Source of the DNA: Lentisphaerota bacterium
GTDB lineage: Bacteria > Verrucomicrobiota > Kiritimatiellia > UBA8416 > JAUUYL01
Length of the DNA stretch: 64,000 nucleotides
Assembly (NCBI GenBank): GCA_030590485.1
Contig: JAUUYL010000002.1
Span: forward strand, 1-64,000
Reading direction: 5' to 3'
Shown: positions 1 through 64,000 of the stretch, in pieces
How positions within the stretch are numbered: the first letter of the stretch is position 1
How the letters are laid out: each line of letters opens with the position of its first letter
The notes under the pieces: generated by a model
The model's database searches: none
Seen by the model: only the letters and a program-made list of their open reading frames with translations
Told to the model about the DNA's origin: nothing
Made by a program: the position numbers and the translations under genes

Positions 1-125
1 GCTATTTCGTCTCCTTGGGTTTACCATCGCTTCATGTAAACGTGTAACGGAAACGCCGTGCTACGTGACCCGTATGGCCGGTGTTGTGGGAGGAGGGGAG
101 TCGCGAGGCTCCTCCCTATCCCGAT
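1..125 (+). mobile_element. Group II intron, 3' end only (domains V-VI), truncated by the window edge
   Basis: The sequence reads like the 3' end of a bacterial group II intron. At about 53-85 there is a domain-V-like hairpin (GCCGTG...GGCCGGTG). At about 88-122 a domain-VI-like GC-rich hairpin follows (GGAGGGGAG pairing with CTCCTCCC) with an unpaired A on the 3' side, and the element ends in a terminal GAT near 125. The first 39 bases are open in frame 1 and end at TAA (37-39), so they could be the last codons of the intron-encoded reverse transcriptase. This rests on recognising the fold pattern; no covariance search was run. The intron sits directly before the ribosome binding site of the ferredoxin gene. 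Confidence 0.72.
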
Positions 126-146
126 TGGAATCGAAGAAGGAGATAT

Positions 147-335
147 ATGATTTTCAAAGTAGAGCAAGATACATGTGTAGGATGCGGAGCATGTGAATCC
201 ACATGTCCGGAGGTGTTTGAAGTAATCGATGATAAATCTCAAGTCAAACTCAACCCAGTTCCGAAAGAGTTTCAGTCTCCTGCTTTGTCTGCAGAGGATG
301 GTTGCCCTGTCCTGGCAATATCACACCAAGAGTAA
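147..335 (+). CDS. Small 4Fe-4S ferredoxin
   Basis: A 62-residue soluble electron carrier. The ligand motif CVGCGACESTCP is at about residues 10-21 and a fourth cysteine in a GCPVLAI context is near the C terminus. This is the layout of single-cluster 4Fe-4S ferredoxins of the Desulfovibrio/Thermotoga type. The start at 147 follows an AAGGAG ribosome binding site at 137-142; the longer open frame from 81 would run through intron sequence and is not used. The group II intron end lies 20 bases upstream, so the transcript must either come through the intron or start elsewhere. The neighbours do not identify its redox partner, but FprA, rubrerythrin-type and superoxide reductases in this window all need such donors. 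Confidence 0.93.
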   Translation: MIFKVEQDTCVGCGACESTCPEVFEVIDDKSQVKLNPVPKEFQSPALSAEDGCPVLAISHQE

Positions 336-340
336 ATAAA

Positions 341-467
341 TATGGGTCTTATGAATAATCTGTGGGTAGACGGAATTGCCAACCGAATAGGATCTGGTCT
401 TTCGGTGGAGGTATAGAGTGCAATTGCTGCGTAGAATGGGTGGAATTATCTTGTAGCGAGATTATTG
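341..467 (+). repeat. 127-bp repeat, copy A (inverted relative to copy B at 23968-24094)
   Basis: Read on the plus strand this matches the reverse complement of 23968-24094 over 127 bp with two differences by eye (125 of 127 identical) and no gaps. Copy B is the upstream end of a decayed transposase gene; copy A stops abruptly at 467 and is followed by unrelated sequence. The two copies face each other across about 23.5 kb. Confidence 0.93.
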
Positions 468-504
468 GGTCTTAATCCAAGCGTGCCTTTAAGCATTTTG
501 AAAC

Positions 505-652
505 CGGCCTCGGATTGGAGCCTTCTTTGGTATTCTTCTTGTGCTGCTCATCGGACGACGCATGAAGCATACCACAGTAAACAGCTTGTTTCTAATCGGC
601 TCTTTTGGGGCGTCTGCTGTGCTTGCCTACGGCACGCGGCGAGAGCCCTTCC
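505..652 (+). pseudogene. Remnant of an HPP-family membrane protein gene
   Basis: One plus-strand frame encodes about 45 residues that look like the N-terminal membrane segments of an HPP-family integral membrane protein: RIGAFFGILLVLLIGRRM, then LFLIGSFGASAVLAYGTRRE. The motif GSFGASAVL followed by a Y-G is characteristic of that family. In-frame stops lie just upstream, no start codon is attached, and the match ends as the region runs into the 3' end of the opposing ygbA gene. I read it as a broken fragment left by a rearrangement at the copy-A repeat junction. The family call is from motif recognition only. Confidence 0.5.
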
Positions 653-959
653 CTCTCAAAGCATGCCCGACTGCCTTCAAAGGATGCTTTAATATCATCC
701 GGGGGCCGGCATAACGCATGATTTCCTTGATGCGCTCCCGCTGTTCAGGCTGATAGCAGTGGACTTTACAATTAGAGCATTTAGGTTTATCCACGCCAAA
801 TGGGCATTTATCCAGACGCGTATCAGCATAATCAAGCAACTCCTGACAATCCACGCAGAGACCATCGGCAGTGCCATGCCGGCCTTTGCAGTAAATGTGA
901 ATCATAGCTGAGACAGTGTCCTTCTCCTCCTGAAGTTTCGTGGTGCCATCCTTGCCCAT
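627..959 (-). CDS. ygbA: YgbA-type nitrous oxide-stimulated promoter family protein
   Basis: A 110-residue Cys-rich protein with the family's pattern: IHIYCKGRHG near the N terminus, CVDCQELLDYA, then KCPFG and KCSNCKVHCY, and the closing MRYAGPRMILKHP. In enteric bacteria this family is induced by NO; its biochemical role is not settled, though the cysteine spacing suggests metal or Fe-S binding. The ATG at 959 overlaps the stop of metXW (TGATG), so translation is probably coupled; a GTG at 962 is an alternative start with a less good spacing to AGGT. Its place at the end of an hcp-led cluster fits nitrosative stress. The last residues run into the scarred region, so the C terminus may have been altered. 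Confidence 0.88.
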   Translation of the reverse strand: MGKDGTTKLQEEKDTVSAMIHIYCKGRHGTADGLCVDCQELLDYADTRLDKCPFGVDKPKCSNCKVHCYQPEQRERIKEIMRYAGPRMILKHPLKAVGHALRGKGSRRVP

Positions 960-2773
960 CACTCTGACCTGCAGGTGTTTTGCACTCCCACACCCGATTT
1001 ACGACTGGCAACCCTGGTAAAAATATATTCAGCACCAAGATTGCAGCGTTTTAAGGAAACAAATAACCGGTCCAGAACATTGTTACCTGGAAGACAAACC
1101 ATATCAAGGACATCAAGATCTGCTTTATCAAACAAATCCACAATATCGGCTTTCGTTGCTAAATGTATATTAGGCGTCTCATACCATTCATGCGGCAACG
1201 CATCTGACTTGGGCATACGCCCTTTAAAACCCAATGTCACTCTGTTACGCCAATTCCCGAAATTAGGGAACACAATAATACCTTCGCGTGCCACCCGGAC
1301 CATCTCTCCTAAAACAGATTTAGGATTCCGCACTTCCTGCAAGGTGCTACTCAGTATGGCATAATCATACGAATCATCAGCAATAATAGACAAGCCCTCA
1401 TCCAAATCCCCACGGAATACATCATGTCCTTTGTCTATTGTCCGAATAACATTATTGAGATCTATATCAACACCAAATCCAACAGTCTGCTTCGCAGTCA
1501 GAAGAAGGCTCAATAAATCACCTTCGCCACAGCCAAGATCCAGAATACGGGACTTGGGCTGAACCGCATCAACTATCATACGAAACTTTGTCTTTCCAAG
1601 AGCGCCGGGCTCATTAGTCACCGAAACCTTGTCAGAACCAACCCAAGGCAAGAACGCCTTAACTGTCTCAGAAAGATTCTGGATGTCGATTAAGAACGCA
1701 TCATGCCCATACGGTGCCTTCAACGTACAACATGAAACATGCTTCCCTGAACGCAACAAGGCTGCGGCAAGCTCCGTCGACTGCTCTGGAGGAAACAACC
1801 AATCCGAGCTGAGGCCTATGATGAGAAATTTCGCCCTTACATTCTCAAAAGCCGCTGCGAGACTCCCGAACTCTTTAATAAGATCAAATGAGCCCATCGC
1901 CTGCGTTATACACAGATATGAGTTTGCATCAAATCGCTCAATAAACTTCTCCGCTTGATACTTCAGGTAGCTTTCAACTTGAAAACACTGCCCGTCAGCA
2001 TCCACACCACCCTTTGTCTCTCTTCCAAATTTCTCCTGTAGACTCTCAGGTGACAGATAGGTGATATGCCCTATCTTCCTCGCATGTGAAAGTCCCCATT
2101 CGGGTCCCGCATCATTGTTATAATAATCTCCATCAGCCCAATTCGGGTCAGAGACAATCGCGTCCCGCGCTACAACATCAAATGCCAAAGCTTGCGCCGA
2201 CAGAGATGCGCCAGCCGCAATACAAATACACCTGTCCACCAAATCTTGATATTGAATTCCCCACTGGATCACCTGCATCCCACCAAAGGAACCGCCAATA
2301 ACAACAGCAAGCCTCTCTATACCCAACTGTTCAAGCAAAAGCTTTTGAACCCGAACTACGTCAGCAACCGTGATCTCCGGAAAAGAAGAACCATACTGCT
2401 TACCTGTTTCAGGATTAATCGAAGAGGGACCTGTCGTCCCGGTGCATCCGCCAAGAATATTAGCGCAAACAACAAAATAATAATCAGTATCTATACCCTT
2501 GCAAGGGCCAATCATTTCTTCCCACCAGCCAGGTTTAGCATCAGAAGGATCATTTCGGCCCGCAACATGCGCATCACCAGTAAGCGCATGACACACATAG
2601 ACAACATTATCACGATCAGGCGATAACACCCCATACGTCTCATACAAAACGGTAAGTTCATGCAGAACCCCGCCTTTACGCAACTTTAAACCCTCATCAG
2701 GCAATGGTATTTGAACCGTTTGCGCTTCTACGATACCTACGCTGTTATTGTTGTGCTTTTCTTCAGTCATCAT
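959..2773 (-). CDS. metXW: Homoserine O-acetyltransferase fused to a MetW methyltransferase-like domain
   Basis: This 604-residue protein joins two proteins normally encoded by adjacent genes. Residues about 15-385 are MetX, an alpha/beta hydrolase that acylates homoserine for methionine synthesis. CHALTGDAHVAG, the nucleophile elbow GGSFGGMQ and the late APYGHDAF (catalytic His region) are all visible. Residues about 400-590 are MetW, a SAM-methyltransferase fold with ILDLGCGEGDLL and the family signature FPNFGNWRNR. MetW is known to accompany and support MetX in many bacteria. Fusion would fix their stoichiometry. Methionine genes elsewhere in the window are a Cys/Met PLP enzyme and a homocysteine methyltransferase. 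An 82-base gap separates it from the cupin gene, so it could have its own promoter although it follows the hcp genes. Confidence 0.93.
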   Translation of the reverse strand: MMTEEKHNNNSVGIVEAQTVQIPLPDEGLKLRKGGVLHELTVLYETYGVLSPDRDNVVYVCHALTGDAHVAGRNDPSDAKPGWWEEMIGPCKGIDTDYYFVVCANILGGCTGTTGPSSINPETGKQYGSSFPEITVADVVRVQKLLLEQLGIERLAVVIGGSFGGMQVIQWGIQYQDLVDRCICIAAGASLSAQALAFDVVARDAIVSDPNWADGDYYNNDAGPEWGLSHARKIGHITYLSPESLQEKFGRETKGGVDADGQCFQVESYLKYQAEKFIERFDANSYLCITQAMGSFDLIKEFGSLAAAFENVRAKFLIIGLSSDWLFPPEQSTELAAALLRSGKHVSCCTLKAPYGHDAFLIDIQNLSETVKAFLPWVGSDKVSVTNEPGALGKTKFRMIVDAVQPKSRILDLGCGEGDLLSLLLTAKQTVGFGVDIDLNNVIRTIDKGHDVFRGDLDEGLSIIADDSYDYAILSSTLQEVRNPKSVLGEMVRVAREGIIVFPNFGNWRNRVTLGFKGRMPKSDALPHEWYETPNIHLATKADIVDLFDKADLDVLDMVCLPGNNVLDRLFVSLKRCNLGAEYIFTRVASRKSGVGVQNTCRSE

Positions 2774-2855
2774 GCCCTCAAACTAAACCTGAGAAAAAGC
2801 ATAACAGGAGAGCCTCAATGGCACAATGTGGAAATTCAGGTGAGTTTCAAGGTTT

Positions 2856-3197
2856 TTAGGCCTCAGTCTTCTCTACCTTTTCCCTGATCATGATAAGCAA
2901 CATCTTAAAACGGGCTTCAGCCTGTACGTCATGCGGTATGTTAGCCGGCATGATGACCATTTGCCCCGTCTCAGCGTAGACATGCTCACCACCTATTGTC
3001 AGCATGGCTGTACCATCAAGAATGTATACCGTAGCATCATACGGCGCAGTATGTTCACTGAGCCCCTGCCCCGCATCAAATGCAAACAGAGTGAGAGTAC
3101 CCGCCTTCTTATCCAACAGAGTCTTACTCACAACAGACCCATCAGAATAATCAATCGCCCCAGCTAAATCTATAGTCTGACCAATGTAATCACTCAT
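2856..3197 (-). CDS. Small single-domain cupin protein
   Basis: A 113-residue protein with one cupin barrel. A first metal-binding motif is suggested by GLSEHTAPYDATVYILDG (His and the following acidic/aromatic positions) and a second by GQMVIMPANIPHDVQA. Such small cupins often bind a metal and act as sensors, isomerases or dioxygenase-like enzymes; no specific substrate can be read here. It starts 8 bases after the upstream Fe-S protein gene and lies in the hcp cluster, where small cupins are commonly found, which suggests a part in nitrosative or redox stress. Function beyond the fold is unknown. Confidence 0.82.
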   Translation of the reverse strand: MSDYIGQTIDLAGAIDYSDGSVVSKTLLDKKAGTLTLFAFDAGQGLSEHTAPYDATVYILDGTAMLTIGGEHVYAETGQMVIMPANIPHDVQAEARFKMLLIMIREKVEKTEA

Positions 3198-3204
3198 ATC
3201 TACC

Positions 3205-4011
3205 TCACCCTACCACTTCGCCATTCAATCCAACAATGACTTCTTCGAATGCCAAGTCCGATCGCCCGCTTAACTCCATAGCCTCCTGAACAATCGCGAC
3301 AAGCCCACCACAACATGGTACTTCCATCCGCACCACTATGACTTTGGGAATACTGGCATCCTTAAGTATCTCGCCAAGCTTTTCAGCGTAACCTTCCGTC
3401 CTGTCCAGTTTCGGACATGCAACGACAACACCCCTGCCGCGAATAAATCGCCAGTGAACATCCGCAGAAGCTATCGGTGCACATGTGCTGAGAACCACGA
3501 GCTCTTTGTTCATGAAAAACGGAGCTCCCGGCCCAACGAGATGAAGCTGTACCGGCCACTGGTTCAATTCCGATTCGTTGACTTTACCCGGCAAGCCAGC
3601 CGAAGACGTAGCCTTCTGATCATCATTGGATTTCAGATTCTCCCTCATACGGCTTCCCGGGCAACCTCCACCCGTCGACTGATTCTCAGCTTCAGGCGCA
3701 TCCGGATGTTCGCCGCGATCATGAGCCTCATTGGCCTCATCCATGCGTCGGACAGCATCCTCACCCTGAGTCTGCATCAAGTGCTGCCTGGTTGCCTCGA
3801 CGTCGAATTCTACTGACTCACGCTCTTCGATCTTCAACGCACCAGTCGGGCAATCACCAATACAATCGCCAAACCCATCACAAAACAGCTCCTTAACTAT
3901 CTTAGCCTTCCCATCAACTATTTGAAGAGCACCCTCAGCACAAGACGTCACACAATTCCCGCAACCGTTACACAGATCTTCATCTATTGTGATTATTTTT
4001 CGCTTAGCCAT
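3205..4011 (-). CDS. Hcp-associated iron-sulfur (two-cluster ferredoxin-like) protein
   Basis: A 268-residue protein beginning MAKRKIITIDEDLCNGCG. Two Cys motifs near the N terminus (CNGCGNCVTSC and CDGFGDCIGDCPTG) should hold 4Fe-4S clusters. A third cysteine set (GGGCPG) is mid-protein, and the C-terminal domain has STCAPIASADVHWRF, VVACPKLD and VPCCGG. Proteins of this layout commonly sit beside hybrid cluster protein genes in anaerobes and probably feed electrons to Hcp. The start at 4011 is set by an AGGAGCGAG site just upstream; a much longer frame to 4167 only runs back through the preceding gene. It overlaps the zinc-ribbon gene by 8 bases, so the two are translationally coupled. Confidence 0.87.
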   Translation of the reverse strand: MAKRKIITIDEDLCNGCGNCVTSCAEGALQIVDGKAKIVKELFCDGFGDCIGDCPTGALKIEERESVEFDVEATRQHLMQTQGEDAVRRMDEANEAHDRGEHPDAPEAENQSTGGGCPGSRMRENLKSNDDQKATSSAGLPGKVNESELNQWPVQLHLVGPGAPFFMNKELVVLSTCAPIASADVHWRFIRGRGVVVACPKLDRTEGYAEKLGEILKDASIPKVIVVRMEVPCCGGLVAIVQEAMELSGRSDLAFEEVIVGLNGEVVG

Positions 4012-4252
4012 CTCGCTCCTCCTCTCGTTCAGTGACATCCTGGTCGCCGCCCAAACATTGATCCGCAAACTTGCACCACTTGGCACAACCCATATCAATC
4101 GTGGGGTTCCGAACCTCCTGCCCGCATTTGCTGCACTTTCGTGCCGGCTCGTCCTTCCAGAACTCAAGCATCCTTCCGCAGGAAGAACATTTCACCTCAG
4201 AAACGTCTTCCGGCTTCCATTGACTTGGGTTCTGTCCCGGACAACGCGGCAT
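4004..4252 (-). CDS. Zinc-ribbon / rubredoxin-like small protein of the hcp cluster
   Basis: An 82-residue protein starting MPRCPGQNPSQWKPEDV. Two CxxC knuckles (CSSCGRMLEFW and CSKCGQEV) form a zinc-ribbon or rubredoxin-like knuckle pair, followed by the conserved tail MGCAKWCKFADQCLG with three more cysteines. I have seen this arrangement next to hcp in anaerobic bacteria but know of no assigned function. It starts 10 bases after the hcp stop and overlaps the next gene by 8 bases, so it is firmly within the operon. Iron or zinc binding is likely; an electron-transfer role is inference. Confidence 0.82.
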   Translation of the reverse strand: MPRCPGQNPSQWKPEDVSEVKCSSCGRMLEFWKDEPARKCSKCGQEVRNPTIDMGCAKWCKFADQCLGGDQDVTEREEERDG

Positions 4253-4261
4253 ATCTCTTCC

Positions 4262-5905
4262 CTATCCCAATATTTCCTTTAAGTCTTGCTCAGCCGTTGT
4301 GATCGGCGCAATACTGAACTTCTCAACAAGAACATTCAATACTGCAGGCGTAACAAACGCAGGTAGAGTCGGCCCCAGCTTGATGTTCTTGATTCCAAGA
4401 TGCAACAGAGTCAAAAGTATGCATACCGCTTTCTGCTCATACCATGATATGATCATGGACAACGGCAAGCCATTAACATCCGTTTCAAACGCATCGGCCA
4501 AAGCAACAGCTATCTGTACGGCTGAATACGCATCATTACATTGCCCTAAATCAAGCAAACGCGGAATACCGCCAATATCACCAAAATCGAGCTTGTTGAA
4601 ACGGTATTTACCACAAGCCAACGTCAATATCACACAATCATCAGGTACCGCCTGAGCAAACTCCGTGTAATAGTTACGCCCGCTCTTGGCGCCATCACAA
4701 CCGCCCACGAGAAAGAAGTGCTTGATCGCACCACTCTTTACCGCGTCTATCACCTTGTCCGCGACACCAAGAACCGCATTATGGCCAAAGCCAACAGTAA
4801 TGCTCTTGTCCGGACCATCCTCGGCAAAACCATCAGCCGCCAGCGCCGCCTCTATTACAGGCGCGAAATTACCGTCAGCAATATGGTCAACACCCGGCCA
4901 GGCAACCAAACCACAGGTGAAAATACGGCCTATGTATGTGTCCGCTGGACGCTGAATACAATTGGTGGTCATCAATATCGAACCAGGAAAAGCATCAAAC
5001 TCTTTCTTCTGGTCCTGCCATGCACCACCATAATTACCAACGAGATGACTGTACTTCTTCAACTCAGGATAACCATGGGCTGGCAGCATCTCACCATGAG
5101 TATATATATTAATACCCTTACCCTCTGTCTGCTTCAAAAGCTCTTCCAAATCCTTCAGGTCGTGACCTGAAATCAGAATGGCCTTGCCTTTGAGTGGCTC
5201 TATCCTAACCTGAGTCGGAACCGGGTGTCCATATGTTCCGGTATTAGCCGTATCCAAAAGCCCCATAACCGTCAGATTGACCTCACCACATTTAAGGTTC
5301 ATACCAAGAAGCTCATCAACCGTTGAATTTTCCTTTGTCAGAAAATCTAAAGCTTCATGGAAGAACGCAAACACAGCCTGATCTTCCTGCCCCAGAATCA
5401 ATGCATGGTCAGCATAGGAAGCCGTACCCTTTAATCCATAAGTCAAAAGCTCCTGCAAACCGACAATGTCATCGCCCAATTTCCCTTTACGACCATCAAT
5501 AGAAACTTCTTCACCTTCCTTAATCAGATCCGCCATGCTATCGGCAATCTTCCATTGCGCAGGTCCTGTCAATTCTTCTTCGATATTTCCAGCCTTTTGA
5601 ACGGCGTCCTTATACATAGCTGCAGCTTTTTCTTTCACTGTTGACGCTGCACGCAAGATTGACTCCAGACGCTCAACATCAAAATTTACATTCGTCACAG
5701 TCGTGAATAGAGCTTCAGTTACAAACACATCGACATCTCGGTCATGAACCCCCAACTGCCCTGCCCTGTGAGCGTACATTGAGATTCCTTTGGCCGCATG
5801 GATCAGCAGATCCTGAAGCGCCGCCACATCAGGCTCTTTCCCACATACACCTGTCTTCACACAACCTTCACCCTTAACAGTCTGTTCACATTGATAACAA
5901 AACAT
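4262..5905 (-). CDS. hcp: Hydroxylamine reductase / hybrid cluster protein
   Basis: The 547-residue Hcp carries a cubane cluster and the hybrid 4Fe-2O-2S cluster. It reduces hydroxylamine in vitro, and its recognised physiological roles are NO reduction and protection from nitrosative stress. The N-terminal ligand motif is C3-x2-C-x8-C-x5-C (MFCYQCEQTVKGEGCVKTGVC), the short spacing typical of strict anaerobes. Further family marks are the hybrid-cluster regions around CGEVNLTVMG, TTNCIQRP, GGCDGAKSGRNYYTEFA, LACGKYRF and LGQCNDAYSA. It heads a minus-strand operon (zinc ribbon, Fe-S protein, cupin and probably metXW and ygbA) and is divergent from a Crp/Fnr regulator with only about 59 bases between starts. 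Confidence 0.97.
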   Translation of the reverse strand: MFCYQCEQTVKGEGCVKTGVCGKEPDVAALQDLLIHAAKGISMYAHRAGQLGVHDRDVDVFVTEALFTTVTNVNFDVERLESILRAASTVKEKAAAMYKDAVQKAGNIEEELTGPAQWKIADSMADLIKEGEEVSIDGRKGKLGDDIVGLQELLTYGLKGTASYADHALILGQEDQAVFAFFHEALDFLTKENSTVDELLGMNLKCGEVNLTVMGLLDTANTGTYGHPVPTQVRIEPLKGKAILISGHDLKDLEELLKQTEGKGINIYTHGEMLPAHGYPELKKYSHLVGNYGGAWQDQKKEFDAFPGSILMTTNCIQRPADTYIGRIFTCGLVAWPGVDHIADGNFAPVIEAALAADGFAEDGPDKSITVGFGHNAVLGVADKVIDAVKSGAIKHFFLVGGCDGAKSGRNYYTEFAQAVPDDCVILTLACGKYRFNKLDFGDIGGIPRLLDLGQCNDAYSAVQIAVALADAFETDVNGLPLSMIISWYEQKAVCILLTLLHLGIKNIKLGPTLPAFVTPAVLNVLVEKFSIAPITTAEQDLKEILG

Positions 5906-5964
5906 TGTACCTATCTCCTTTTTACTTACTGCACGTTAGTTTTTCTGTTAGCGTTAAAGACACT

Positions 5965-6693
5965 ATGCACTCTTTTTTAAACAAAAACATTGATTTAAGT
6001 CAAGAAACCTTGAAAAACTTTAAATCACTTATGAGCACCCAAATTACAGAAATAATCCATAAAAACCCATTCTTTAACGGCCTATCGCAAGAACAATGCA
6101 AAGACCTCGCCAATATCACATCACAAAAATCGCTCACAAAGCGTGAAGTCCTCTTTTTCGAAGGTGCCCAAGGCTCGCTAATATACCTACTCGAGTCAGG
6201 TTGCATACAACTAAACAAGATGTCGCCCGGCGGCAACGAACTCGTCATCCGAACCATCAAGCCCGGCGAGGTGTTTGCAGAGGTCATTCTCTTTGAAAAA
6301 CAAAGCTATCCAGTAACAGCAACCTCCGTAACTCCTTCAACAGTTCTCGCTTTCGACAAAAGAGATATTCTACACCTCCTTGACAAAGCGGAGTTCCGCA
6401 ACAATTTCATCGCATCTCTCATGCAAAAACAACGATACCTAGCCGAACGCGTCCGCTACCTTACCTCTTATGATGTCGAACAACGGTTCTTCCTGTTCCT
6501 CAGGGAACATTACGGCGAACATCAACAAATCTCCGTATCAATGTCAAAAAAAGATCTCGCCGCCTCCATAGGCGCAACACCAGAAACTTTCAGCCGACTC
6601 ATCAAGCGTCTTAAAGACCAAGACATAATAGACTGGAAAGAAAACGCTCTAAACATAGACCCGCAAATCTGGAAAACACTCCCCGAGGATTAA
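5965..6693 (+). CDS. Crp/Fnr family transcription regulator (HcpR-like)
   Basis: A 242-residue regulator with a cyclic-nucleotide-binding-like sensor barrel (residues about 30-150, including NPFFNGLSQEQ and GEVFAEVILFE) and a winged helix-turn-helix (about 185-235, SKKDLAASIGATPETFSRLIKRLKDQDII). There is no N-terminal Fnr cysteine cluster, so oxygen sensing by an Fnr-type 4Fe-4S centre is unlikely. Members divergent from hcp are usually HcpR/DNR-type, some of which sense NO through haem. The ATG at 5965 is chosen because the open frame upstream overlaps the hcp start and begins with a TTG; no strong ribosome binding site is visible. I infer that it controls hcp and perhaps other nitrosative-stress genes here. 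Confidence 0.9.
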   Translation: MHSFLNKNIDLSQETLKNFKSLMSTQITEIIHKNPFFNGLSQEQCKDLANITSQKSLTKREVLFFEGAQGSLIYLLESGCIQLNKMSPGGNELVIRTIKPGEVFAEVILFEKQSYPVTATSVTPSTVLAFDKRDILHLLDKAEFRNNFIASLMQKQRYLAERVRYLTSYDVEQRFFLFLREHYGEHQQISVSMSKKDLAASIGATPETFSRLIKRLKDQDIIDWKENALNIDPQIWKTLPED

Positions 6694-6725
6694 TTAATAA
6701 CGTCTCCAATCGACCACCCCCGGCA

Positions 6726-6950
6726 CTAGACGCTCAGTGCTCCAGCTATTTCCAACAGATTTTCTGAAGTCGATTGTCCGGAAAATCCGCTATCCACTTT
6801 CCCGATCTCCCCCTTGAGCTTTACTACATCATCTTTCGCTGCACGCAACGCAGCCACCTCATCCGGCATAAGATCAACCTGCCCCGCACATTCCGCGAGA
6901 AGAGAACATATCCCCGTCTCTGGAGATAACTCTACGTGAACCTCGCTCAC
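6726..6950 (-). CDS. Small conserved protein, unknown function, downstream of rubredoxin-SOR
   Basis: A 74-residue acidic protein starting at a GTG with an AGGGG site a few bases upstream. It contains two cysteines (GICSLLAECAG) and the helix-forming stretch LMPDEVAALRAAKDDVVKLKGEIG. It follows the superoxide reductase gene by 28 bases and probably shares its transcript. I do not recognise the family; nothing in it shows an enzyme motif, a signal peptide or a membrane segment. The convergent Crp/Fnr gene ends 32 bases away. Confidence 0.6.
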   Translation of the reverse strand: MSEVHVELSPETGICSLLAECAGQVDLMPDEVAALRAAKDDVVKLKGEIGKVDSGFSGQSTSENLLEIAGALSV

Positions 6951-6978
6951 CTTAACCCCTTACTGCGCTGCATACCCT

Positions 6979-7422
6979 TTAAAGCTCGGCCTGCCCCAAC
7001 CAGTTGCCATGCTTGTTGCAATTCTCAATGGCAGATATGGTTCCTGACTGCGCTTTCAAATGCAATCCTGCGGCAGGATGACAAACTTCCGGTGACAACC
7101 AGACTCTGGAAATAAATTTGTTATCGAGGTAGTAGTCTATATATTTGATATAGTGATTCGGCTCCATCACATGCTCAATCTCACCCACCTTGACATGCAC
7201 ATCATAACAACCACCACCCGGAATCAACCCACACTCCCTCACCACTACAACCTGAGGTATATGCTTCTTCTCCGCTTCTGTCAGATCAGCAGCATCCGCC
7301 GGCTTGTTGATGGCATCTGCATCCTCCGCAAAATCACCAGCACCTGCACCACACACCAAACAGGCATCAGGAAGATCATTAAACTCTATATGCCCACATT
7401 TACTACATACGTACAATTTCAT
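6979..7422 (-). CDS. Superoxide reductase with an N-terminal rubredoxin-like domain
   Basis: A 147-residue protein. Residues 1-35 (MKLYVCSKCGHIEF...CLVCGAGAGDF) form a rubredoxin-type iron site with two CxxC pairs. Residues about 50-147 are the neelaredoxin/desulfoferrodoxin catalytic domain: EKKHIP, EHVMEPNHYIKYI, CHPAAGLHL and the Cys-x-x-His near CNKHGNW supply the His4-Cys iron site. It reduces superoxide to peroxide without making oxygen. Its N-terminal domain differs from the CxxC...CC desulforedoxin domain of the second homologue at 14022. The ATG at 7422 has a GGAG site; the frame to 7485 runs back over the promoter. A sigma-54 promoter and paired TGTCTCA sites lie upstream. Confidence 0.92.
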   Translation of the reverse strand: MKLYVCSKCGHIEFNDLPDACLVCGAGAGDFAEDADAINKPADAADLTEAEKKHIPQVVVVRECGLIPGGGCYDVHVKVGEIEHVMEPNHYIKYIDYYLDNKFISRVWLSPEVCHPAAGLHLKAQSGTISAIENCNKHGNWLGQAEL

Positions 7423-7467
7423 GCTACACTCCATTTTTAACATTCCTAACTCAAACCTCACATTACA

Positions 7468-7485
7468 TTGCACTATACGTGCCAA
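7468..7485 (-). promoter_or_regulatory. Sigma-54 (-24/-12) promoter of the rubredoxin-SOR gene
   Basis: On the minus strand the sequence reads TTGGCACGTATAGTGCAA. GG and GC are separated by exactly 10 bases and the -24 element TTGGCAC is perfect. It lies 46-63 bases before the SOR start codon and points toward it. Paired TGTCTCA sites lie about 90-105 bp further upstream, a normal enhancer distance. Confidence 0.85.
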
Positions 7486-7571
7486 TCAGCCCCGTCAGAG
7501 AATAATAAATGTAAGTTACTGCGTATAAGTACGTTAGGAGTAGAGATGCGCATTGCGTCTATATATGCCAG

Positions 7572-7587
7572 TGTCTCAGATGTCTCA
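7572..7587. promoter_or_regulatory. Tandem TGTCTCA activator (enhancer) site
   Basis: TGTCTCAGATGTCTCA contains two direct heptamers at 9-base spacing. The same half-site is found upstream of the sigma-54 promoters at 15157 and 21469 and, as an inverted repeat, before the activator gene at 23396-23424. I infer it is the binding site of the ArsC-PAS-AAA+ activator. Confidence 0.65.
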
Positions 7588-7644
7588 TATCGTACGAATT
7601 AACTGTTAAATAGACATACGCAGGAGAATAGCGACAACAATATG

Positions 7645-8004
7645 CTACTTCTTCTGCCAATGATTGACCTTATCCAGAACATCTCTCACATAAGAACATT
7701 CGCACTTCTTACCGCATGGCGCCAGATTCTTATCTTCACCACAATAGCCGGGACAGCCTTCAACATTTTCTTTCGACATATCGTCAAACATCGGACCTTC
7801 ATGCATATCAAGAAACTCACCAGCAGGAATAGCAAGAGTTGAACCGCAACCCTCAACATCATGCGTAAAAAGAAAGAAACCCGCAACCAGATCACCATAA
7901 TTGACCTGATAGCCGTCGAGAATCATGTTGCCATCAGCTAACAATTCATTCCTGTCCTTCCAAATCTTATGACAACTCGTACATTCCTTAAATTCTTTGC
8001 TCAT
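7645..8004 (-). CDS. Cys-rich conserved protein, unknown function
   Basis: A 119-residue protein. An N-terminal CTSCHKIW pair is followed by a soluble middle region with DGYQVNYGDLVAGFFLFTHD, and a C-terminal cysteine group (GCPGYCGEDKNLAPCGKKCECSYVRDVL) has six cysteines. The cysteine pattern suggests bound metal or an Fe-S cluster. I recall similar proteins in sulfate reducers and other anaerobes but no named function. A weak sigma-54 promoter candidate lies 36-52 bases upstream, in a divergent region shared with the small Cys-rich gene at 8201. Confidence 0.78.
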   Translation of the reverse strand: MSKEFKECTSCHKIWKDRNELLADGNMILDGYQVNYGDLVAGFFLFTHDVEGCGSTLAIPAGEFLDMHEGPMFDDMSKENVEGCPGYCGEDKNLAPCGKKCECSYVRDVLDKVNHWQKK

Positions 8005-8039
8005 TCCTTGACTCCCTTATCTACGCTGAAACATATCAA

Positions 8040-8056
8040 AGCTTATTACATGCCTA
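8040..8056 (-). promoter_or_regulatory. Candidate sigma-54 promoter for the 119-aa Cys-rich gene
   Basis: The minus strand reads TAGGCATGTAATAAGCT: GG and GC are 10 bases apart, with CAT instead of CAC and AAGC instead of TTGC. It is a weaker match than the others, but it is placed correctly before the start at 8004 and mirrors the strong promoter at 8154. Confidence 0.45.
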
Positions 8057-8076
8057 CATAACTGCTACTCACAAAT

Positions 8077-8094
8077 TTGTAACAGAAATTACAA
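8077..8094. promoter_or_regulatory. Perfect inverted repeat TTGTAA-N6-TTACAA between divergent promoters
   Basis: TTGTAACAGAAATTACAA has 6-base perfect arms around CAGAAA. The outer TTGT...ACAA resembles Crp/Fnr-superfamily sites, so the regulator at 5965 is one candidate; an AAA+ activator is the other. It lies 60 bp upstream of the plus-strand -24 element and 23 bp from the minus-strand one. Confidence 0.6.
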
Positions 8095-8153
8095 GGCATT
8101 TGCAAATAAACACCAAAGCTTTTTGTTTAGACAATATATAATACTGACAGATA

Positions 8154-8170
8154 TGGCATGATTATTGCAT
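8154..8170 (+). promoter_or_regulatory. Sigma-54 promoter of the 64-aa Cys-rich gene
   Basis: TGGCATGATTATTGCAT has TGGCA at -24, TTGC at -12 and the exact 10-base GG-to-GC spacing. It lies 31 bases before the ATG at 8201. Confidence 0.8.
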
Positions 8171-8200
8171 ATTCTATTGAGGATAACAAAGGAGGTCATG

Positions 8201-8395
8201 ATGCCTTTCAGAGAAATGCCAGGAGTTACCGGCTTAGTGTATGTGCCCAACGATGATGGCAACGCAAAGAAGCACAACTGCCCCGATTGCTATAACTGCC
8301 AATGGTGTAGCGATGCCAAATGCGAATTATGCCTGGCGAACAAAAAGAACTCCTGCCGTAGGAAATGCAAAAAGAAGGGGGCGCGTAAGCAGTGA
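8201..8395 (+). CDS. Small Cys-rich protein, unknown function
   Basis: A 64-residue protein starting MPFREMPGVTGLVYVPNDD. It has six cysteines in its second half (CPDCYNCQWCSDAKCELCL, then SCRRKC) and a strongly basic tail. The N-terminal segment is one I have met in anaerobes, but no function is known to me. The cysteine density implies a bound metal or Fe-S cluster. Two ATGs are adjacent; the second (8201) has the better spacing from the AAAGGAGGT site. Expression from a sigma-54 promoter next to the oxygen-defence genes suggests a stress role, which is inference. Confidence 0.78.
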   Translation: MPFREMPGVTGLVYVPNDDGNAKKHNCPDCYNCQWCSDAKCELCLANKKNSCRRKCKKKGARKQ

Positions 8396-8412
8396 ACTAC
8401 GGGGGCAAGGAA

Positions 8413-9075
8413 TCAGCAGTACCATACAGATACATCGCGTGTGCCACTTAGCACCATGCCTGCTACTACATCCTCGGGCTGCGTGCGCAACTTCTCAACA
8501 ACAGCACGTTTACTGCTCCCGGCGACAAATACAATCTTTTCGATTCCCAACAAAAAATCTCTGCTGACTGAAATCCTGTCCGGCCCTTCATCACGCTTAA
8601 CCGCTTGAGCCATACACCCCTTCCCCGCCTCAATATCCTCAATACTGAAAAGCGACGCCAGATGACCATCACCCCCCAACCCAAGAACCCCAAGATTAAT
8701 GACACCTTGCCCCATAAACCGCCTCAGATCTCTATCATAAATATCCGCGCATTCCTCAAGCGGCAACTCTGTTCGAGGCCTTACAACACGCGAATCATCA
8801 ATATCCAACGCCTCCACAAGATTCCTGATAAATCCATAATTGCTGTCTGGCGAGCGTATCGGAACATGCCGCTCATCAGACAATAAAACATGCAAGTCCG
8901 GGGAAAGATTCTTGATTCGTCCCGAAAGCGCATCATATATCCCCCTGACTGTGTTTCCTCCTGTCAACATCACCGCATGCGGCCCCGCATTCGTGTTTTC
9001 AAAATACTCGACCAGAAGAGAAACAACAGCTTCAGATAAAGCAGGTTCAGAATCGAACTCAAGGAATGTCAGCAT
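8413..9075 (-). CDS. pgl: 6-phosphogluconolactonase
   Basis: A 220-residue cytosolic hydrolase of the DevB/SOL family. It opens 6-phosphoglucono-lactone, the step after Zwf in the oxidative pentose phosphate pathway. Family marks are VMLTGGNTVRGIYDAL, the sugar-phosphate loop LLSDERHVPIRSPDSNYGF and VLGLGGDGHLASLF with the catalytic His. It overlaps the preceding fusion gene by 7 bases and is the last gene of the rubrerythrin operon, sharing it with zwf, so NADPH generation is tied to peroxide and superoxide reduction. It converges on the 8201 gene. Confidence 0.95.
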   Translation of the reverse strand: MLTFLEFDSEPALSEAVVSLLVEYFENTNAGPHAVMLTGGNTVRGIYDALSGRIKNLSPDLHVLLSDERHVPIRSPDSNYGFIRNLVEALDIDDSRVVRPRTELPLEECADIYDRDLRRFMGQGVINLGVLGLGGDGHLASLFSIEDIEAGKGCMAQAVKRDEGPDRISVSRDFLLGIEKIVFVAGSSKRAVVEKLRTQPEDVVAGMVLSGTRDVSVWYC

Positions 9076-9818
9076 GCATCATCTCCGAAATCCGTCATCC
9101 CGGCAAAAGATCGAAGTTTGTCAGCATGACGGTGCTCAGCCTTTGAGAGCATGAGGAATGTATTCTTAAGCGAAGGAAACATAGTAAGATACGCCAGCTC
9201 AGCATAAAAATCAGCCGTGGCAAGCTCATGCTCAATCGCATGCTCAAGAACAGGCTTGTCCGACGCAGAAATATTATGATGCAAGTTGTCTCTTTCTTCA
9301 GGGACATAATCGCCTGCAGATGGAAACAGATCATCCGGCTTCTGAGAATATTCCGTCAACTGCTTCAAATGATCACCTTCCTCTTTCGCCAACTGCGCAA
9401 GAAGTGTCTTGAATTCCTTGTCAACCGCCTTACCCGCCATGGTTCTATAGTCATCAAATGCCGCTTTCTCGAACTCCATGGCCATATTCAAGACAAAATG
9501 CCCCACTACCGGCGATGCTTTCACCTGAACTTCTTTCTCAGGAACAAATGCATGCCAAAGAATAATAGCGCCGAAGATGAGAAACATGATGCCGGCAGCA
9601 ATCTTCAATTGCTTCGGATCTATATATTTGGACATCATACTTCCAAGCAACACAGCAAGAAACGTCGACAACACCAACGCCGATGACGCCGCAGCGAACA
9701 CAGTCCATTTAGCCGATTCTGAAGTCGTCGCCCTCGCCATCGCAGCCAGCTGAGTCTTGTCCCCCAACTCTGCAAGAAAGATAAGAACAAATGTGCTTAA
9801 AAATATTTTCCAATTCAT
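9069..9818 (-). CDS. GDT1/UPF0016 membrane domain fused to a ferritin-like diiron domain
   Basis: A 249-residue protein with two parts. Residues 1-95 hold about three membrane helices and the GDT1/UPF0016 signature FLAELGDKTQLAAM, the half-unit of a cation (Mn/Ca-type) exporter family. Residues about 105-245 are a ferritin-like four-helix domain with both ligand sets: E in MEFEKAAFDDY with EEGDH, and E in HELATADFY with AEHRH. The diiron site therefore looks complete. The analogy is to MbfA-type exporters, where a ferritin-like domain is joined to a VIT1-type carrier; here the carrier family differs. I infer iron- or manganese-gated export linked to peroxide defence. The ATG at 9818 is preferred to a GTG at 9827. 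Neighbours are zwf and pgl. Confidence 0.88.
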   Translation of the reverse strand: MNWKIFLSTFVLIFLAELGDKTQLAAMARATTSESAKWTVFAAASSALVLSTFLAVLLGSMMSKYIDPKQLKIAAGIMFLIFGAIILWHAFVPEKEVQVKASPVVGHFVLNMAMEFEKAAFDDYRTMAGKAVDKEFKTLLAQLAKEEGDHLKQLTEYSQKPDDLFPSAGDYVPEERDNLHHNISASDKPVLEHAIEHELATADFYAELAYLTMFPSLKNTFLMLSKAEHRHADKLRSFAGMTDFGDDAC

Positions 9819-9832
9819 ATAGTGCACCCCTA

Positions 9833-11263
9833 TTACTCAGCTTCAGGCCCAGTGCTACCAAACGCATATGGCAACGGCACAATCTTCTGTTCGTCAATCT
9901 CATGAAGAACCGGCGTAAAAATGTCCCATGCAGCTTCGAGCTCTTCTTTTGTAACAAAAAGACTTCTATCTCCACGAATAACATCCAAAATCAAACTTTC
10001 ATACGCATCTGGTATAATCTCATCAAATGCATGCTTGTAGCGTAAATCCAAATCCTTTGAGGTGAAGTTCATGCCCATACCCGGAGTCTTATTTGTGAAA
10101 CGCAAATATATGGCTTCATCCGGCTGAATTCTTATAACCAGCTCGTTGGCTTCCGGGCATACGCCTGCATCACAGAAGATATTGTTTGCGACATGGCGAA
10201 ACTTAATTCTAATTCTCGTAACATGCTTATCCAGCCCCTTTCCTGCTGTAATACTGAAAGGAACACCAGCCCAACGGTCATTATTTATACTCAACTTTAC
10301 CTTTGCGAACGTAGGCGTAATCGAATCGTCCGGAACCGTATCATCGGACGTATACGCACCCACATCCTTGCTACCGCACTTGCCATCCTTGTACTGACCC
10401 AGAATAATATCATCTACTTGAACAGTCGCAATACTTCTCATCAACTTTACCTTTTTCTCCGCTATTGATGATGAACTGTATCGGTCAGGAGGACACATTG
10501 CCACGAGAGAAAGTACCTGGATAAGATGATTTTGCACAACATCACGAATGATCCCATATTTATCAAAATAACCACCCCGCCCATCAACTCCCGAGTTCTC
10601 TTTCCAGACAACTTCAACGCTCTCGATAAACTCCTTATTCCAAAGCGGCTCAAATATCAGATTAGCAAACCTCAAGACCAGCAGGTTCTGAATCAACTCC
10701 TTACCCAGATAATGATCCATGCGGAAAGTTTGATCTTCTGCAAATATCAGCGCCAATTCCCTGGTCAAAGTGTCCGACGATTGACGATCACGCCCGAACG
10801 GTTTCTCTATCACCACACGCGACCATGGGTTAACACCATCGCAAGCAACAAATCCGGCGTCACCTATGGCGTCAGCAACATCCATAAAGATCGAAGGAGG
10901 AATCGCAAAATAAAATACTCTGTTAACATCTCGAGAGGGTTCTGTATCCTGCATTACCTGATACAAATCCAGAAACGAGTCTGAAGAATCGTAACTGCCG
11001 GAGACATAATGACAACGAGCCACAAAATCCTTCTGGTTATCGGCGCATTCTTTAGCATCAGGCGTGTAGTGGCACGGCAAATCACTTGATATCTTCACGC
11101 GAAACTCATCATGCGTAAACTTCGACCGGGCAAACCCGAATACGTTGAAATCTCCAGGGAGCAGTCCCTGGCAGAAAAGCGAAAAGAGTGCCGGGTATAT
11201 CTTTTTTTGAGCCAAATCGCCCGATGCACCAACAATAATAATACTAACAGCTTCCGAGGCCAC
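9833..11263 (-). CDS. zwf: Glucose-6-phosphate 1-dehydrogenase
   Basis: The 476-residue cytosolic enzyme oxidises glucose-6-phosphate and makes NADPH. Visible marks are the dinucleotide-binding loop IIVGASGDLAQKKIYPAL, VIEKPFGRD, the substrate and catalytic segment RMDHYLGKELIQNLLVLRFAN, and EVVWKENSGVDGRGGYFD. The start is a GTG that overlaps the dsbD stop (TAGTG), so the genes are translationally coupled. Its position between DsbD and a ferritin-fusion exporter in a rubrerythrin-led operon implies its job here is reducing power for thioredoxin/DsbD and peroxide reduction. No gnd gene lies in the window. Confidence 0.97.
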   Translation of the reverse strand: MASEAVSIIIVGASGDLAQKKIYPALFSLFCQGLLPGDFNVFGFARSKFTHDEFRVKISSDLPCHYTPDAKECADNQKDFVARCHYVSGSYDSSDSFLDLYQVMQDTEPSRDVNRVFYFAIPPSIFMDVADAIGDAGFVACDGVNPWSRVVIEKPFGRDRQSSDTLTRELALIFAEDQTFRMDHYLGKELIQNLLVLRFANLIFEPLWNKEFIESVEVVWKENSGVDGRGGYFDKYGIIRDVVQNHLIQVLSLVAMCPPDRYSSSSIAEKKVKLMRSIATVQVDDIILGQYKDGKCGSKDVGAYTSDDTVPDDSITPTFAKVKLSINNDRWAGVPFSITAGKGLDKHVTRIRIKFRHVANNIFCDAGVCPEANELVIRIQPDEAIYLRFTNKTPGMGMNFTSKDLDLRYKHAFDEIIPDAYESLILDVIRGDRSLFVTKEELEAAWDIFTPVLHEIDEQKIVPLPYAFGSTGPEAE

Positions 11264-12780
11264 TATTCATCTTTCCTTTCGAGCACAAGGTATACCGGCA
11301 ACCCGACTACCTCGTAATAGTCCATCACCTCTTTGACACTTGAAGCCATACTGTCTGTAGCATCATACCGGAGTATTGAAAAGTTCTCTAATTCACCCAC
11401 CACTGCCTCATCAACAAAAGTGGTCTTTTCCATTTTCATGCAGTTCTTGCACCAATGCGCCCAAAAGTCGATCAGTATCGGTTTGCCACTCTCGTCACTT
11501 TGTTGTAACAGCTCCCCGAAATCACTGCTTTTTTCATTGTAAGATAAAAGCTGATATGTCAGATGCCCATAATAGAGCGCCATTCCCAGAATGAGCACAC
11601 CAAACCCATATTTGACATACTCCATCCATTTTCCGGGCTTAGGCAATACCCCCATCCCTGCACCCGCAAGAGGCCATGGTAGAGCCATGCCAACACCTAA
11701 CAGGAACGGTAACAGTAACCCCGCGTTATTACCACCGCTGTAAAGGTTTCTTGCCAACACCAACACAGACAATAGAACAGGCGCAACACAAGCACCGGCA
11801 AGCAATGCCGCAACGCCACCAATCACCGCAGCTGCCCAAAAACTACCTTTTCGCTGATTCGGTCCACCATGCTGAAACTTACTTAAATCAACATTTATCA
11901 CCCCAAACATTGCCATAGACATAAGAAGAAATAGAACTGTTATAGCCAGATTAAACCAAGGCGAGGCATTGAGCGCGCCAAACTGCGCGCTGGTCAAAAT
12001 CACTATTAAACCCAGCCCGCCATATACAATAGCCATGCCCGCACCATACGCCGCACCCAATGCAAAACCCCTGCCTTTTGATTGCGCAGCGGCACCAGCA
12101 CCTATGATTGCAAGATTGATTGGTATCATGGGCAAAACACAGGGCGTCAAGTTCAACAACAATCCACCAAGCAAAATGCCCAACAATGTTAATATCATTC
12201 CACGTGCAGGCTTACTGCCAGCAGCCTCCTCATCGCGAAGGAAAGCAAGAAATTTTTCAGGAGCAACATAACCAGAAGTGCGAGCTTTCACTTCGTATTG
12301 ATCTGCCAGATCAGCCCATGCCGGTCGCCCGGATGCATCCTGATCTACGCCATCATCAAGAATCACGCTCTTCCCCGGCAATAAACTAAACTTTTTGCTC
12401 TGAGGAAAGTAACATGTCTTGTCATCACAGCCCTGATAAGAAACGGTTACAGTGAGCAAACGAGACGCACCAAATGTCACTCCGTAGGAAAAACGCACAT
12501 CATGCTGATATATACCCACCGTCTTTTCTTGAAATGCATCGTATTTCTGCTTTGACTCAGAACCTGACTTTAATCCGATGACCGCGTCACCCACCACTTC
12601 AACAGACAACTGTTCCTCATACAAATAATGTCCGTCAGGAACAGTAAGAGTCACGACCAGAACAGGTACGCCACTATCTTGTGACAACTCAGCGGTCGCA
12701 GTAAAAGGATCTTCAAACTGCGCAAACAACCGTCCGCACAGCAACATCAGGAGCATACCTGAAATAAGAATTCGTTTCAT
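11263..12780 (-). CDS. dsbD: Thiol:disulfide interchange protein DsbD
   Basis: The 505-residue inner-membrane protein passes electrons from cytoplasmic thioredoxin to the periplasm. A signal peptide (MKRILISGMLLMLLCGRLFA) precedes the periplasmic N domain with CDDKTCYFP. About eight membrane helices follow, with the two transmembrane cysteines in LTPCVLPMIPINL and GACVAPVLLSVL. A C-terminal thioredoxin domain has WAHWCKNCMKME. All three cysteine pairs needed for the relay are present. The ATG at 12780 starts the signal peptide; the frame to 12816 is not needed. Within the oxygen-defence operon it would export reductant, for example to periplasmic thiol enzymes or cytochrome assembly. Confidence 0.94.
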   Translation of the reverse strand: MKRILISGMLLMLLCGRLFAQFEDPFTATAELSQDSGVPVLVVTLTVPDGHYLYEEQLSVEVVGDAVIGLKSGSESKQKYDAFQEKTVGIYQHDVRFSYGVTFGASRLLTVTVSYQGCDDKTCYFPQSKKFSLLPGKSVILDDGVDQDASGRPAWADLADQYEVKARTSGYVAPEKFLAFLRDEEAAGSKPARGMILTLLGILLGGLLLNLTPCVLPMIPINLAIIGAGAAAQSKGRGFALGAAYGAGMAIVYGGLGLIVILTSAQFGALNASPWFNLAITVLFLLMSMAMFGVINVDLSKFQHGGPNQRKGSFWAAAVIGGVAALLAGACVAPVLLSVLVLARNLYSGGNNAGLLLPFLLGVGMALPWPLAGAGMGVLPKPGKWMEYVKYGFGVLILGMALYYGHLTYQLLSYNEKSSDFGELLQQSDESGKPILIDFWAHWCKNCMKMEKTTFVDEAVVGELENFSILRYDATDSMASSVKEVMDYYEVVGLPVYLVLERKDE

Positions 12781-12838
12781 GCCTTCCGCCTTTCGCTCTT
12801 CAGCCGCTTGGATCAAATACTATACAAATCGTCTAGAC

Positions 12839-13312
12839 TCAATCTTCAGCAAAGATATGCTCGTCGTACTCGGTCTCAAATTTAAGCTTGTGCTTATCTT
12901 CATCTTCAGCAAGAGCAAGAAACGTACTGCGCACATCTTCATGTTGACTTATCTCAGCAAGGTCACGATACATATCGCCCGCCATCTGTTCTTTCTTCAT
13001 GGCCAACGTGAGAATATCCTGATAGTTCATATCTGAAGACGACTCAACGTCAATAAGATATTTCGAAATATGCAAATCCAACACCTTCTCCTGCGGCATC
13101 ATTATCTTGCCACTTTCCTTTATATCTCGGAGTTTTGCTGCGTGCCCTCGTTCCTGGTCAGCAAACGTGAGTAGCTCCCGACTAATGGCATCATCTGTCA
13201 CCTTCGCTGCCAGTGACTGATAAAACTCCACTGCGCTATTCTCACCCTGAATCGCAAAATCCAGAACGTCCGCCACACTATCACCTTTACCACCAATAAT
13301 TTCTTCTGTCAT
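12839..13312 (-). CDS. Rubrerythrin-family ferritin-like diiron protein (1)
   Basis: A 157-residue four-helix protein without a rubredoxin domain. Iron ligands are visible as E in GENSAVEFYQSLA, the DQERGH motif, E in KKEQMAGDMYRDLA, and the DEDKHK motif. It is probably a peroxide-reducing or iron-handling ferritin-like protein that takes electrons from the rubredoxin encoded just upstream. It is one of three diiron ferritin-fold genes in this operon besides the GDT1 fusion. The short spacing on both sides supports co-transcription. Confidence 0.9.
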   Translation of the reverse strand: MTEEIIGGKGDSVADVLDFAIQGENSAVEFYQSLAAKVTDDAISRELLTFADQERGHAAKLRDIKESGKIMMPQEKVLDLHISKYLIDVESSSDMNYQDILTLAMKKEQMAGDMYRDLAEISQHEDVRSTFLALAEDEDKHKLKFETEYDEHIFAED

Positions 13313-13340
13313 GCCAAGCCTCCAGTTCCATCTTCAGAAA

Positions 13341-13499
13341 TCAATTAACTTCAGAAAAACTATCTTTATCTACTCCGCATTCAGGACAGACCCAATCGCC
13401 CGACACATCGGCAAATGCCGTACCGGCGGCAACACCATTATCCGGATCCCCTACCTCTGGATCATAAATATAACCACACACATCACAAATGTACTTCAT
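13341..13499 (-). CDS. Rubredoxin
   Basis: A 52-residue one-iron electron carrier: [20 protein letters not shown], then [20 protein letters not shown]. Two CxxCG motifs give the Cys4 iron site and GYIYDP is a family signature. It starts at 13499, two bases before the stop of the flanking ferritin-like gene, and ends at TGA 13341. It most likely donates electrons to rubrerythrin, the superoxide reductases and possibly the FprA protein encoded nearby. Confidence 0.96.
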
Positions 13500-13500
13500 T

Positions 13501-13998
13501 TTACAACTCCTCTTTTATCTTCTTTTTCTCCTTAAGAATCCAGTGGATATGCTTTGTCTCTTCCAGCATTAACGCATCTATTTTATCTCTTCCGAAATCA
13601 GCTGACACAAGTTCACGCATTGCAACAAAAAAGCTTATCGTATCCTTTTCCGCCTGGAGCGCAATATCGAGAATATCATCAAGCGTTTCCTCCCCCTTCA
13701 GCAATTCAGTCAAACCTGTACCCGTCAGATCAAAGACATGACTGTCAGCCATGGCTTCCAAATACTGAGCTGCCTCGTTGTCGTGATCAAATGCCGCCAC
13801 CTCTGATTCCCGGGCTGCAAATTCTTTCCGCATTCCTTCGAATAGAGCCAGATGCGCATCTTCCTGCTCAGCTATAAGAAGAAGCAAGTCCTTCCCCTCT
13901 TCACATATCTCAGCGGCTCTTCTATAGAACAATCCACCGTTTCGCTCGATCTGAGCAGCCATCTGCAGAACCTCGTCAGCATGAAATACAGCACTCAT
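13501..13998 (-). CDS. Rubrerythrin-family ferritin-like diiron protein (2)
   Basis: A 165-residue ferritin-like four-helix protein ([21 protein letters not shown]). Ligand motifs are [12 protein letters not shown] with EQEDAH, and E in [11 protein letters not shown] with EETKHIH. It has no rubredoxin domain, so the adjacent rubredoxin is probably its donor. The start at 13998 is favoured by a GGAGG site nine bases upstream; a start at 14034 would overlap the desulfoferrodoxin gene and lacks a binding site. It shares only general ferritin-fold similarity with the other copy at 12839. Confidence 0.9.
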
Positions 13999-14021
13999 AA
14001 TCCCAGCCTCCTTTTGCTCAT

Positions 14022-14399
14022 TTAGCTCTTCCATAAACCGTGTTTATTACAGTAAGCACGTGCACTCACCGAATCAACATTTACACCTTCAAATGTTGCT
14101 TCAGGTTCATCCCCAGGACTTAAATCCACTCTATATACTGCTGATCCCACTAAAAGCTCTATCCACTCAATATAATGATCATCAGCCATAGGATGAGGCA
14201 CCGATCCAACCGTTACCGTCACAGTTGACCCGTCTTTCGCAACAACCGGAACATGTTTCTCTGTCGCAGCATCAGTCGAATTCGCTTCGTACATCTTCAT
14301 TGCCTGATCACAACACGCCAACGTTCCACCCGCCGCATGTAACACTTCAACAACATTCCCACATGCTTCACATTTATATACCTGAAGTTTCTCCGTCAT
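14022..14399 (-). CDS. dfx: Desulfoferrodoxin (superoxide reductase)
   Basis: A 125-residue two-domain superoxide reductase. The N-terminal desulforedoxin domain has YKCEACGNV then ACCDQAM (CxxC plus CC iron site). The catalytic domain has KHVPVV, PHPMADDHYIEWIELL and YCNKHGLW, giving the four histidines and one cysteine of the reductive centre. Two ATGs are close; the one at 14399 is best spaced from the AGGAG site. It lies in the operon between rubrerythrin and the ferritin-like/rubredoxin genes, the expected set for turning superoxide into water with rubredoxin as donor. Confidence 0.96.
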   Translation of the reverse strand: MTEKLQVYKCEACGNVVEVLHAAGGTLACCDQAMKMYEANSTDAATEKHVPVVAKDGSTVTVTVGSVPHPMADDHYIEWIELLVGSAVYRVDLSPGDEPEATFEGVNVDSVSARAYCNKHGLWKS

Positions 14400-14483
14400 A
14401 TTCATCTCCTTAAATCATTCCACCAAACTGCAGAGCCCATCAGCAAAATCGCCATAACAACCATAGAACCATCAACCATTCAT

Positions 14484-14501
14484 TCGAAAATACATTTTCG
14501 A
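14484..14501. repeat. Perfect palindrome TCGAAAAT-N2-ATTTTCGA between rubrerythrin and dfx
   Basis: Eight-base perfect arms around two bases, within the 112-base gap after the rubrerythrin stop. It could be an mRNA stem that tunes downstream expression or a protein-binding site. No U tract follows, so it is not a clear terminator. Confidence 0.5.
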
Positions 14502-14511
14502 CTGACCTATT

Positions 14512-15084
14512 CTACCAGTTCTCTGCGAGTACTTCAAAATAAGCCTGAGGATGAGCGCAGGCCTTGCAAAGCTCCGGTGCCTCAGGCCCCTCGTGCAGAT
14601 AACCGCAGTTCTTACAACGCCATACCACGACCTCATCCTTCTTGAAAACTTTACCTTCTTCAATGTTCTTGATCAAAGCAAGATAACGCTTCTCATGCTG
14701 CTTCTCCGCCACCGCGATAGACTCAAAAACCTCCGCAATATTATCAAAACCCTCTTCGCGAGCCACTACCGCGAATGACGGATACATATCCGTCCATTCA
14801 TAGTTTTCTCCAGCAGCACTACCCTTCAGGTTGTCTACGGTCTCGCCAATGATACCAAAAGGGAATGCCCCTGTTATCTCCGCCTCACCGCCATCCATCA
14901 ATTTGAAAAGCCTCTTGGCATGCTCTTTTTCCTGATCCGCCGTCTCAAGAAAAATATTTGCCATCTGCACATACCCATCTTTTTTGGCCTTACTCGCGAA
15001 ATATGTATACCTGTTACGAGCCTGTGACTCCCCCGCAAATGCCGCCATCAGATTTGTTGCCGTCTTACTTCCTTTTAACTCCAT
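14512..15084 (-). CDS. rbr: Rubrerythrin
   Basis: The 190-residue classical rubrerythrin reduces hydrogen peroxide with electrons from rubredoxin or NADH-dependent partners. Ferritin-like helices carry [35 protein letters not shown] and EKQHEKRYL. The C-terminal rubredoxin-like domain has [12 protein letters not shown] and [13 protein letters not shown]. It is the first gene of the oxygen-defence operon and has a good sigma-54 promoter 73-89 bases upstream of its start, with TGAGACA sites further up. Confidence 0.97.
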
Positions 15085-15156
15085 CTTTACATCCTCCCGT
15101 TATTTAGATTATAGCCTCGCGCAGTACGAGCATACTTCCCATACCTGTATAGGCCT

Positions 15157-15173
15157 AGCTGATTCTGTGCCAG
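15157..15173 (-). promoter_or_regulatory. Sigma-54 promoter of the rubrerythrin operon
   Basis: The minus strand reads CTGGCACAGAATCAGCTA around these positions: CTGGCAC at -24, GC at -12, exactly 10 bases between GG and GC. It faces the rbr start at 15084. A TGAGACA pair lies about 120-135 bp upstream. Confidence 0.83.
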
Positions 15174-15290
15174 ATTCAACAAAAACAGCATGTTTATTCG
15201 TATCTAGCTGGCATTCATAATGTTATAAATTAGCAACAATCTCCAATTCTCGGATATAGTCTCAATAACTGCTTCCATCTCCTGAACTTT

Positions 15291-15306
15291 TGACACAACT
15301 GAGACA
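15291..15306. promoter_or_regulatory. TGACACA/TGAGACA activator site upstream of rbr
   Basis: TGACACAACTGAGACA is two heptamers at 9-base spacing, the same arrangement as at 7572-7587 read from the other strand. A further imperfect half-site (AGTCTCAA) is at 15257. It sits directly after the ptsI stop codon. Confidence 0.62.
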
Positions 15307-15310
15307 CCGC

Positions 15311-16942
15311 CTACATGAGCTCAGCAGCAGCTTTCCTAATATCCGTTATACGCCTTGGACTCACACTGACAGAGGTGATCCCCATGTCTATCAACTTTCT
15401 GATATGTTGCGGGTCACCAGCGAGCTCGCCACAAACAGACAACGGCTTGCCAGCTTCCTGCGCCGCATCTGCCATCTGATTCATAAGCTTCCAAAAAACT
15501 GCTCTGTCAGGATTATAGTCATAAGATACAAGCTCATTGTCACGATCGACTGCAAAAAGGTATTGCGTCAAATCGTTTGTACCAATACTGGCAAAGTCAA
15601 TGAGCTCATACAATTCGCGCGCCATAAGACAGGCTGACGGGACTTCGAACATTATGCCGTGCAGAATCTCTCCATAATTGAAATCTTTGATCGCATTCAA
15701 GAAGACACTCTTAATCTCCACAAACTGATCCGCATCAATAATCATCGGATACATGATCTTTATTCTGCCGCCTTTAACCTCTGATATTCTAGCCAAAGCA
15801 CGAGCCTGAGTTTCAAGAACGTCTCTTCTGCCCAACAACAACCTTGCACCACGCCAGCCAAGTGCCGGGTTCTCTTCACTCGGAATCTGCATAAATGGCA
15901 TCGCCTTGTCAGACCCAATATCAAAAAGCCTGAAAACTACACCCTTACCCGCCATTGCCTTAGCTATTTTGTCGTAACGATCAAAAAGTTCATCCTCAGA
16001 AAAAAACCTGCCTGCAGCCATCACTTCAAATTCTGTTCTGTAAAGACCAACCCCCTCGGCATTCATCCTGATGCATTCATCCAGATCAGCCGGCAAGCTT
16101 ACGTTTGCCATTACCTCAAAACCTTTAACAGGATCAACAGCCACAGGCTCGACCCTTGGCGCCTCCGTTTCCGCATCCATAAAATCCGCAATACTCTCAT
16201 CGGTCGGATGAATTATAACCACGCCTGAAGAACCATCTATCAACAGATTCGTACCACAACCGATCAGACCCCGAACCCCTTGCAGTCCGCTCACTGCCGG
16301 TATACCAAGCGCTCTAGCAAGGATTGCTGCATGCGAATTGACTCCACCATGCTCAGTAACAAAACCTATGGTCAGATCAGGATCAATATCAACAGTAAGT
16401 GTCGGAGTTAACTCATCCGCAACAATTATCCGGTTCTTGCCGTGCTGACAATGTTTCTTGTCACATTGCAGTGATGGCTGCATGTTGCCCATTACATCCA
16501 GTAGCCTGCGCTTTATCTCACCAAAATCAGTCGCCCTAGCACTGATATATTCATCATCAATAGCCTGTAAGCGCGCCTCATAAGAATCCAAGACATGCGT
16601 AATCGCATAATCAGCATTAACGTTCTCTTCTGTTATATGCGTAACAACTTCTTTTCTAAGCTGCGAGTCTTCAAGAATCATCTTCTGCGCAGTGAAAATC
16701 TCAGCTTCCGCTTTTCCTATTCTCTCTTCGACTCGGTCATGAATCACAACAAGGCGTTCCCCGGCAATCTCTATTGCCCTGTCTACCCTTGCTATCTCCC
16801 TCTCAATCCCCTCGCCTTCCACCTTGTACATGGACAGATTGCTATGCCTATTCTCATTAAAAAGGCATACCTTCCCAACAGCTCGTCCCTTACTCAGAGC
16901 AAGACCTTCAATTCGGGTTTCTTTCTGTTTCGTCTTCTCCAT
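15311..16942 (-). CDS. ptsI: Phosphoenolpyruvate-protein phosphotransferase (PTS enzyme I)
   Basis: The 543-residue enzyme I takes phosphate from PEP onto a histidine and passes it to HPr. The phospho-His loop is GGVNSHAAILARALGIP. Later marks are the PEP-binding GVGLYRTEFEVMA, RLFDIGSDKAMPF, and SIGTNDLTQYLFAVDRDN, and the C-terminal SVCGELAGDP. Length is slightly under the usual 570-575. No HPr or EII gene lies in the window. It follows fprA by two bases, so it is probably in the same transcript. It may serve a regulatory PTS or an HPr encoded elsewhere. Confidence 0.94.
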   Translation of the reverse strand: MEKTKQKETRIEGLALSKGRAVGKVCLFNENRHSNLSMYKVEGEGIEREIARVDRAIEIAGERLVVIHDRVEERIGKAEAEIFTAQKMILEDSQLRKEVVTHITEENVNADYAITHVLDSYEARLQAIDDEYISARATDFGEIKRRLLDVMGNMQPSLQCDKKHCQHGKNRIIVADELTPTLTVDIDPDLTIGFVTEHGGVNSHAAILARALGIPAVSGLQGVRGLIGCGTNLLIDGSSGVVIIHPTDESIADFMDAETEAPRVEPVAVDPVKGFEVMANVSLPADLDECIRMNAEGVGLYRTEFEVMAAGRFFSEDELFDRYDKIAKAMAGKGVVFRLFDIGSDKAMPFMQIPSEENPALGWRGARLLLGRRDVLETQARALARISEVKGGRIKIMYPMIIDADQFVEIKSVFLNAIKDFNYGEILHGIMFEVPSACLMARELYELIDFASIGTNDLTQYLFAVDRDNELVSYDYNPDRAVFWKLMNQMADAAQEAGKPLSVCGELAGDPQHIRKLIDMGITSVSVSPRRITDIRKAAAELM

Positions 16943-16944
16943 CT

Positions 16945-18129
16945 TTATTCAGACGCCATCGCTTTCTCAGCGAGCATCCTTCCTGCCTCATAACATTCTT
17001 CCAACACCTCTTCTGTCGGCACAAACTGACACTCTATAGCCTCACGAAGTATCTCCACCTTCATGTCCGTCAAATATCCCTCAACATCCCGCGCACCACC
17101 CTTTGACCACCCGTATGACCCAAAGGCGAATCCCTTCTTCCTGGCAGGCCCTAGCCCTTTGAGATACGTAAGCGCCGCAGCCATGGCGGGCATAAGCGTC
17201 TTATTTAAAGTGGGAGAACCCACCGCAACCACCGCAGCATCAAGAATCTCAGCCGCAATAACGGTCATGTGATCATTACTGACGTCTATCAGTCTCGCCT
17301 CAATATTCTGCTCCATCGCCCCAGCCAGTATCGCCTTTGCCATCTTCTCTGTACTCTTCCACATGGTATCATAAATCACAAGCACCTTACGGGCCTGCTT
17401 CTGCGTCACCCAGTCCTGATAGGCAGACATAATAACATCTATATTCTCGCGCCAGATAATACCATGACTCGGAGCTATTATCTCAATATCCATCTTAGAG
17501 GCCTTGTCCAGCACCCGCGCTATAGGCCCTCCGAAAAGCATGACTATATTCGCATAGTATGTCTTTGCCTCATGCATGATAATGTCCAGCGTGTCTTCAT
17601 CGTCAAATCTATGGGAAGAAGCATAATGCTGACCGAACGCGTCCATGGAAAAAAGAAGTTTCTCTTCAGGGATATAGGTGAACATCGACTCCGGCCAGTG
17701 AACCATCGGCGTCTCCATAAAAGTCAGCGTACGCTTCCCAAGGGAAATACTATCTCCATCCTTAACAATCTTCCACTTCCAGTCCTTAGTATCGTAATGC
17801 ATGTTCAACGCCTTCTGGCATTTGGCATCGCAAACCAGCTCCGCAGACCGACATACACTCATAACCGAAGGAAGCCCCCCCGAATGATCAGGTTCCGCGT
17901 GATTGCAAACTACATAGTCGACCTTGGACAAATCTGTCAGTTCGGAAACATTCGACATAAGACGTTCGACAAACTGAGCTTTGACGGTATCTATCAACGC
18001 CGTTTTGTCGTCTCGCACAAGATACGCGTTATATGTTGAACCCCGCTCAGTTCGGTATCCATGAAAATCCCTTACACCCCAATCAATATACCCCACCCAG
18101 TCAATATTATCACAAAGCTCTGTATTCAT
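16945..18129 (-). CDS. fprA: FprA-type flavodiiron protein (oxygen/NO reductase)
   Basis: A 394-residue cytosolic A-type flavoprotein. The N-terminal metallo-beta-lactamase-like diiron domain shows the ligand motif CNHAEPDHSGGL plus VHWPES, SMDAFGQHYA and APSHGIIWR. The C-terminal flavodoxin domain shows KVLVIYDTMWKSTEKMA and GSPTLNKTLMPA for FMN. The family reduces O2 to water or NO to N2O with rubredoxin as donor, and a rubredoxin is encoded 3.5 kb away. It lies between a DUF255 protein and ptsI on one strand. Confidence 0.96.
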   Translation of the reverse strand: MNTELCDNIDWVGYIDWGVRDFHGYRTERGSTYNAYLVRDDKTALIDTVKAQFVERLMSNVSELTDLSKVDYVVCNHAEPDHSGGLPSVMSVCRSAELVCDAKCQKALNMHYDTKDWKWKIVKDGDSISLGKRTLTFMETPMVHWPESMFTYIPEEKLLFSMDAFGQHYASSHRFDDEDTLDIIMHEAKTYYANIVMLFGGPIARVLDKASKMDIEIIAPSHGIIWRENIDVIMSAYQDWVTQKQARKVLVIYDTMWKSTEKMAKAILAGAMEQNIEARLIDVSNDHMTVIAAEILDAAVVAVGSPTLNKTLMPAMAAALTYLKGLGPARKKGFAFGSYGWSKGGARDVEGYLTDMKVEILREAIECQFVPTEEVLEECYEAGRMLAEKAMASE

Positions 18130-18147
18130 TAAGATACCCCTTACATG

Positions 18148-20322
18148 TCATTCCAAGAAACGCACAAGTTTAGCAAGTTCTGCAGGGATTTTAACAGGTT
18201 TTTTACAAGAATAATTCTCACAAATATAAACTGTCGCCACCCCTTCCTGCGTTTTCTTGTCCTGTAACAGAGGTATCTTACCCTCAAGCGCATCAGAATC
18301 CCCGGCAGCCCTGTCAATCAGAGCCACTATCCTGTTGGGCATAAACTCCGCATGAATGACTTTCAGCATCCCACTCAAGGCTTTCCCGTCTCTTTTCGCC
18401 GCTATAGCAATCTCTACAGGTGAAGACATGTAGAAATCAAGAGCACGAAGCAGATAACCAATCCCTCGCGGCTGACGACCAGATCGAGGCACAACCGCCT
18501 TAAGCACCTCCTCCGCCATATCATAGTAATCGCTGTTATCAGTCAACCGCGACAACCTGAGCAGAACAAGCGTCGCCATCGAGTTCCCCGATGGTGTCGA
18601 GCCGTCAAAGAATGGCTTTGTTCTCCTCAGTAAATGCTTATGACTGTCTGCTGTGAAGAAAAAACCCGGCCCGACAGAATCCTTGAACAACTCGATCATT
18701 TGCTCCGTCAACCGCTCACTCTCATCAAGCCATCTAATATCAAATGTGGTTTCATAGAGATCAATAAACGCATTTGCCACGGCGGCATAATCATCCAGAT
18801 ACCCCGGAAGCTTGCCTTTTCCTTTGCTATAGACATGCAAAAGCGCGCCATCCTTAATCATGTCTTCCACAATAAACTTTGCCGCATTCTTTGCGACAGC
18901 AAGATACCGTTCGTCCCCCAGAACCTGATACCCCTTGGCAAAGCTGGAAATCATCAAGCCGTTCCATGCCGTAAGCACTTTGTAATCCTGCCCCGGATGA
19001 ACTCGCTTTGTCCTGACAGCAATTAATTTTTTCTTTAACCCGTCAAGCCTTTGCTCAACCTTCTCGGCTGTCTTATTCTCACCCCTGGCAAAATCCTCCG
19101 TCTCGCGAGGAACAAAGAGTATGTTCTCGCCCTCAAAATTTCCTCCCTCAGTAACCCCGTAGTAATCGCAGAAAAAAGCACCGCCCTCCTGCCCGAGAAT
19201 CTCCATTATCTCACTTCGTGACCATACATAGTATTTCCCCTCAACACCTTCGCTATCGGCATCCTGCGCCGAATGAAAACCTCCAAATTCATCTGTCATT
19301 TCGTTTATAACAAAATCCAACGTCTCCGATGCTACCTTCTTATAAATAGGCTTCTTTGTGAGCTGAAACGCCTCCAGATATACCCAGCTGAGTAGAGCAT
19401 TATCATAAAGCATCTTCTCGAAGTGAGGAACCAGCCAGGTCCGATCCACCGAATATCGATGAAAACCCCCGCCCAACTGATCATACATCCCGCCATAAGC
19501 CATCTTATCTAATGTCAAAGTAGCCATATCAAGCAACTTCTCACTGCCAGAATGCCTGTATTGCCTCATAAGCAAGGCTATAGCACCACTTGGCGGAAAC
19601 TTCGGAGCATTCCCAAACCCTCCCCATTTCTGGTCAAACGCGTAAACTAGCGACTCTGCAGCTTCAGCAAGAACATCAGAATCGATATCACCGTCAACCC
19701 AAGTCGGTTTCCGTAGCAACGCCTCGGTCATACCTTTTGCAGCCTTGGCAACATCTTCATTATTCTCTTTCCATGACGAAGCAATGTTCAAAAGAATCTT
19801 TTTAAATCCCGGTCGGCCAAACTTGTCGTCAGGCGGGAAATATGTTCCACCGAAAAACGGCTTTAAATCAGGCGTCAGAAAAACCGACAAAGGCCAGCCT
19901 CCACTACCAGTCATCATCTGAACCGCACTCATATAGATCTCATCAACACCGGGATGCTCTTCACGATCCACCTTTACACAGACAAACTCCCTATTCATTA
20001 TCTCAGCTATGTCTTCGTTCTCGAACGATTCCCGCTCCATCACATGGCACCAGTGACAGGCGGAATAGCCAATCGAAAGAAAGATAGGCTTCCGTTCCTT
20101 GCGAGCCTTCTCAAACGCTTCATCACCCCAAGGATACCAATCCACCGGATTATGGGCATGCTGAAGCAAATACGGGCTTGTTTCATTGATGAGCTTATTC
20201 ACATGCCTCTCCTTCACAGTGTTAACAGGACCAACAATATCTTTCCCAGCATCTTCCGCCCGACACCCGACCAGCATCATCACAAAAAATATTCCTGCCA
20301 TTACCAAGCAGCCTGCCTTCAT
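18148..20322 (-). CDS. DUF255 thioredoxin-domain protein (YyaL/SPATA20 family), exported lipoprotein
   Basis: A 724-residue protein. The start [20 protein letters not shown] is a lipoprotein signal with the lipobox LVGC. Residues about 40-180 are the DUF255 thioredoxin-like domain ([21 protein letters not shown], then [19 protein letters not shown] with CxxC). The remainder is an alpha/alpha-barrel like the glycoside hydrolase/epimerase-type fold ([28 protein letters not shown]). The family has no firm enzymatic assignment. Most members are cytosolic, so a lipoprotein signal here points to a periplasmic thiol role alongside the neighbouring thioredoxin lipoprotein. Confidence 0.9.
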
Positions 20323-20342
20323 GGCACCCCTTCTTTCTTCTC

Positions 20343-20377
20343 AAAGAAAAAGGCGAAGCGGCTTAGCCAGCTTCACC
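20343..20377 (-). terminator. Rho-independent terminator after the Cys-rich lipoprotein gene
   Basis: On the minus strand GGTGAAGC pairs with GCTTCGCC (one G-T pair), with an inner GGC-TAA-GCC stem, followed by TTTTTCTTT. It lies between the genes starting at 20641 and 20322, so the DUF255 gene may have reduced read-through or its own promoter. Confidence 0.8.
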
Positions 20378-20404
20378 TTTTAAACTTTGTCTATCGTCAC
20401 GCAG

Positions 20405-20641
20405 TCATGACTTGCAACATCCAGGTGAACCCTTAGCAAGGCCGCATTTGCCGCATTGGGGTGCATCTTTCACGCAACACTTTGAAGAACCCTTGACCTG
20501 CCCGCATCCGCCACAGAGTTTTGGAGATGATTCCGCCGCAGGTGCCGCACCAGCACCGCAAGTCCTGAAGGGACAACAGCCGCCCATCATAATCAACCCA
20601 ACTACCATCATCCCAGCTAATAACACTATGCTCCTTTTCAT
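20405..20641 (-). CDS. Small Cys-rich lipoprotein with duplicated motif
   Basis: A 78-residue protein with a signal peptide and a lipobox-like MGGC near residue 22. The mature part contains two related units, CGGCGQVKGSSKCC and CGKCGLAKGSPGCC, which suggests an internal duplication. The cysteine-dense repeats probably bind metal (Fe-S, Cu or Zn). I know of no named family. The terminator just downstream and the thioredoxin lipoprotein upstream place it in a short periplasmic thiol cluster. Confidence 0.75.
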   Translation of the reverse strand: MKRSIVLLAGMMVVGLIMMGGCCPFRTCGAGAAPAAESSPKLCGGCGQVKGSSKCCVKDAPQCGKCGLAKGSPGCCKS

Positions 20642-20695
20642 CGTACAGTCCTCCCGATTTTGCTGTTCGTATCTTACCGCTTCTATCCTTCAAAG

Positions 20696-21163
20696 TTATT
20701 TTTTAAGCAACTTCTTCAGGTGCTTGACATACTCTTCCGCGCCACCAGCCCGATAACCAGTCCGAGCAATCAGCTTACCTTTGGAATCGATTAATATCAC
20801 CGTAGGGAAACCCTTGACCCTGTACTTCTCCGACAGTTTCTGATTCTGTTTCTTTACCTTATCAGATTGTTTTTTCCTGTTCGGGAAATCTGCAAGAAAC
20901 AAAACAAGATTCTCATCCGCATATTTCTTGAACTCAGGCTTGCTGAAGATTTCTTTATCCAGCCTGATACACCATCCGCACCAGTCGGAACCCGAAAAGT
21001 CGATTAAGATAGGTCGTCCGCCCTTAGCTGCGACCTTCTGTGCCGCATCAAAATCCGTAAACCATTCAACCTTCGATTCTCCAGCCGCAACAGCTTCACC
21101 CTCCTTGACATTGCAACCAGCCAGCAATACCGCCACTATCATTAAATATAAATAATTCTTCAT
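20696..21163 (-). CDS. Thioredoxin-fold lipoprotein
   Basis: A 155-residue protein starting MKNYLYLMIVAVLLAGCN, a lipoprotein signal with lipobox LAGC. The thioredoxin domain has the active site SGSDWCGWCIRLDKE and the cis-proline region KGFPTVILIDSKGK. It is likely a periplasmic disulfide reductase or chaperone fed by DsbD. The start at 21163 follows an AGGTGG site; the frame to 21211 is a meaningless extension. Confidence 0.9.
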   Translation of the reverse strand: MKNYLYLMIVAVLLAGCNVKEGEAVAAGESKVEWFTDFDAAQKVAAKGGRPILIDFSGSDWCGWCIRLDKEIFSKPEFKKYADENLVLFLADFPNRKKQSDKVKKQNQKLSEKYRVKGFPTVILIDSKGKLIARTGYRAGGAEEYVKHLKKLLKK

Positions 21164-21241
21164 AATAATCCACCTCACATTCTCCATACCCAATAATCCA
21201 TCTCTAATCATCCAATCTCCGCGCGAGCCTCCACGCTCGCG

Positions 21242-21445
21242 CTATTCCCAGACTCCCCTTTTCGCATGTTCGTTTTTTTCACGCTCTGCCTGGGTTCTTA
21301 TCTTGTAAGCACAATCTCTTACCACACTATAAAGAAGAACACATCCATCATCCCGACTATTCGCCTCGCCTTCATCCGCAAGTATCGTCAACTTCAATGC
21401 AGCGTCCAAAGCCTTCTTAATATGGCTATTGCAATTCTTATCCAT
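21242..21445 (-). CDS. Small conserved protein, unknown function, first gene after a sigma-54 promoter
   Basis: A 67-residue hydrophilic, mostly helical protein (MDKNCNSHIKKALDAALKLT...DDGCVLLYSVVRDCAYKIRTQAEREKNEH). Three cysteines are spaced through it. I recall similar short proteins in anaerobes but no function. It has a strong GGAGGGAAGG site. The upstream -24/-12 promoter and TGAGACA half-site place it in the proposed activator regulon. A GC-rich hairpin (GCGCGAGC/GCTCGCGC, 21221-21242) overlaps its stop codon. Confidence 0.75.
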   Translation of the reverse strand: MDKNCNSHIKKALDAALKLTILADEGEANSRDDGCVLLYSVVRDCAYKIRTQAEREKNEHAKRGVWE

Positions 21446-21468
21446 TTCCTTCCCTCCTACAACATTAA

Positions 21469-21485
21469 AGCTAGATTTGTACCAA
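21469..21485 (-). promoter_or_regulatory. Sigma-54 promoter of the 67-aa gene
   Basis: The minus strand reads TTGGTACAAATCTAGCTT: TTGG...AC at -24 (T for C once), AGC at -12, 10 bases between GG and GC. It starts 24 bases before the ATG at 21445. Confidence 0.72.
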
Positions 21486-21593
21486 CAGTAGATGGAAATT
21501 TAAGATATCCAGAAGAATGCTGTAAACATTGGCCTTTTAGATGATCTACATATGGCAGCAACTGAGGATGTATCACTGGCAGGTGCGAAATGC

Positions 21594-21607
21594 GGGACAT
21601 TGAGACA
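21594..21607. promoter_or_regulatory. TGAGACA activator half-site
   Basis: GGGACATTGAGACA: one perfect TGAGACA at 21601-21607 and an imperfect partner next to it. It lies 118 bp upstream of the -24 element at 21482 and also just beyond the stop of the activator gene. Confidence 0.5.
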
Positions 21608-21633
21608 TGCTAAACAAGAGAAACACTAGAGAA

Positions 21634-23373
21634 CTAAATATCGCCGACATCGTCAAGAAAGCGGTAGAGCGTGGCTCGTGAGACACCGAGGTATTTCGAT
21701 GCTTCCACTCGGTTATCGTTGGTCTCCTTGAGTGCCGCGCGAACGGATGCTATATCCAGCTTCTTCCTGCGCCGCTTCTTTATCTCTCCAGCACCAGGAA
21801 TACGCAGTCCTTTTCTCGGCGGCAGATGAATCGGCTGGATTTGATTGCCCCTGCATTTCACAAGAGCAAATTGAATCCAGTTCTGAAGCTCTCGGACATT
21901 ACCCGGCCAGTCGTAGGTCATCATCAAATCTAAAGTCTCAGGCGCAAGCTCTATCCCCTCTTTTCCTACATTCTGCAGTTCCCTGTTCAAAACATAATCC
22001 ACAAGCAATGGAATGTCATTGCGCCTATCACGCAATGGCGGGAGGTCTACAGGTACAACGTTCAATCTGTAGTAAAGATCTTCCCTGAACCGTCCGGCTT
22101 CAATCTCATCCATGAGATGTTTATTGGTCGCGCTAATCACCCGCACATCTACCTTCTGAGTCTTTTCGCTACCAACACGCTCAAAAGCACCATCCTGCAA
22201 TACACGCAAGAGCCGCACCTGCATTGCGGGCGGAATATCTCCTATCTCATCAAGAAATATGGTCCCGCCATCAGCTAGTTCAAAACGACCCTTCTTATCC
22301 CGAATAGCACCTGTAAATGCGCCCTTCACATGTCCAAATAATTCGCTCTCCAACAAAGCCTCAGGCAATGCACCACAATTGACCGGCACAAAAAGCCCTT
22401 TTGATCTCTGCCCCTCATTGTGAATAGCCGCCGCAACAAGCTCCTTGCCCGTTCCACTCTCCCCCTGAATAAGGACTGGTACGCTGGAGTCTGCAAGATC
22501 TCCTATCAATTCAAAAATCTCCAGCATCTCATGGTCTCGCCCTATAATACCCGCGAAACTATTGATCTTGCGCACCTGCTTGGCAAGCCTCCGCTCGCGC
22601 GTTACGTCCCGGAACGAAACAAGAACACCTATCTCACCCCTAGCAGCATCCGCCATTTTCTTGATTACCATCTCAATCGCTCGCGACTCGCCGCTCTTTG
22701 TTGTTATATTGATTTCCTGCTTAGAAACATCACCTATAGGCGTACTATTATCACAGAAATGGCAGTCATTTCCGCAGAAGTTTCCGGGGAACACATCATG
22801 GCAATCGTGATTAATAACATCCTCACGACTATAGCCTGTAATCTCCTCAGCCGCTTTATTGAAAAAGAAAATGCGACGGTTCATATCATGCGCAATAATT
22901 CCGTCATGGATGTTGGCTAATATTGTGTCAGAACAACACTTAGCCTCCGCGAAAGCCTGCAAATAACCGCACTCAAAGAAATCATCAACCAACTGCTTGA
23001 TCTTGTCTCTGCCCTGACGAAATGCTTCTAGGATCTCCTCTTCGCTTCCTTCCGCTGCATCAGGATCAGGAAGACCCCAATTCACCACTTCAGGATGGCC
23101 GGGGAGAACCGGACAACTCTCAGCCGCGTTGCCGCAAAGCGTAACAACGACATCAAAATCAAGTGCCGACAGACTATCAAGATCTTTCGAGGCCTGCTTC
23201 GATATATCCACCCCGACTTCCGCCATTACCTTAATTGCGGTCGGATGAATATGAGACGCCTCCGTCCCTGCACTGGCAATCTCAACTCCAGCCTCTTTTC
23301 TGGCAAGGACAAACCCCTCCGCCATTTGGCTGCGACATGAATTCCGGGTACATAAAAACAAAACCTTATTCAT
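21634..23373 (-). CDS. Sigma-54 activator with an N-terminal ArsC/LMW-phosphatase domain (ArsC-PAS-AAA+-Fis)
   Basis: A 579-residue fusion. Residues 1-135 are a complete thioredoxin-coupled arsenate-reductase-type LMW phosphatase domain: P-loop C8-TRNSC-R14, the redox cysteines C80 and C87 in [15 protein letters not shown], and the acid D103 in WGLPDPD. Residues about 150-262 are a PAS domain with a Cys-rich insert ([17 protein letters not shown]). Residues 275-510 are the AAA+ core with GESGTGKE (304-311), GAFTGA (351-356) and FLDEIGD. Residues 535-579 are a Fis-type helix-turn-helix ([17 protein letters not shown]). ArsC-type domains normally stand alone as enzymes; here one could sense arsenate, a thiol oxidant or a phosphorylated ligand. 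Its likely sites are the TGAGACA repeats, one of which precedes this gene. Confidence 0.95.
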
Positions 23374-23395
23374 GTGTTAGCTTATACAATGCTAA

Positions 23396-23424
23396 TGTCT
23401 CATTTAAAAGCATAAAGTGAGACA
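23396..23424. promoter_or_regulatory. Inverted repeat TGTCTCA-N15-TGAGACA before the activator gene
   Basis: Perfect 7-base arms, 22 bases upstream of the activator's start codon. Its position suggests autoregulation, and it gives the heptamer its orientation. No -24/-12 promoter was found for the activator itself. Confidence 0.68.
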
Positions 23425-23485
23425 CATTGCATCCGAAATACATTTCCAGTTATTGGGGTCAACCCTTAAGATAGAAGACAAGGTG

Positions 23486-24094
23486 TTAACCTTCAGCTCC
23501 ACGCAATTTATCAAGTCTTCCCTCCACCTTCTTGAGAATTTTCCTTAGCCTTCTGTCATTTGGCAACCTTTCTGATAGCTTTTTCATCTACTGACTAACC
23601 GCTGCTCCAGTACCTATATTCAACAACTGCACAACTTCACGTTGAGTCAGATCCGAATAGCGGGATAGGTGCATGGCGGCAACAGCACGCAGATAACTCC
23701 CCCTGCGGCGTTGCCGGAATTCCTCGACCACCTCTACTTAAAATATCTCTGCAAGGATATCTAACACCTTCCCTGGCTCAAGAGACTCGGTTATTCATCT
23801 AAAGGATATATCTTCAGGAGCATTACTTTTCTCTATCAGTTTCTGATACAGCTCATCTATCTTTGCCCTGAAACCATCACTCCCTATACTCCGTGGCGAT
23901 TCCTTGAGGGCTTCTTTAAATTCTGCATCTGGAGGAAAGCAGGTCGTTTAAGCGGTCTCAACTGCCTCAATAATCTCGCTACAAGATAATTCCGCCCATT
24001 CTACGCAGCAATTGCACTCTATACCTCCACCGAAAGACCAGATCCTATTCGGTTGGCAATTCCATCTACCCACAGATTATTCATAAGACCCATA
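23486..24094 (-). pseudogene. Decayed REP-associated (RAYT-type) transposase, C-terminal part
   Basis: The minus strand encodes pieces interrupted by at least three stop codons and frame changes. Readable parts are SDGFRAKIDELYQKLIEKS, EPGKVLDILAEIF, RQRRRGSYLRAVAAMHLSRY, DLTQREVVQLLNIGTGAAVS and LSERLPNDRRLRKILKKVE. The last three form the C-terminal helix-turn-helix-bearing region found on some Y1-type REP-associated transposases. The catalytic His-x-His domain was not found, so only the tail survives. A GGGGTCAACCC end motif lies just beyond at about 23456. It is a fossil of a repeat-maintaining element. Confidence 0.7.
23968..24094 (-). repeat. 127-bp repeat, copy B (inverted partner of 341-467)
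   Basis: On the minus strand this is the 5' end of the transposase pseudogene and matches copy A at 341-467 with two mismatches over 127 bp. The pair could recombine and invert the intervening 23.5 kb. Confidence 0.93.
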
Positions 24095-24128
24095 AATCTT
24101 AGATAAGGCCTTTTCGAAAACGGCTACT

Positions 24129-24332
24129 CTATTTATCTTGAACACCAAGCTTCTTGAGTATGATGCCCATTGGACAAAATCCGGAGAACCCAAACTGAAA
24201 AAGATTCAAACCGACGAATGCCGTAAAGAAATACCAGTATGGATGCACCCATGTACCTAACGCCAAACTACCAAGAATAAATATGCCCGCAACCACATGA
24301 ATCCAATCTGCAACAACCATCTTACGTTTCAT
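24129..24332 (-). CDS. DUF2892-type small membrane protein
   Basis: A 67-residue protein with two hydrophobic helices: MVVADWIHVVAGIFILGSLALG and YWYFFTAFVGLNLFQFGFSGFCP, ending CPMGIILKKLGV. This matches the small inner-membrane DUF2892/YgaP-tail family often found beside rhodanese and sulfur-transfer genes. It is the last gene of the TauE-MoaD-ThiF-MMPL group. Function unknown; the shared sulfur context is suggestive only. Confidence 0.82.
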   Translation of the reverse strand: MKRKMVVADWIHVVAGIFILGSLALGTWVHPYWYFFTAFVGLNLFQFGFSGFCPMGIILKKLGVQDK

Positions 24333-24347
24333 AACAAACCTCTTTCC

Positions 24348-25664
24348 TTAGAAACTATACCGAACCCCACCATATACATTATTATTTCTCTTAAACTGCC
24401 CGAAGAAAGTGTAATCATCTTCACCGAAGAAAACATTTCCCCCCGCTGTGACAAGCCAGGCATCATTCACCTTATACTTAACAACAGGCCTTACATACCC
24501 ATCGCTGTCCGTAGGCGAATAATAAGTAAACAGCGATATCACCATATTCTGACTCATTGCCTGTTTCGTTAAACGCAATGTAACAACCTGCCTGTCTTCA
24601 TCTTTCGCATTCTGCCCTTCAAGCAGAACCGACTTGTAGCTGGTGTAATCCTGCATCTGCTCAACATAATACTGCACTCCCATAGAAAGCTCCTTCAACA
24701 GCTCCCGCTCGTAGCCGACCAAAGCCCTGATCTCATCATTCGGAATATACAAATCAGTCCCATCAAAATCGTCTTTAGAATCATAATAACCACATTCAAA
24801 ATTAACTAACCCCTTACCAAGGCCACCGCGAATACTTGCCCCGTAAACCGCCAACTCAGGAAAGATTGGCTTCATTGCCGCAGGATCCATCCCCTCAGGA
24901 TTCTTCCAATACCCGTCATACAGATACACTGCAAGTTCATAGCCAGCAATATTGCCATAAGCGCGAACTGCAACCTCATCATCCTCAAACCAGTCATCGG
25001 GCTTAACAGGATCAACAATCGCATCTCTGCCCGCCCTTTCTCCAAGCCCGGGATTCCAATATGATATTCTGTGCCCACTTATATAGCGGTCCGAATCAAA
25101 ACGCGGCGTATAAGCGACATCTATGCTTACAGCCCCAGGGAAAAGACTTATAAAAAATGCGTCTGACGGCGCTTTTAAATATTCAACATCACGCCCACTG
25201 AAGAACGACTGCCAGTCTTTAGGAAACAAATCATTGATAAAAAGAAGGTCGCCTGTCCCCCATGTGAGAATCTGACGCCCGATCTTGACATCCATAAAGT
25301 CGACTGGCGATATAAGGACATTTGCTTCTCTCAAATCAATAAACCCAGTACCCTCTTCAATATCAAGGTCGTCTTCTAGTGCCACTTCATCATGCAAAAA
25401 GTCAGCACGAACCTGTATCGTTGACAAATCACCCATCCTCTGAAGATCAAGTTGAAGCCTCGCCTCGCCCAAGCTCGCATCTTTCTCGTTCAGGTCTTCC
25501 TGAGTCCTCATGCCGCCCCTAACATCAACGAAGCCATGCACATCAATATCCAGCCGGCTCAAGAGTCCTTCATCCTGAGCAGACATAGAAGATGTACAGC
25601 CCAGCAATATCACCAGCGAAACACCAACAACCATCAACCAACAACCATTAACCATTCCCCTCAT
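24348..25664 (-). CDS. Outer-membrane beta-barrel protein of the MMPL export cluster
   Basis: A 438-residue exported protein. A signal sequence with a lipobox-like LLGCTSS comes first. The rest alternates polar and aromatic residues in many beta strands (DIDVHGFVDVRGGMR, VDFMDVKIGRQILTWGTGDL) and ends NNVYGGVRYSF, a typical C-terminal barrel strand with terminal Phe. The GRQ-hxxGTGD segment is seen in DUF1302-like barrels. It overlaps the LolA-like gene by 4 bases. With the MMPL pump and LolA-like protein it probably forms a lipid or hydrophobic-compound export route. Confidence 0.82.
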   Translation of the reverse strand: MRGMVNGCWLMVVGVSLVILLGCTSSMSAQDEGLLSRLDIDVHGFVDVRGGMRTQEDLNEKDASLGEARLQLDLQRMGDLSTIQVRADFLHDEVALEDDLDIEEGTGFIDLREANVLISPVDFMDVKIGRQILTWGTGDLLFINDLFPKDWQSFFSGRDVEYLKAPSDAFFISLFPGAVSIDVAYTPRFDSDRYISGHRISYWNPGLGERAGRDAIVDPVKPDDWFEDDEVAVRAYGNIAGYELAVYLYDGYWKNPEGMDPAAMKPIFPELAVYGASIRGGLGKGLVNFECGYYDSKDDFDGTDLYIPNDEIRALVGYERELLKELSMGVQYYVEQMQDYTSYKSVLLEGQNAKDEDRQVVTLRLTKQAMSQNMVISLFTYYSPTDSDGYVRPVVKYKVNDAWLVTAGGNVFFGEDDYTFFGQFKRNNNVYGGVRYSF

Positions 25665-26443
25665 CGCACTTCCTTTGGAGGACGTCTCAAGAAACGCTCG
25701 GTAAAGATACGTTCACTAAGCCCGATATCATACTTTACATTACTAAACACATTGACCGTACTTGTCCCGGATTTTAAATCGCTGGCAACTGCCTCCATAA
25801 CCGTAGGATACCCCTGGATCACTTCGACTTTCACAGCTTCAACACGGCGATAAAGCTTGTCGTTCTTATCGTAATACTCAGCCTTTTGAGGAATAAAAGT
25901 TTTCTTGTCTACCCAGACATTGTAATAAGAAAACTCAACCGTATCCGAGTCTTTAGGCACGCTCTTAATCTTGTAGTGCGTATCAGAAGACGCCAGAAGC
26001 TCATGCTTGTCGAGATCAATACCGCGACCCGACACATCCTCGTACAGAAAGTCTGACCCCACAAAGCTGGTACGCTTGTCCCCGGGAGCAATACGCTTGT
26101 TTAAGTTCAGCGCCGGAAGCCACAACCACCTGCCGTCAGCCTTGCCAACATGCTTCCAGACCAGAAATGCCATCTTACGCACATCTGCCGGAGCCTTGAA
26201 ATAAACATAAAAGTTCTGATCTCCGCCATCTCCATCCCGCCGCAAGATAGTAAATTCGCGAGTTCTAGCAGAACCCTTGCTATCACTAATAGTCATCTTA
26301 ACATCAGCTTTGCCGTCTTTGCCGGCATAGTACGACGCTTCATTAGCTTTCTTGACAATCTCTTCTACCGAAAGCTCCTGCGCAAAAACACCACTACATA
26401 TGCCCAACACCACAACCATCATTGATATCATTGTTTTCTTCAT
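25661..26443 (-). CDS. LolA-like outer membrane lipoprotein-sorting protein
   Basis: A 260-residue exported protein starting MKKTMISMMVVVLGICSGVFA (signal peptide). The LolA/YfeS-type half-barrel fold is indicated by VEEIVKKANEASYYAGKDGKADVKMTI, RDGDGGDQNFYVYFKAP, the SFVGSDFLYEDVSGR motif, and VDKKTFIPQKAEYYDKN. In MMPL clusters such proteins act as periplasmic shuttles for lipids. The start at 26443 has an AGGAGA site. It follows the MMPL gene closely and overlaps the barrel gene. Confidence 0.88.
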   Translation of the reverse strand: MKKTMISMMVVVLGICSGVFAQELSVEEIVKKANEASYYAGKDGKADVKMTISDSKGSARTREFTILRRDGDGGDQNFYVYFKAPADVRKMAFLVWKHVGKADGRWLWLPALNLNKRIAPGDKRTSFVGSDFLYEDVSGRGIDLDKHELLASSDTHYKIKSVPKDSDTVEFSYYNVWVDKKTFIPQKAEYYDKNDKLYRRVEAVKVEVIQGYPTVMEAVASDLKSGTSTVNVFSNVKYDIGLSERIFTERFLRRPPKEVR

Positions 26444-26474
26444 TGCTTCTCTCCTCATTACCCTGCATCCCACT

Positions 26475-29468
26475 TCAACTATCATTCTTAAATGCCCATG
26501 CTTTCAACATCGTTAACATTGCCGGCAATATAAAAAGTGTTGCCAACCAGGACACCGCCATTATTGCGGCTAGAAAGAATCCTACAGTCTTGTAAGGAAC
26601 CAGCGGCGCAACAAGAAGCGGTGTAAACCCAACCGAAATAGTAACAGCATTCCTGCTGATGGCTTTAGCAGGCTCTTTGAACATCTCGGTACAAGCATCT
26701 TTCCATGAACCCAATTTCTTTTGTTCTTCACGGACTCGCTCAAGAAAATGAATAGCAAAGTCAACACTGAGCCCCAACGTCAACGCAGAAAGAATCGCAA
26801 CAGGCATATCGTAATCCTTTCCGACAAGACCTATAAGTCCATAGATAAATGAGATTGTCACCGTCAGAGGAATCATGGCAAGAAATCCGTATAACGGCGA
26901 ACGAAACAGAACCATCATCATCACAAGCACTACAACAAAACTACTTATAAGTGACGAGAGCATACCGCGAACCATCTTGTCCTGCCATACAACATTCAAA
27001 TACGTCAAACCAGCCCAACCCATGTTCACTGCTACCGGCGACTCTTCCCTGCTTGCAAACGATTCGACTCCTGCGACCACAGCCTCCATATCAACATTGT
27101 CACCGCTCTTGAGCTGAACCCATATATTTACTTCCTGATAATCTTTCGTTATCAGATGGAACAAACTGTCTTTCTTCTTCATTCCTTCAAGCTGAGTGAA
27201 CACCTGCCCTATAGCAGCCGAACTGTCAGGAACATTCCAGCTGGCCCTGTTGCGTGTAGCATATGCCAGCTTCTCCTCTTCTGACGCATCGGCAGGCGGC
27301 TCAACATAATTCAATTCATAGGAGGCTTTCTCCAATGCATCCACAGCTGAAGATGTTTTCCCTACCACTGCAGAGTCCTTAAGATGCTCCTGCAGCCGCT
27401 TAACATACTCTAACATCTCAGGTTGCTTGAACAGAGGGGCAGTAAGCTCAGTTTCCATCTCAAAGACAAACTCCCGAAACGAAAGATCCGCATATTCCTC
27501 ACTAATAGCAAGCGCCTTATCCATAAGCTCATCGCCAGTCAGCCCCTTAAAATCAGCCAAGCGCTGAAGCAATACGGCCTTACCCTCGTCCTTAACACCC
27601 GCGAGCTTGTGCACACTTGCTTCCAGCGAAACATAGGTCAACCCTTCGGGATCAAGATAATTTATCTCATCCGCTAGGGTATTCCACGACACGGTTGCCT
27701 CTCCATCTATCTTCTCCGCTTCGTTGGCAAGCTCTACAAAACACTTTTTCATATCACTGCTGTTCACATTCCTGTACAGCTGTGCGAGTTCCCCAAGTTT
27801 TATGAGAAAAGCGTCTGTCGCCTCCGGCAAGACCGCCCTGAACCGTTTCTCCGCTTCAGCACTTATTACCTTAGCCTTCTCTTCACAATTGTGAGCATCA
27901 GGTCTTTTGGCAGAAAGCGTCAGGTACGCGGTATAAGTACCCCCGAAGTGATTATTAAGAACAACATCGGCGACTCTTATGGGATGAGTCTTCGTGAACC
28001 ACTTAACGGGGTTGTCGTTGACTTGAATACGGGTGATTCCATATATCGATACCATAAGCACAACAACCGTTACACCAAGCGTAAGCTTCCATCTGTGATA
28101 ACTGAAAGAACCCAACCGAGCCAAAACAACACTGAACAATCCATGGGTGCTGACATCATCAGAACGTTTCCGACCTATAGCTTTAAGGGATTTATGAGGA
28201 ACTGCAATCATGATGTATGCAGGTATAAGCGTCATGGTAAGTATCCAGGCCAACGCAACTCCGAATGCCACATGAAGACCAAATACGCGAACAGGAGGAA
28301 TCGGAGTCATCCCCAACGACGCAAACCCCGCTATAGTCGTAAGACTTGTATAAAGCATGGGCCTGAACAAATGCCCCACAACATGCCGCAACGTCTTGGC
28401 CTTGTCATTAAACCGGTGATAAAGATCAAAGAACTCGCTGAGAATATGAACAGAATCAGCAACAGCTATAGGCATCAGGAATATCGCTATCATGGAACTC
28501 ATGATATGCACATCAAAACCCAATCCGATCAGAAGACCCATAGTGGCAATTACGCTTATTACGGCCACTATCATCGGCGCTATGATAAGCGACAAACGTC
28601 TAAAGAAAACCAGAAGCAAAAGAAATATAACCAGTCCAGCAAGGGGCGCCGATGTCGCCATCTGAACAAGCATCTCAACCCCGAATGTATCCTGAGCAAC
28701 TGGCTGCCCTGTGATGAACACCTGATCATCACTACCCCATCCCTTGGTCAACTCCCCGACAAGTGCCGCAGCATTATAACTGTACGTCTTGCTCTTAATA
28801 GGAATATAAACACATATGGCTTTTTCATCCTCGGATACCAAAGTCCCATTGTATAGAGGATTATCCATCGCATCATCACGCAGAACAAGCGCTTCTTCTC
28901 GCGTTGCAGGAGGAGCCTCCATCAAATATTCAAGCTTCAAAGAACCCAATTCTGACTGTTTGATACTATCCACCACACTGGGACTGATAATTTCACGCTT
29001 GATAATGGCACTATTACCTTCGTCGTCAAACAATCTGTTCGGATCATGCTTGAATGCCGTATTAAGAGAGCGACTCCAGGAACTTTCAGGGGTAAGATCT
29101 ATCGTGAGTTCGCTCTTGTCTCCTGTGCGAGGTGTCAACGTAACGACCGGCTTGCCGTCAGGCCCCTGCTTCAAACTCAGCAACTCATAAGTAAGCTCAT
29201 GGATCCGTTGCAATGTCTCCACGTTAAACACGCCATCAGGATGTTTCTCGTTTACGATGCCGACAATAACAAAATCATACAGACTGTACTTCTCTTTGAC
29301 TTGATTGTGAAAAACACGAACATACTCATCTTGAGACAGCATATTCTCAGGATCATTATCGAATTTGACCTTGGGGAACTGAATCGCGAATACCGTAGTC
29401 AAGACTACAATTACAAGCATCACAATCCACGGATGTTTAATACTAAAATTAGTCATAGCAAGCTTCAT
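26475..29468 (-). CDS. MMPL/RND-family transporter
   Basis: A 997-residue inner-membrane exporter with two repeats of a helix, a large periplasmic loop and a five- or six-helix block. The N-terminal loop (KVKFDNDPENMLSQDEYVRVFHNQV) and the helix-4 motif PIAVADSVHILSEFF, repeated in part as LGLSVDFAIHFLERV, are typical of the MMPL/sterol-sensing branch rather than AcrB. Long helical periplasmic inserts lie around residues 520-720. It is encoded with a LolA-like protein and a barrel, implying export of lipid-like cargo such as hopanoid or fatty-acyl molecules (inference). Confidence 0.92.
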   Translation of the reverse strand: MKLAMTNFSIKHPWIVMLVIVVLTTVFAIQFPKVKFDNDPENMLSQDEYVRVFHNQVKEKYSLYDFVIVGIVNEKHPDGVFNVETLQRIHELTYELLSLKQGPDGKPVVTLTPRTGDKSELTIDLTPESSWSRSLNTAFKHDPNRLFDDEGNSAIIKREIISPSVVDSIKQSELGSLKLEYLMEAPPATREEALVLRDDAMDNPLYNGTLVSEDEKAICVYIPIKSKTYSYNAAALVGELTKGWGSDDQVFITGQPVAQDTFGVEMLVQMATSAPLAGLVIFLLLLVFFRRLSLIIAPMIVAVISVIATMGLLIGLGFDVHIMSSMIAIFLMPIAVADSVHILSEFFDLYHRFNDKAKTLRHVVGHLFRPMLYTSLTTIAGFASLGMTPIPPVRVFGLHVAFGVALAWILTMTLIPAYIMIAVPHKSLKAIGRKRSDDVSTHGLFSVVLARLGSFSYHRWKLTLGVTVVVLMVSIYGITRIQVNDNPVKWFTKTHPIRVADVVLNNHFGGTYTAYLTLSAKRPDAHNCEEKAKVISAEAEKRFRAVLPEATDAFLIKLGELAQLYRNVNSSDMKKCFVELANEAEKIDGEATVSWNTLADEINYLDPEGLTYVSLEASVHKLAGVKDEGKAVLLQRLADFKGLTGDELMDKALAISEEYADLSFREFVFEMETELTAPLFKQPEMLEYVKRLQEHLKDSAVVGKTSSAVDALEKASYELNYVEPPADASEEEKLAYATRNRASWNVPDSSAAIGQVFTQLEGMKKKDSLFHLITKDYQEVNIWVQLKSGDNVDMEAVVAGVESFASREESPVAVNMGWAGLTYLNVVWQDKMVRGMLSSLISSFVVVLVMMMVLFRSPLYGFLAMIPLTVTISFIYGLIGLVGKDYDMPVAILSALTLGLSVDFAIHFLERVREEQKKLGSWKDACTEMFKEPAKAISRNAVTISVGFTPLLVAPLVPYKTVGFFLAAIMAVSWLATLFILPAMLTMLKAWAFKNDS

Positions 29469-29505
29469 AATCTACCCTTCCAATCACCACGCATTACAAC
29501 AAACT

Positions 29506-30252
29506 TCACAGGTCCCCGCAGACAGGACATGAATCGTTCTTCTTGAGCTTCAATTTCTTAAATTCCATATTGCGGGCATTATATTGAAGCATATACCCTG
29601 CAAGTATTGTTCCAAATCCGGCAAGAATCTTAATTCCCTCACAAACAGCGATATTACCAGCAATAGCAGCCACTGCGCCAAACACGGGGAATTCACGCTT
29701 CCACCCCTCGGGGAACTCAGGATAGATACATGCGAAACACGGTGTCTCACCAGGAATGATTATTGTTACACGACCCTCCATGCTGTACATCGCCGCATCA
29801 ACAAGCGGCTTACCCTGCTCGACACAGGCCTTGTTCATCGCATAGCGTTCCTGAAAGAGCGGAGCACAGTCAAAGACAACGTCCACTTTCCCAACCAGAT
29901 CAGCTGCATTCTCTTCGGTAACGTTCTCTGGTATTGCCTCGACCTCAAGTGCAGGATTTAATTCAAGCAAACGACGCTTGGCGCATTCTACACGTGGCTT
30001 ATCGAGCTGATCATGTGTCATTAGAATCTGACGATTAAGATCGCTGTTCTTGATATTGCCGCCATGCGCCAGAACAATCTTCCCAATTCCAGCTGCCGCC
30101 AACGCATATGCGACCGGACTACCCAAACCGCCAACTCTACTCACGAGCGCTGCAGAGTTTTTCAGCTTCTCCTGACCCTCTTCGCCAAAATCCGGCTCCC
30201 ATATCTGCCACTCGTACGTTGCCTTCTCTTCCTGCGTCAGTTTATTGCTCAC
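29506..30252 (-). CDS. HesA/MoeB/ThiF-family protein with altered active site
   Basis: A 248-residue E1-like protein. The glycine-rich nucleotide loop (SRVGGLGSPVAYALAAAG), NSDLNRQIL, VVFDCAPLFQERYAMNKAC and the zinc cysteines (TPCFACIYP and CPVC near the end) are present. Compared with MoeB/ThiF, the segment that normally carries the catalytic Cys before GVxGP reads KREFPVFGAVAAIAG with no Cys, and the acidic DxD before the SNLxRQ motif reads HGG. Canonical adenylation and thioester chemistry may be changed. The GTG start at 30252 follows AGGAGG and overlaps the MoaD-like stop region. It is presumably the partner of the MoaD-like protein. Confidence 0.87.
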   Translation of the reverse strand: MSNKLTQEEKATYEWQIWEPDFGEEGQEKLKNSAALVSRVGGLGSPVAYALAAAGIGKIVLAHGGNIKNSDLNRQILMTHDQLDKPRVECAKRRLLELNPALEVEAIPENVTEENAADLVGKVDVVFDCAPLFQERYAMNKACVEQGKPLVDAAMYSMEGRVTIIIPGETPCFACIYPEFPEGWKREFPVFGAVAAIAGNIAVCEGIKILAGFGTILAGYMLQYNARNMEFKKLKLKKNDSCPVCGDL

Positions 30253-30253
30253 A

Positions 30254-30526
30254 TCAACCTCCTGATAACGCTGGGTAAAGCGACAGCTCATCATTATCAC
30301 TCAGGGTCTGATTAGGATCAGTAATCTCATCGTTTACCGACAGAAGAATACTCTTTCGCAAAACGCCCTCATCCGAAAGAACCAGTGTAGAAAAAGCCTC
30401 TCCGTATTTCTCAGACAATATTTTCAGAACAGCATTCGCCGTAACATTGTCCTCAGCGTCCAATTGCTCATCGCCCTTCCCTGCAAGCTGTCGGGACTGA
30501 CCGTAATATGATATTTTTATATTCAT
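30254..30526 (-). CDS. MoaD/ThiS-like ubiquitin-fold sulfur carrier
   Basis: A 90-residue beta-grasp protein (MNIKISYYGQSRQLAGKGD) ending DELSLYPALSGG with the C-terminal Gly-Gly that is activated by an E1-like enzyme. It lies immediately before the ThiF-like gene and 12 bases after the TauE gene. Use could be molybdopterin, thiamine or another thiocarboxylate-dependent path; no other moa or thi genes are in the window, so a dedicated sulfur-transfer role with this E1-like partner is more likely. Confidence 0.9.
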   Translation of the reverse strand: MNIKISYYGQSRQLAGKGDEQLDAEDNVTANAVLKILSEKYGEAFSTLVLSDEGVLRKSILLSVNDEITDPNQTLSDNDELSLYPALSGG

Positions 30527-30537
30527 ACCCCACCCTT

Positions 30538-30918
30538 TTACGTAGTGAAAAACATCTTGATGCCTACCGCAACAACAAAAACACCAAATGCACGACGGAG
30601 CACCACCGCCGGAAGCGATGCTGCAATCCAACTGCCAAAATATGCACCCACAACAGCCAACGGAATCATGACTGCTATAACACCCAAATTCACCCGAATT
30701 TCAGGATTAACATAATAGCGTACAGCACCCATCAGCGCCATGGGCACCATAACCGCCAGACAAGTACCCTGCGCCACCTTTTGCGACATCCCCATAAAAA
30801 TTACGAGAGCCGGAATCAGGAGTATTCCACTCCCTACCCCCAACGCTCCACTCGCCGTTCCTCCCAAGAGGCTGATCAAAAGCAACAAAGGCCAACTGTT
30901 ACGTACCAATTCATTCAT
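30538..30918 (-). CDS. TauE/SafE (TSUP) family half-length membrane protein
   Basis: A 126-residue protein with about four membrane helices. The family motif GGTASGALGVGSGILLIPALVI and the GTCLAVMVPMALMGAVRYY segment match one repeat of TSUP transporters, which move sulfite, sulfoacetate or similar anions. Full-length members have two such repeats; half-length members are known and probably dimerise. It is the first gene of the sulfur-carrier/MMPL transcript and has a good sigma-70 promoter upstream. Confidence 0.87.
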   Translation of the reverse strand: MNELVRNSWPLLLLISLLGGTASGALGVGSGILLIPALVIFMGMSQKVAQGTCLAVMVPMALMGAVRYYVNPEIRVNLGVIAVMIPLAVVGAYFGSWIAASLPAVVLRRAFGVFVVAVGIKMFFTT

Positions 30919-30959
30919 AGCAATCCTCCATGCATGATAATATGCGTTATAACTGATTA

Positions 30960-30988
30960 AATATATTTGAAATTCACTTCAGTGTAAA
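30960..30988 (-). promoter_or_regulatory. Sigma-70 promoter for the TauE-led operon
   Basis: On the minus strand TTTACA is followed after 17 bases by TATATT. It lies 42 bases before the TauE start at 30918. The rest of the 31-kb gap (30989-31079) shows no further gene. Confidence 0.7.
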
Positions 30989-31079
30989 GCTTAGGGTGGT
31001 GTGGATCGAGAATCGGTTCGGTGATCGCAGGGAGATTAAGATGATGATAGGCTCAACGGCGCGCAAGGGACTGCACGCC

Positions 31080-31943
31080 CTACCTTAACCATTCAGTGCA
31101 GGATATCTCAGGATGCAGAATCCTGACAATCTCTCGAAGCATATCAACAAAAATAACCGGCGTGGGACTGCATACCTTATATGAATCAAGAACATGTATA
31201 TTGCCATTTGCCACTGCGGTAATAGTCGAATAATTCATCCATACCTTCTTTTCCACATCTCCGACAATCCCCATCGTCGTAATGATGATGACGTCAGGAT
31301 TCTCACTGACGACTTTTTCTCTGCTGTATATTCCGGAGCTCTCCTGGCTGGCAATATTCTCTCCGCCTGCATACTCAATATAGTCATTCACAAAAGAATC
31401 CTTCGTAACCGTAAAAAGCGGCTTAGAACCTATCTGGACAAATACTCTTTTTGGGGAAACGTCGGCAGTCAACTTTCTAATGTCAGCCACATCCGCATTC
31501 ACCTGGGCAACAATCTGTTCAGCTCGTTCCTGAGCGCCGACAATCTGACCCAACTCAACAAACTCATCACACATCTCAGCAAAACTCTTTGGATTCAGAC
31601 ACCGAACAACGCGAATGCCGAGTGTCTCCAGCTTCTTCACCTGCTCCGGACGCGTCAGATTAGCCGCTATAACCAGATCCGGCTTAAGAGTGACAATCGC
31701 CTCAATATTTGCCTGGATAACATTCCCTATCTTTACTTTGTTTTTCGCATCCTCCGGCAAATTGCAATAAACCGTATTGGCGACAAGCCGTTTATCCACA
31801 CCAAGCAAGTAAAGTTTTTGTGTGATTGCAGGCGCAAGCGAAACGATTCTCTGCGGTGTGGAATATTCCCTCGGAACATCTTTCACCGGCTTACATGACC
31901 CGACAAAAACAACCATCAATATCGCAATACATTTCCGCATCAC
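31080..31943 (-). CDS. btuF: Periplasmic cobalamin/siderophore-type binding protein
   Basis: A 287-residue class III substrate-binding protein. The signal MMRKCIAILMVVFVGSCK has a lipobox (VGSC). Marks are RIVSLAPAITQKLYLLGVDKRLVA, IEAIVTLKPDLVIAA, and the C-terminal lobe VVSENPDVIIITTMG. Its place behind btuB, btuC and btuD genes under a cobalamin riboswitch makes vitamin B12 the likely ligand. It overlaps the ATPase gene by 4 bases. Confidence 0.9.
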   Translation of the reverse strand: MMRKCIAILMVVFVGSCKPVKDVPREYSTPQRIVSLAPAITQKLYLLGVDKRLVANTVYCNLPEDAKNKVKIGNVIQANIEAIVTLKPDLVIAANLTRPEQVKKLETLGIRVVRCLNPKSFAEMCDEFVELGQIVGAQERAEQIVAQVNADVADIRKLTADVSPKRVFVQIGSKPLFTVTKDSFVNDYIEYAGGENIASQESSGIYSREKVVSENPDVIIITTMGIVGDVEKKVWMNYSTITAVANGNIHVLDSYKVCSPTPVIFVDMLREIVRILHPEISCTEWLR

Positions 31944-32758
31944 TCGCCTTCCTTTGCACGCGCGATCTCGTCCGCAGTCACCAGAAGAACAAATGGCTTG
32001 TTAGAGAGCGGGTTTTTCTCAACAACTACAGGCGTCTTATAAACTTCTTCGATAACCTCATAAGTCAACACCTCATGCGGCGTACCTGCTGTATGAATTC
32101 TACCATTATCCAATAATGCCAAGCGGCTACAGTATTCACTGGCAAGATTCAGATCATGCAGCACCATGAGCACCGTCAACCCAAGCGCACTATTGAGATG
32201 TTTAATCAGATCCATCACTTTAACCTGATGAGTGATATCCAAATGCGCTGTGGGTTCATCAAGAAATACCATTCCTGGCTCTTGCGTAAGAGCCCTGGCA
32301 ATCTGCGCCAGCTGCCTCTCTCCGCCGCTAATCTCACTCATCGGCGCATCTTTCAGATGCGTTGTATCCGTCAGCTCCATATACTTGCGCGCAATCTCCT
32401 CATCTTTTGATGATTCGACAAACTGAAAATCGCTGTAGTAAGGAAACCTACCCAGCAAGATATACTCATACACCGACACATTCGCCGACTCTACGCCCTG
32501 CGACACAACTGCAATCTCCCTGGCCAGATCCTTTCGAGAAACATCCCATATCGACCGATCATTAATCATGACTTCACCCGCCCATGGCTTTAATATCCGG
32601 GTAGCCACCTTCAGCAGCGTCGTCTTACCAGAACCGTTTGGACCGATAATGCCAACAAGATCTCCTTTCGCCACAGCAAGATCTATGTCTATCAGAACAG
32701 GATCTTTTCGATACCCCACAGTGACAGTCTTTATATCGAGCACAGCATTACTCACCAC
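31940..32758 (-). CDS. btuD: Cobalamin ABC transporter ATP-binding protein
   Basis: A 272-residue ABC ATPase with Walker A GPNGSGKTTLLK, signature ISGGERQLAQIARAL and Walker B GMVFLDEPTAHLD. It belongs to the FecE/BtuD branch. The start is a GTG overlapping the permease stop (ATGTGGTGAG), with a second in-frame GTG right after it. It provides the energy for the BtuCDF importer. Confidence 0.93.
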   Translation of the reverse strand: MVSNAVLDIKTVTVGYRKDPVLIDIDLAVAKGDLVGIIGPNGSGKTTLLKVATRILKPWAGEVMINDRSIWDVSRKDLAREIAVVSQGVESANVSVYEYILLGRFPYYSDFQFVESSKDEEIARKYMELTDTTHLKDAPMSEISGGERQLAQIARALTQEPGMVFLDEPTAHLDITHQVKVMDLIKHLNSALGLTVLMVLHDLNLASEYCSRLALLDNGRIHTAGTPHEVLTYEVIEEVYKTPVVVEKNPLSNKPFVLLVTADEIARAKEGE

Positions 32759-33759
32759 ATCACCTTTTTCCGGCTTAACGCGTAAATAAAGACAGACCCG
32801 CCTATGATTCCTGTAATTACACCTACAGGCAGCTCGAGAGGCGCAATAATCGTACGGGCAATTGTATCACAGAAAATCAGAAAGGATGCCCCTGCTAGAA
32901 ATGACCCAATAAACAATATACGATGATCAGACCCGGTGAACATTCTGACAAAATGAGGAACAACCAACCCCACAAAACCAATAATGCCAGCAACAGATAC
33001 GCATATACCGGTCAACACCGAAGCCACCAGAAAAAAGAATTTTTTCGTCCTGTCAACATTAACACCCAGATGCATTGCCTCCTCTTCACCAAGCGCGAGC
33101 GCATTGAGGTTCATACTGAAGAAATACGCAGCCACAAGCCCTGCCATAGAAAAAGCAACGGTCATCTTAATAAGAAACTCGTTAGGTTCCTCCAGCGAGC
33201 CCATCACCCAGAAGACTATACCGTGAATATCCTCACTGCGAGACACCGACATGATAAGCATCACTATTGAAGATGAAATAAAGCTAATCATGACTCCGAT
33301 GAGAAGCATCCCCTGAATCCTTAAGCCCTCTTTTCTGGAGCTAATCCCGTAAACTATTAAAATAGTCAAAGCCGCACCAATAAAACCCGAAATAGGGTAC
33401 GCGATAACGCCTACTATCGCGTACAGCTTAAGAACAATCGTCATACATACCCCAAGGGAAGCACCCCCGGAGATCCCCAGCGTATATGGCTCCACCAGCG
33501 GATTACGGAATATCCCCTGTAAAATAGCACCCGCAAGACTAAGCGCACCACCAACCGCAAATGCCAAAATAATCCGCGGTAAGCGAATATCCATCAGAAT
33601 AGTGTGATTCGCCGTTTGCTCTCCACTCAATAAAGTCTTGAGGATATCACTGACAGAAATATGAGTAGACCCAGTTCCAAGGGCAACAACACCCGCAATG
33701 ACGAGTATCGCCAGAAGCGAAAGAACTATTGTTGCCCATCTAATTGTTTTATTGTTCAT
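32752..33759 (-). CDS. btuC: Cobalamin ABC transporter permease (FecCD family)
   Basis: A 335-residue inner-membrane permease of about ten helices. Family marks include RLPRIILAFAVGGALSLAGAILQGIFRNPL, PYTLGISGGASLG, GIIGFVGLVVPHFVRMFTGSDHR and the C-terminal LPVGVITGIIGGSVFIYAL. It is coupled by overlap to btuD and follows btuB closely, forming the inner-membrane channel of the B12 importer. Confidence 0.94.
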   Translation of the reverse strand: MNNKTIRWATIVLSLLAILVIAGVVALGTGSTHISVSDILKTLLSGEQTANHTILMDIRLPRIILAFAVGGALSLAGAILQGIFRNPLVEPYTLGISGGASLGVCMTIVLKLYAIVGVIAYPISGFIGAALTILIVYGISSRKEGLRIQGMLLIGVMISFISSSIVMLIMSVSRSEDIHGIVFWVMGSLEEPNEFLIKMTVAFSMAGLVAAYFFSMNLNALALGEEEAMHLGVNVDRTKKFFFLVASVLTGICVSVAGIIGFVGLVVPHFVRMFTGSDHRILFIGSFLAGASFLIFCDTIARTIIAPLELPVGVITGIIGGSVFIYALSRKKVMW

Positions 33760-33765
33760 ATAGAA

Positions 33766-35634
33766 TTATAGCTTTACTTTCACTCCGCCATAAATACCCA
33801 ACCCCGCTGTGCCATAACCATAGACCTCTTCGTATTCTTCGTCCAACAGATTCTCCACACGGGCGAACACCTGAAAACTATCCGTACAATCATACGACCC
33901 CGAGATATCGACTAGAAAATAATCCGGCATGGTAATGTCCGTACTTGTCACAAAATCTCTATCGAGCCTTTCGCCGACATAAACAACACCCAAATTCGCG
34001 GTTAATTTCTTATCTCTATAGCTTGCGCCAAAGGAAGCCCTGTCCACAGGAATACGCTTAAGTGCTTTGCCCGTATCCTTATCCTCCGTGTCCGTGTAGG
34101 TATAGCTGAGATTCAGCATCACTTTGTCAGAAGCACGCAAAGAGGCAAGCACCTCAACACCCTCAGACTCTGCCTCAGATATATTCCCGTACTTAAATGT
34201 CACAAAATCATAGGAAATCATATCTTCGTACTGACTATTAAAATACACTACATCGACAACCAGTATATCTGAAAAGACATTCTGACTGAGTCCTATATCA
34301 TACGTATCGCTTTTCATAGGTTGCAGATCTTCACTTCCATAAATGGAATAGAGCTGAAATAAAGATGGCGCCTTAAACCCGGTTCCATATGTCGCCTTGA
34401 AGCGTGTTCCCGTTTCTTCTAATTCATACACTGGCGCAAACCGGTATGTGACCTCATCGCCAAACTGGTCATGATCATCCACCCTCACATTGGCCGCAAC
34501 CGTCACCTTTTCCTGCCAAGTGTATACATCCTGAGCAAAGACACCTATGTTTTCGGATGTCTTCTTGTCAAAATTACTACTATACGGCCCCACTCGACTG
34601 GATTCACCCTGCTCTTCTTCGTATTCAGCACCCATAGAGACAATGTGTGAATCGGCCATATACAGATTATTCTGCCAGTCAAACTTCAACAGCTCGGAAT
34701 CAAATATCGTCTGATCGCCCGGCTGATTATAAACTCTGTCATGACTCGAATATGATACACCGAATTTTTGCTCCCACATCGAATCCAACAGCCAAACAAC
34801 AGCTTCAGAACGAACAAATAACAATTCAGTTTCCTGCGTATCGTCCAGATTATCTTTCAGAGCACCACTTCCCGCATCCAACTCTGACTCGGACTCTACA
34901 TACCTCAGAATCAGACTGAGATCAAAAGTGTCTGAGGGTGTCCAGCCTATCCTGCCGGAAAATGTGCTATTCCAATATCCATCCTTTTCTGTATTTCCAT
35001 CTTTCTCGTTCGCAACCGAAATGCCCTCAGTATCAACTCGACTTACTAAGAATGAATAGTTGATATCGCCTGAACTGCCGTGCAATCCTATGGATTCACT
35101 ATAAGTCTCGAACGAGCCCACTTCCGCTTTCACGGTAACAGTTGCCGGACCTTCGCCTTTTTTTGTGATGATATTGATCACGCCCCCAATAGCATCCGAA
35201 CCGTAAAGCGCACTTTGTGCACCACGCAGAACCTCTATTCTCTCCACATTGCCCACACCTATGCTCGACAAATCCGCCGCCCTGCCGGCCGACACCGGAT
35301 CATTGAGATCCACTCCATCAATCAACACAAGCACATGCTCAGACTTGGCGCCGCGTAAATATACACTGACCGACTTTCCCGTCCCGCCGTTGCGCGATAC
35401 GTGAACGCCCGGTATGCTTCTCAAAACGTCTGGAACTGTCTTACCCTGGGAAGCCTCAATATCAGCCGCTGTTATCACCGTAACCGAGCTGGCAATCTTA
35501 TCAATTCCTGCCTCCACTCTGGTGGCGGTAACAACTACTTCGTCTTTTTTATCTTCCGCCCCCATCATCTTATCGGCACTCGCCAGCATCAAAACACTCA
35601 CCAGCACGATTCTGCATACAGTTTTATTCCCCAT
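33766..35634 (-). CDS. btuB: TonB-dependent outer-membrane cobalamin receptor
   Basis: A 622-residue receptor. The signal peptide (MGNKTVCRIVLVSVLMLASA) is followed by the TonB box region DEVVVTATRVE. The plug domain shows TVPDVLRSIPGVHVSRNGG, VLVLIDGVDLNDP and RIEVLRGAQSALYGSDAIGGVINIITK. The 22-strand barrel ends ENLLDEEYEEVYGYGTAGLGIYGGVKVKL. The cobalamin riboswitch and terminator in its leader identify the substrate as a corrinoid with good confidence. Confidence 0.95.
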   Translation of the reverse strand: MGNKTVCRIVLVSVLMLASADKMMGAEDKKDEVVVTATRVEAGIDKIASSVTVITAADIEASQGKTVPDVLRSIPGVHVSRNGGTGKSVSVYLRGAKSEHVLVLIDGVDLNDPVSAGRAADLSSIGVGNVERIEVLRGAQSALYGSDAIGGVINIITKKGEGPATVTVKAEVGSFETYSESIGLHGSSGDINYSFLVSRVDTEGISVANEKDGNTEKDGYWNSTFSGRIGWTPSDTFDLSLILRYVESESELDAGSGALKDNLDDTQETELLFVRSEAVVWLLDSMWEQKFGVSYSSHDRVYNQPGDQTIFDSELLKFDWQNNLYMADSHIVSMGAEYEEEQGESSRVGPYSSNFDKKTSENIGVFAQDVYTWQEKVTVAANVRVDDHDQFGDEVTYRFAPVYELEETGTRFKATYGTGFKAPSLFQLYSIYGSEDLQPMKSDTYDIGLSQNVFSDILVVDVVYFNSQYEDMISYDFVTFKYGNISEAESEGVEVLASLRASDKVMLNLSYTYTDTEDKDTGKALKRIPVDRASFGASYRDKKLTANLGVVYVGERLDRDFVTSTDITMPDYFLVDISGSYDCTDSFQVFARVENLLDEEYEEVYGYGTAGLGIYGGVKVKL

Positions 35635-35660
35635 CTTCTTATCCTCCTTGCTATATTTTA

Positions 35661-35700
35661 AACAAAAAAAATCCCCGAACCATTTCTGGTTCGAGGATTC
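35661..35700 (-). terminator. Intrinsic terminator between the cobalamin riboswitch and btuB
   Basis: On the minus strand AATCCTCGAACCAG pairs with TGGTTCGGGGATT (positions 35671-35699), followed by an eight-T run. It sits between the riboswitch and the btuB start, which suits transcription attenuation when B12 is bound. Confidence 0.85.
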
Positions 35701-35754
35701 CCTGATTTCTATCCTTCAAACTTTTCTCGTACTTCTTTTCCATCGAAGATCATG

Positions 35755-35935
35755 ACGAGCGCACACAGGCAGGTCTTCTGACTTCCGGATCACCCTACTA
35801 ATCACGCCTTCCCGTTCATGCAAACAGTGGCTACTGTGATGTTCGTCCCGGTTACAGCGGCGGGTCCGTGTCCATTAAGGAACTTCCCTCTTCGTTTCCT
35901 GCGAATTCAATCTCACAAGAAAAACCTGCGTACGA
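35755..35935 (-). ncRNA. Cobalamin riboswitch
   Basis: The minus strand carries the conserved B12-box elements in order: GGGAA near the 5' end, GCCACTG in the middle (as CAGTAGCCACTG), GGGAAGGC, then AAGTCAGAAGACCTGCC at the 3' end near 35770. This is the standard cobalamin-riboswitch core. The downstream terminator at 35661-35700 points to control by premature termination of btuBCDF. Confidence 0.93.
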
Positions 35936-35957
35936 GTAAATATTCAATTATGTTTTT

Positions 35958-35987
35958 ACAGTAGTGCATGCACTCAGCTCCTGTCAA
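35958..35987 (-). promoter_or_regulatory. Sigma-70 promoter of the btuB leader
   Basis: TTGACA on the minus strand (35982-35987), 18 bases, then TACTGT (35958-35963). It lies just upstream of the riboswitch core. Confidence 0.6.
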
Positions 35988-36124
35988 AACAATTACACTA
36001 AAATATACGCGGCAAGACATAAAGTTCTTGTGACAAGGCACTTACGTATTACATGGCCATTTCCACAGGAAACATTGCAGTTAAGGTATTGACCCTGGGA
36101 AATATCTGCAATATAGTCCGCAAG

Positions 36125-36832
36125 ATGAACGACCAGATTGCCATATTAGCCATTACCGCAGCCACAATAGGTTTCTTTCATACCATTCTGGGGCCTGATC
36201 ACTATCTCCCGTTCATAGTCATGAGCAAGGCTGGCGAATGGTCCGCAAGAAAAACAGCACTTATCACCATTCTTTGCGGCATCGGACATGTCCTCAGCTC
36301 CGTAGTGCTCGGTCTTGTCGGCGTAGCCTTCGGCATTGCTGTCATGAAACTCGAGGCACTTGAAGCCTTCAGAGGCAATATCGCCGCATGGTTACTCATA
36401 GGATTCGGATTCGCCTATTTCGCATGGGGTCTTAACCGAGCGATAAAGAACCGCCCGCATACTCACGCACACGAGCACGATGACCACGCTCACGAACATG
36501 AGCATTCACATAAACATGCTCACGTCCATGTTCATAAACAAAAAAACAAAAATCTGACACCCTGGATCCTTTTTACTATATTCGTGTTCGGCCCATGTGA
36601 ACCTCTTATCCCGATTTTGATGTACCCAGCCGCAAAAAGCAGCTTTACGGGGATACTCCTGGTGTCTGGTGTTTTCAGTATCGTCACCATAGCAACAATG
36701 CTTACTGTTGTCATGCTGGCCTCTTGGGGAATCAGCTTTGCACCATTCGGCAAAATAGAGCGCTATACTCATGCCATCGCAGGCGCGACAATATGCATGA
36801 GCGGTATGGCTATACAATTCCTGGGACTGTAA
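36125..36832 (+). CDS. NicO/RcnA-like metal transporter with a His-rich loop
   Basis: A 235-residue membrane protein of about six helices. The first helix has the NicO-type motif GFFHTILGPDHYLPF, and the fourth the similar FGPCEPLIPILMYPAA. The loop between them (about residues 115-145) is His-rich, with about 13 histidines in HTHAHEHDDHAHEHEH and following residues, suited to Co or Ni. It is divergent from the B12-uptake operon, so a cobalt supply or tolerance role is likely. No strong ribosome binding site is visible; an in-frame ATG at 36053 would add 24 residues, and I prefer 36125 because it starts just before the first helix. Confidence 0.82.
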   Translation: MNDQIAILAITAATIGFFHTILGPDHYLPFIVMSKAGEWSARKTALITILCGIGHVLSSVVLGLVGVAFGIAVMKLEALEAFRGNIAAWLLIGFGFAYFAWGLNRAIKNRPHTHAHEHDDHAHEHEHSHKHAHVHVHKQKNKNLTPWILFTIFVFGPCEPLIPILMYPAAKSSFTGILLVSGVFSIVTIATMLTVVMLASWGISFAPFGKIERYTHAIAGATICMSGMAIQFLGL

Positions 36833-36898
36833 AGCCGATGCCAACACAATGATTAGACATATATCTCTTTGGAAACAAAACTCACAACAGGAGCACAA

Positions 36899-37492
36899 AT
36901 GAACGTATCTTTATTATCTGTTACAAACGGCCCTGAGCAGCTTATCGAAAGAGCCGCCCGTACATGCTATCAAAGTAGCGACATGGCAATTCCAGAGAAG
37001 ACTTCCGATTTTATCCAGAAACTTATCGGCATGGGACACGAAACCCCACTTGAACACGCCTATGCTTCCTTTATGATAACCGGCTATTCCCGAAGCATGA
37101 CCCACCAACTGGTCCGACATCGCCTGATGGCTGTATCTCAGAAGAGCCAACGTTATGTCAAAGAAAATGATTTTGATTATGTGACACCGCCCGAACTGTC
37201 TGATGACAACACCGAGGAATTTGCTTCCGATATGAAGATCATACAGGGCATGTACAAGAAGTGGCTGGATAAAGGCCTCAAAAAGGAAGACGCCCGTTTC
37301 GTTCTGCCAAACGCCTGCGCCACAGAAATCATGATCTCAGCAAACTTTCGCGAATTCAGACACATATTCAACATCAGATGCACCCGTCATGCTCAATGGG
37401 AGATAAGAAATGTTTGCATGAAGATGCTGAAAGAACTTAACCAAGTCGCACCAGGCGTCTTTAACGACTTGGCAGATAAATTTCTGAGCTAA
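36899..37492 (+). CDS. thyX: FAD-dependent thymidylate synthase
   Basis: The 197-residue ThyX makes dTMP from dUMP using FAD, NADPH and methylene-tetrahydrofolate. The signature RHRLMAVSQKSQRY fits RHRX7S, and MGHETPLEHAYASFMITGYSR and FREFRHIFNIRC complete the active site. The start has a good GGAG site; the open frame starting 30 bases upstream is rejected. It is followed by the homocysteine methyltransferase gene on the same strand, giving a folate/methyl pair. Confidence 0.97.
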   Translation: MNVSLLSVTNGPEQLIERAARTCYQSSDMAIPEKTSDFIQKLIGMGHETPLEHAYASFMITGYSRSMTHQLVRHRLMAVSQKSQRYVKENDFDYVTPPELSDDNTEEFASDMKIIQGMYKKWLDKGLKKEDARFVLPNACATEIMISANFREFRHIFNIRCTRHAQWEIRNVCMKMLKELNQVAPGVFNDLADKFLS

Positions 37493-37508
37493 AACAAAGG
37501 TACACGAA

Positions 37509-38396
37509 ATGATTTCATTACTCGACAGAATCAAAAATGGAGAAGTTCTTGTTTGCGACGGCGCAATGGGAACCTTGCTTCAAGATAAAGGCCTCAAACC
37601 AGGCGAATGCCCTGAGTTGTGGTGCGTAGATCACCCTGAGAAAACCAAGGAGATACATCAGCAATACCGTGATGCAGGCAGCAATATAGTCGAAACAAAC
37701 TCTTTCGGCGGAACAAGCTATAAACTTAAACATTTTGGACTAGGCGACCGAGTCTCGGAAATCAATACAGCCGCCTCCACCATTGCCCGCGAAATTGCAA
37801 AGGACGACCAGTATGTCCTGGCAAGTGCAGGCCCAACCGGTCAATTCATGACCCCGCTCGGCACAGAAACCGAAGAGGATTTCTACAATGCGTTCAAAGA
37901 GCAGTGCATAGCACTGGAAGCGGGTGGCGCCGACGCGATCATCTTTGAGACAATGACCGCACTTGAAGAACTGACCGTGGCGATCAAAGCCGCAAAGGAA
38001 AACACTAAGCTCATCACAGTAGCCAGCTTTACTTTTGATCCACAACAAAATGGCGGTTACGCCACCATGATGGGCATCAATCCAACCACATTTGCCGAAG
38101 CTGCCGTATCTGCCGGCGCCGACATCATCGGCTCAAACTGCGGGCTTGGTCCAGACCATATGATTAAAATTGTCAAACAGTTGAAAGAGGACGCACCCAA
38201 CACCCCTATCATAGCAATGCCTAACGCCGGTATGCCGGTTATAGAGAACGGCGAAACAATATTCAAGGAAACGCCCGAGCAAATGGCCCAAAAGATATCT
38301 GATATAATTGATGCCGGAGCAAATATCATTGGCGGGTGTTGCGGCACTACCCCCGCTCATATAGCAGCAATTAAAAGTATATTGGAAGAACGCTAG
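37509..38396 (+). CDS. Homocysteine S-methyltransferase family protein (MetH N-terminal type)
   Basis: A 295-residue TIM-barrel zinc methyltransferase. DGAMGTLLQDKGLKPGECPE at the start, ETNSFGGTSYKL, GSNCGLGPDHM and GGCCGTTPAHIAAI carry the zinc cysteines. It equals the first module of B12-dependent methionine synthase and lacks the folate, B12 and activation modules. Such stand-alone modules work with separate corrinoid proteins or use other methyl donors. The neighbouring B12 uptake operon fits a corrinoid-linked role. Confidence 0.93.
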   Translation: MISLLDRIKNGEVLVCDGAMGTLLQDKGLKPGECPELWCVDHPEKTKEIHQQYRDAGSNIVETNSFGGTSYKLKHFGLGDRVSEINTAASTIAREIAKDDQYVLASAGPTGQFMTPLGTETEEDFYNAFKEQCIALEAGGADAIIFETMTALEELTVAIKAAKENTKLITVASFTFDPQQNGGYATMMGINPTTFAEAAVSAGADIIGSNCGLGPDHMIKIVKQLKEDAPNTPIIAMPNAGMPVIENGETIFKETPEQMAQKISDIIDAGANIIGGCCGTTPAHIAAIKSILEER

Positions 38397-38418
38397 CCCA
38401 CCCGGCTGCACCAGCAAA

Positions 38419-39462
38419 TTAATACGCCACAGTCTCTAACTCATGACTGGAGGTGCCTATTCCGGCTTCTTCTGCCAATGATAGCATGCTTTCGGCGATG
38501 CGTGTATTATCTTCCGTCAAAACTCCTGATTCACACGCCATTTTGAGTCCGGCAGCATCAATAGCGACAGGATCACGAGAAAACAGAAGACCAATACACT
38601 CGTCATCTTCCACCGAACTCACGCGACTGACATAAACAATTCTTTTGCCAACTACATCGATGGTGGAGGCGGCATGACTGATCATTCTTTCCTGAAAATG
38701 ATCAGGTGTTGCATCCCACTTGTAGGTCACACCCCCGAATTTCGCAACTTCAACACATTGCCCGCAATTAATACACCTCCCAGAGTCAATCTCCACATGA
38801 TTGTCGCCCATACGTATTGCATTGGTAGGGCATGCACGCAAACACTTTCGACAAGTATGACATTTTTCAATATTTACACCAGGAATAGACATAGCATACT
38901 GACCAATCTTCCCTCTCTTCGAGGCCAACCCATTACCCAAACCAAAAAGTGCCCCACTCATACCGCACAATGGATCTGAATGAAGCTGAGAGACAAGAAC
39001 CATCCCTTTGACAAAAGGAAGCTCTCCGCTAAGATATACATTCGGTTTCATCTCGTGACAATCCTGCCTGCTAATCTCATGCTCTCCATTCATCCCGTCC
39101 AGCATCACGAGAGGAAAAGATTCCAGATCTTTAGATTCAAAATGTGATGCCATAGAATTCATATGCTCAACAGCATTGGCCTTGGGTTCAAAATGACGAA
39201 TAGAGGTGTCACATATAAATGGAACCGAACCTCGGCTGCGTAGCATACCCGCTATGGCACACACCAAGTCGACAGTCATACTGGCTGTGTCACGAGAAAT
39301 CTTCACGCCGACATTCTCATTGGCGGAAAAGACACGCAGCAGATGAAAAGCCCTGTGATTCAACACATTCTCGGCAGATGAAAATAGCTTTTCACGCCTG
39401 TCCCGATCTGATAGCGGAGCAAATATTACTTTTGCATTCCTCTTTTTTTGCGCCTTCAACAC
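38419..39462 (-). CDS. DUF362 domain protein with two 4Fe-4S motifs
   Basis: A 347-residue protein. Residues about 35-190 form the DUF362 domain (ENVGVKISRDT, PFICDTSIRHFE, FVKGMVLVSQLHSDPLCG). A ferredoxin-like insert at about 195-245 has CHTCRKCLRACPTNAI and CINCGQCVE for two clusters. The family is widespread in anaerobes; its reaction is not established. It converges on the methyltransferase gene. Confidence 0.92.
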   Translation of the reverse strand: MLKAQKKRNAKVIFAPLSDRDRREKLFSSAENVLNHRAFHLLRVFSANENVGVKISRDTASMTVDLVCAIAGMLRSRGSVPFICDTSIRHFEPKANAVEHMNSMASHFESKDLESFPLVMLDGMNGEHEISRQDCHEMKPNVYLSGELPFVKGMVLVSQLHSDPLCGMSGALFGLGNGLASKRGKIGQYAMSIPGVNIEKCHTCRKCLRACPTNAIRMGDNHVEIDSGRCINCGQCVEVAKFGGVTYKWDATPDHFQERMISHAASTIDVVGKRIVYVSRVSSVEDDECIGLLFSRDPVAIDAAGLKMACESGVLTEDNTRIAESMLSLAEEAGIGTSSHELETVAY

Positions 39463-39511
39463 TTCTTAAACGCTCCCCTCAAAATCAACCAAACACTGCT
39501 CTATCACAACC

Positions 39512-40564
39512 TCAACAGGCCCTTATCTTTTCCGCAGCCGACAGGATCATGCTTTCGGTATCTTCCCAGCCCATACACTCATCCGTAATTGACATGCCAG
39601 ACACCATCTGCGATTTATCATCATGTATTGACTGCTTGCCAGCCATAAGATTACTTTCGACCATCATGCCGACAATTGGGCTGCCACCTTCAAGAATGTG
39701 GCTTACGCAAGTCTCAAATGCGATCAACTGAGAACTTGCGTCCCCTAAGGAATTCCCATGACTGCAATCCACAACCATATTTAAAGGCAACCCTTCTTCG
39801 ATAAGTCTTTTCTCGCACTTAGCAATACTTTCGAATCCATAATTAACACCATTACCACCACGCAAGACAATATGCCCATACAAATTCCCTTTGGTATGAA
39901 ACACAGCGCTGTGCCCGTATTCTGTAATGCCCAGAAAACGATGCGGCTGACGCGCGGCCTTCACTGCATTAATTGCTATATCAACATCGCCACTAGTACT
40001 ATTTTTAAACCCTACGGGAGTAGAAAGACCACTCGCCATCTGACGATGCGTTTGAGATTCTGCCGTCCTGGCTCCAACAGATGTCCATGATATCAAATCA
40101 CCCAGATACTGTGGCGTTATAGGGTCAACTGCTTCTGTAGCAGCAGGAAGCCCCATTTTCGCGAGTTCTATCAGGAACTGACGGGCCTGCTTCAACCCTT
40201 CATCAATCCGAAATGAACCATCAAGATCCGGATCATTTATAAAGCCTTTCCAACCGGTAACGGTGCGCGGCTTCTCAAAATAACTTCTCACGACCACCAT
40301 CATGACATCAGATACTTCATTAGACAAATTCTTAAGCTTCTCAGCGTAAAGCAAGGCATCATCTATATTATGTATAGAGCAGGGGCCCACAATCACCATG
40401 ACCCTGGAATCCTTCTTGTCTAATATATTGTGAATTTCATCGCGTGCTCCAAAAACAAATTTTTCGGCATCAGCGCTCACCTTCACCATTTGCTTTAAGG
40501 CTGCCGGAACTGGCAACAATATTTCCGATTCAATATTAATATTATTAATTCTGTCCGCTTGCAT
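39512..40564 (-). CDS. aroF: 3-deoxy-7-phosphoheptulonate synthase (DAHP synthase, class I)
   Basis: The 350-residue enzyme makes DAHP from PEP and erythrose-4-phosphate, the first shikimate step. Class I alpha marks are VIVGPCSIHNIDDAL, YFEKPRTVTGWKGFINDPDLDGS, WTSVGARTAESQTHRQMASGLS, GFKNSTSGD and VDCSHGNSLGDAS. Which amino acid inhibits it cannot be read here; aroF is used as a family label only. Confidence 0.96.
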   Translation of the reverse strand: MQADRINNINIESEILLPVPAALKQMVKVSADAEKFVFGARDEIHNILDKKDSRVMVIVGPCSIHNIDDALLYAEKLKNLSNEVSDVMMVVVRSYFEKPRTVTGWKGFINDPDLDGSFRIDEGLKQARQFLIELAKMGLPAATEAVDPITPQYLGDLISWTSVGARTAESQTHRQMASGLSTPVGFKNSTSGDVDIAINAVKAARQPHRFLGITEYGHSAVFHTKGNLYGHIVLRGGNGVNYGFESIAKCEKRLIEEGLPLNMVVDCSHGNSLGDASSQLIAFETCVSHILEGGSPIVGMMVESNLMAGKQSIHDDKSQMVSGMSITDECMGWEDTESMILSAAEKIRAC

Positions 40565-40622
40565 CTATCTGCCCCTTTTCATTTCTATCGTTTTGCACTC
40601 ATGCATATATCACTTCAACATA

Positions 40623-41780
40623 TCAAATAGCAAATGAAGCCTGCTTGATATCGGCAATCAAATCTTCTGCCGGCTCAATACCAACAGAGAGACGTACCGT
40701 GTTAAGATTAACGCCAAATCCCGTGCGCCTTTCTTTCGGCATATATAACATTGTCGTCAAATACGGTATACATATTAGAGATTCAGTGGAACCAAGACTA
40801 ACTGCGTGATAAATACGCTTAAGTGCACTAATAAAGTTCTTGGCATCATCCTGCGTCTCACCCACGTCAAATGCCATCACTCCTCCAAATCCATTCTTCA
40901 TCTGTCGCATAGCTATGCCATGCCCAGGGTCATCATCTAATCCCGGATAACGAACATTGGTCATATTGCTATTCCCCCTTAGATATTCGCTGACAGCCAT
41001 TGCGTTGCACGCCATCTTCTCTGCACGAAGATTAAACGTTTTCAGTCCCCGCTCCAATAATGATGCTGAATAAGCATCAAGCGTAGTGCCTATTGCCTGA
41101 CGCGTAAACCAAAGCTCATCATAATGTTCTTTACTGCCTACAATTGCACCTGCCATCAAATCGTTGTGACCACCAAGCGCTTTCGTTGCACTGTGCACAA
41201 CAAGATCAGCACCCAGCTCAAGAGGCTTCTGATGAAACGGTGTCGCAAACGTATTATCGACAACAAGCATCGCCCCTGCCTTATCAGCCGCAGCCTTGGC
41301 CTTCCTGATATCAATCACCTTGCAAAGGGGATTGGTAGGCGTCTCCATGAAGATCATCTTTGTCTCGGGAATCACATACTGGTCTAGGTTCAAACTCTCA
41401 GACGCATCAACCCATGTAACAGTCACACCCATCCGCTCAAGAATAAGAGACACCTTATAGTGAGCACCATACACATCATGGAACACAACAAGATTGTCTC
41501 CCGCACTCAGATAAGTCAAATATACCATTGCGCAGGCCGCCATCCCGGTACTGCATATAACACAATCCGGCGCCTCTTCCATTTCAGCTATCTGCTCTTC
41601 GACAACACGGACCGTAGGATTATCATCGCGATGGTATGTATACCCGTCAATCTCACCATCCGTAATCTTGCCAAGAACATCAAAATCAAGATACTCATAA
41701 TTTACGGCATTGACAATCGGAGTGACCATAGGCTTATTGCCATATGGTGTCAGCGGATCATCTGAAGATTTCTTAACCAT
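40623..41780 (-). CDS. metB: Cys/Met metabolism PLP-dependent enzyme (cystathionine gamma-synthase-like)
   Basis: The 385-residue enzyme has YTYHRDDNPTVRVVEEQIAEME, CSTGMAACAMVYL, the PLP phosphate and ring contacts VVDNTFATP, and the Schiff-base lysine in HSATKALGGHNDLMAG. The family covers cystathionine gamma-synthase, beta-lyase, methionine gamma-lyase and sulfhydrylases. With MetXW in the window, gamma-synthase or O-acetylhomoserine sulfhydrylase is likely; the sequence alone does not separate these. It is on the same strand as the truncated trmO and MBL genes. Confidence 0.88.
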   Translation of the reverse strand: MVKKSSDDPLTPYGNKPMVTPIVNAVNYEYLDFDVLGKITDGEIDGYTYHRDDNPTVRVVEEQIAEMEEAPDCVICSTGMAACAMVYLTYLSAGDNLVVFHDVYGAHYKVSLILERMGVTVTWVDASESLNLDQYVIPETKMIFMETPTNPLCKVIDIRKAKAAADKAGAMLVVDNTFATPFHQKPLELGADLVVHSATKALGGHNDLMAGAIVGSKEHYDELWFTRQAIGTTLDAYSASLLERGLKTFNLRAEKMACNAMAVSEYLRGNSNMTNVRYPGLDDDPGHGIAMRQMKNGFGGVMAFDVGETQDDAKNFISALKRIYHAVSLGSTESLICIPYLTTMLYMPKERRTGFGVNLNTVRLSVGIEPAEDLIADIKQASFAI

Positions 41781-41801
41781 ATCAACTTACCTTGTTTATA
41801 A

Positions 41802-42069
41802 TTATGCCTGCAGAAGATAATCCGCAATGGCCCTGTACATCGTTGAATTCGTTGACGGATAAAGAAAACTCACTACCCTGTCGAATATCGTTCTACTCCT
41901 CACAAGAAAACCCTTCGAGATCCGCCAAGCCAGATTCATACTCTTTCGATAACTCTGCCCTGCCCTCTGCCTCGGGCTTGAACCTTCCTTGTATCGGAAC
42001 ATCTGTATGGTCAAAGTAAGGAGTGCGAATAATGCCTATCGGTTCCATCTCGATTTTATTATTCATCAT
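41802..42069 (-). pseudogene. Truncated TrmO-like (UPF0066) methyltransferase gene
   Basis: From 42069 the frame reads MMNNKIEMEPIGIIRTPY, then GRAELSKEYESGLADLEGFS, the N-terminal part of TrmO-type tRNA m6t6A methyltransferases. It then ends at a TAG (41893) after about 59 residues; the family is usually well over 120. Beyond that point another frame offers SFLYPSTNSTMYRAIADYLLQA, which does not match TrmO and looks like the tail of a different gene. I read it as a deletion junction. The start overlaps the MBL gene stop, so it was once in that operon. Confidence 0.65.
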
Positions 42070-42727
42070 TATCCCCTAGATGTATTTCCATTCCAGCTGC
42101 AACCAAACGCGCTTGCTCCGGATACATGTCCAAAATTTGTGCAGACTGCTTCGTGCAGTGACAAGGAATAATCACCGGTATATCCGCCAAAAGCTCAAGC
42201 TTGTCAAACCCATGAAACCCGCCAACAACGGCATATATATCACCTGCGGTCCGAACTGCATCCATTATCTTGTCCAATCCAGGATGGGCACATCCTGTTA
42301 TAAGAACCAAACCTTTGTTAGTTCGCACCGCCAACGAGACCTCCTTCTTATCCTCCCCAAGTGTAGCTGTGACAAACTTGCTTTTGTCAATCGAGGTCTC
42401 ACAACCAGCTTCAACAGTTGTTACACCAGAATTCAGCCCTTCGATAGTTTTCTTAAGCTCACACGATACTCCCGCGGGCAAATACACATCAATAGCCCCG
42501 CACTGTTTCAAGACACCTATACCCCCCACATGATCCCAATCCTCATGCGAAAGAATAATCTGTTTGATCTGGCTTGGCTCCACACCAAACTTCCGCATGT
42601 TCGACATAAGACCTTCCTCACTCTCCCCCGTATCAAACATGGTTTCATCATCCACCAGCACAGAGAAACCCCACCCCGATACATAACCGTCTATCGCTGT
42701 GTTATCATATAAAATCTTGATGTTCAT
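42059..42727 (-). CDS. Metallo-beta-lactamase-fold hydrolase
   Basis: A 222-residue MBL-fold protein. The metal motif is LSHEDWDHVGG (HxxxDH form), with GCAHPG and GGFHGF later and HCTKQSAQ near the C terminus. This is the arrangement seen in the MBL group annotated as beta-ribofuranosylaminobenzene phosphate synthase-like or generic MBL proteins, so the substrate is uncertain. The start at 42727 has an AAAGG site. It follows the CoA-disulfide-reductase-like gene and probably shares its sigma-54 promoter. Confidence 0.88.
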   Translation of the reverse strand: MNIKILYDNTAIDGYVSGWGFSVLVDDETMFDTGESEEGLMSNMRKFGVEPSQIKQIILSHEDWDHVGGIGVLKQCGAIDVYLPAGVSCELKKTIEGLNSGVTTVEAGCETSIDKSKFVTATLGEDKKEVSLAVRTNKGLVLITGCAHPGLDKIMDAVRTAGDIYAVVGGFHGFDKLELLADIPVIIPCHCTKQSAQILDMYPEQARLVAAGMEIHLGDNDE

Positions 42728-42840
42728 TTGCAACCTTTCGCTACCCCGTGCCATCGGGCATATTGCACAAAGAAACACAAGAACTCGTGTTGCACCGCTA
42801 ACTTTAGCCGTTCGAGCCCACTTCGCGTTGCCCTCTGATG

Positions 42841-44178
42841 CTATTTCATCTGCGCAATAGCCAACTCTGCAGCATTCACCATAGGATACACGATTGGAGA
42901 AGCCGTAAGAGCCGGATGCGTACCAGTCTGAAACATTACCAAATCCTCAGCTGTCATCTTCTTTTGAATACAGGCTGAAAGCGTGTTAATCACCTCACCA
43001 ACCGCCACATCACCCATAACCTGACCGCCGATAATGACACCAGAAGATCTCTCAAACAAAAGCTTTGTTTTTGTTCCCCGCGCTCCTGGCATCCCGCCAG
43101 GGTGCCGATTCGAACTATCAACGGTGGATGCTACAATATCATACCCGGCCTGTCTGGCCATTGCCTCCGTAAGTCCTGCAGTTCCCATTGCAAGATCTCC
43201 AACCGCAGTCGACCATACACCCACAGTCCCTACACTCTCCCTCTTAATCCCGAACAAATTAGCCCCGGCAATACGAGCTTCAAATGTTGCAATAGATGCT
43301 AACTTCAATGCCGACGGTCTACCGTTGAAAAACGATACCTTCGTCGCGCAATCACCACAGGCGAAAATACTGTCATCAGATGTCTTCATATTGCGATCCA
43401 CCGCAACAGCACCATCGGCGCTGAGCTCCAACTCGGCCTGCCTGGCAAGATCAGAATTAGCCTTTGCACCAATACCCAATATCACAACATCCGCAGGGAT
43501 AGACTTCCCGCCTTCCAGCACAACTGTATCAACCGTTCCCTCTCCTGCTATTGAGACAACCTTTGCGCCCGACATAATATTAATACCGCGTGAGATAAGA
43601 TGATTCTCCATCTCAATACAAAACTCGTCATCATACGCAAGACTCAAACAATGAGGTGCTATTTCCACAATTGTTACATTCTGAACACCGCTCTTTTTGA
43701 TCTCGTCCGCAAACTCTATCCCAATAAAACCCCCTCCGATAATCACCACATCCTTTGCGTCTTTGAGACTCTCCTGAATAGAGGACAAATAATTCACATC
43801 CTTTACAACAGGAAAAACACCATCCATATCCAACCCGGGAATAGGGGGCGCAACAGGCTCAGACCCGCACGCCAATACCAAACGATCATACTGAACATCT
43901 TCACCGCTCGTCTTAAGAATCTTGTTCTCCTTATCCAAACTCAACACTTCAGCCACAAGAAGCTCAATGTCATTCTTTTCAAGTACACCATCAGGAATCA
44001 AATTCTTGTCCGGGCTTCCTACCGTCCCGAAAATATATGGAATTCCGCAAGGAATAAGCACTCGCTCTTCCTTACGTATCAAGCATATTGTCTTATCCTG
44101 ATAATGCCGTCTCGCCGTTATTGCCGCCGGTATCCCGGCCGCACTACCCCCTACTATTACTATATCTACTTTTTTCAT
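42841..44178 (-). CDS. FAD-dependent CoA-disulfide reductase / NADH oxidase-like enzyme
   Basis: The 445-residue flavoprotein has GGSAAGIPAAITARR for FAD, the single redox cysteine in VLIPCGIPYIFG (position about 43), NAD binding in VVIIGGGFIGIEFADEI, and the second FAD motif DSIFACGDCAT. The single Cys places it with CoA-disulfide reductases, NADH peroxidases/oxidases and persulfide reductases (Npsr-like), not with two-Cys reductases. A perfect sigma-54 promoter lies upstream and the second sigma-54 activator is divergent. A role in low-molecular-weight thiol or sulfane-sulfur balance is likely. Confidence 0.92.
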   Translation of the reverse strand: MKKVDIVIVGGSAAGIPAAITARRHYQDKTICLIRKEERVLIPCGIPYIFGTVGSPDKNLIPDGVLEKNDIELLVAEVLSLDKENKILKTSGEDVQYDRLVLACGSEPVAPPIPGLDMDGVFPVVKDVNYLSSIQESLKDAKDVVIIGGGFIGIEFADEIKKSGVQNVTIVEIAPHCLSLAYDDEFCIEMENHLISRGINIMSGAKVVSIAGEGTVDTVVLEGGKSIPADVVILGIGAKANSDLARQAELELSADGAVAVDRNMKTSDDSIFACGDCATKVSFFNGRPSALKLASIATFEARIAGANLFGIKRESVGTVGVWSTAVGDLAMGTAGLTEAMARQAGYDIVASTVDSSNRHPGGMPGARGTKTKLLFERSSGVIIGGQVMGDVAVGEVINTLSACIQKKMTAEDLVMFQTGTHPALTASPIVYPMVNAAELAIAQMK

Positions 44179-44438
44179 TTGCCTTCTCCTTAGTGATCAC
44201 ATGCATTCTGTCCTGATTCCAAAGTCCCACCTAAATACGCGCTCACAATATCCTCCGGCGCATCCACTGGCGCGCCAACTCCCGCCCCCAATCCAACGAA
44301 TGCCAACCCCCTGTATCATCCTCCTGCACACGTTCAAAAGCAGCATCTGGATCTAAAACTAAAAGACTAACTCCCAAAAAACATGGCAAAACTCTACCCT
44401 GACTGATTGTCAATCCGATATTTATACATCAAACACAT

Positions 44439-44455
44439 AGCATTACCCGTGCCAC
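44439..44455 (-). promoter_or_regulatory. Sigma-54 promoter of the CoA-disulfide-reductase-like operon
   Basis: The minus strand reads GTGGCACGGGTAATGCTA: TGGCACG at -24, TGC at -12, 10 bases between GG and GC. It is about 260 bases before the start at 44178, leaving a long leader in which I see no convincing gene. Confidence 0.83.
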
Positions 44456-44533
44456 ATATAGATATAAAGTTGCAACTAGTTGACAATGTTCATGTTATAT
44501 AGAATCAGAACACAAAAAAACAAGAACTCTTTG

Positions 44534-44546
44534 TTGCATTATGCAA
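44534..44546. promoter_or_regulatory. Activator palindrome TTGCATTATGCAA
   Basis: A perfect 13-bp palindrome about 80 bp upstream of the minus-strand -24 element and 220 bp before the divergent activator gene. A GTTGCAAC palindrome at 44469-44476 may be a second site. The rest of the 44179-44766 gap holds no recognised gene. Confidence 0.6.
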
Positions 44547-44766
44547 GACCTCAAGGAGGCATCTCGCATAATGCACGAGCAGTAAAGACGTCTCCTATAT
44601 TTTCGCAAATGAGATACAAAGACAGCCCAGAGCCTACGACGTTGATCAATAAAATATTATCGTTAATCGCCCGAATTCAGAATTCTCTTTCGAGATTCCG
44701 CTGTTATGATGAATCGTTAATTGCTAGCTTACACGTGGTCACCCACATAAAAAGAAAGATTATCGC

Positions 44767-46194
44767 GTGAATGATAACAGAAAGAAAACCAATCCAATGA
44801 CAGCATCTCATCCAGCTGTCGACGCCGAACTTCTGATCGACACTATACCCAACGGTCTAATCGTACTCGATTCCGGCTGCCGGATCCGGCGATGGAACAA
44901 AGCTATGGTGGATATAACCGGCTATTCGGAGCAAGATATCATCGGGAAGCCGTGTTCAATTCTTGAATTTTGTGACCCAGAGACAAAAGAACGACTCAAC
45001 TCAGAACAACAATGCCTGTCGGATGGTCAGCCTGACAAAGCACGCCTGAAAGAAATAGAATGCACGCTTCAGACTAAGTCCGGCGATACTGTGCCCGTCC
45101 GTAAAATTGGTCGAGTCATACAGAATGGCGAAGGAGAATCCATAGGAATCCTCGAGATACTTACTGATTTGAGGCCTATACGCGAACTGGAACAAAAGAT
45201 TCTTGCAATACAATCACAAAATGCTCAAGGCGGTCTCGAACGCCTGGTAGGGGAAAGCCATGCGATGCACGAAGTATACAACCGCATTTGTCTTGCAGGC
45301 AATTCCGATGTCACCGTACTCATCGAAGGCGAGACAGGAACAGGTAAAGAATTGGTAGCCGAAGCTATTCATTTGCAAGGCGATAGAAAAAATAAACCTC
45401 TAATAAAAGTCAATTGCTCAGCACTTACCGAAAGCCTTTTGGAAAGCGAATTATTCGGACATGTTAAAGGGGCGTTTACCGGCGCGATCAAAGACAAAGT
45501 CGGGCGCATCGAACTGGCTGAGGGCGGAACACTGTTTCTGGACGAGATAGGAGATATCAGCCCCCTGATTCAGCTGAAGCTACTACGGGTTCTGCAGGAT
45601 CATGAATACGAGCGCGTGGGCGAATCCACACCACGCAAGGCTAATGTGCGGTTCATTGCGGCGACCCATAGAGACCTAAAACAACGCATCACAGAGGGAA
45701 TGTTTCGAGAGGATTTCTACTACCGCATCCGGGTCTTCTCGATCGCAGTACCTCCGATTCGTAATCATAAAGAAGACATCCCGCTTCTCTGCAACAGCTT
45801 CATGCAAAGACTGAATACCAGCACAGGCAAACACATTACACATCTATCTCACGCCACCAACCATTGCCTCATGGACTACTGTTGGCCGGGAAACGTCAGA
45901 GAGTTGGAAAATGCAATCGAACACGCATTCGTTACATGTGGTGGCAATTGCATCGAAGCAGATGATCTGCCTCTCGAAATCCGCTCGCCACAGCAAAGAG
46001 CAGCTGAGTGTCAGCAATCAGGCAAAGTGATGCCACCAGCACCCTTAACACCATTAACCCAGGAAAACTTGATCAACACGTTACAAGCATGCAATTGGAA
46101 CCAATCCGAATCAGCACGCCAGCTGAACATCGACCGCACCACTGTATGGCGCAAAATGAAGCAGTGGAAGATTCAACCTCCCACACACAAATAA
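44767..46194 (+). CDS. Sigma-54 activator (PAS-AAA+-Fis)
   Basis: A 475-residue enhancer-binding protein. A PAS domain (about 20-145) contains a cysteine group ([10 protein letters not shown], then QQCLSD). The AAA+ core (160-390) has GETGTGKE, the sigma-54 contact loop GAFTGA and FLDEIGD. The C terminus is a Fis-type helix-turn-helix ([18 protein letters not shown]). The start is a GTG with a weak binding site; an ATG at 44797 is possible. It is divergent from the CoA-disulfide-reductase-like operon, whose -24/-12 promoter and TTGCATTATGCAA site lie between, so control of that operon is likely. Confidence 0.93.
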
Positions 46195-46207
46195 AGCGCA
46201 TGCATCT

Positions 46208-46555
46208 TTATTTACCATCAAATTCTCGATCCAGAATCTCCCTGACTTGCTCGGAAGTCTGTATACTGGTTGTAGCCACTACCGCTTTGCCGCCCCGGAA
46301 ATAAACAGTAAAGGGCAGACCCCTGAATTCAGCACATTCAGGAAGATTCTTTATGTAAGAGGCCGCAGGCCCATCGAAATCCTGATCAAAAAAAGATACA
46401 TTTGAATATTCATCACGCAAGTCTCGCATTGCAGCGTAGACAGGCAGACACATAGGCCCCATTCTACCACAACAAATCATTACATTTTTATGCGTATCCA
46501 ATGCGTCTTTAAGTTCTTGCTCTGCTTCGAGATGTTTTAGAGTTGTATTTAACAT
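46208..46555 (-). CDS. Thioredoxin-like protein with an atypical cysteine motif
   Basis: A 115-residue thioredoxin-fold protein (VSFFDQDFDGPAA..., cis-Pro region RGLPFTVYFRGGK). In place of WCGPC the helix start reads VMICCGRMGPMCLPVYAAM, so the resolving cysteine is eight residues from the first pair. It is encoded 11 bases after trxB, so it is probably a specific partner of that reductase. I recall similar thioredoxin-like proteins beside trxB in sulfate reducers. The substrate is unknown; it converges on the activator gene. Confidence 0.85.
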   Translation of the reverse strand: MLNTTLKHLEAEQELKDALDTHKNVMICCGRMGPMCLPVYAAMRDLRDEYSNVSFFDQDFDGPAASYIKNLPECAEFRGLPFTVYFRGGKAVVATTSIQTSEQVREILDREFDGK

Positions 46556-46566
46556 GTTTTGCTCCC

Positions 46567-47487
46567 TTATTTAACGTTCATTTCTAAATATTTCTGTGCG
46601 TCCAAAGCCGCCATGCACCCAGTGCCTGCAGCAATAACAGCCTGCTTATAGTGCGGATCAGCCACATCACCACACGCAAAGACACCTGCGGCTGATGTGC
46701 GAGTTGAACCGGGCTCAATTCGCACAAAACCCAGCGAATCACAATCAATTAAATCCCGAAACAATTCCGTCTTGGGATCATGCCCGATAGCAACGAATAT
46801 GCCATCACAATCCATATGTTCCGTATCATTAGTGTCCGGTTTTCTGAGCGTCACACCGGTTACTAGATCCTCTCCTATAATTTCATCTATAACCCTCGGT
46901 ATCATCCATTTAATTTTTGGATTACCCCTCGCTTTCTCAACCTCTACAGGCGCAGCTCGTAAGTAATCACGACGATGTACGATTGTAACTGACTTAGCAA
47001 ACCTAGTCAGAAATATTGCATCCTCCATGGCCGTATTACCACCTCCCACAACAATTACATCAAGATTCCGATAAAACGCACCATCGCATGTAGCGCAACC
47101 GGAGATACCCTTGCCGTAATATTTTGCTTCAGAGGCAATAGGCAATCTTCGCGCCATCGCGCCAGTCGCAACAACAATCGCTCGCGTTTCGATCGGCTCA
47201 TCCCCGCATGTCAAAACATAACCGCCAGCCAACGCCTTTACAGACGTAACAACACCACTTACAAACCTGGCGCCAAATCGCTCCGCCTGCTTTCTAAACA
47301 ACCCCATCAATTCCATTCCCGATACAGCATCAGGAAAACCCGGATAGTTCTCAACCTCACAGGAAACGATCAATTGTCCGCCAGGCGCATTTCCTTCAAC
47401 AACAAGTGGCCTCAAATCTGCCCGGGCCGCATAAATTGCCGCCGTAAGTCCAGCCGGACCCGTCCCCATAATAACAACATTGTCCAT
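46567..47487 (-). CDS. trxB: Thioredoxin-disulfide reductase
   Basis: A 306-residue FAD enzyme: GTGPAGLTAAIYAARADLRP, the active-site CATCDGAFYR, NADPH domain VVGGGNTAMEDAIFLTR with HRRDYLRAAP, and FACGDVADPHYKQAV. The HRR motif favours NADPH. Two thioredoxin partners are candidates: the adjacent atypical one and the TrxA at 59011 at the head of the same strand run. Confidence 0.96.
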   Translation of the reverse strand: MDNVVIMGTGPAGLTAAIYAARADLRPLVVEGNAPGGQLIVSCEVENYPGFPDAVSGMELMGLFRKQAERFGARFVSGVVTSVKALAGGYVLTCGDEPIETRAIVVATGAMARRLPIASEAKYYGKGISGCATCDGAFYRNLDVIVVGGGNTAMEDAIFLTRFAKSVTIVHRRDYLRAAPVEVEKARGNPKIKWMIPRVIDEIIGEDLVTGVTLRKPDTNDTEHMDCDGIFVAIGHDPKTELFRDLIDCDSLGFVRIEPGSTRTSAAGVFACGDVADPHYKQAVIAAGTGCMAALDAQKYLEMNVK

Positions 47488-47515
47488 ATCAACACCTCAT
47501 CCTTTACCTACCATA

Positions 47516-48226
47516 TCAAGATGATTTCTTCACAGCAGCTGTTTTACTCATCCAGGAAGCTAAACGACCCCTGAGATTCTTTATGGGATACCCTCTGATA
47601 AGCCATAAGCGGCGTAACCTTTGCATCTTATGAAACATCAAAATGCGTTCTCTTCCCATCGTACCTGGATTCCGCAAATTCCAATGCTTGTAAACTCCAG
47701 AAATATCAATTTTCCGAAAAAGACGTCTTATGATTCCCGGAAAATGATCCACAATAAGCGCAGTTTGGAAGTCAATTAAAGATGGCTTGCCGTCGTCTCT
47801 AACAAGAATATTTCGCCTGACCCGCAAATCGAGGTGCACAACTCCTGCGGCATGCATGTCCTGAACCAATTGTTCCAATGCAGGACAAAAAGACGCATCA
47901 ACTGGTTTTCCCGATTTCGCCATATCACTTAGCGTCATGCCAAGAACATATCGGTATCGCAATCCAAACTTGCCATATTCTCTGACATCATCAGGTGTAT
48001 TGCCGACATCATGCAAGCGACGCAAGATACGCAACTCATTCCAAAGTATGCATTTTGCAACAGAATATTTAAACAAGAACGGCGAATGACTATAATCTTT
48101 TACTACCCACTGAACACCATCCTGCTCCTCAATACTAACTCTGGCATTAGCCCATCGACGATCATCATTGGCAAGAAAACAAACGTGCCTGCTATTCGAA
48201 GAACACTTCTCATCGTTGATTGACAT
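47516..48226 (-). CDS. Small protein-kinase-like (RIO/Kdo-kinase-type) protein
   Basis: A 236-residue kinase-fold protein. The catalytic loop is VVHLDLRVRRNILV (HxDLxxxN form), and a metal-binding region SLIDFQTAL follows in the DFG position. An N-terminal lysine in WVVKDYS is a candidate ATP contact. It resembles lipopolysaccharide (Kdo) kinases and RIO-type kinases. Why it sits between an isoprenylcysteine-methyltransferase-like protein and trxB is unclear; both may act on membrane lipids or envelope components. Confidence 0.8.
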   Translation of the reverse strand: MSINDEKCSSNSRHVCFLANDDRRWANARVSIEEQDGVQWVVKDYSHSPFLFKYSVAKCILWNELRILRRLHDVGNTPDDVREYGKFGLRYRYVLGMTLSDMAKSGKPVDASFCPALEQLVQDMHAAGVVHLDLRVRRNILVRDDGKPSLIDFQTALIVDHFPGIIRRLFRKIDISGVYKHWNLRNPGTMGRERILMFHKMQRLRRLWLIRGYPIKNLRGRLASWMSKTAAVKKSS

Positions 48227-48238
48227 ATGCCAAACCTT

Positions 48239-48817
48239 CTATCTTATCCGAAACCAAATAAATGCCGCGACTAATCCTGTCAAAACCCCCGCAAGATTCG
48301 TCCATCCATGATTCTGCACGAACAAACGCCACTCCCAGACCCAAAGCGTTCCGCCATCCATACCTCTAAGCGAAGGCAAGAAACGGTTTACCTTTTTGCA
48401 ATAATCCTGATACGACGCACCGAATATCTCAGTCAGAACTTTTTCCTCACGCTTAACGCGGTTGTTCATGTAGAAGAAGTAAAGAACAGTCATCACGGGA
48501 ATAGTGAACCAGATATGCAACAGCAGAAGAAATCCCAAGACAACAAAAAAACGACCAAGATACATGGGATTCCGAACATGCTTGTACAAACCATTAAATG
48601 CCAATTCGCCCTGTTTGTCTAATGATGCAAAACACCAGAGCTGAATAAATTCTCCAAATAAAGCGACAGCGAATGCCGGCCAATACCATCCCGGCTCCGC
48701 AAAAAAGAGAAGCAAGGCAAACAGCGTAAGAACAATTAAAACTCTGTATGCTGTCAAAACCCCCCGTAGAAACGGATTACTAAACACACTATTCACTTTT
48801 TCAACGACTTTTTGCAT
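48239..48817 (-). CDS. Isoprenylcysteine methyltransferase/PEMT-like membrane protein
   Basis: A 192-residue membrane protein with about four helices. The SAM-binding family signature is GLYKHVRNPMYLGRFFVVLGF, then RVKREEKVLTEIFGASYQDYCKKVNRFLP. Bacterial members methylate small or membrane substrates, mostly undefined. It precedes the kinase-like gene by 13 bases and follows the DUF302 gene in the thiol/efflux run. Confidence 0.87.
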   Translation of the reverse strand: MQKVVEKVNSVFSNPFLRGVLTAYRVLIVLTLFALLLFFAEPGWYWPAFAVALFGEFIQLWCFASLDKQGELAFNGLYKHVRNPMYLGRFFVVLGFLLLLHIWFTIPVMTVLYFFYMNNRVKREEKVLTEIFGASYQDYCKKVNRFLPSLRGMDGGTLWVWEWRLFVQNHGWTNLAGVLTGLVAAFIWFRIR

Positions 48818-48848
48818 ATTAGACTCTCATTGTTCTCTGCTATCAAAA

Positions 48849-49361
48849 TTAATCATTGATGATGCGTTTCAGCATCATTCTCTCATTCTTCGCCACTGAT
48901 GACCCCATGATCTTTGCGAGATTCCCGCCAAATATTTTACCGATAAAGCCCATGTTCATCCCGGAAATATACACATTCCCATCTTCACCTTTATAAACGC
49001 CCCAGGCACAAGGCATCAACGTCGCGAATTCCGGATTTGTCATAAGAATATCTTTGGCATGCGTTGCGTGGCAATATTCTACAATCCTGACTTGGTCACT
49101 CATCTCGATATCATATTTAGCCATAGCCTTGTTCATGTTACGAATCGCAGGGCATTGCCAGCCATTAGCTTCTATAGCGGCTTTGAGTTGCGTGCTGGTC
49201 TCCTCTACGCTGTCATATCGACTTTGATGCGTGACCAGCATCACACCCGGCATCACCTGCCAGACAATAACACCTGTGACTATAATTCCCGCCGCCAGCC
49301 CCAACACAAACGATACAACTCTTTTTTTGCCACCCTGTTCCTGCTCAACTACGTTCTTCAT
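48849..49361 (-). CDS. DUF302 protein with an N-terminal membrane anchor
   Basis: A 170-residue protein: a cytoplasmic lead, one membrane helix (RVVSFVLGLAAGIIVTGVIVW) and a DUF302 domain (DSVEETSTQLKAAIEANGW, RIVEYCHATHAKDIL, LMPCAWGVYKGEDGNVYISGMN). DUF302 proteins occur in sulfur- and redox-related clusters with no fixed function. The domain probably faces the periplasm. Confidence 0.87.
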   Translation of the reverse strand: MKNVVEQEQGGKKRVVSFVLGLAAGIIVTGVIVWQVMPGVMLVTHQSRYDSVEETSTQLKAAIEANGWQCPAIRNMNKAMAKYDIEMSDQVRIVEYCHATHAKDILMTNPEFATLMPCAWGVYKGEDGNVYISGMNMGFIGKIFGGNLAKIMGSSVAKNERMMLKRIIND

Positions 49362-49450
49362 ATTTACTCTTCCCCCATCTTTCCGGCTTCTTCAGCCCTT
49401 TGTTAACCATGTTCATTTCACAGGAACTTACATTTCCCTTTTATTATTAA

Positions 49451-49807
49451 TTAGAATGTTAAAACTTTATCACTGCCCACGACCCACCTCGCAAGATCAG
49501 GCATTGTGGAACTTTCTACGCCATCAAAATACGGGGCGTTCTTATGAATTCCACATCTCACCATACATGTTCCGCACGCCTTAACAACAACACCTTTAGC
49601 AATAAGATCTTTAAGTATTGTCGTCAGATCCTGATCATACTCTGCAGGTGGCTTGCAAATATCTCTAGCCATATCCACAGAATCATTCATCAAGAAAATT
49701 CTAACTTCCTGCTCTTCATCAAGCAGCTTATCGGCAAGCCGCAACCCATTCCATGTAACATCCGTACCGTCGTACGACTGTCGGTTAAATATGATTAATG
49801 TCTTCAT
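49451..49807 (-). CDS. DsrE/DsrF-family sulfur-relay-like protein
   Basis: A 118-residue protein (MKTLIIFNRQSYDGTDVTWNGLRLADKLL) with the DsrE fold and the cysteine cluster VVKACGTCMVRCGIHK near residues 75-90, the position of the persulfide-carrying cysteine in DsrE/TusD relatives. It may carry sulfane sulfur for the thiol enzymes encoded around it. Confidence 0.87.
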   Translation of the reverse strand: MKTLIIFNRQSYDGTDVTWNGLRLADKLLDEEQEVRIFLMNDSVDMARDICKPPAEYDQDLTTILKDLIAKGVVVKACGTCMVRCGIHKNAPYFDGVESSTMPDLARWVVGSDKVLTF

Positions 49808-49850
49808 TTACACTCTTATGCCTTTCTTTTGTGCCTATATCTCCTTTAAC

Positions 49851-50246
49851 CTAATCTGCCAGCACGACATCAAACTCTGGCGGCGTGACGACATGCTTCA
49901 CTACCGTGCAGATATTGGCCATTCTTAAAACAGCTTTTCTGTGCTTCTCGGGGAAATCCTCGGGAAGCGTAATCTCGATTCGCATCGGGCTGAATAATTT
50001 GTTCTCGGGATTCTGTTCCGCCCGAAGCTGCACACCCAATCCTTCCGCATTCAGTTTTCGCTCATTACAATATTCCAAGACATAAATCCCAACACATGTT
50101 GCAATCGAAACAAAAAAAAGATCAAACGGCTCTGGCGCAGATCCGGCTCCACCATTCTTAACAGATTGGTCTGTCTTGACAGTTCGCCCGCCATAGCGAG
50201 CGTCAACTTTTTTGCCGCCTGGAAATGTTACAGATATATCTTTCAT
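49851..50246 (-). CDS. OsmC/Ohr-family peroxiredoxin-like protein
   Basis: A 131-residue OsmC-fold protein starting MKDISVTFPGGKKVDARYGG. Both family cysteines are visible: FVSIATCVGIYVLEYC and MANICTVVKHV. OsmC/Ohr reduce organic peroxides using dihydrolipoyl or other thiols; YhfA-like members have other roles. The start at 50246 is chosen over an ATG at 50267 that overlaps the upstream gene. Confidence 0.87.
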   Translation of the reverse strand: MKDISVTFPGGKKVDARYGGRTVKTDQSVKNGGAGSAPEPFDLFFVSIATCVGIYVLEYCNERKLNAEGLGVQLRAEQNPENKLFSPMRIEITLPEDFPEKHRKAVLRMANICTVVKHVVTPPEFDVVLAD

Positions 50247-50257
50247 TTGAATCAACC

Positions 50258-51649
50258 TTACTCGCATTCTCCTGCTTCAGCGTTCTGCGCAGGTTCTTCT
50301 TGGATGTCTAAGGTCTCCAAGGCGTTTTCGCATGCCTCTACAATCGCACTGCGTGAAGGAAGAGAACTTTGCCAGGGTTGAGCGCTGTAACTAAGTTTTG
50401 ACAGTTCTTTCAATGACATGGATTGCTGAATTGCCAATGTGATAATGTCAATTTTGTCTGTCGTAGACAATTTGCTCAACACCTGGGCGCCTATTATTTG
50501 TTGAGTCTTTCTGCTGGCTACAATTTTTACCTTTAGTGTTTCCGCGCCGGGCATCATCGGGAAAAGCGTAGTAGTTTCGCCATACCCGCATACCGTATCG
50601 ATACCACGGCTGACAGCAACAGTTTCCGTTAAACCTGTCGAGGCAATACGCCAATCTTCTACGCAAGTTGCAGCTCCGTTGTAAAAACCTTTAAGCTCAC
50701 CACCTTTGCCAGCAAGAACAGATGCTGCTATTTTCGCCATCGGTACAGCATTCGTAGCCAATTTCCCTCCGATCTCCACCTTGTCAATCGCAGAATAGAA
50801 GCTGCAGCAATCTCCGGCGGCATAGACATCTGGTATATTTGTCATCATCTGTGAGTCAACCACTATACCGTCACGAGTCATCGTTAGATCCGAATCCAGA
50901 AACAGATCAACATCCGGCTTCATTCCAACTGCAAGACAAACAAAATCTTTCCCAGGATCAAGATCAATTGCATCTCCATTTGACAATCGAACCTGGCGCA
51001 CGCTGGAACCAACAGTCTCAAGCGCTTCAACTTGTGTGTTGAATGCTAAGTGAGCACCTTTTCCCTCCAAGGCCGCATGCAGAGGAACACTCATATCCTT
51101 ATCAATCATGTTTGGTAACGCATGTGATGCCATATCAATCAACCATGTCTCAATACCGCGAACCTGATAGGCTTGCGCTTGTTCAACTCCAATTGCTCCA
51201 GCGCCAATGACAATAGCCCGCTTGGCGCCATTTTCTATTCTATCAATAATGCCAGTTATATCCTGCCCAGTTTTAACGGTGAAAACATTGCTCGACTCAG
51301 CGCCAGATATCGGTGGACGTACTGGAGAAGCTCCAGTAGCAATGAACAAGGTTTCGTAAAGATAAGTTTCGCCAACATCATCCACAACCTGCTTATTCTC
51401 GAAATCAACGGAGATAACATTATGTCGAATAAGGTCAACCCCGACATCTGTAACTAACTCATCACGCTTTTGCACTTTCGAGGCATCAATCAGCCCCTCA
51501 ATAACATAAGGAATAGCGCAACATACCATTGAATGCGGCTCTGGCCGGAACATCGTAATGCTAACATCCGGTTTCAACTTTTTCAACTTACGCGCAAAGG
51601 TAATCCCTGCAGGCCCTCCGCCTATTATAACAACATCTCGTTTCTCCAT
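50258..51649 (-). CDS. FAD/NAD-dependent pyridine nucleotide-disulfide oxidoreductase
   Basis: A 463-residue flavoprotein related to the one at 42841: GGGPAGITFARKLKKL, a Cys-Cys in HSMVCCAIPYVIEG at the redox-cysteine position, NAD motif AIVIGAGAIGVEQAQAY, and DVYAAGDCCSF. The doubled cysteine and its setting among DsrE, OsmC and thioredoxin proteins suggest a CoA-disulfide, persulfide or peroxide reductase. The substrate is not determined. Confidence 0.9.
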   Translation of the reverse strand: MEKRDVVIIGGGPAGITFARKLKKLKPDVSITMFRPEPHSMVCCAIPYVIEGLIDASKVQKRDELVTDVGVDLIRHNVISVDFENKQVVDDVGETYLYETLFIATGASPVRPPISGAESSNVFTVKTGQDITGIIDRIENGAKRAIVIGAGAIGVEQAQAYQVRGIETWLIDMASHALPNMIDKDMSVPLHAALEGKGAHLAFNTQVEALETVGSSVRQVRLSNGDAIDLDPGKDFVCLAVGMKPDVDLFLDSDLTMTRDGIVVDSQMMTNIPDVYAAGDCCSFYSAIDKVEIGGKLATNAVPMAKIAASVLAGKGGELKGFYNGAATCVEDWRIASTGLTETVAVSRGIDTVCGYGETTTLFPMMPGAETLKVKIVASRKTQQIIGAQVLSKLSTTDKIDIITLAIQQSMSLKELSKLSYSAQPWQSSLPSRSAIVEACENALETLDIQEEPAQNAEAGECE

Positions 51650-51680
51650 AATTCTTCTCCATTACTTTTCGCATTTACAT

Positions 51681-52292
51681 TCACAGGCGGGCATCAGACT
51701 CATCCTTATTAGCGTGACATCGCTCTGCTATCATAGAATCCAACACGTCTTCATAATCGCCTTGTTGCCGTAACCCAACCAATCGCTCGACCTCCTCGCC
51801 GCCATCAAAGAACAGCACGGCAGGAATACCCATAATATTATTTGGGCGTGCCAGTTCGCGAGCAACATCCATGTTGACCTTGCATATCACTGCACGATTG
51901 CCATATTTCTTAGCCAACTTATCGATAGTTGGGGCCAAACGACGACATGGACCGCAGTAGTCTGAATAGAAATCGGCCAAACACGGCACTTGCGCCTTTA
52001 CAACATAGCGTTCAAACTCCGCTACACTATTAACATGCATAACAACGCCTTCTTGCGTCATATTCCCCAGTGACCCGGCTCCCTCTTCTGTGGCAATACT
52101 TTCCTTTGCCTGGGATTGTAAAGACCCCGCATAAGAAAAGGCAAAGAGCAACCCCAGTATACCACCAAAGATAGCGCCCCGGATAGGATTGGCAGTCAAA
52201 GGACATGCGCCCGAAGAACACTTACCGAAATAGCCCATAATGCCACCTACCGCAACGCCCAATACAACACCTAAAATAAGTCGTGTAGTCAT
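51681..52292 (-). CDS. DUF6132-type membrane segment fused to thioredoxin
   Basis: A 203-residue protein. Residues 1-60 hold two hydrophobic helices around GYFGKCSSGACPLTANP, matching the small DUF6132 membrane family. Residues about 85-195 are a thioredoxin domain with the active site DFYSDYCGPCRRLAP and cis-Pro IMGIPAVLFFDGG. The fusion would tether a thioredoxin at the membrane. Placed between an RND pump and a flavoprotein reductase. Confidence 0.87.
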   Translation of the reverse strand: MTTRLILGVVLGVAVGGIMGYFGKCSSGACPLTANPIRGAIFGGILGLLFAFSYAGSLQSQAKESIATEEGAGSLGNMTQEGVVMHVNSVAEFERYVVKAQVPCLADFYSDYCGPCRRLAPTIDKLAKKYGNRAVICKVNMDVARELARPNNIMGIPAVLFFDGGEEVERLVGLRQQGDYEDVLDSMIAERCHANKDESDARL

Positions 52293-52345
52293 AATATATT
52301 CACCTCCAGAGATTAGATTCTATTGCCTCAATTAACATTTCTTCC

Positions 52346-55300
52346 TTATGAAATCGGTTTACCTTGGGTTCGATATACTAAGCTGTACGCGGCTGGCAAA
52401 AAGAGCAGGGTTAGCAACAGTGAGTAGAGCAGGCCACCGATCACTGCAATGGCCATAGTCACGAGCATGTCGCCACCTTCGCCGAGATTCATAGCTAAAG
52501 GGGTTAACCCCAGAACGGTAGTTAGCTGCGTCATGAGAATCGGGCGAACCCGCAAAGGAGCCGCTTTACGGATGGCATCGATGGCCGAACGTCCCTTGCG
52601 CCGAAATTCTTCTGCCGATGTGAGTAACACAACCCCTTGCGAAGTAATACCTCCCATCATTACCAACACACCAATTTGGACGGTTACTCCAACGGACTCA
52701 CCGAATAAAGCCAGCGCAATAAATACGCCTGTTAAAGTCAGCGGGACATTTAGCATAATCAGAAATGGCAACACGAAGGATTCAAACTGAATAGCCAGAA
52801 TCACGTATGCAAATAATGCCGCGAAACCAAGAATTAGTCCCATCACTTGCCGGCTCTCTGCCATAAACCGAGCCTGGCTACCCATAGAGACCTCTACGCC
52901 AGAGGGTGGCTTCAGGTCAGTGGCAACTTGTTCCGCGCGGGTAAGTGCTTCTCCGACACTGACCCCAGCAGCATCGGCACGCACGATAACACGCATGATT
53001 TGGTCTTCCCTCGAGATTTCTACGGGACCAACGGCACGCACAACCGTGGCAATATCACGGAGATAAACTGGTTCTCCTTTGCGCGTGTCAATAATCAGAT
53101 TTTGCAAATCCTGTTTGTTTTTGATTGATATTTCGGGAACCATGACCCGGATCGGATAATATTCTGATCCCTCGCGATAGTGCGTTCCGACCAATCCCTG
53201 AACCAGTGAACGCATCACCGAGGCCACTTGATCAACCGAAATATCCATAGCGGAAGCACGAGCACGATCGATATGAATCCGATATTCAGGCTTGGTCATG
53301 TCCATGGAAATGTTTACGCCGGACAGCCCTGCGGTTTGTCGCAGTTTAGCGGCCAACTGTTCAGAAAACTCATAGAGTTGAACGACATCACTCCCTTTGA
53401 TATTTACCTCAACATCCTGTTCGCCCACTTTGCGTATGCCTTTGATAGGTCTGGCTTTTACCGGCAGCTTGGCTCCAGGTTCTTCCGCCTGAATTTTCTT
53501 TATTATGGGTCGAATTTTGGAAATAAACTCCATGGTAGTAACATTTCTCTGGCTACGCGGCTTGAGCTGAATGTTTAAATTACCTTCGTTCCCGACTTCC
53601 AATGTATAGAGGCCAAAGACGCGTCCGCCCGCCAGTCTAAATAGACTGTCGATTTCAGGGAGTCCCTCCATCTTGTTTTCCACTCGCGTCAGAATGCGAT
53701 TCACCTCGGCAACCGAGGTGCCACTTGGCATTTTTAGTTTAACCATGACGCGGCCATCATCCAGCTTCGGCAAGAACTCTGATCCTGATCGGCTCGCAAT
53801 CCACAATCCTGCAAGAAAGATCAGCACAAATGTTAGAATGACACGCCATTTTGCGCGCAAACAAACATTAAGAAGGCGATTATAACCAATCAGAAAAGAC
53901 TCGATGATATGATTAAATGTTCGAGCCAGTTTTGACGGGCGGGCATTACTTTCGCTACGAAGCAATCGATCCGTTAAAAGCGGCGTCAGCGTAATAGCGA
54001 CTAAGAGAGAAATCACTACGACTCCCGCGACCACCAAGACGAGTTCCTTGAATAAAATTGCCGCCATACCTGGAACAAATACAAACGGCAAAAAGATAGC
54101 TAAAAATGTCAGAGTTGCAGTCACTACAGCCGAGCCGACCTCGGTCGTACCACGTTCAGCATAATTTTCAACTCCCTCCGCCTTGAGACGTGTAATGTTT
54201 TCCAGCACGACAATCGAGTTGTCCAGAATGACACCCAGCGCAACAACCAGACCACCAAGAGAAAAGACATTAATTGAAAAGCCAGCACCTTTCATTAGCG
54301 CAAAGTTGGTTAACAAAGTAACGGGTAAAGCCACCATCATGACTACCACTTGCCGCCAGCGGCCCAGAAAAAGATAAACGACAAAAATAACGAGTATTGA
54401 GGCTATTAATGCCGAATTTTTTACGCTGTTAATTGCCCCCATAACATAGGTGCTTTCGTCTTCGACGTACCCAAACTCAATCCCTTTCGGCAGATCACCG
54501 CTTGTCTTAAGTTCTTGAAGGCGGGCTTTAACTCCATCGGCAACCTCAACCGCATTCGCGGCGTATTGTTTAAGAATTTTGAACTCAATGCAAGACGTGC
54601 CATTAAAATGCGTTTGAATACGCATCTCCTCGTGTGAATCTTCCACACGAGCAACGTCCCGGACATAAATATCCCCGCCGGTTGCCCCTCTGGCAATAAC
54701 GACATTTCTGATTTCATCAAGATTCTCAAACTCGCCCATGGTGCGTGCAATTATTTCGAGCGGTTCAACGGTCACGCGACCTGCAAATGTTTCATTGTTT
54801 TGTTCGTGCAACGCTTTGGCTACGAGCCCCGGCGAAAGTTTATATGCTTGCAGGCGTTCCGGATCCAAATGAACACGAATCTCACGTTTCATGCCTCCAA
54901 CAATTTCTGCTCCGGCAGTACCTGGCACCGTTGCCAGTCGATCCATCAGCCAGGTGTCGGCCCATTCATGAAGCTGAACAGGATCATGCTGATCTGACGT
55001 AATCATAACTTCGATTACAGGTAATTGAGACGGATCGGCTTTGATGACGACTGGGGGATCCATATCGCGCGGCAATTTTTTCGCCACCCGCCCCATTGCA
55101 GCCACAACATCCTGAAAGGCGACATCGACATTCACACCGTACGAAAAGTTAATTAGCAGCGTGTACATACCCTCAATGCTCGATGACTCGATATAATCAA
55201 GCCCGTCAACGGTTGATATGACTTCTTCTAGCGGATCGGCAATATTGGTTTCAATGTCATCCGCAGTTGCCCCACGCCACCAGACATGAACTTTCACCAT

Positions 55301-55429
55301 CGGATAGGAGATGTCGGGGAGATAGTTGATTTCCATTCGTGAAAGGCTGAATAAGCCTGTTGCAAATAATGCAACCACAAGCACGGTGACCGCTACCGGA
55401 CGTTTTAATGCTTCAAGCGTGATTTTCAT
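52346..55429 (-). CDS. RND efflux permease (HAE1/AcrB type)
   Basis: A 1027-residue inner-membrane pump with twelve helices and two large periplasmic domains. MKITLEALKRPVAVTVLVVALFATG, LPDISYPMVKVHVWWRGA, ALGVILDNSIVVLENITRL (helix 4, D-N form of the proton relay) and QVASVMRSLVQGLVG are visible. It overlaps the adaptor gene by one base. The presence of TolC-type and adaptor genes in the same run gives a complete tripartite pump. The cargo is unknown; a universal stress protein and redox proteins in the run suggest reactive or xenobiotic compounds. Confidence 0.95.
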   Translation of the reverse strand: MKITLEALKRPVAVTVLVVALFATGLFSLSRMEINYLPDISYPMVKVHVWWRGATADDIETNIADPLEEVISTVDGLDYIESSSIEGMYTLLINFSYGVNVDVAFQDVVAAMGRVAKKLPRDMDPPVVIKADPSQLPVIEVMITSDQHDPVQLHEWADTWLMDRLATVPGTAGAEIVGGMKREIRVHLDPERLQAYKLSPGLVAKALHEQNNETFAGRVTVEPLEIIARTMGEFENLDEIRNVVIARGATGGDIYVRDVARVEDSHEEMRIQTHFNGTSCIEFKILKQYAANAVEVADGVKARLQELKTSGDLPKGIEFGYVEDESTYVMGAINSVKNSALIASILVIFVVYLFLGRWRQVVVMMVALPVTLLTNFALMKGAGFSINVFSLGGLVVALGVILDNSIVVLENITRLKAEGVENYAERGTTEVGSAVVTATLTFLAIFLPFVFVPGMAAILFKELVLVVAGVVVISLLVAITLTPLLTDRLLRSESNARPSKLARTFNHIIESFLIGYNRLLNVCLRAKWRVILTFVLIFLAGLWIASRSGSEFLPKLDDGRVMVKLKMPSGTSVAEVNRILTRVENKMEGLPEIDSLFRLAGGRVFGLYTLEVGNEGNLNIQLKPRSQRNVTTMEFISKIRPIIKKIQAEEPGAKLPVKARPIKGIRKVGEQDVEVNIKGSDVVQLYEFSEQLAAKLRQTAGLSGVNISMDMTKPEYRIHIDRARASAMDISVDQVASVMRSLVQGLVGTHYREGSEYYPIRVMVPEISIKNKQDLQNLIIDTRKGEPVYLRDIATVVRAVGPVEISREDQIMRVIVRADAAGVSVGEALTRAEQVATDLKPPSGVEVSMGSQARFMAESRQVMGLILGFAALFAYVILAIQFESFVLPFLIMLNVPLTLTGVFIALALFGESVGVTVQIGVLVMMGGITSQGVVLLTSAEEFRRKGRSAIDAIRKAAPLRVRPILMTQLTTVLGLTPLAMNLGEGGDMLVTMAIAVIGGLLYSLLLTLLFLPAAYSLVYRTQGKPIS

Positions 55430-56727
55430 TATAGCGCACCTTTCACTTCGGTTGATTCAAGTGGTGCCACATTGATCTTTGCCCCTTTTTTGAGGTTAAG
55501 ATTTCCTTCTACAATAACCAGTTCACCCGGCTGAACACCTTTAAGTATTTGCACCAAATCACCTTGCTCAAGGCCGAGCGTCACTCGTCTTTTAATGGCC
55601 GTGCCTTCTTGGGCAACAAACAAAATATGATCGCCGCGCGGTGTGGCTACAATCGCTTTAGACGGCACGACAATCGCTTTTTTAATGATTCTCCCAGTCA
55701 AGGATACGCGGGCGAACATGCGCGGGATTAACGCCACGGGGTCAGTAACCCGCAACTCAACCAGACGGGTTCGCGAGGCGTTTTCCAGTCGCGGGTAAAT
55801 TCGTTCGATCTCTGCGTTGAAAGTCTTTCCAGGATAGGCATCCAGCTGTACTTTAGCGACGGTGCCTTTGTGCAGATCCGCCGAACAATTCTCCGGCAAT
55901 CCGACACGAATCACTAAACTCTTGGGGTCGATTATTTTCAAGAGAGGCTGGCGCGGAACAGCCATGTCCCCAGGGCGCACATAAACCTCTGTAATAATTC
56001 CTGCGAATGGAGCGGTGATCAGGCATTCGTTCAGCTTTGCCTGTGCAATATCTCGGCGCGCAATGGCTTCAGAGACTGATGCTTGAGCGATGGCAAGCTC
56101 GGTGCGCGTCGGCCCAGCTTTCAGCATCTTGAGATGTTCTTTTGCTGATTCGAACTGAGTTTTGCATTTGGTGTAATCCACGCGTGCTTTTTCTTTGGCT
56201 TCAACAGGTAATGTTCCGCTTTCGACTAATGAACTGATACGGTTGAGATCTTCTTTTGCAAAATCAGTGCATTCGATAAAATGAAGCATCGATTCGTTGG
56301 CCTGGGCAATCTCTTCGGGGCGGGCACCAGCTTTAAGGTCATCACGTTTTGCTTTCGTGACGGCGAGAACCGCTTCGGCAACGGCCAATTCCTGCTTATA
56401 TAGCGGTCGTGTGATTTCGATAAGTTTTTGTCCTGGCTGGTCGATTAAATCACCTTCTCGCCATGGGCAAAATGAAATGGGGCCTTCTGCGGTTGATTCG
56501 AGCTCAACTGTGTTCATGGCCAGCACATCGCCAGTTGTCAATAGCGATTCTTCGAGACGTATTTCGATGGCTTTTTTGGCAACAACCCGGCTGACAGGTG
56601 GTGTTTTCTTTTGTTGCGCTTGGCCGCACCCACTAAATCCTGCCATTAGCGCAACCGCGATTGCTCCGGTTACAAGGGTGTTTTTTATCCGTCTTCCTGT
56701 TCTGCTGTCCTGTGAATTTGAGTTCAT
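55429..56727 (-). CDS. RND efflux membrane-fusion (adaptor) protein
   Basis: A 432-residue periplasmic adaptor. The N terminus has a lipobox-like GFSGC after a hydrophobic segment. The lipoyl/hairpin region shows GDLIDQPGQKLIEI and ITAPFAGIITEVYVRPGDMAV, followed by the beta-barrel and membrane-proximal domains. It couples the permease to the TolC-type channel. Confidence 0.93.
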   Translation of the reverse strand: MNSNSQDSRTGRRIKNTLVTGAIAVALMAGFSGCGQAQQKKTPPVSRVVAKKAIEIRLEESLLTTGDVLAMNTVELESTAEGPISFCPWREGDLIDQPGQKLIEITRPLYKQELAVAEAVLAVTKAKRDDLKAGARPEEIAQANESMLHFIECTDFAKEDLNRISSLVESGTLPVEAKEKARVDYTKCKTQFESAKEHLKMLKAGPTRTELAIAQASVSEAIARRDIAQAKLNECLITAPFAGIITEVYVRPGDMAVPRQPLLKIIDPKSLVIRVGLPENCSADLHKGTVAKVQLDAYPGKTFNAEIERIYPRLENASRTRLVELRVTDPVALIPRMFARVSLTGRIIKKAIVVPSKAIVATPRGDHILFVAQEGTAIKRRVTLGLEQGDLVQILKGVQPGELVIVEGNLNLKKGAKINVAPLESTEVKGAL

Positions 56728-56729
56728 TA

Positions 56730-57632
56730 TTATTTTTCCTTAATATTTAGAGTCTCAATTAGTTTCTTAAATGGCTTGCGAATGAGAAATACAGGTGATG
56801 AGGCATGACGAGCCGTGTGGTGGCTAATACTCCCCATAAATAATTCGCTGATATATCCGCGGCCATGTGTTCCCATTATGATAAGGCTTGCATCTTTATC
56901 CTGCTTGAGGATTTCTTCGATGGGCGCACCGTGAGAAAGTTTGAGAGAAATGGAGGCCTCGCTAACTTTTTCAAGTCGAGCCTTCAAAACCTCGAGTCGC
57001 CGCCGATCAATAATATCGAACTCATGTATTTTGTGGTGATGGTGTTTTTGCAGTTTGTTTATATCTTGCGTATGAAGAAGAGTAATCTGCTTCGCGCCTT
57101 TAGCCGCGATTTCAAGCAGATATTGAAAAGCATATTCCGAATGGTCGGAAAAATCGGTCGGACATAGTATGTGTCGCATGAAATCACAAGGCTCTCCAGC
57201 GCAAATGGCGCCGCCCGTCTCTTTGTTGTAATCAATTCGTATGATGAGTAGCGGTTGAGATACTCTATGCAGGATTTCCGCAGCGGTACCGCCAAGAAAA
57301 AGCTCGCTGGAAAAATTATGCCCACGAGATCCTATAATAATGAGTGAACATTCTTCTTGCTCTGCCAAATTCGGAATCTCAAGCGCGGGCAATCCCGGTT
57401 CAACGACAAGTTTTACCGAAAACCCTTTCTTGCTAAGGGATTCCCGGAATGGTTCAAGCGAGGCTTCAATGTGTGTTTTAGTTTCCTCAGGGAAGGCAAC
57501 TTGCTCCGGAACCATAAAGTATTGCGCAATCAGAGCCTGTTCGGTGCCGAGCTGGTGCAATTCAGCGACACAGGAAATGATCACCTTCGCTACAGGCGAT
57601 GAATCGGTGGCGATTAATACTTTTTTAAACAT
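56730..57632 (-). CDS. Tandem universal stress protein (UspA family)
   Basis: A 300-residue protein with two Usp domains. The second ends with the nucleotide-binding pattern MGTHGRGYISELFMGSISHH (G-x2-G-x9-G-S form); the first has IGSRGHNFSSELFLGGTA, similar. ATP binding is therefore likely. It sits between the adaptor and TolC-type genes within the pump operon. Confidence 0.92.
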   Translation of the reverse strand: MFKKVLIATDSSPVAKVIISCVAELHQLGTEQALIAQYFMVPEQVAFPEETKTHIEASLEPFRESLSKKGFSVKLVVEPGLPALEIPNLAEQEECSLIIIGSRGHNFSSELFLGGTAAEILHRVSQPLLIIRIDYNKETGGAICAGEPCDFMRHILCPTDFSDHSEYAFQYLLEIAAKGAKQITLLHTQDINKLQKHHHHKIHEFDIIDRRRLEVLKARLEKVSEASISLKLSHGAPIEEILKQDKDASLIIMGTHGRGYISELFMGSISHHTARHASSPVFLIRKPFKKLIETLNIKEK

Positions 57633-57647
57633 AGGGTTACTCCCGTT

Positions 57648-58997
57648 TTACAAATTATTTCCCGTAGCTAACTGGTATTGCGCTTGTGCGGTTTTGTAAT
57701 CCGCTAATGAACGGTAATAATTCATTTGAGCGTTCAGAAATGCGGATTGTGCGTCTAACACATCAGTGACCGAACCCTTGCCGTATGTATATCTTTCACG
57801 CTCAATTCGAAGGCTTTCCTTAGCCTGCTCAATGCTTTTTTCAGTTGCGTGAACCCGTTCATATGACGAGTTTATATTCAAATAAGCGATTTCTACATCC
57901 AGTTGAACTTGGAGTTCGATTTGGCGTAACTTTTCCAGCGCGACGGAGTGAACGGCTTTCTCTTCTCTGATTTTTGCACTTATATATCCGCCGGAAAATA
58001 TTGGAAGATTCACTTCAAGCATCACGCTACCTGTCTCATTGTTCAGCTCGGGTTCGTGCGCATCCCATTCGTTTCCAATTGCACCTTTCAGAGCGACTGA
58101 AGGGCTGCGCAAACCATATACGGCCTTCACTTTTCTTGCTTTTGATTGCAGAACAGCTTTCACCTCCAGATAATCGGAGCGGACCGCTAGCGCCCTCTTT
58201 AATCCCTGCTCCATGTTGGGAACCGTTTCTTTGATGAATTCAAGCTGACCAGTGACCTTTGGGTTCTCGCCGACAACATAAGGCGCACCCATCAGGTTAT
58301 TTAATAAACGGTTTTGAATTGCGAGAACATTCTTTTCCTGCGTCAAGCGTTGCTTCAAATCGCTTAATCTAACTTCTGTTCGCAGCAGATCTACTCGCGC
58401 TGCTTTTTTGGCATGGATCAACTCAATAATTCGCTTATGGTGTCCCTCTAATGCTTCTTGCGAGAATTCGAAAGCTTCGAGGGTGTGACGCTGCGCCAAG
58501 ATGCTGTAAAAAATGCTGGTCACATCAAAGACCAGCTCTTCTCGGCTTCGTGTGAAACGGTATTCTGCAGCATCATGCAATAATGCTGCCGCACGAGATT
58601 CGTTGATCAACCGACCGCCAGTGAAAAGCTGCATTTGGACTATGACTTCGCTCGCAAGAGGTTGGTCGGTAAATTGAAGGGTATCTCCTGCCCCCGGCCG
58701 ACGAGGTGTAATTAATCGGTCATCACGATATTGTGTAATAGAACCGTTTAGATTCATCTGAGGAAGACGTGAACTCACTGCCAAATTGTGACGAGCATCC
58801 GCGGCACCGACCTCAAAATAACGGGCAGAGAGTCCAGGGTTATTTACCAATGCGATTTCAATTACGTTATGAAGCGTTAACGTGCTTGGAGGTTGCTCGA
58901 GGGCGGCAGACCTACTTACGCCGACAAGAAGATAGCTAATCACCAGAAAAGAGATCGCGCAATGCCTTTGAAATCGTGCATAACTGTAAGGTTTCAT
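57648..58997 (-). CDS. TolC-family outer-membrane efflux channel
   Basis: A 449-residue outer-membrane factor. A signal sequence (AISFLVISYLLVGVSRSAALE) precedes the two repeats of long coiled-coil helices: VIEIALVNNPGLSARYFEVGAADA and later SYERVHATEKSIEQAKESLRIERERYTYG, ending DYKTAQAQYQLATG. The start at 58997 is chosen over an extension that overlaps trxA. It completes the tripartite pump. Confidence 0.92.
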   Translation of the reverse strand: MKPYSYARFQRHCAISFLVISYLLVGVSRSAALEQPPSTLTLHNVIEIALVNNPGLSARYFEVGAADARHNLAVSSRLPQMNLNGSITQYRDDRLITPRRPGAGDTLQFTDQPLASEVIVQMQLFTGGRLINESRAAALLHDAAEYRFTRSREELVFDVTSIFYSILAQRHTLEAFEFSQEALEGHHKRIIELIHAKKAARVDLLRTEVRLSDLKQRLTQEKNVLAIQNRLLNNLMGAPYVVGENPKVTGQLEFIKETVPNMEQGLKRALAVRSDYLEVKAVLQSKARKVKAVYGLRSPSVALKGAIGNEWDAHEPELNNETGSVMLEVNLPIFSGGYISAKIREEKAVHSVALEKLRQIELQVQLDVEIAYLNINSSYERVHATEKSIEQAKESLRIERERYTYGKGSVTDVLDAQSAFLNAQMNYYRSLADYKTAQAQYQLATGNNL

Positions 58998-59010
58998 GAC
59001 AAATTCCTTC

Positions 59011-59334
59011 CTAAAGATTACACTCAATCGCCGCACTTAATATGTCTTCCTGCTGGACGCCGACAAACTGCTCCACCACCTCGCCATCCTTAAATATGAT
59101 TATAGTCGGTATTGAACGCACACCATACTCTGCCGCTACAGGTTGAGCTTCATCAACATTGACTTTTGCCACCTTCGCTCGATCTTCAATCTTCTCAGCC
59201 ACCTGCTCCACAATAGGACCCTGCATCATGCACGGCCCACACCAAGGTGCCCAAAAGTCAACCAGCGTCACGCCAGAACCAATCGTCTCCGCAAAATCCG
59301 CATCCGTTAGATTCAACACTTTATCAGTCATCAT
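59011..59334 (-). CDS. trxA: Thioredoxin
   Basis: A 107-residue classical thioredoxin with VDFWAPWCGPCMMQGPIVEQ and RSIPTIIIFKDGEVV. It is the first gene of the efflux/thiol run that ends with trxB and an atypical thioredoxin 12.5 kb downstream. The AGGAGG site overlaps the end of a possible small upstream frame. A sigma-54 promoter and TGTTGCA palindromes lie upstream. Confidence 0.97.
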   Translation of the reverse strand: MMTDKVLNLTDADFAETIGSGVTLVDFWAPWCGPCMMQGPIVEQVAEKIEDRAKVAKVNVDEAQPVAAEYGVRSIPTIIIFKDGEVVEQFVGVQQEDILSAAIECNL

Positions 59335-59400
59335 TCAGCCTCCTTCTTTATTACGACCTACAATATTCTTTAAATCCTCTTTCATCTCTGCCAATGCTAA

Positions 59401-59417
59401 CGCAAGCTTTATGCCAA
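59401..59417 (-). promoter_or_regulatory. Sigma-54 promoter upstream of trxA
   Basis: The minus strand reads GTTGGCATAAAGCTTGCG: TTGGCA at -24, TTGC at -12, 10 bases between GG and GC. It lies about 70 bases before trxA. The 374-base gap 59335-59708 also holds the TGTTGC palindromes. Confidence 0.8.
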
Positions 59418-59551
59418 CTGCCAAAACCATTGACAATATTGGGATCAGCAAAACTATAAAACATAGAAATATGCCTGATATGACAGACTTAAAAAATATT
59501 CAGATTTAATAACAGTCCGAGGAAACCGTCATAACCCAATCCCAGAATCGG

Positions 59552-59598
59552 TGTTGCATGCAACATGACCTGATGTTGCGTGCAATGCACGCGCAACA
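59552..59598. promoter_or_regulatory. TGTTGCATGCAACA palindrome plus imperfect second site
   Basis: A perfect 14-bp palindrome at 59552-59565 and an imperfect inverted repeat at 59574-59598 (TGTTGCGTGC...GCGCAACA), 137-185 bp upstream of the -24 element. They share the TTGCA core with the sites at 44534 and 61076, which points to related activators. Confidence 0.7.
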
Positions 59599-59708
59599 GT
59601 TATGCAACGATTATGATTCCTGACAAATTAAGGAGGATTCGGTGTTTGGGGCACGCAATAAAAACAATGATGACAAGGCAATATTTAAACGGGAACCACA
59701 GACAAAGC

Positions 59709-61067
59709 CTACTTGATTCCGTAACGCTTCATTTTGCGATAGAGTGTGCTGGGATTAATGCCAAGCTGTTTGGCTGCCGCCGTTCTGTTGGCAACGTTGT
59801 CTTCAAGCGCATCACGAATAGCTCTCTTTCCAATCTCATCAAGCGAAAGAGAGCCTTTGCCAGACTCATGCAGTACCCCATATGCAAGCTCTTTAGGCAT
59901 ATGATGGAGGTGTATAACAGATTCTTTACAGAGAACAAACGCATGCTGAAGCAGATTTTCCAATTCTCGAATATTTCCCGGGAAATCATGCCTCATGATT
60001 GCACCCATCACAGAATCATCAATAGCTTCTATGCTCTTTCCTGTCTCCGCATTTAAACGATTCCTGAAATGTTCAACAAGAAGAGGCATATCACAACGCC
60101 GCTCCCGCAGAGGTGGCAACTCAAGCCGTAAAACATTCAACCTATAGTAAAGATCCTCTCTGAATGACCCGTCATACACCTTCTCAAGAAGACGCTGATT
60201 CGTCGCTGCAACTATTCTAACATCACTCCGCACAGCCTCTGTCCCACCAAGAGGTTCATATGTCTTCTCCTGAAGAACCCTCAACAAACGAACCTGCAAA
60301 GCAGGGGAAATATCACCTATCTCATCAAGAAATAACGTTCCGCCTTTTGCCAGATCAAAACGGCCTGGCTTATCGCGCTTGGCATCCGTAAAAGCCCCTT
60401 TCTTGTACCCAAAGAGCTCCGACTCCAGCAATGCGTCAGGAAGAGCGCCACAATTCACTGCAACAAACGGCTTGTCTTTTCTTTGCCCAAGATTATGTAT
60501 TGCCCTGGCAAAAAGCTCCTTGCCTGTGCCACTTTCACCCTCAATCAGAACACTTACGTTGGAACCCGCTATATCCGGCAAAATAGCAAACAACTCATGC
60601 ATCTTGGAATTCCGACTCACAATGTCCTGAAACGTATAAGACTTCTTGATCTCTTTGCGCAATTCCTCTTCCGCGCTCAAATCACGAAACGACTCCACGC
60701 CGCCAATGATACGCCCATCCACATCACACAAACACGCCGCACTGATACTGACAAGCAAAGAACGCCCCGACCTATCCAAAATCTCAACTGGCTTATTGAT
60801 AACCTGCTTGCCTCTTTTCCTGACATGCTCAAGAGTACATGCAGAACCACAATGAGCCGTCTTAAACACATCATAACAAAATTGACCTACCGCCTCCTGC
60901 TCAGAAAAACCAGTTATCCGCTCTGCCGCTTGATTAAAAAATGTTATACGCTTATCACAATCAACCGTAAACACACCATCGGCAACACAGTTCAGTATCG
61001 TCTCCAACTGCTCCCTCCGAATCTGACCCAAACGGTTTTTTAATTGTTTCTTAACAGCCATAACCAT
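59709..61067 (-). CDS. Sigma-54 activator (Cys-rich PAS-AAA+-Fis)
   Basis: About 452 residues. A PAS domain (about 20-140) carries the cysteine insert GQFCYDVFKTAHCGSACTLE, like the one in the activator at 21634. The AAA+ core has GESGTGKE, the loop GAFTDA in place of the canonical GAFTGA, and FLDEIGD. The Fis-type helix-turn-helix ends AAKQLGINPSTLYRKMKRYGIK. Start codons ATG 61067 and 61061 are possible; a GTG at 61088 lies inside the inverted repeat and is less likely. It lies upstream of and on the same strand as trxA, with the trxA sigma-54 promoter and palindromes between. Confidence 0.92.
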   Translation of the reverse strand: MVMAVKKQLKNRLGQIRREQLETILNCVADGVFTVDCDKRITFFNQAAERITGFSEQEAVGQFCYDVFKTAHCGSACTLEHVRKRGKQVINKPVEILDRSGRSLLVSISAACLCDVDGRIIGGVESFRDLSAEEELRKEIKKSYTFQDIVSRNSKMHELFAILPDIAGSNVSVLIEGESGTGKELFARAIHNLGQRKDKPFVAVNCGALPDALLESELFGYKKGAFTDAKRDKPGRFDLAKGGTLFLDEIGDISPALQVRLLRVLQEKTYEPLGGTEAVRSDVRIVAATNQRLLEKVYDGSFREDLYYRLNVLRLELPPLRERRCDMPLLVEHFRNRLNAETGKSIEAIDDSVMGAIMRHDFPGNIRELENLLQHAFVLCKESVIHLHHMPKELAYGVLHESGKGSLSLDEIGKRAIRDALEDNVANRTAAAKQLGINPSTLYRKMKRYGIK

Positions 61068-61075
61068 AAACACTA

Positions 61076-61105
61076 TTGCAATTTGCACGATATGTCAAAT
61101 TGCAA
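61076..61105. promoter_or_regulatory. Inverted repeat TTGCAATTTG-N10-CAAATTGCAA before the third activator
   Basis: Perfect 10-base arms, ending about 9 bases before the ATG at 61067. Probably an autoregulatory or enhancer site; the arms contain TTGCAA like the other TTGCA sites. The remaining gap to 61233 shows no gene. Confidence 0.72.
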
Positions 61106-61233
61106 GATACTTTTGAAGAGAAAGCCCTTGCCATAATTTTTTAAGTACATAGTATCTAAAGTTCAAAGAATATAGCGAGACGCCGAATGGACCAAGTGTA
61201 AAATAGAGCAAATGATTAGGTAACATCAGACAA

Positions 61234-63108
61234 TCAGGCAAATTCAATCCGAAAACTGCAAACACCGTCAGCCGGCCTGCTGGTGACCTTAAACTCACTC
61301 CTGTTGAACACAGCCTGCATAGGCTTATTATCAAGCAACACTTCTGCCGTAAATCCACTTATGCCATTACGCTTGGCAATAACAGCCAGATGCTTGAAAA
61401 GGAATGTTCCTATACCATGATTCTGCCAGCCGTCCTTAACAGTAAACGCGACTTCAGCCATGTTTGTGGTCTTATCAAGATAGTACCTTCCGACAGCAAT
61501 AATATCATCACCATGCGGCTCCGGAACCGTACCGATAATCGCTATATCCGAACGATGATCTATAAAGACAAAATCCTTGATCTGCCTCCGCGGCACATGC
61601 TTCACATGAGACATGAAACGATAATACCTGGTTTCCTCCGAGAGCTGGTTGAAAAGATCTTTCAACCCCGACTCATCAGTAGGATGCATTGGTCTAAAAT
61701 TCACCTGCGTTCCGTCATGAAGAACATGCGCTGTCTTGAAATCGGGAGGACCAATCACCATCTTACCTACAACTTCATTGTAATCCGGACTGAGTAGCTT
61801 GGCTTCGACAGCATCCTTGGCCAACTGCGCCCTGAAATCAGGATGAGCTATACTAATCAAGGCAATTGCCCTCTCTTGCACACTCTTGCCGTGCAAATAT
61901 GCCACACCATATTCAGTCACTACATAATGCACATCACCACGCGTAGTAACAACACCAGCACCCGGAGTCAATTGAGTGCTAATCCTGGAGACAGTTCCTT
62001 TCTTAGCGGTCGATGGCAAAGCAATAATAGCCTTACCACCCTTTGAAGCCGCAGCGCCACGATTAAAGTCTACCTGACCTCCTATACCCGAATAAAAACT
62101 TGCCCCCAGCGAGTCAGCACAAACCTGACCTGTCAGATCCACTTCCAGAGCCACATTGATAGCGACCTGCTTGTGCTGACGACTTATCACATAAGGATCA
62201 TTAACATACTCTGTAGGATTAAAAGAAAAGAGCGGGTTGTTATCCACATAATCATAAAGCTTCTTTGTTCCCATACAAAAACTGGCCACGATCTTACCAG
62301 AATCCCGAGTCTTCAACTTGCCCGTAACAGCACCTGCCTCTATCAGATCAATGATCGAATCTGTGAACATCTCCGTATGAATTCCTAGATCTTTCTTTTC
62401 CTTCAAATACTCCATTACGGCCTGAGGAATGGCACCAATTCCAAATTCCACAGTAGACTCATCCTCTATAAGAGCAGCAATATATTCGCCTATCTGCCTG
62501 ATGTCATCAGTCGGCTCAAATGGAAGCACCTCGATCAACGGCATGTCTATTGGCACCAGAATATCAATATCATAAACATCAATAAAACTGTTACCCAGCG
62601 TCTTTGGCATCTGAGGATTGACTTGAGCAATTACCAGACTTGCGTTTTCCGCAGCACTTTTGACTATATCTATTGAAACACCAAGACTACACAGCCCACG
62701 CTCATCGGGAGGCGAAACATGAATCAACGCAACGTCCAATGGAAGTTGCCCGGAAGAAAACAAGCCCGGTATGTCCGACAGAAATATCGGCGTATAGTCA
62801 CCAAATCCCTGCTGAATTATATCGCGAACATTCTTTGAAATGAAAAAGCTGTTTACACGAAAATTCTCTACCAATTCTCGAGCCGCATATGGAGCATCGC
62901 CCTGAGTAAGCAAGTGGACGATCTCTGTGTCGGAAAGCTCACTTTTCTTGGCTACCAATGCTTTGATCAGCTCTTCAGGCTGAGCGCAACCAGTAGCTAC
63001 AAACACCCTCTGACCGGCAACTATGTTCTTTACGGCTTCCTGAGGCGTCGCGATCATATCCTGATACTTACTCTGCCACTCCGCATCATATGTCAGTTTT
63101 TTACTCAT
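61234..63108 (-). CDS. Acetyl-CoA hydrolase/transferase fused to a GNAT domain
   Basis: A 624-residue protein. Residues about 20-430 are the acetyl-CoA hydrolase/CoA-transferase fold (GCAQPEELIKALVAK, IHVSPPDERGLCSLGVSID, the catalytic-Glu region VEFGIGAIPQAVMEYL, GIGGQVDFNRGAAASKGGKAI). Residues about 470-624 are a GNAT acetyltransferase (FRPMHPTDESGLKDLF, DGWQNHGIGTFLFKHL). It overlaps the ATP-grasp gene by 4 bases. It probably interconverts acetyl-CoA and acetate; the GNAT part may acetylate a lysine of the neighbour or of itself as control. Confidence 0.93.
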   Translation of the reverse strand: MSKKLTYDAEWQSKYQDMIATPQEAVKNIVAGQRVFVATGCAQPEELIKALVAKKSELSDTEIVHLLTQGDAPYAARELVENFRVNSFFISKNVRDIIQQGFGDYTPIFLSDIPGLFSSGQLPLDVALIHVSPPDERGLCSLGVSIDIVKSAAENASLVIAQVNPQMPKTLGNSFIDVYDIDILVPIDMPLIEVLPFEPTDDIRQIGEYIAALIEDESTVEFGIGAIPQAVMEYLKEKKDLGIHTEMFTDSIIDLIEAGAVTGKLKTRDSGKIVASFCMGTKKLYDYVDNNPLFSFNPTEYVNDPYVISRQHKQVAINVALEVDLTGQVCADSLGASFYSGIGGQVDFNRGAAASKGGKAIIALPSTAKKGTVSRISTQLTPGAGVVTTRGDVHYVVTEYGVAYLHGKSVQERAIALISIAHPDFRAQLAKDAVEAKLLSPDYNEVVGKMVIGPPDFKTAHVLHDGTQVNFRPMHPTDESGLKDLFNQLSEETRYYRFMSHVKHVPRRQIKDFVFIDHRSDIAIIGTVPEPHGDDIIAVGRYYLDKTTNMAEVAFTVKDGWQNHGIGTFLFKHLAVIAKRNGISGFTAEVLLDNKPMQAVFNRSEFKVTSRPADGVCSFRIEFA

Positions 63109-64000
63109 GATAAATCCCCCGAAAGTGTAAAGCGCGCATCCGCAGCTACCGAATCTTCACCAGGCTGGCCCACAATAAAAGGATTAATGTCCATTTCCTG
63201 AATCTCCGGGAAATCAGTAACCAGCTGACTGATCCGCTGGAGCGCAGTTGCCAGCGCCTTTATATCAACGCGGCCTTGCCCTCTTGCACCCTCGAGAAGA
63301 GCATACGACTTCGTGCTCTCCAGCATTTGCATCGCCTCGACCTCCGTAATTGGTGCAATGTGAAAAGTCACATCCTTCATGATCTCGACAAATATACCGC
63401 CCAGTCCGAACATTAACATCGGCCCAAACTGCGGATCACGCGTCATGCCAAGAATGACTTCCCTACCCCTCTTACACATCTTTTCTAGATAAACACCCTC
63501 ATCCAGATTGGCACCAGGCACATTTTCGCTTATACGCATCATCATCAGATCAAAAGCATCACGCACTGCATTTGCAGAATCAAGGTTCAGCTTCACCCCG
63601 CCCATATCGGATTTATGAATAATATCAGGTGACGAGATCTTCATTGCCAACGGATACCCTATTCTCTTGGCAACATCAACTGCCTCGTCAGCGGTACAGG
63701 CCAAATGTCCCTCAGGAACATTAAAACCATAAGCTCTTAAGATATCCTTTGCTGGCGCCTCAGCAACCTGCAAACGCTTAGTCCGTACCTGCCGCTTGAT
63801 TATCCTCTTGGCGCGACGCCTGTTAACCAGAAATCGAGTCAGGACTCTTGGCGGTCTTTTCAACCAGGCCGCATAATCCACCATTGCCTTCAAGGCAGCG
63901 ACCGCCCTTTCCGGCGAAGGATAATCAGGCAGATTCAGCGACATTAATACATCACGCCCCTTTGAAACATCAAGGCCGCCCATAAATGACACCACTATAG
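63105..64000 (-). CDS. ADP-forming acetate-CoA ligase / acyl-CoA synthetase, C-terminal ATP-grasp part (partial)
   Basis: At least 296 residues, running off the right edge: the frame is open to base 64000 (an in-frame GTG at 63995 is not a real start). SFMGGLDVSKGRDVLMSLNLPDYPSPERAVAALKAM is the end of the CoA-ligase domain, and AKDILRAYGFNVPEG...AMKISSPDIIHKSDMGGVKLNL is the ATP-grasp subunit. QPGEDSVAADARFTLSG closes the protein. Such enzymes make ATP from acetyl-CoA in anaerobes. It is paired with the hydrolase/transferase. Confidence 0.9.
   Translation of the reverse strand, partial: IVVSFMGGLDVSKGRDVLMSLNLPDYPSPERAVAALKAMVDYAAWLKRPPRVLTRFLVNRRRAKRIIKRQVRTKRLQVAEAPAKDILRAYGFNVPEGHLACTADEAVDVAKRIGYPLAMKISSPDIIHKSDMGGVKLNLDSANAVRDAFDLMMMRISENVPGANLDEGVYLEKMCKRGREVILGMTRDPQFGPMLMFGLGGIFVEIMKDVTFHIAPITEVEAMQMLESTKSYALLEGARGQGRVDIKALATALQRISQLVTDFPEIQEMDINPFIVGQPGEDSVAADARFTLSGDLS

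Follow-up and report, generated by a model that had tools for sequence, protein, structure and literature searches.

The heptamer TGTCTCA stands upstream of sigma-54 promoters in the window, the whole 64,000-nucleotide stretch of Lentisphaerota bacterium DNA analysed here. It very probably serves as the binding site of an activator resembling arsenate reductase that switches on genes of defence against oxygen and thiol stress, and its arrangement is repeated across an entire order of uncultured bacteria. The sites share a unifying geometry, which the original prediction missed: a reverse copy, TGAGACA, lies 83-90 bp before the TGG of the -24 element, and a forward copy, TGTCTCA, lies three, four or five helical turns farther upstream. 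Taken as a whole, it is likely that the heptamers form a UAS read by this activator, that its core target is an operon, that the regulon has spread to the rubrerythrin (rbr) and superoxide reductase (SOR) genes and that the signal is oxidative or thiol stress.

Sigma-54 activators are best known for the control of nitrogen, motility and catabolism. In these uncultured bacteria, whose defence genes are of the anaerobe type, protection against oxygen and thiol stress seems to be governed by one such activator with an atypical, ArsC-like input.

Heptamer sites of the window

The SOR/Rbo gene (6979..7422, minus strand) encodes a rubredoxin-like domain and a superoxide reductase, with a desulfoferrodoxin domain (PF01880, 1.9e-17) and a weak rubredoxin-like N-terminus (PF21349, 3.2e-5, under its gathering score). 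Its predicted -24/-12 sigma-54 promoter, TTGGCACGTATAGTGCAA, was found at 7485-7468 (minus strand), and the heptamer tandem predicted upstream of it, TGTCTCAGATGTCTCA, at 7572-7587. The nearer heptamer, TGAGACA (7572..7578, minus strand), lies 87 bp upstream of the TGG of the -24 element, the proximal copy of relatives being at 83-90, and the second reverse heptamer (7581..7587, minus strand) lies 9 bp beyond it, at 96 bp. Read in gene orientation, the tandem consists of two reverse copies (TGAGACATCTGAGACA). The 2.6 Mb genome contains no other exact copy of the tandem, and the site has no distal forward heptamer.

The rubrerythrin gene (14512..15084, minus strand; NF045767, 301 bits with a cut-off of 200) is preceded by the sigma-54 promoter TGGCACAGAATCAGC (15158..15172, minus strand), and the operon adjoining the activator gene, hereafter the lead operon, by TGGTACAAATCTAGC (21470..21484, minus strand). 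Their heptamer sites span 15306-15291 and 21607-21594. The claim that the heptamer precedes both promoters is borne out by one exact distal copy each, at 15300..15306 (127 bp upstream) and 21601..21607 (116 bp upstream), both on the minus strand and both forward, unlike the SOR tandem. The second copy, however, is degenerate, with no true doublet; at rbr it reads TGTGTCA (15291-15297, minus strand). In the proximal position, near-matches are located 85 bp upstream of the rbr promoter (TGAGACT, 15258..15264, minus strand) and 84 bp upstream of the lead-operon promoter (TGATACA, 21569..21575, minus strand). TGATACA also occupies the proximal position, at 87, in the relatives G018 and G012.

The promoters were compared by a 14-point architecture score, based on a reverse heptamer at 82-91 and a forward heptamer at 100-142 upstream of -24/-12. 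The score was 12/14 for the SOR promoter (shuffles of its own upstream region, p = 1.7e-3), 13/14 for rbr (own-region shuffle, p = 1.5e-4) and 13/14 for the lead operon (p = 5e-5), while the other seven -24/-12-like matches in the window scored at most 10. The window contains 16 single heptamers where 8.7 would be expected, a roughly twofold excess which, taken alone, is weak evidence; the strong evidence for the heptamer is its position relative to -24/-12. The idea that the heptamer is a chance word in the window was ruled out by the shuffles and the genome-wide patterns described below.

The inverted heptamer repeat predicted before the activator gene is also present (23396-23402 and 23418-23424). 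The copies are 22 bp apart, start to start, and the pair ends about 22 bp before the activator ATG. A -24/-12 element was looked for between the pair and the ATG and was absent, and the pair was rejected as a sigma-54 promoter element. Doubled or inverted heptamers had been claimed upstream of sigma-54 promoters at four places; three stand, and 23396-23424 is the exception. No convincing sigma-70 site was found near the pair. Since no sigma-54 promoter follows it, a role as an autoregulatory operator, possibly in autorepression, is just a guess. Between the activator gene and a YgaP-like gene (24129-24332) lies what looks by eye like the remnant of a transposase-like coding sequence, interrupted by in-frame stops (23500-24100, minus strand).

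Genome-wide patterns and site geometry

Pattern searches were performed in 57 genomes, with the reversed pattern as a control. TGAGACA followed at 70-100 nucleotides by a promoter gave 39 matches (9 in the control), 19 of them at a gap of 84-88 (p 2e-6), and TGTCTCA at 111-141 nucleotides from a promoter gave 47 (2 in the control). The composite of the heptamer pair and the promoter was found 20 times, compared to 2 for the control, and 19 of the 20 matches belong to genomes with the activator (Fisher p 9e-6 across the whole set). The latter association is partly phylogenetic, because it is weaker within the order (p 0.027); for two of the three patterns, the within-order association with the activator is modest (p 0.03 and 0.06).

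The proximal copy, at least 6/7 identical to TGAGACA, lies at 83-90 bp in 20 of 22 promoters, a set consisting mostly of lead-operon promoters, with other targets as the rest and several members picked because they matched a pattern. The distal forward copy is located 29-33, 40-42 or 50-54 bp beyond the proximal one, with a single case at 24, and the pair spacing shows helical periodicity (p 5e-5 versus a uniform null). The half-sites lie on the same face of the DNA, three, four or five turns apart, an arrangement well suited to an AAA+ ring that acts on sigma-54 polymerase through looping.

The tandem had been taken as the defining form of the site. It has to give way to the convergent pair TGTCTCA...TGAGACA, which is the rule and has its proximal copy at a constant position near 87 bp. 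In 8 of 31 sites, a second, degenerate direct copy is found at +8/+9, and the tandem is therefore a secondary feature that recurs and is most fully formed at the SOR gene.

A looser composite pattern, run on the genome to which the window belongs, retrieved the lead operon. It also pointed to one further gene, for a pterin-4a-carbinolamine dehydratase (L133:1128-1469, contig C134), whose promoter has a heptamer 116 bp and AGAGACA 83 bp upstream. The reversed control also gave one match, so this gene is only a tentative further member of the regulon.

The lead operon and its conservation in relatives

The lead operon, on the minus strand, begins with a gene for a small conserved protein of 67 aa with the signature DDGC...RDCAYKIR (21242..21445), followed by genes for a thioredoxin/DsbH-like protein (20696..21211), a DUF255 thioredoxin-domain protein (18148..20322), a flavodiiron protein (16945..18129) and a PtsI-like PEP-utilising enzyme (15311..16942). 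The small DDGC protein has no family in Pfam or NCBIfam; its single-sequence model (pLDDT 73) comprises two helices and found no significant structural match. In about a dozen relatives, the operon likewise opens with a gene of this unannotated family (67-87 aa), and in G004 (L137:4193-4915) the small protein is fused to a thioredoxin behind a heptamer sigma-54 promoter. The operon of relatives contains varying selections of thioredoxin, DUF255 protein, flavodiiron protein, PtsI-like enzyme and rubrerythrin, the last often inside the operon, as well as ferritin, DsbD, glucose-6-phosphate dehydrogenase and others. The flavodiiron protein is missing from it in L140, L146 and L147.

The relatives compared are related at the order level, none being closer. 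In the intergenic stretch directly downstream of the activator orthologs, the only features they clearly share are the beginning of the small gene, a -24/-12 promoter of the TGGCAC type and the heptamers. An exact heptamer lies at most 150 bp upstream in 10 of 12 promoters found by their position downstream of activator orthologs, and a heptamer promoter adjoins the activator gene in about 10 genomes. At five activator-bearing loci (L009, L013, L014, L016 and L021), no heptamer was found beside the activator; in G023, G013 and G010, however, the heptamer is at the operon, which is located elsewhere in the genome. The predicted link of the heptamer with sigma-54 promoters and with the ArsC-type activator is thus seen in the window, genome-wide and in relatives. 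Loss of the heptamers, or their random placement relative to the promoters, was not observed at the activator-adjacent promoter of the order-level relatives.

Other genes behind such promoters in relatives encode AhpC (peroxiredoxin), ferritin, rhodanese, Hsp20, DnaK, thioredoxins and, judging from a reading of the N-terminus only, ClpB. Some of the single-match targets will be chance matches. The additional targets, from peroxiredoxin, ferritin and rhodanese to Hsp20, DnaK and ClpB, fit a response to thiol and protein damage. The predicted regulon comprises thioredoxins, flavodiiron protein, rubrerythrin, SOR, peroxiredoxin, ferritin and chaperones, and the operator layout is precise enough for target prediction in any genome of the group.

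The activator and its probable signal

The putative activator (21634..23373, minus strand) consists of an LMWPc/ArsC-like domain (residues 4-133), a PAS domain with a Cys cluster, a sigma-54 AAA+ domain (PF00158, 1.2e-71) with the GAFTGA loop and a Fis-type HTH (PF02954, 23.2 bits versus 22.0). The loop is kept across the orthologs except that it is masked in L017 and reads GSFTGA in L007. Judged by its domains, the protein is a bEBP, and a host sigma-54 gene is present (PF04552, 209.6 bits). Its scores against curated bEBPs are under the equivalog cut-offs (PrdR 357.5/795, NorR 323.9/476, ZraR 298.3/760), which places it as an ortholog of none of them. About 20 orthologs were found in the same order and one in another order. 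A scan of named genomes gave mainly AAA+ matches from many phyla, the best one, to a Planctomycetota MAG, being limited to the AAA+/HTH half (59%).

The N-terminal domain has its best match among arsenate reductases (1jl3, 1.8e-32) and aligns end to end with the arsenate reductase of B. subtilis, including the three redox cysteines; the protein of the window keeps Cys9-x5-Arg, Cys80 and Cys87. Its scores against ArsC families are under the cut-offs (TIGR02691, 138.3 versus 174.3; NF010053, 111.7 versus 215). Although the orthologs keep the remainder of the protein well, several have a degenerate active-site loop in the ArsC domain, and the catalytic Cys/Arg loop is altered in L008, L012 and L015, which retain the operon and the sites. 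This indicates that arsenate chemistry is not required and that the domain probably senses rather than catalyses.

From the sites, their geometry, their conservation and their association with the activator, we infer how binding, activation and signalling may proceed. The heptamer would be a UAS half-site read by the Fis-type HTH of the activator, a bEBP with an ArsC/LMWPc-fold and Cys-rich PAS input. Stress would oxidise or otherwise alter its N-terminal domains, and the AAA+ ring would assemble on the convergent pair TGTCTCA...TGAGACA, i.e. on two phased half-sites. The ring would then loop to sigma-54 polymerase, leading to transcription of the redox-repair operon, SOR and rubrerythrin. Across the order, the core target would be one operon, led by the small DDGC protein, and in the lineage of the window the regulon would have spread to separate sigma-54 promoters before the rubrerythrin and SOR genes. 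The layout also lets one test the use by a bEBP of half-sites several helical turns apart.

It is possible, though unlikely, that the activator senses arsenate, arsenite or a metal, in which case the attack of arsenic on thiols would explain the induction of the redox genes. This would agree with the likeness of the N-terminal domain to arsenate reductases and its kept Cys9, Cys80 and Cys87, and with SO_0444-type efflux permeases (ArsP_1) whose genes follow heptamer promoters or lie close to them in G007, G011 and G019, the last two being recognised by sequence likeness only. However, the operon and sites persist in the three orthologs with a changed catalytic loop, the ArsC NCBIfam score is under the cut-off (138 versus 174) and most targets have oxygen, peroxide or thiol functions. 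The most likely signal is oxidative or thiol stress, perceived via the cysteine-bearing N-terminal domains.

The assignment of the heptamers to this activator, rather than to another regulator with the activator nearby incidentally, can be questioned in two genomes. In a Planctomycetota MAG (locus L153), the sites are laid out in the same way but accompany a receiver-PAS-AAA+ protein, and G020 has a TGAGACA promoter before the small-protein gene, with no ArsC-type ortholog found in this 74% complete assembly. It is nevertheless distinctly unlikely that the sites belong to another bEBP paralog or to a repressor of stress genes that works without sigma-54. The activator is adjacent in about 10 genomes, and most of the matches fall in genomes that carry it; the recognition helices of the two close bEBP paralogs in the window are different, and the fixed distance to the -24/-12 elements argues for a bEBP site.

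Separate promoters of the SOR and rbr genes

The expectation that relatives would keep heptamer promoters at the same genes failed for SOR and rbr: none was found before 15 other SOR and 25 other rbr genes. The two sites therefore look specific to the lineage of the window, as two added promoters. Their lack of counterparts, together with the missing distal forward copy at SOR, could also mean that the lead-operon promoter is the only real target and that the SOR and rbr heptamers arose by chance. This reading is quite improbable: good -24/-12 elements stand before the right class of genes, the proximal copies are at 87 and 85 bp, as in the lead promoter of relatives, and the scores of 12 and 13 (shuffle p 1.7e-3 and 1.5e-4) exceed the maximum of 10 reached by the other matches of the window.

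A one-mismatch -24/-12 element, TGGCATGATTATTGCA, was noticed at 8154-8169 (plus strand), before a Cys-rich small ORF (8201-8395), with no heptamer at the usual places. A homolog of this ORF is located near an AhpC gene in G018 (L134:4275-4577).

The genes of a hybrid cluster protein (4262-5905, minus strand) and a YgbA_NO family protein (627-962, minus strand) lie near SOR without heptamers, which suggests a nitrosative-stress neighbourhood. They and the flavodiiron protein of the operon would suit a NorR-like system responding to nitric oxide, with the flavodiiron protein as effector, but such a signal is improbable, as the activator has no GAF domain, unlike NorR, the hcp and ygbA genes have no heptamer promoter and some relatives lack the flavodiiron protein in the operon.

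Comparison with known systems

The predicted system would work like a known sigma-54/bEBP regulon. It resembles the NtrC-family regulons (NtrC, NorR, ZraR, PrdR) in the GAFTGA AAA+ domain, the Fis HTH, the sigma-54 gene and upstream sites 80-140 bp from -24/-12, and PrdR is the best curated whole-protein match of the activator, far under its cut-off (358 versus 795 bits). Unlike these systems, it has an ArsC/LMWPc input and a redox-defence regulon, and its half-sites are 3-5 helical turns apart instead of forming one compact palindrome. The ArsC domain shares the LMWPc fold and, in the window protein, Cys9-x5-Arg, Cys80 and Cys87 with the ArsC of the pI258/B. subtilis type, but differs from it in being fused to a bEBP, in scoring under the equivalog cut-off and in the loss of active-site residues in several orthologs.

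A TGT-N10-12-ACA UAS of FhlA/NifA-like EBPs, reported for many EBPs of Clostridiales, was reconstructed before their sigma-54 promoters by comparative genomics (PMC6615313). Its convergent half-sites also begin with TGT and end with ACA; in contrast, the UAS predicted here is not of that type, having the full heptamer TGTCTCA and half-sites 24-54 bp apart, start to start, rather than 10-12. The text of that study mentions neither rubrerythrin nor oxidative stress. The sigma-54 regulome of Desulfovibrio vulgaris (PMC4641369) is similar in concerning an anaerobe with many EBPs and UAS motifs derived by comparison, but neither rubredoxin nor an EBP with an ArsC or phosphatase domain is mentioned in its text. 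In the literature searched, the heptamer motif, the ArsC-bEBP fusion and the regulon are not described, which does not prove absence. An undescribed class of bEBPs is conceivable, albeit still somewhat doubtful: an ArsC-fold thiol sensor, largely freed from catalysis, would act with widely and variably spaced, helically phased half-sites and provide an order of uncultured bacteria with a sigma-54-dependent equivalent of an OxyR/PerR regulon.

In the Planctomycetota MAG that carries L153, the site at L153:8050-8336 reads TGTCTCACTGTCTCATT...ATGAGACA and is spaced alike (117, 109, 88) relative to the sigma-54 promoter that follows. It is located near the gene of the receiver-PAS-AAA+ bEBP, which has no ArsC domain, and a PilB/GspE-like ATPase gene. 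With the same geometry found next to such a bEBP, the heptamer site may be common to a wider bEBP subfamily.
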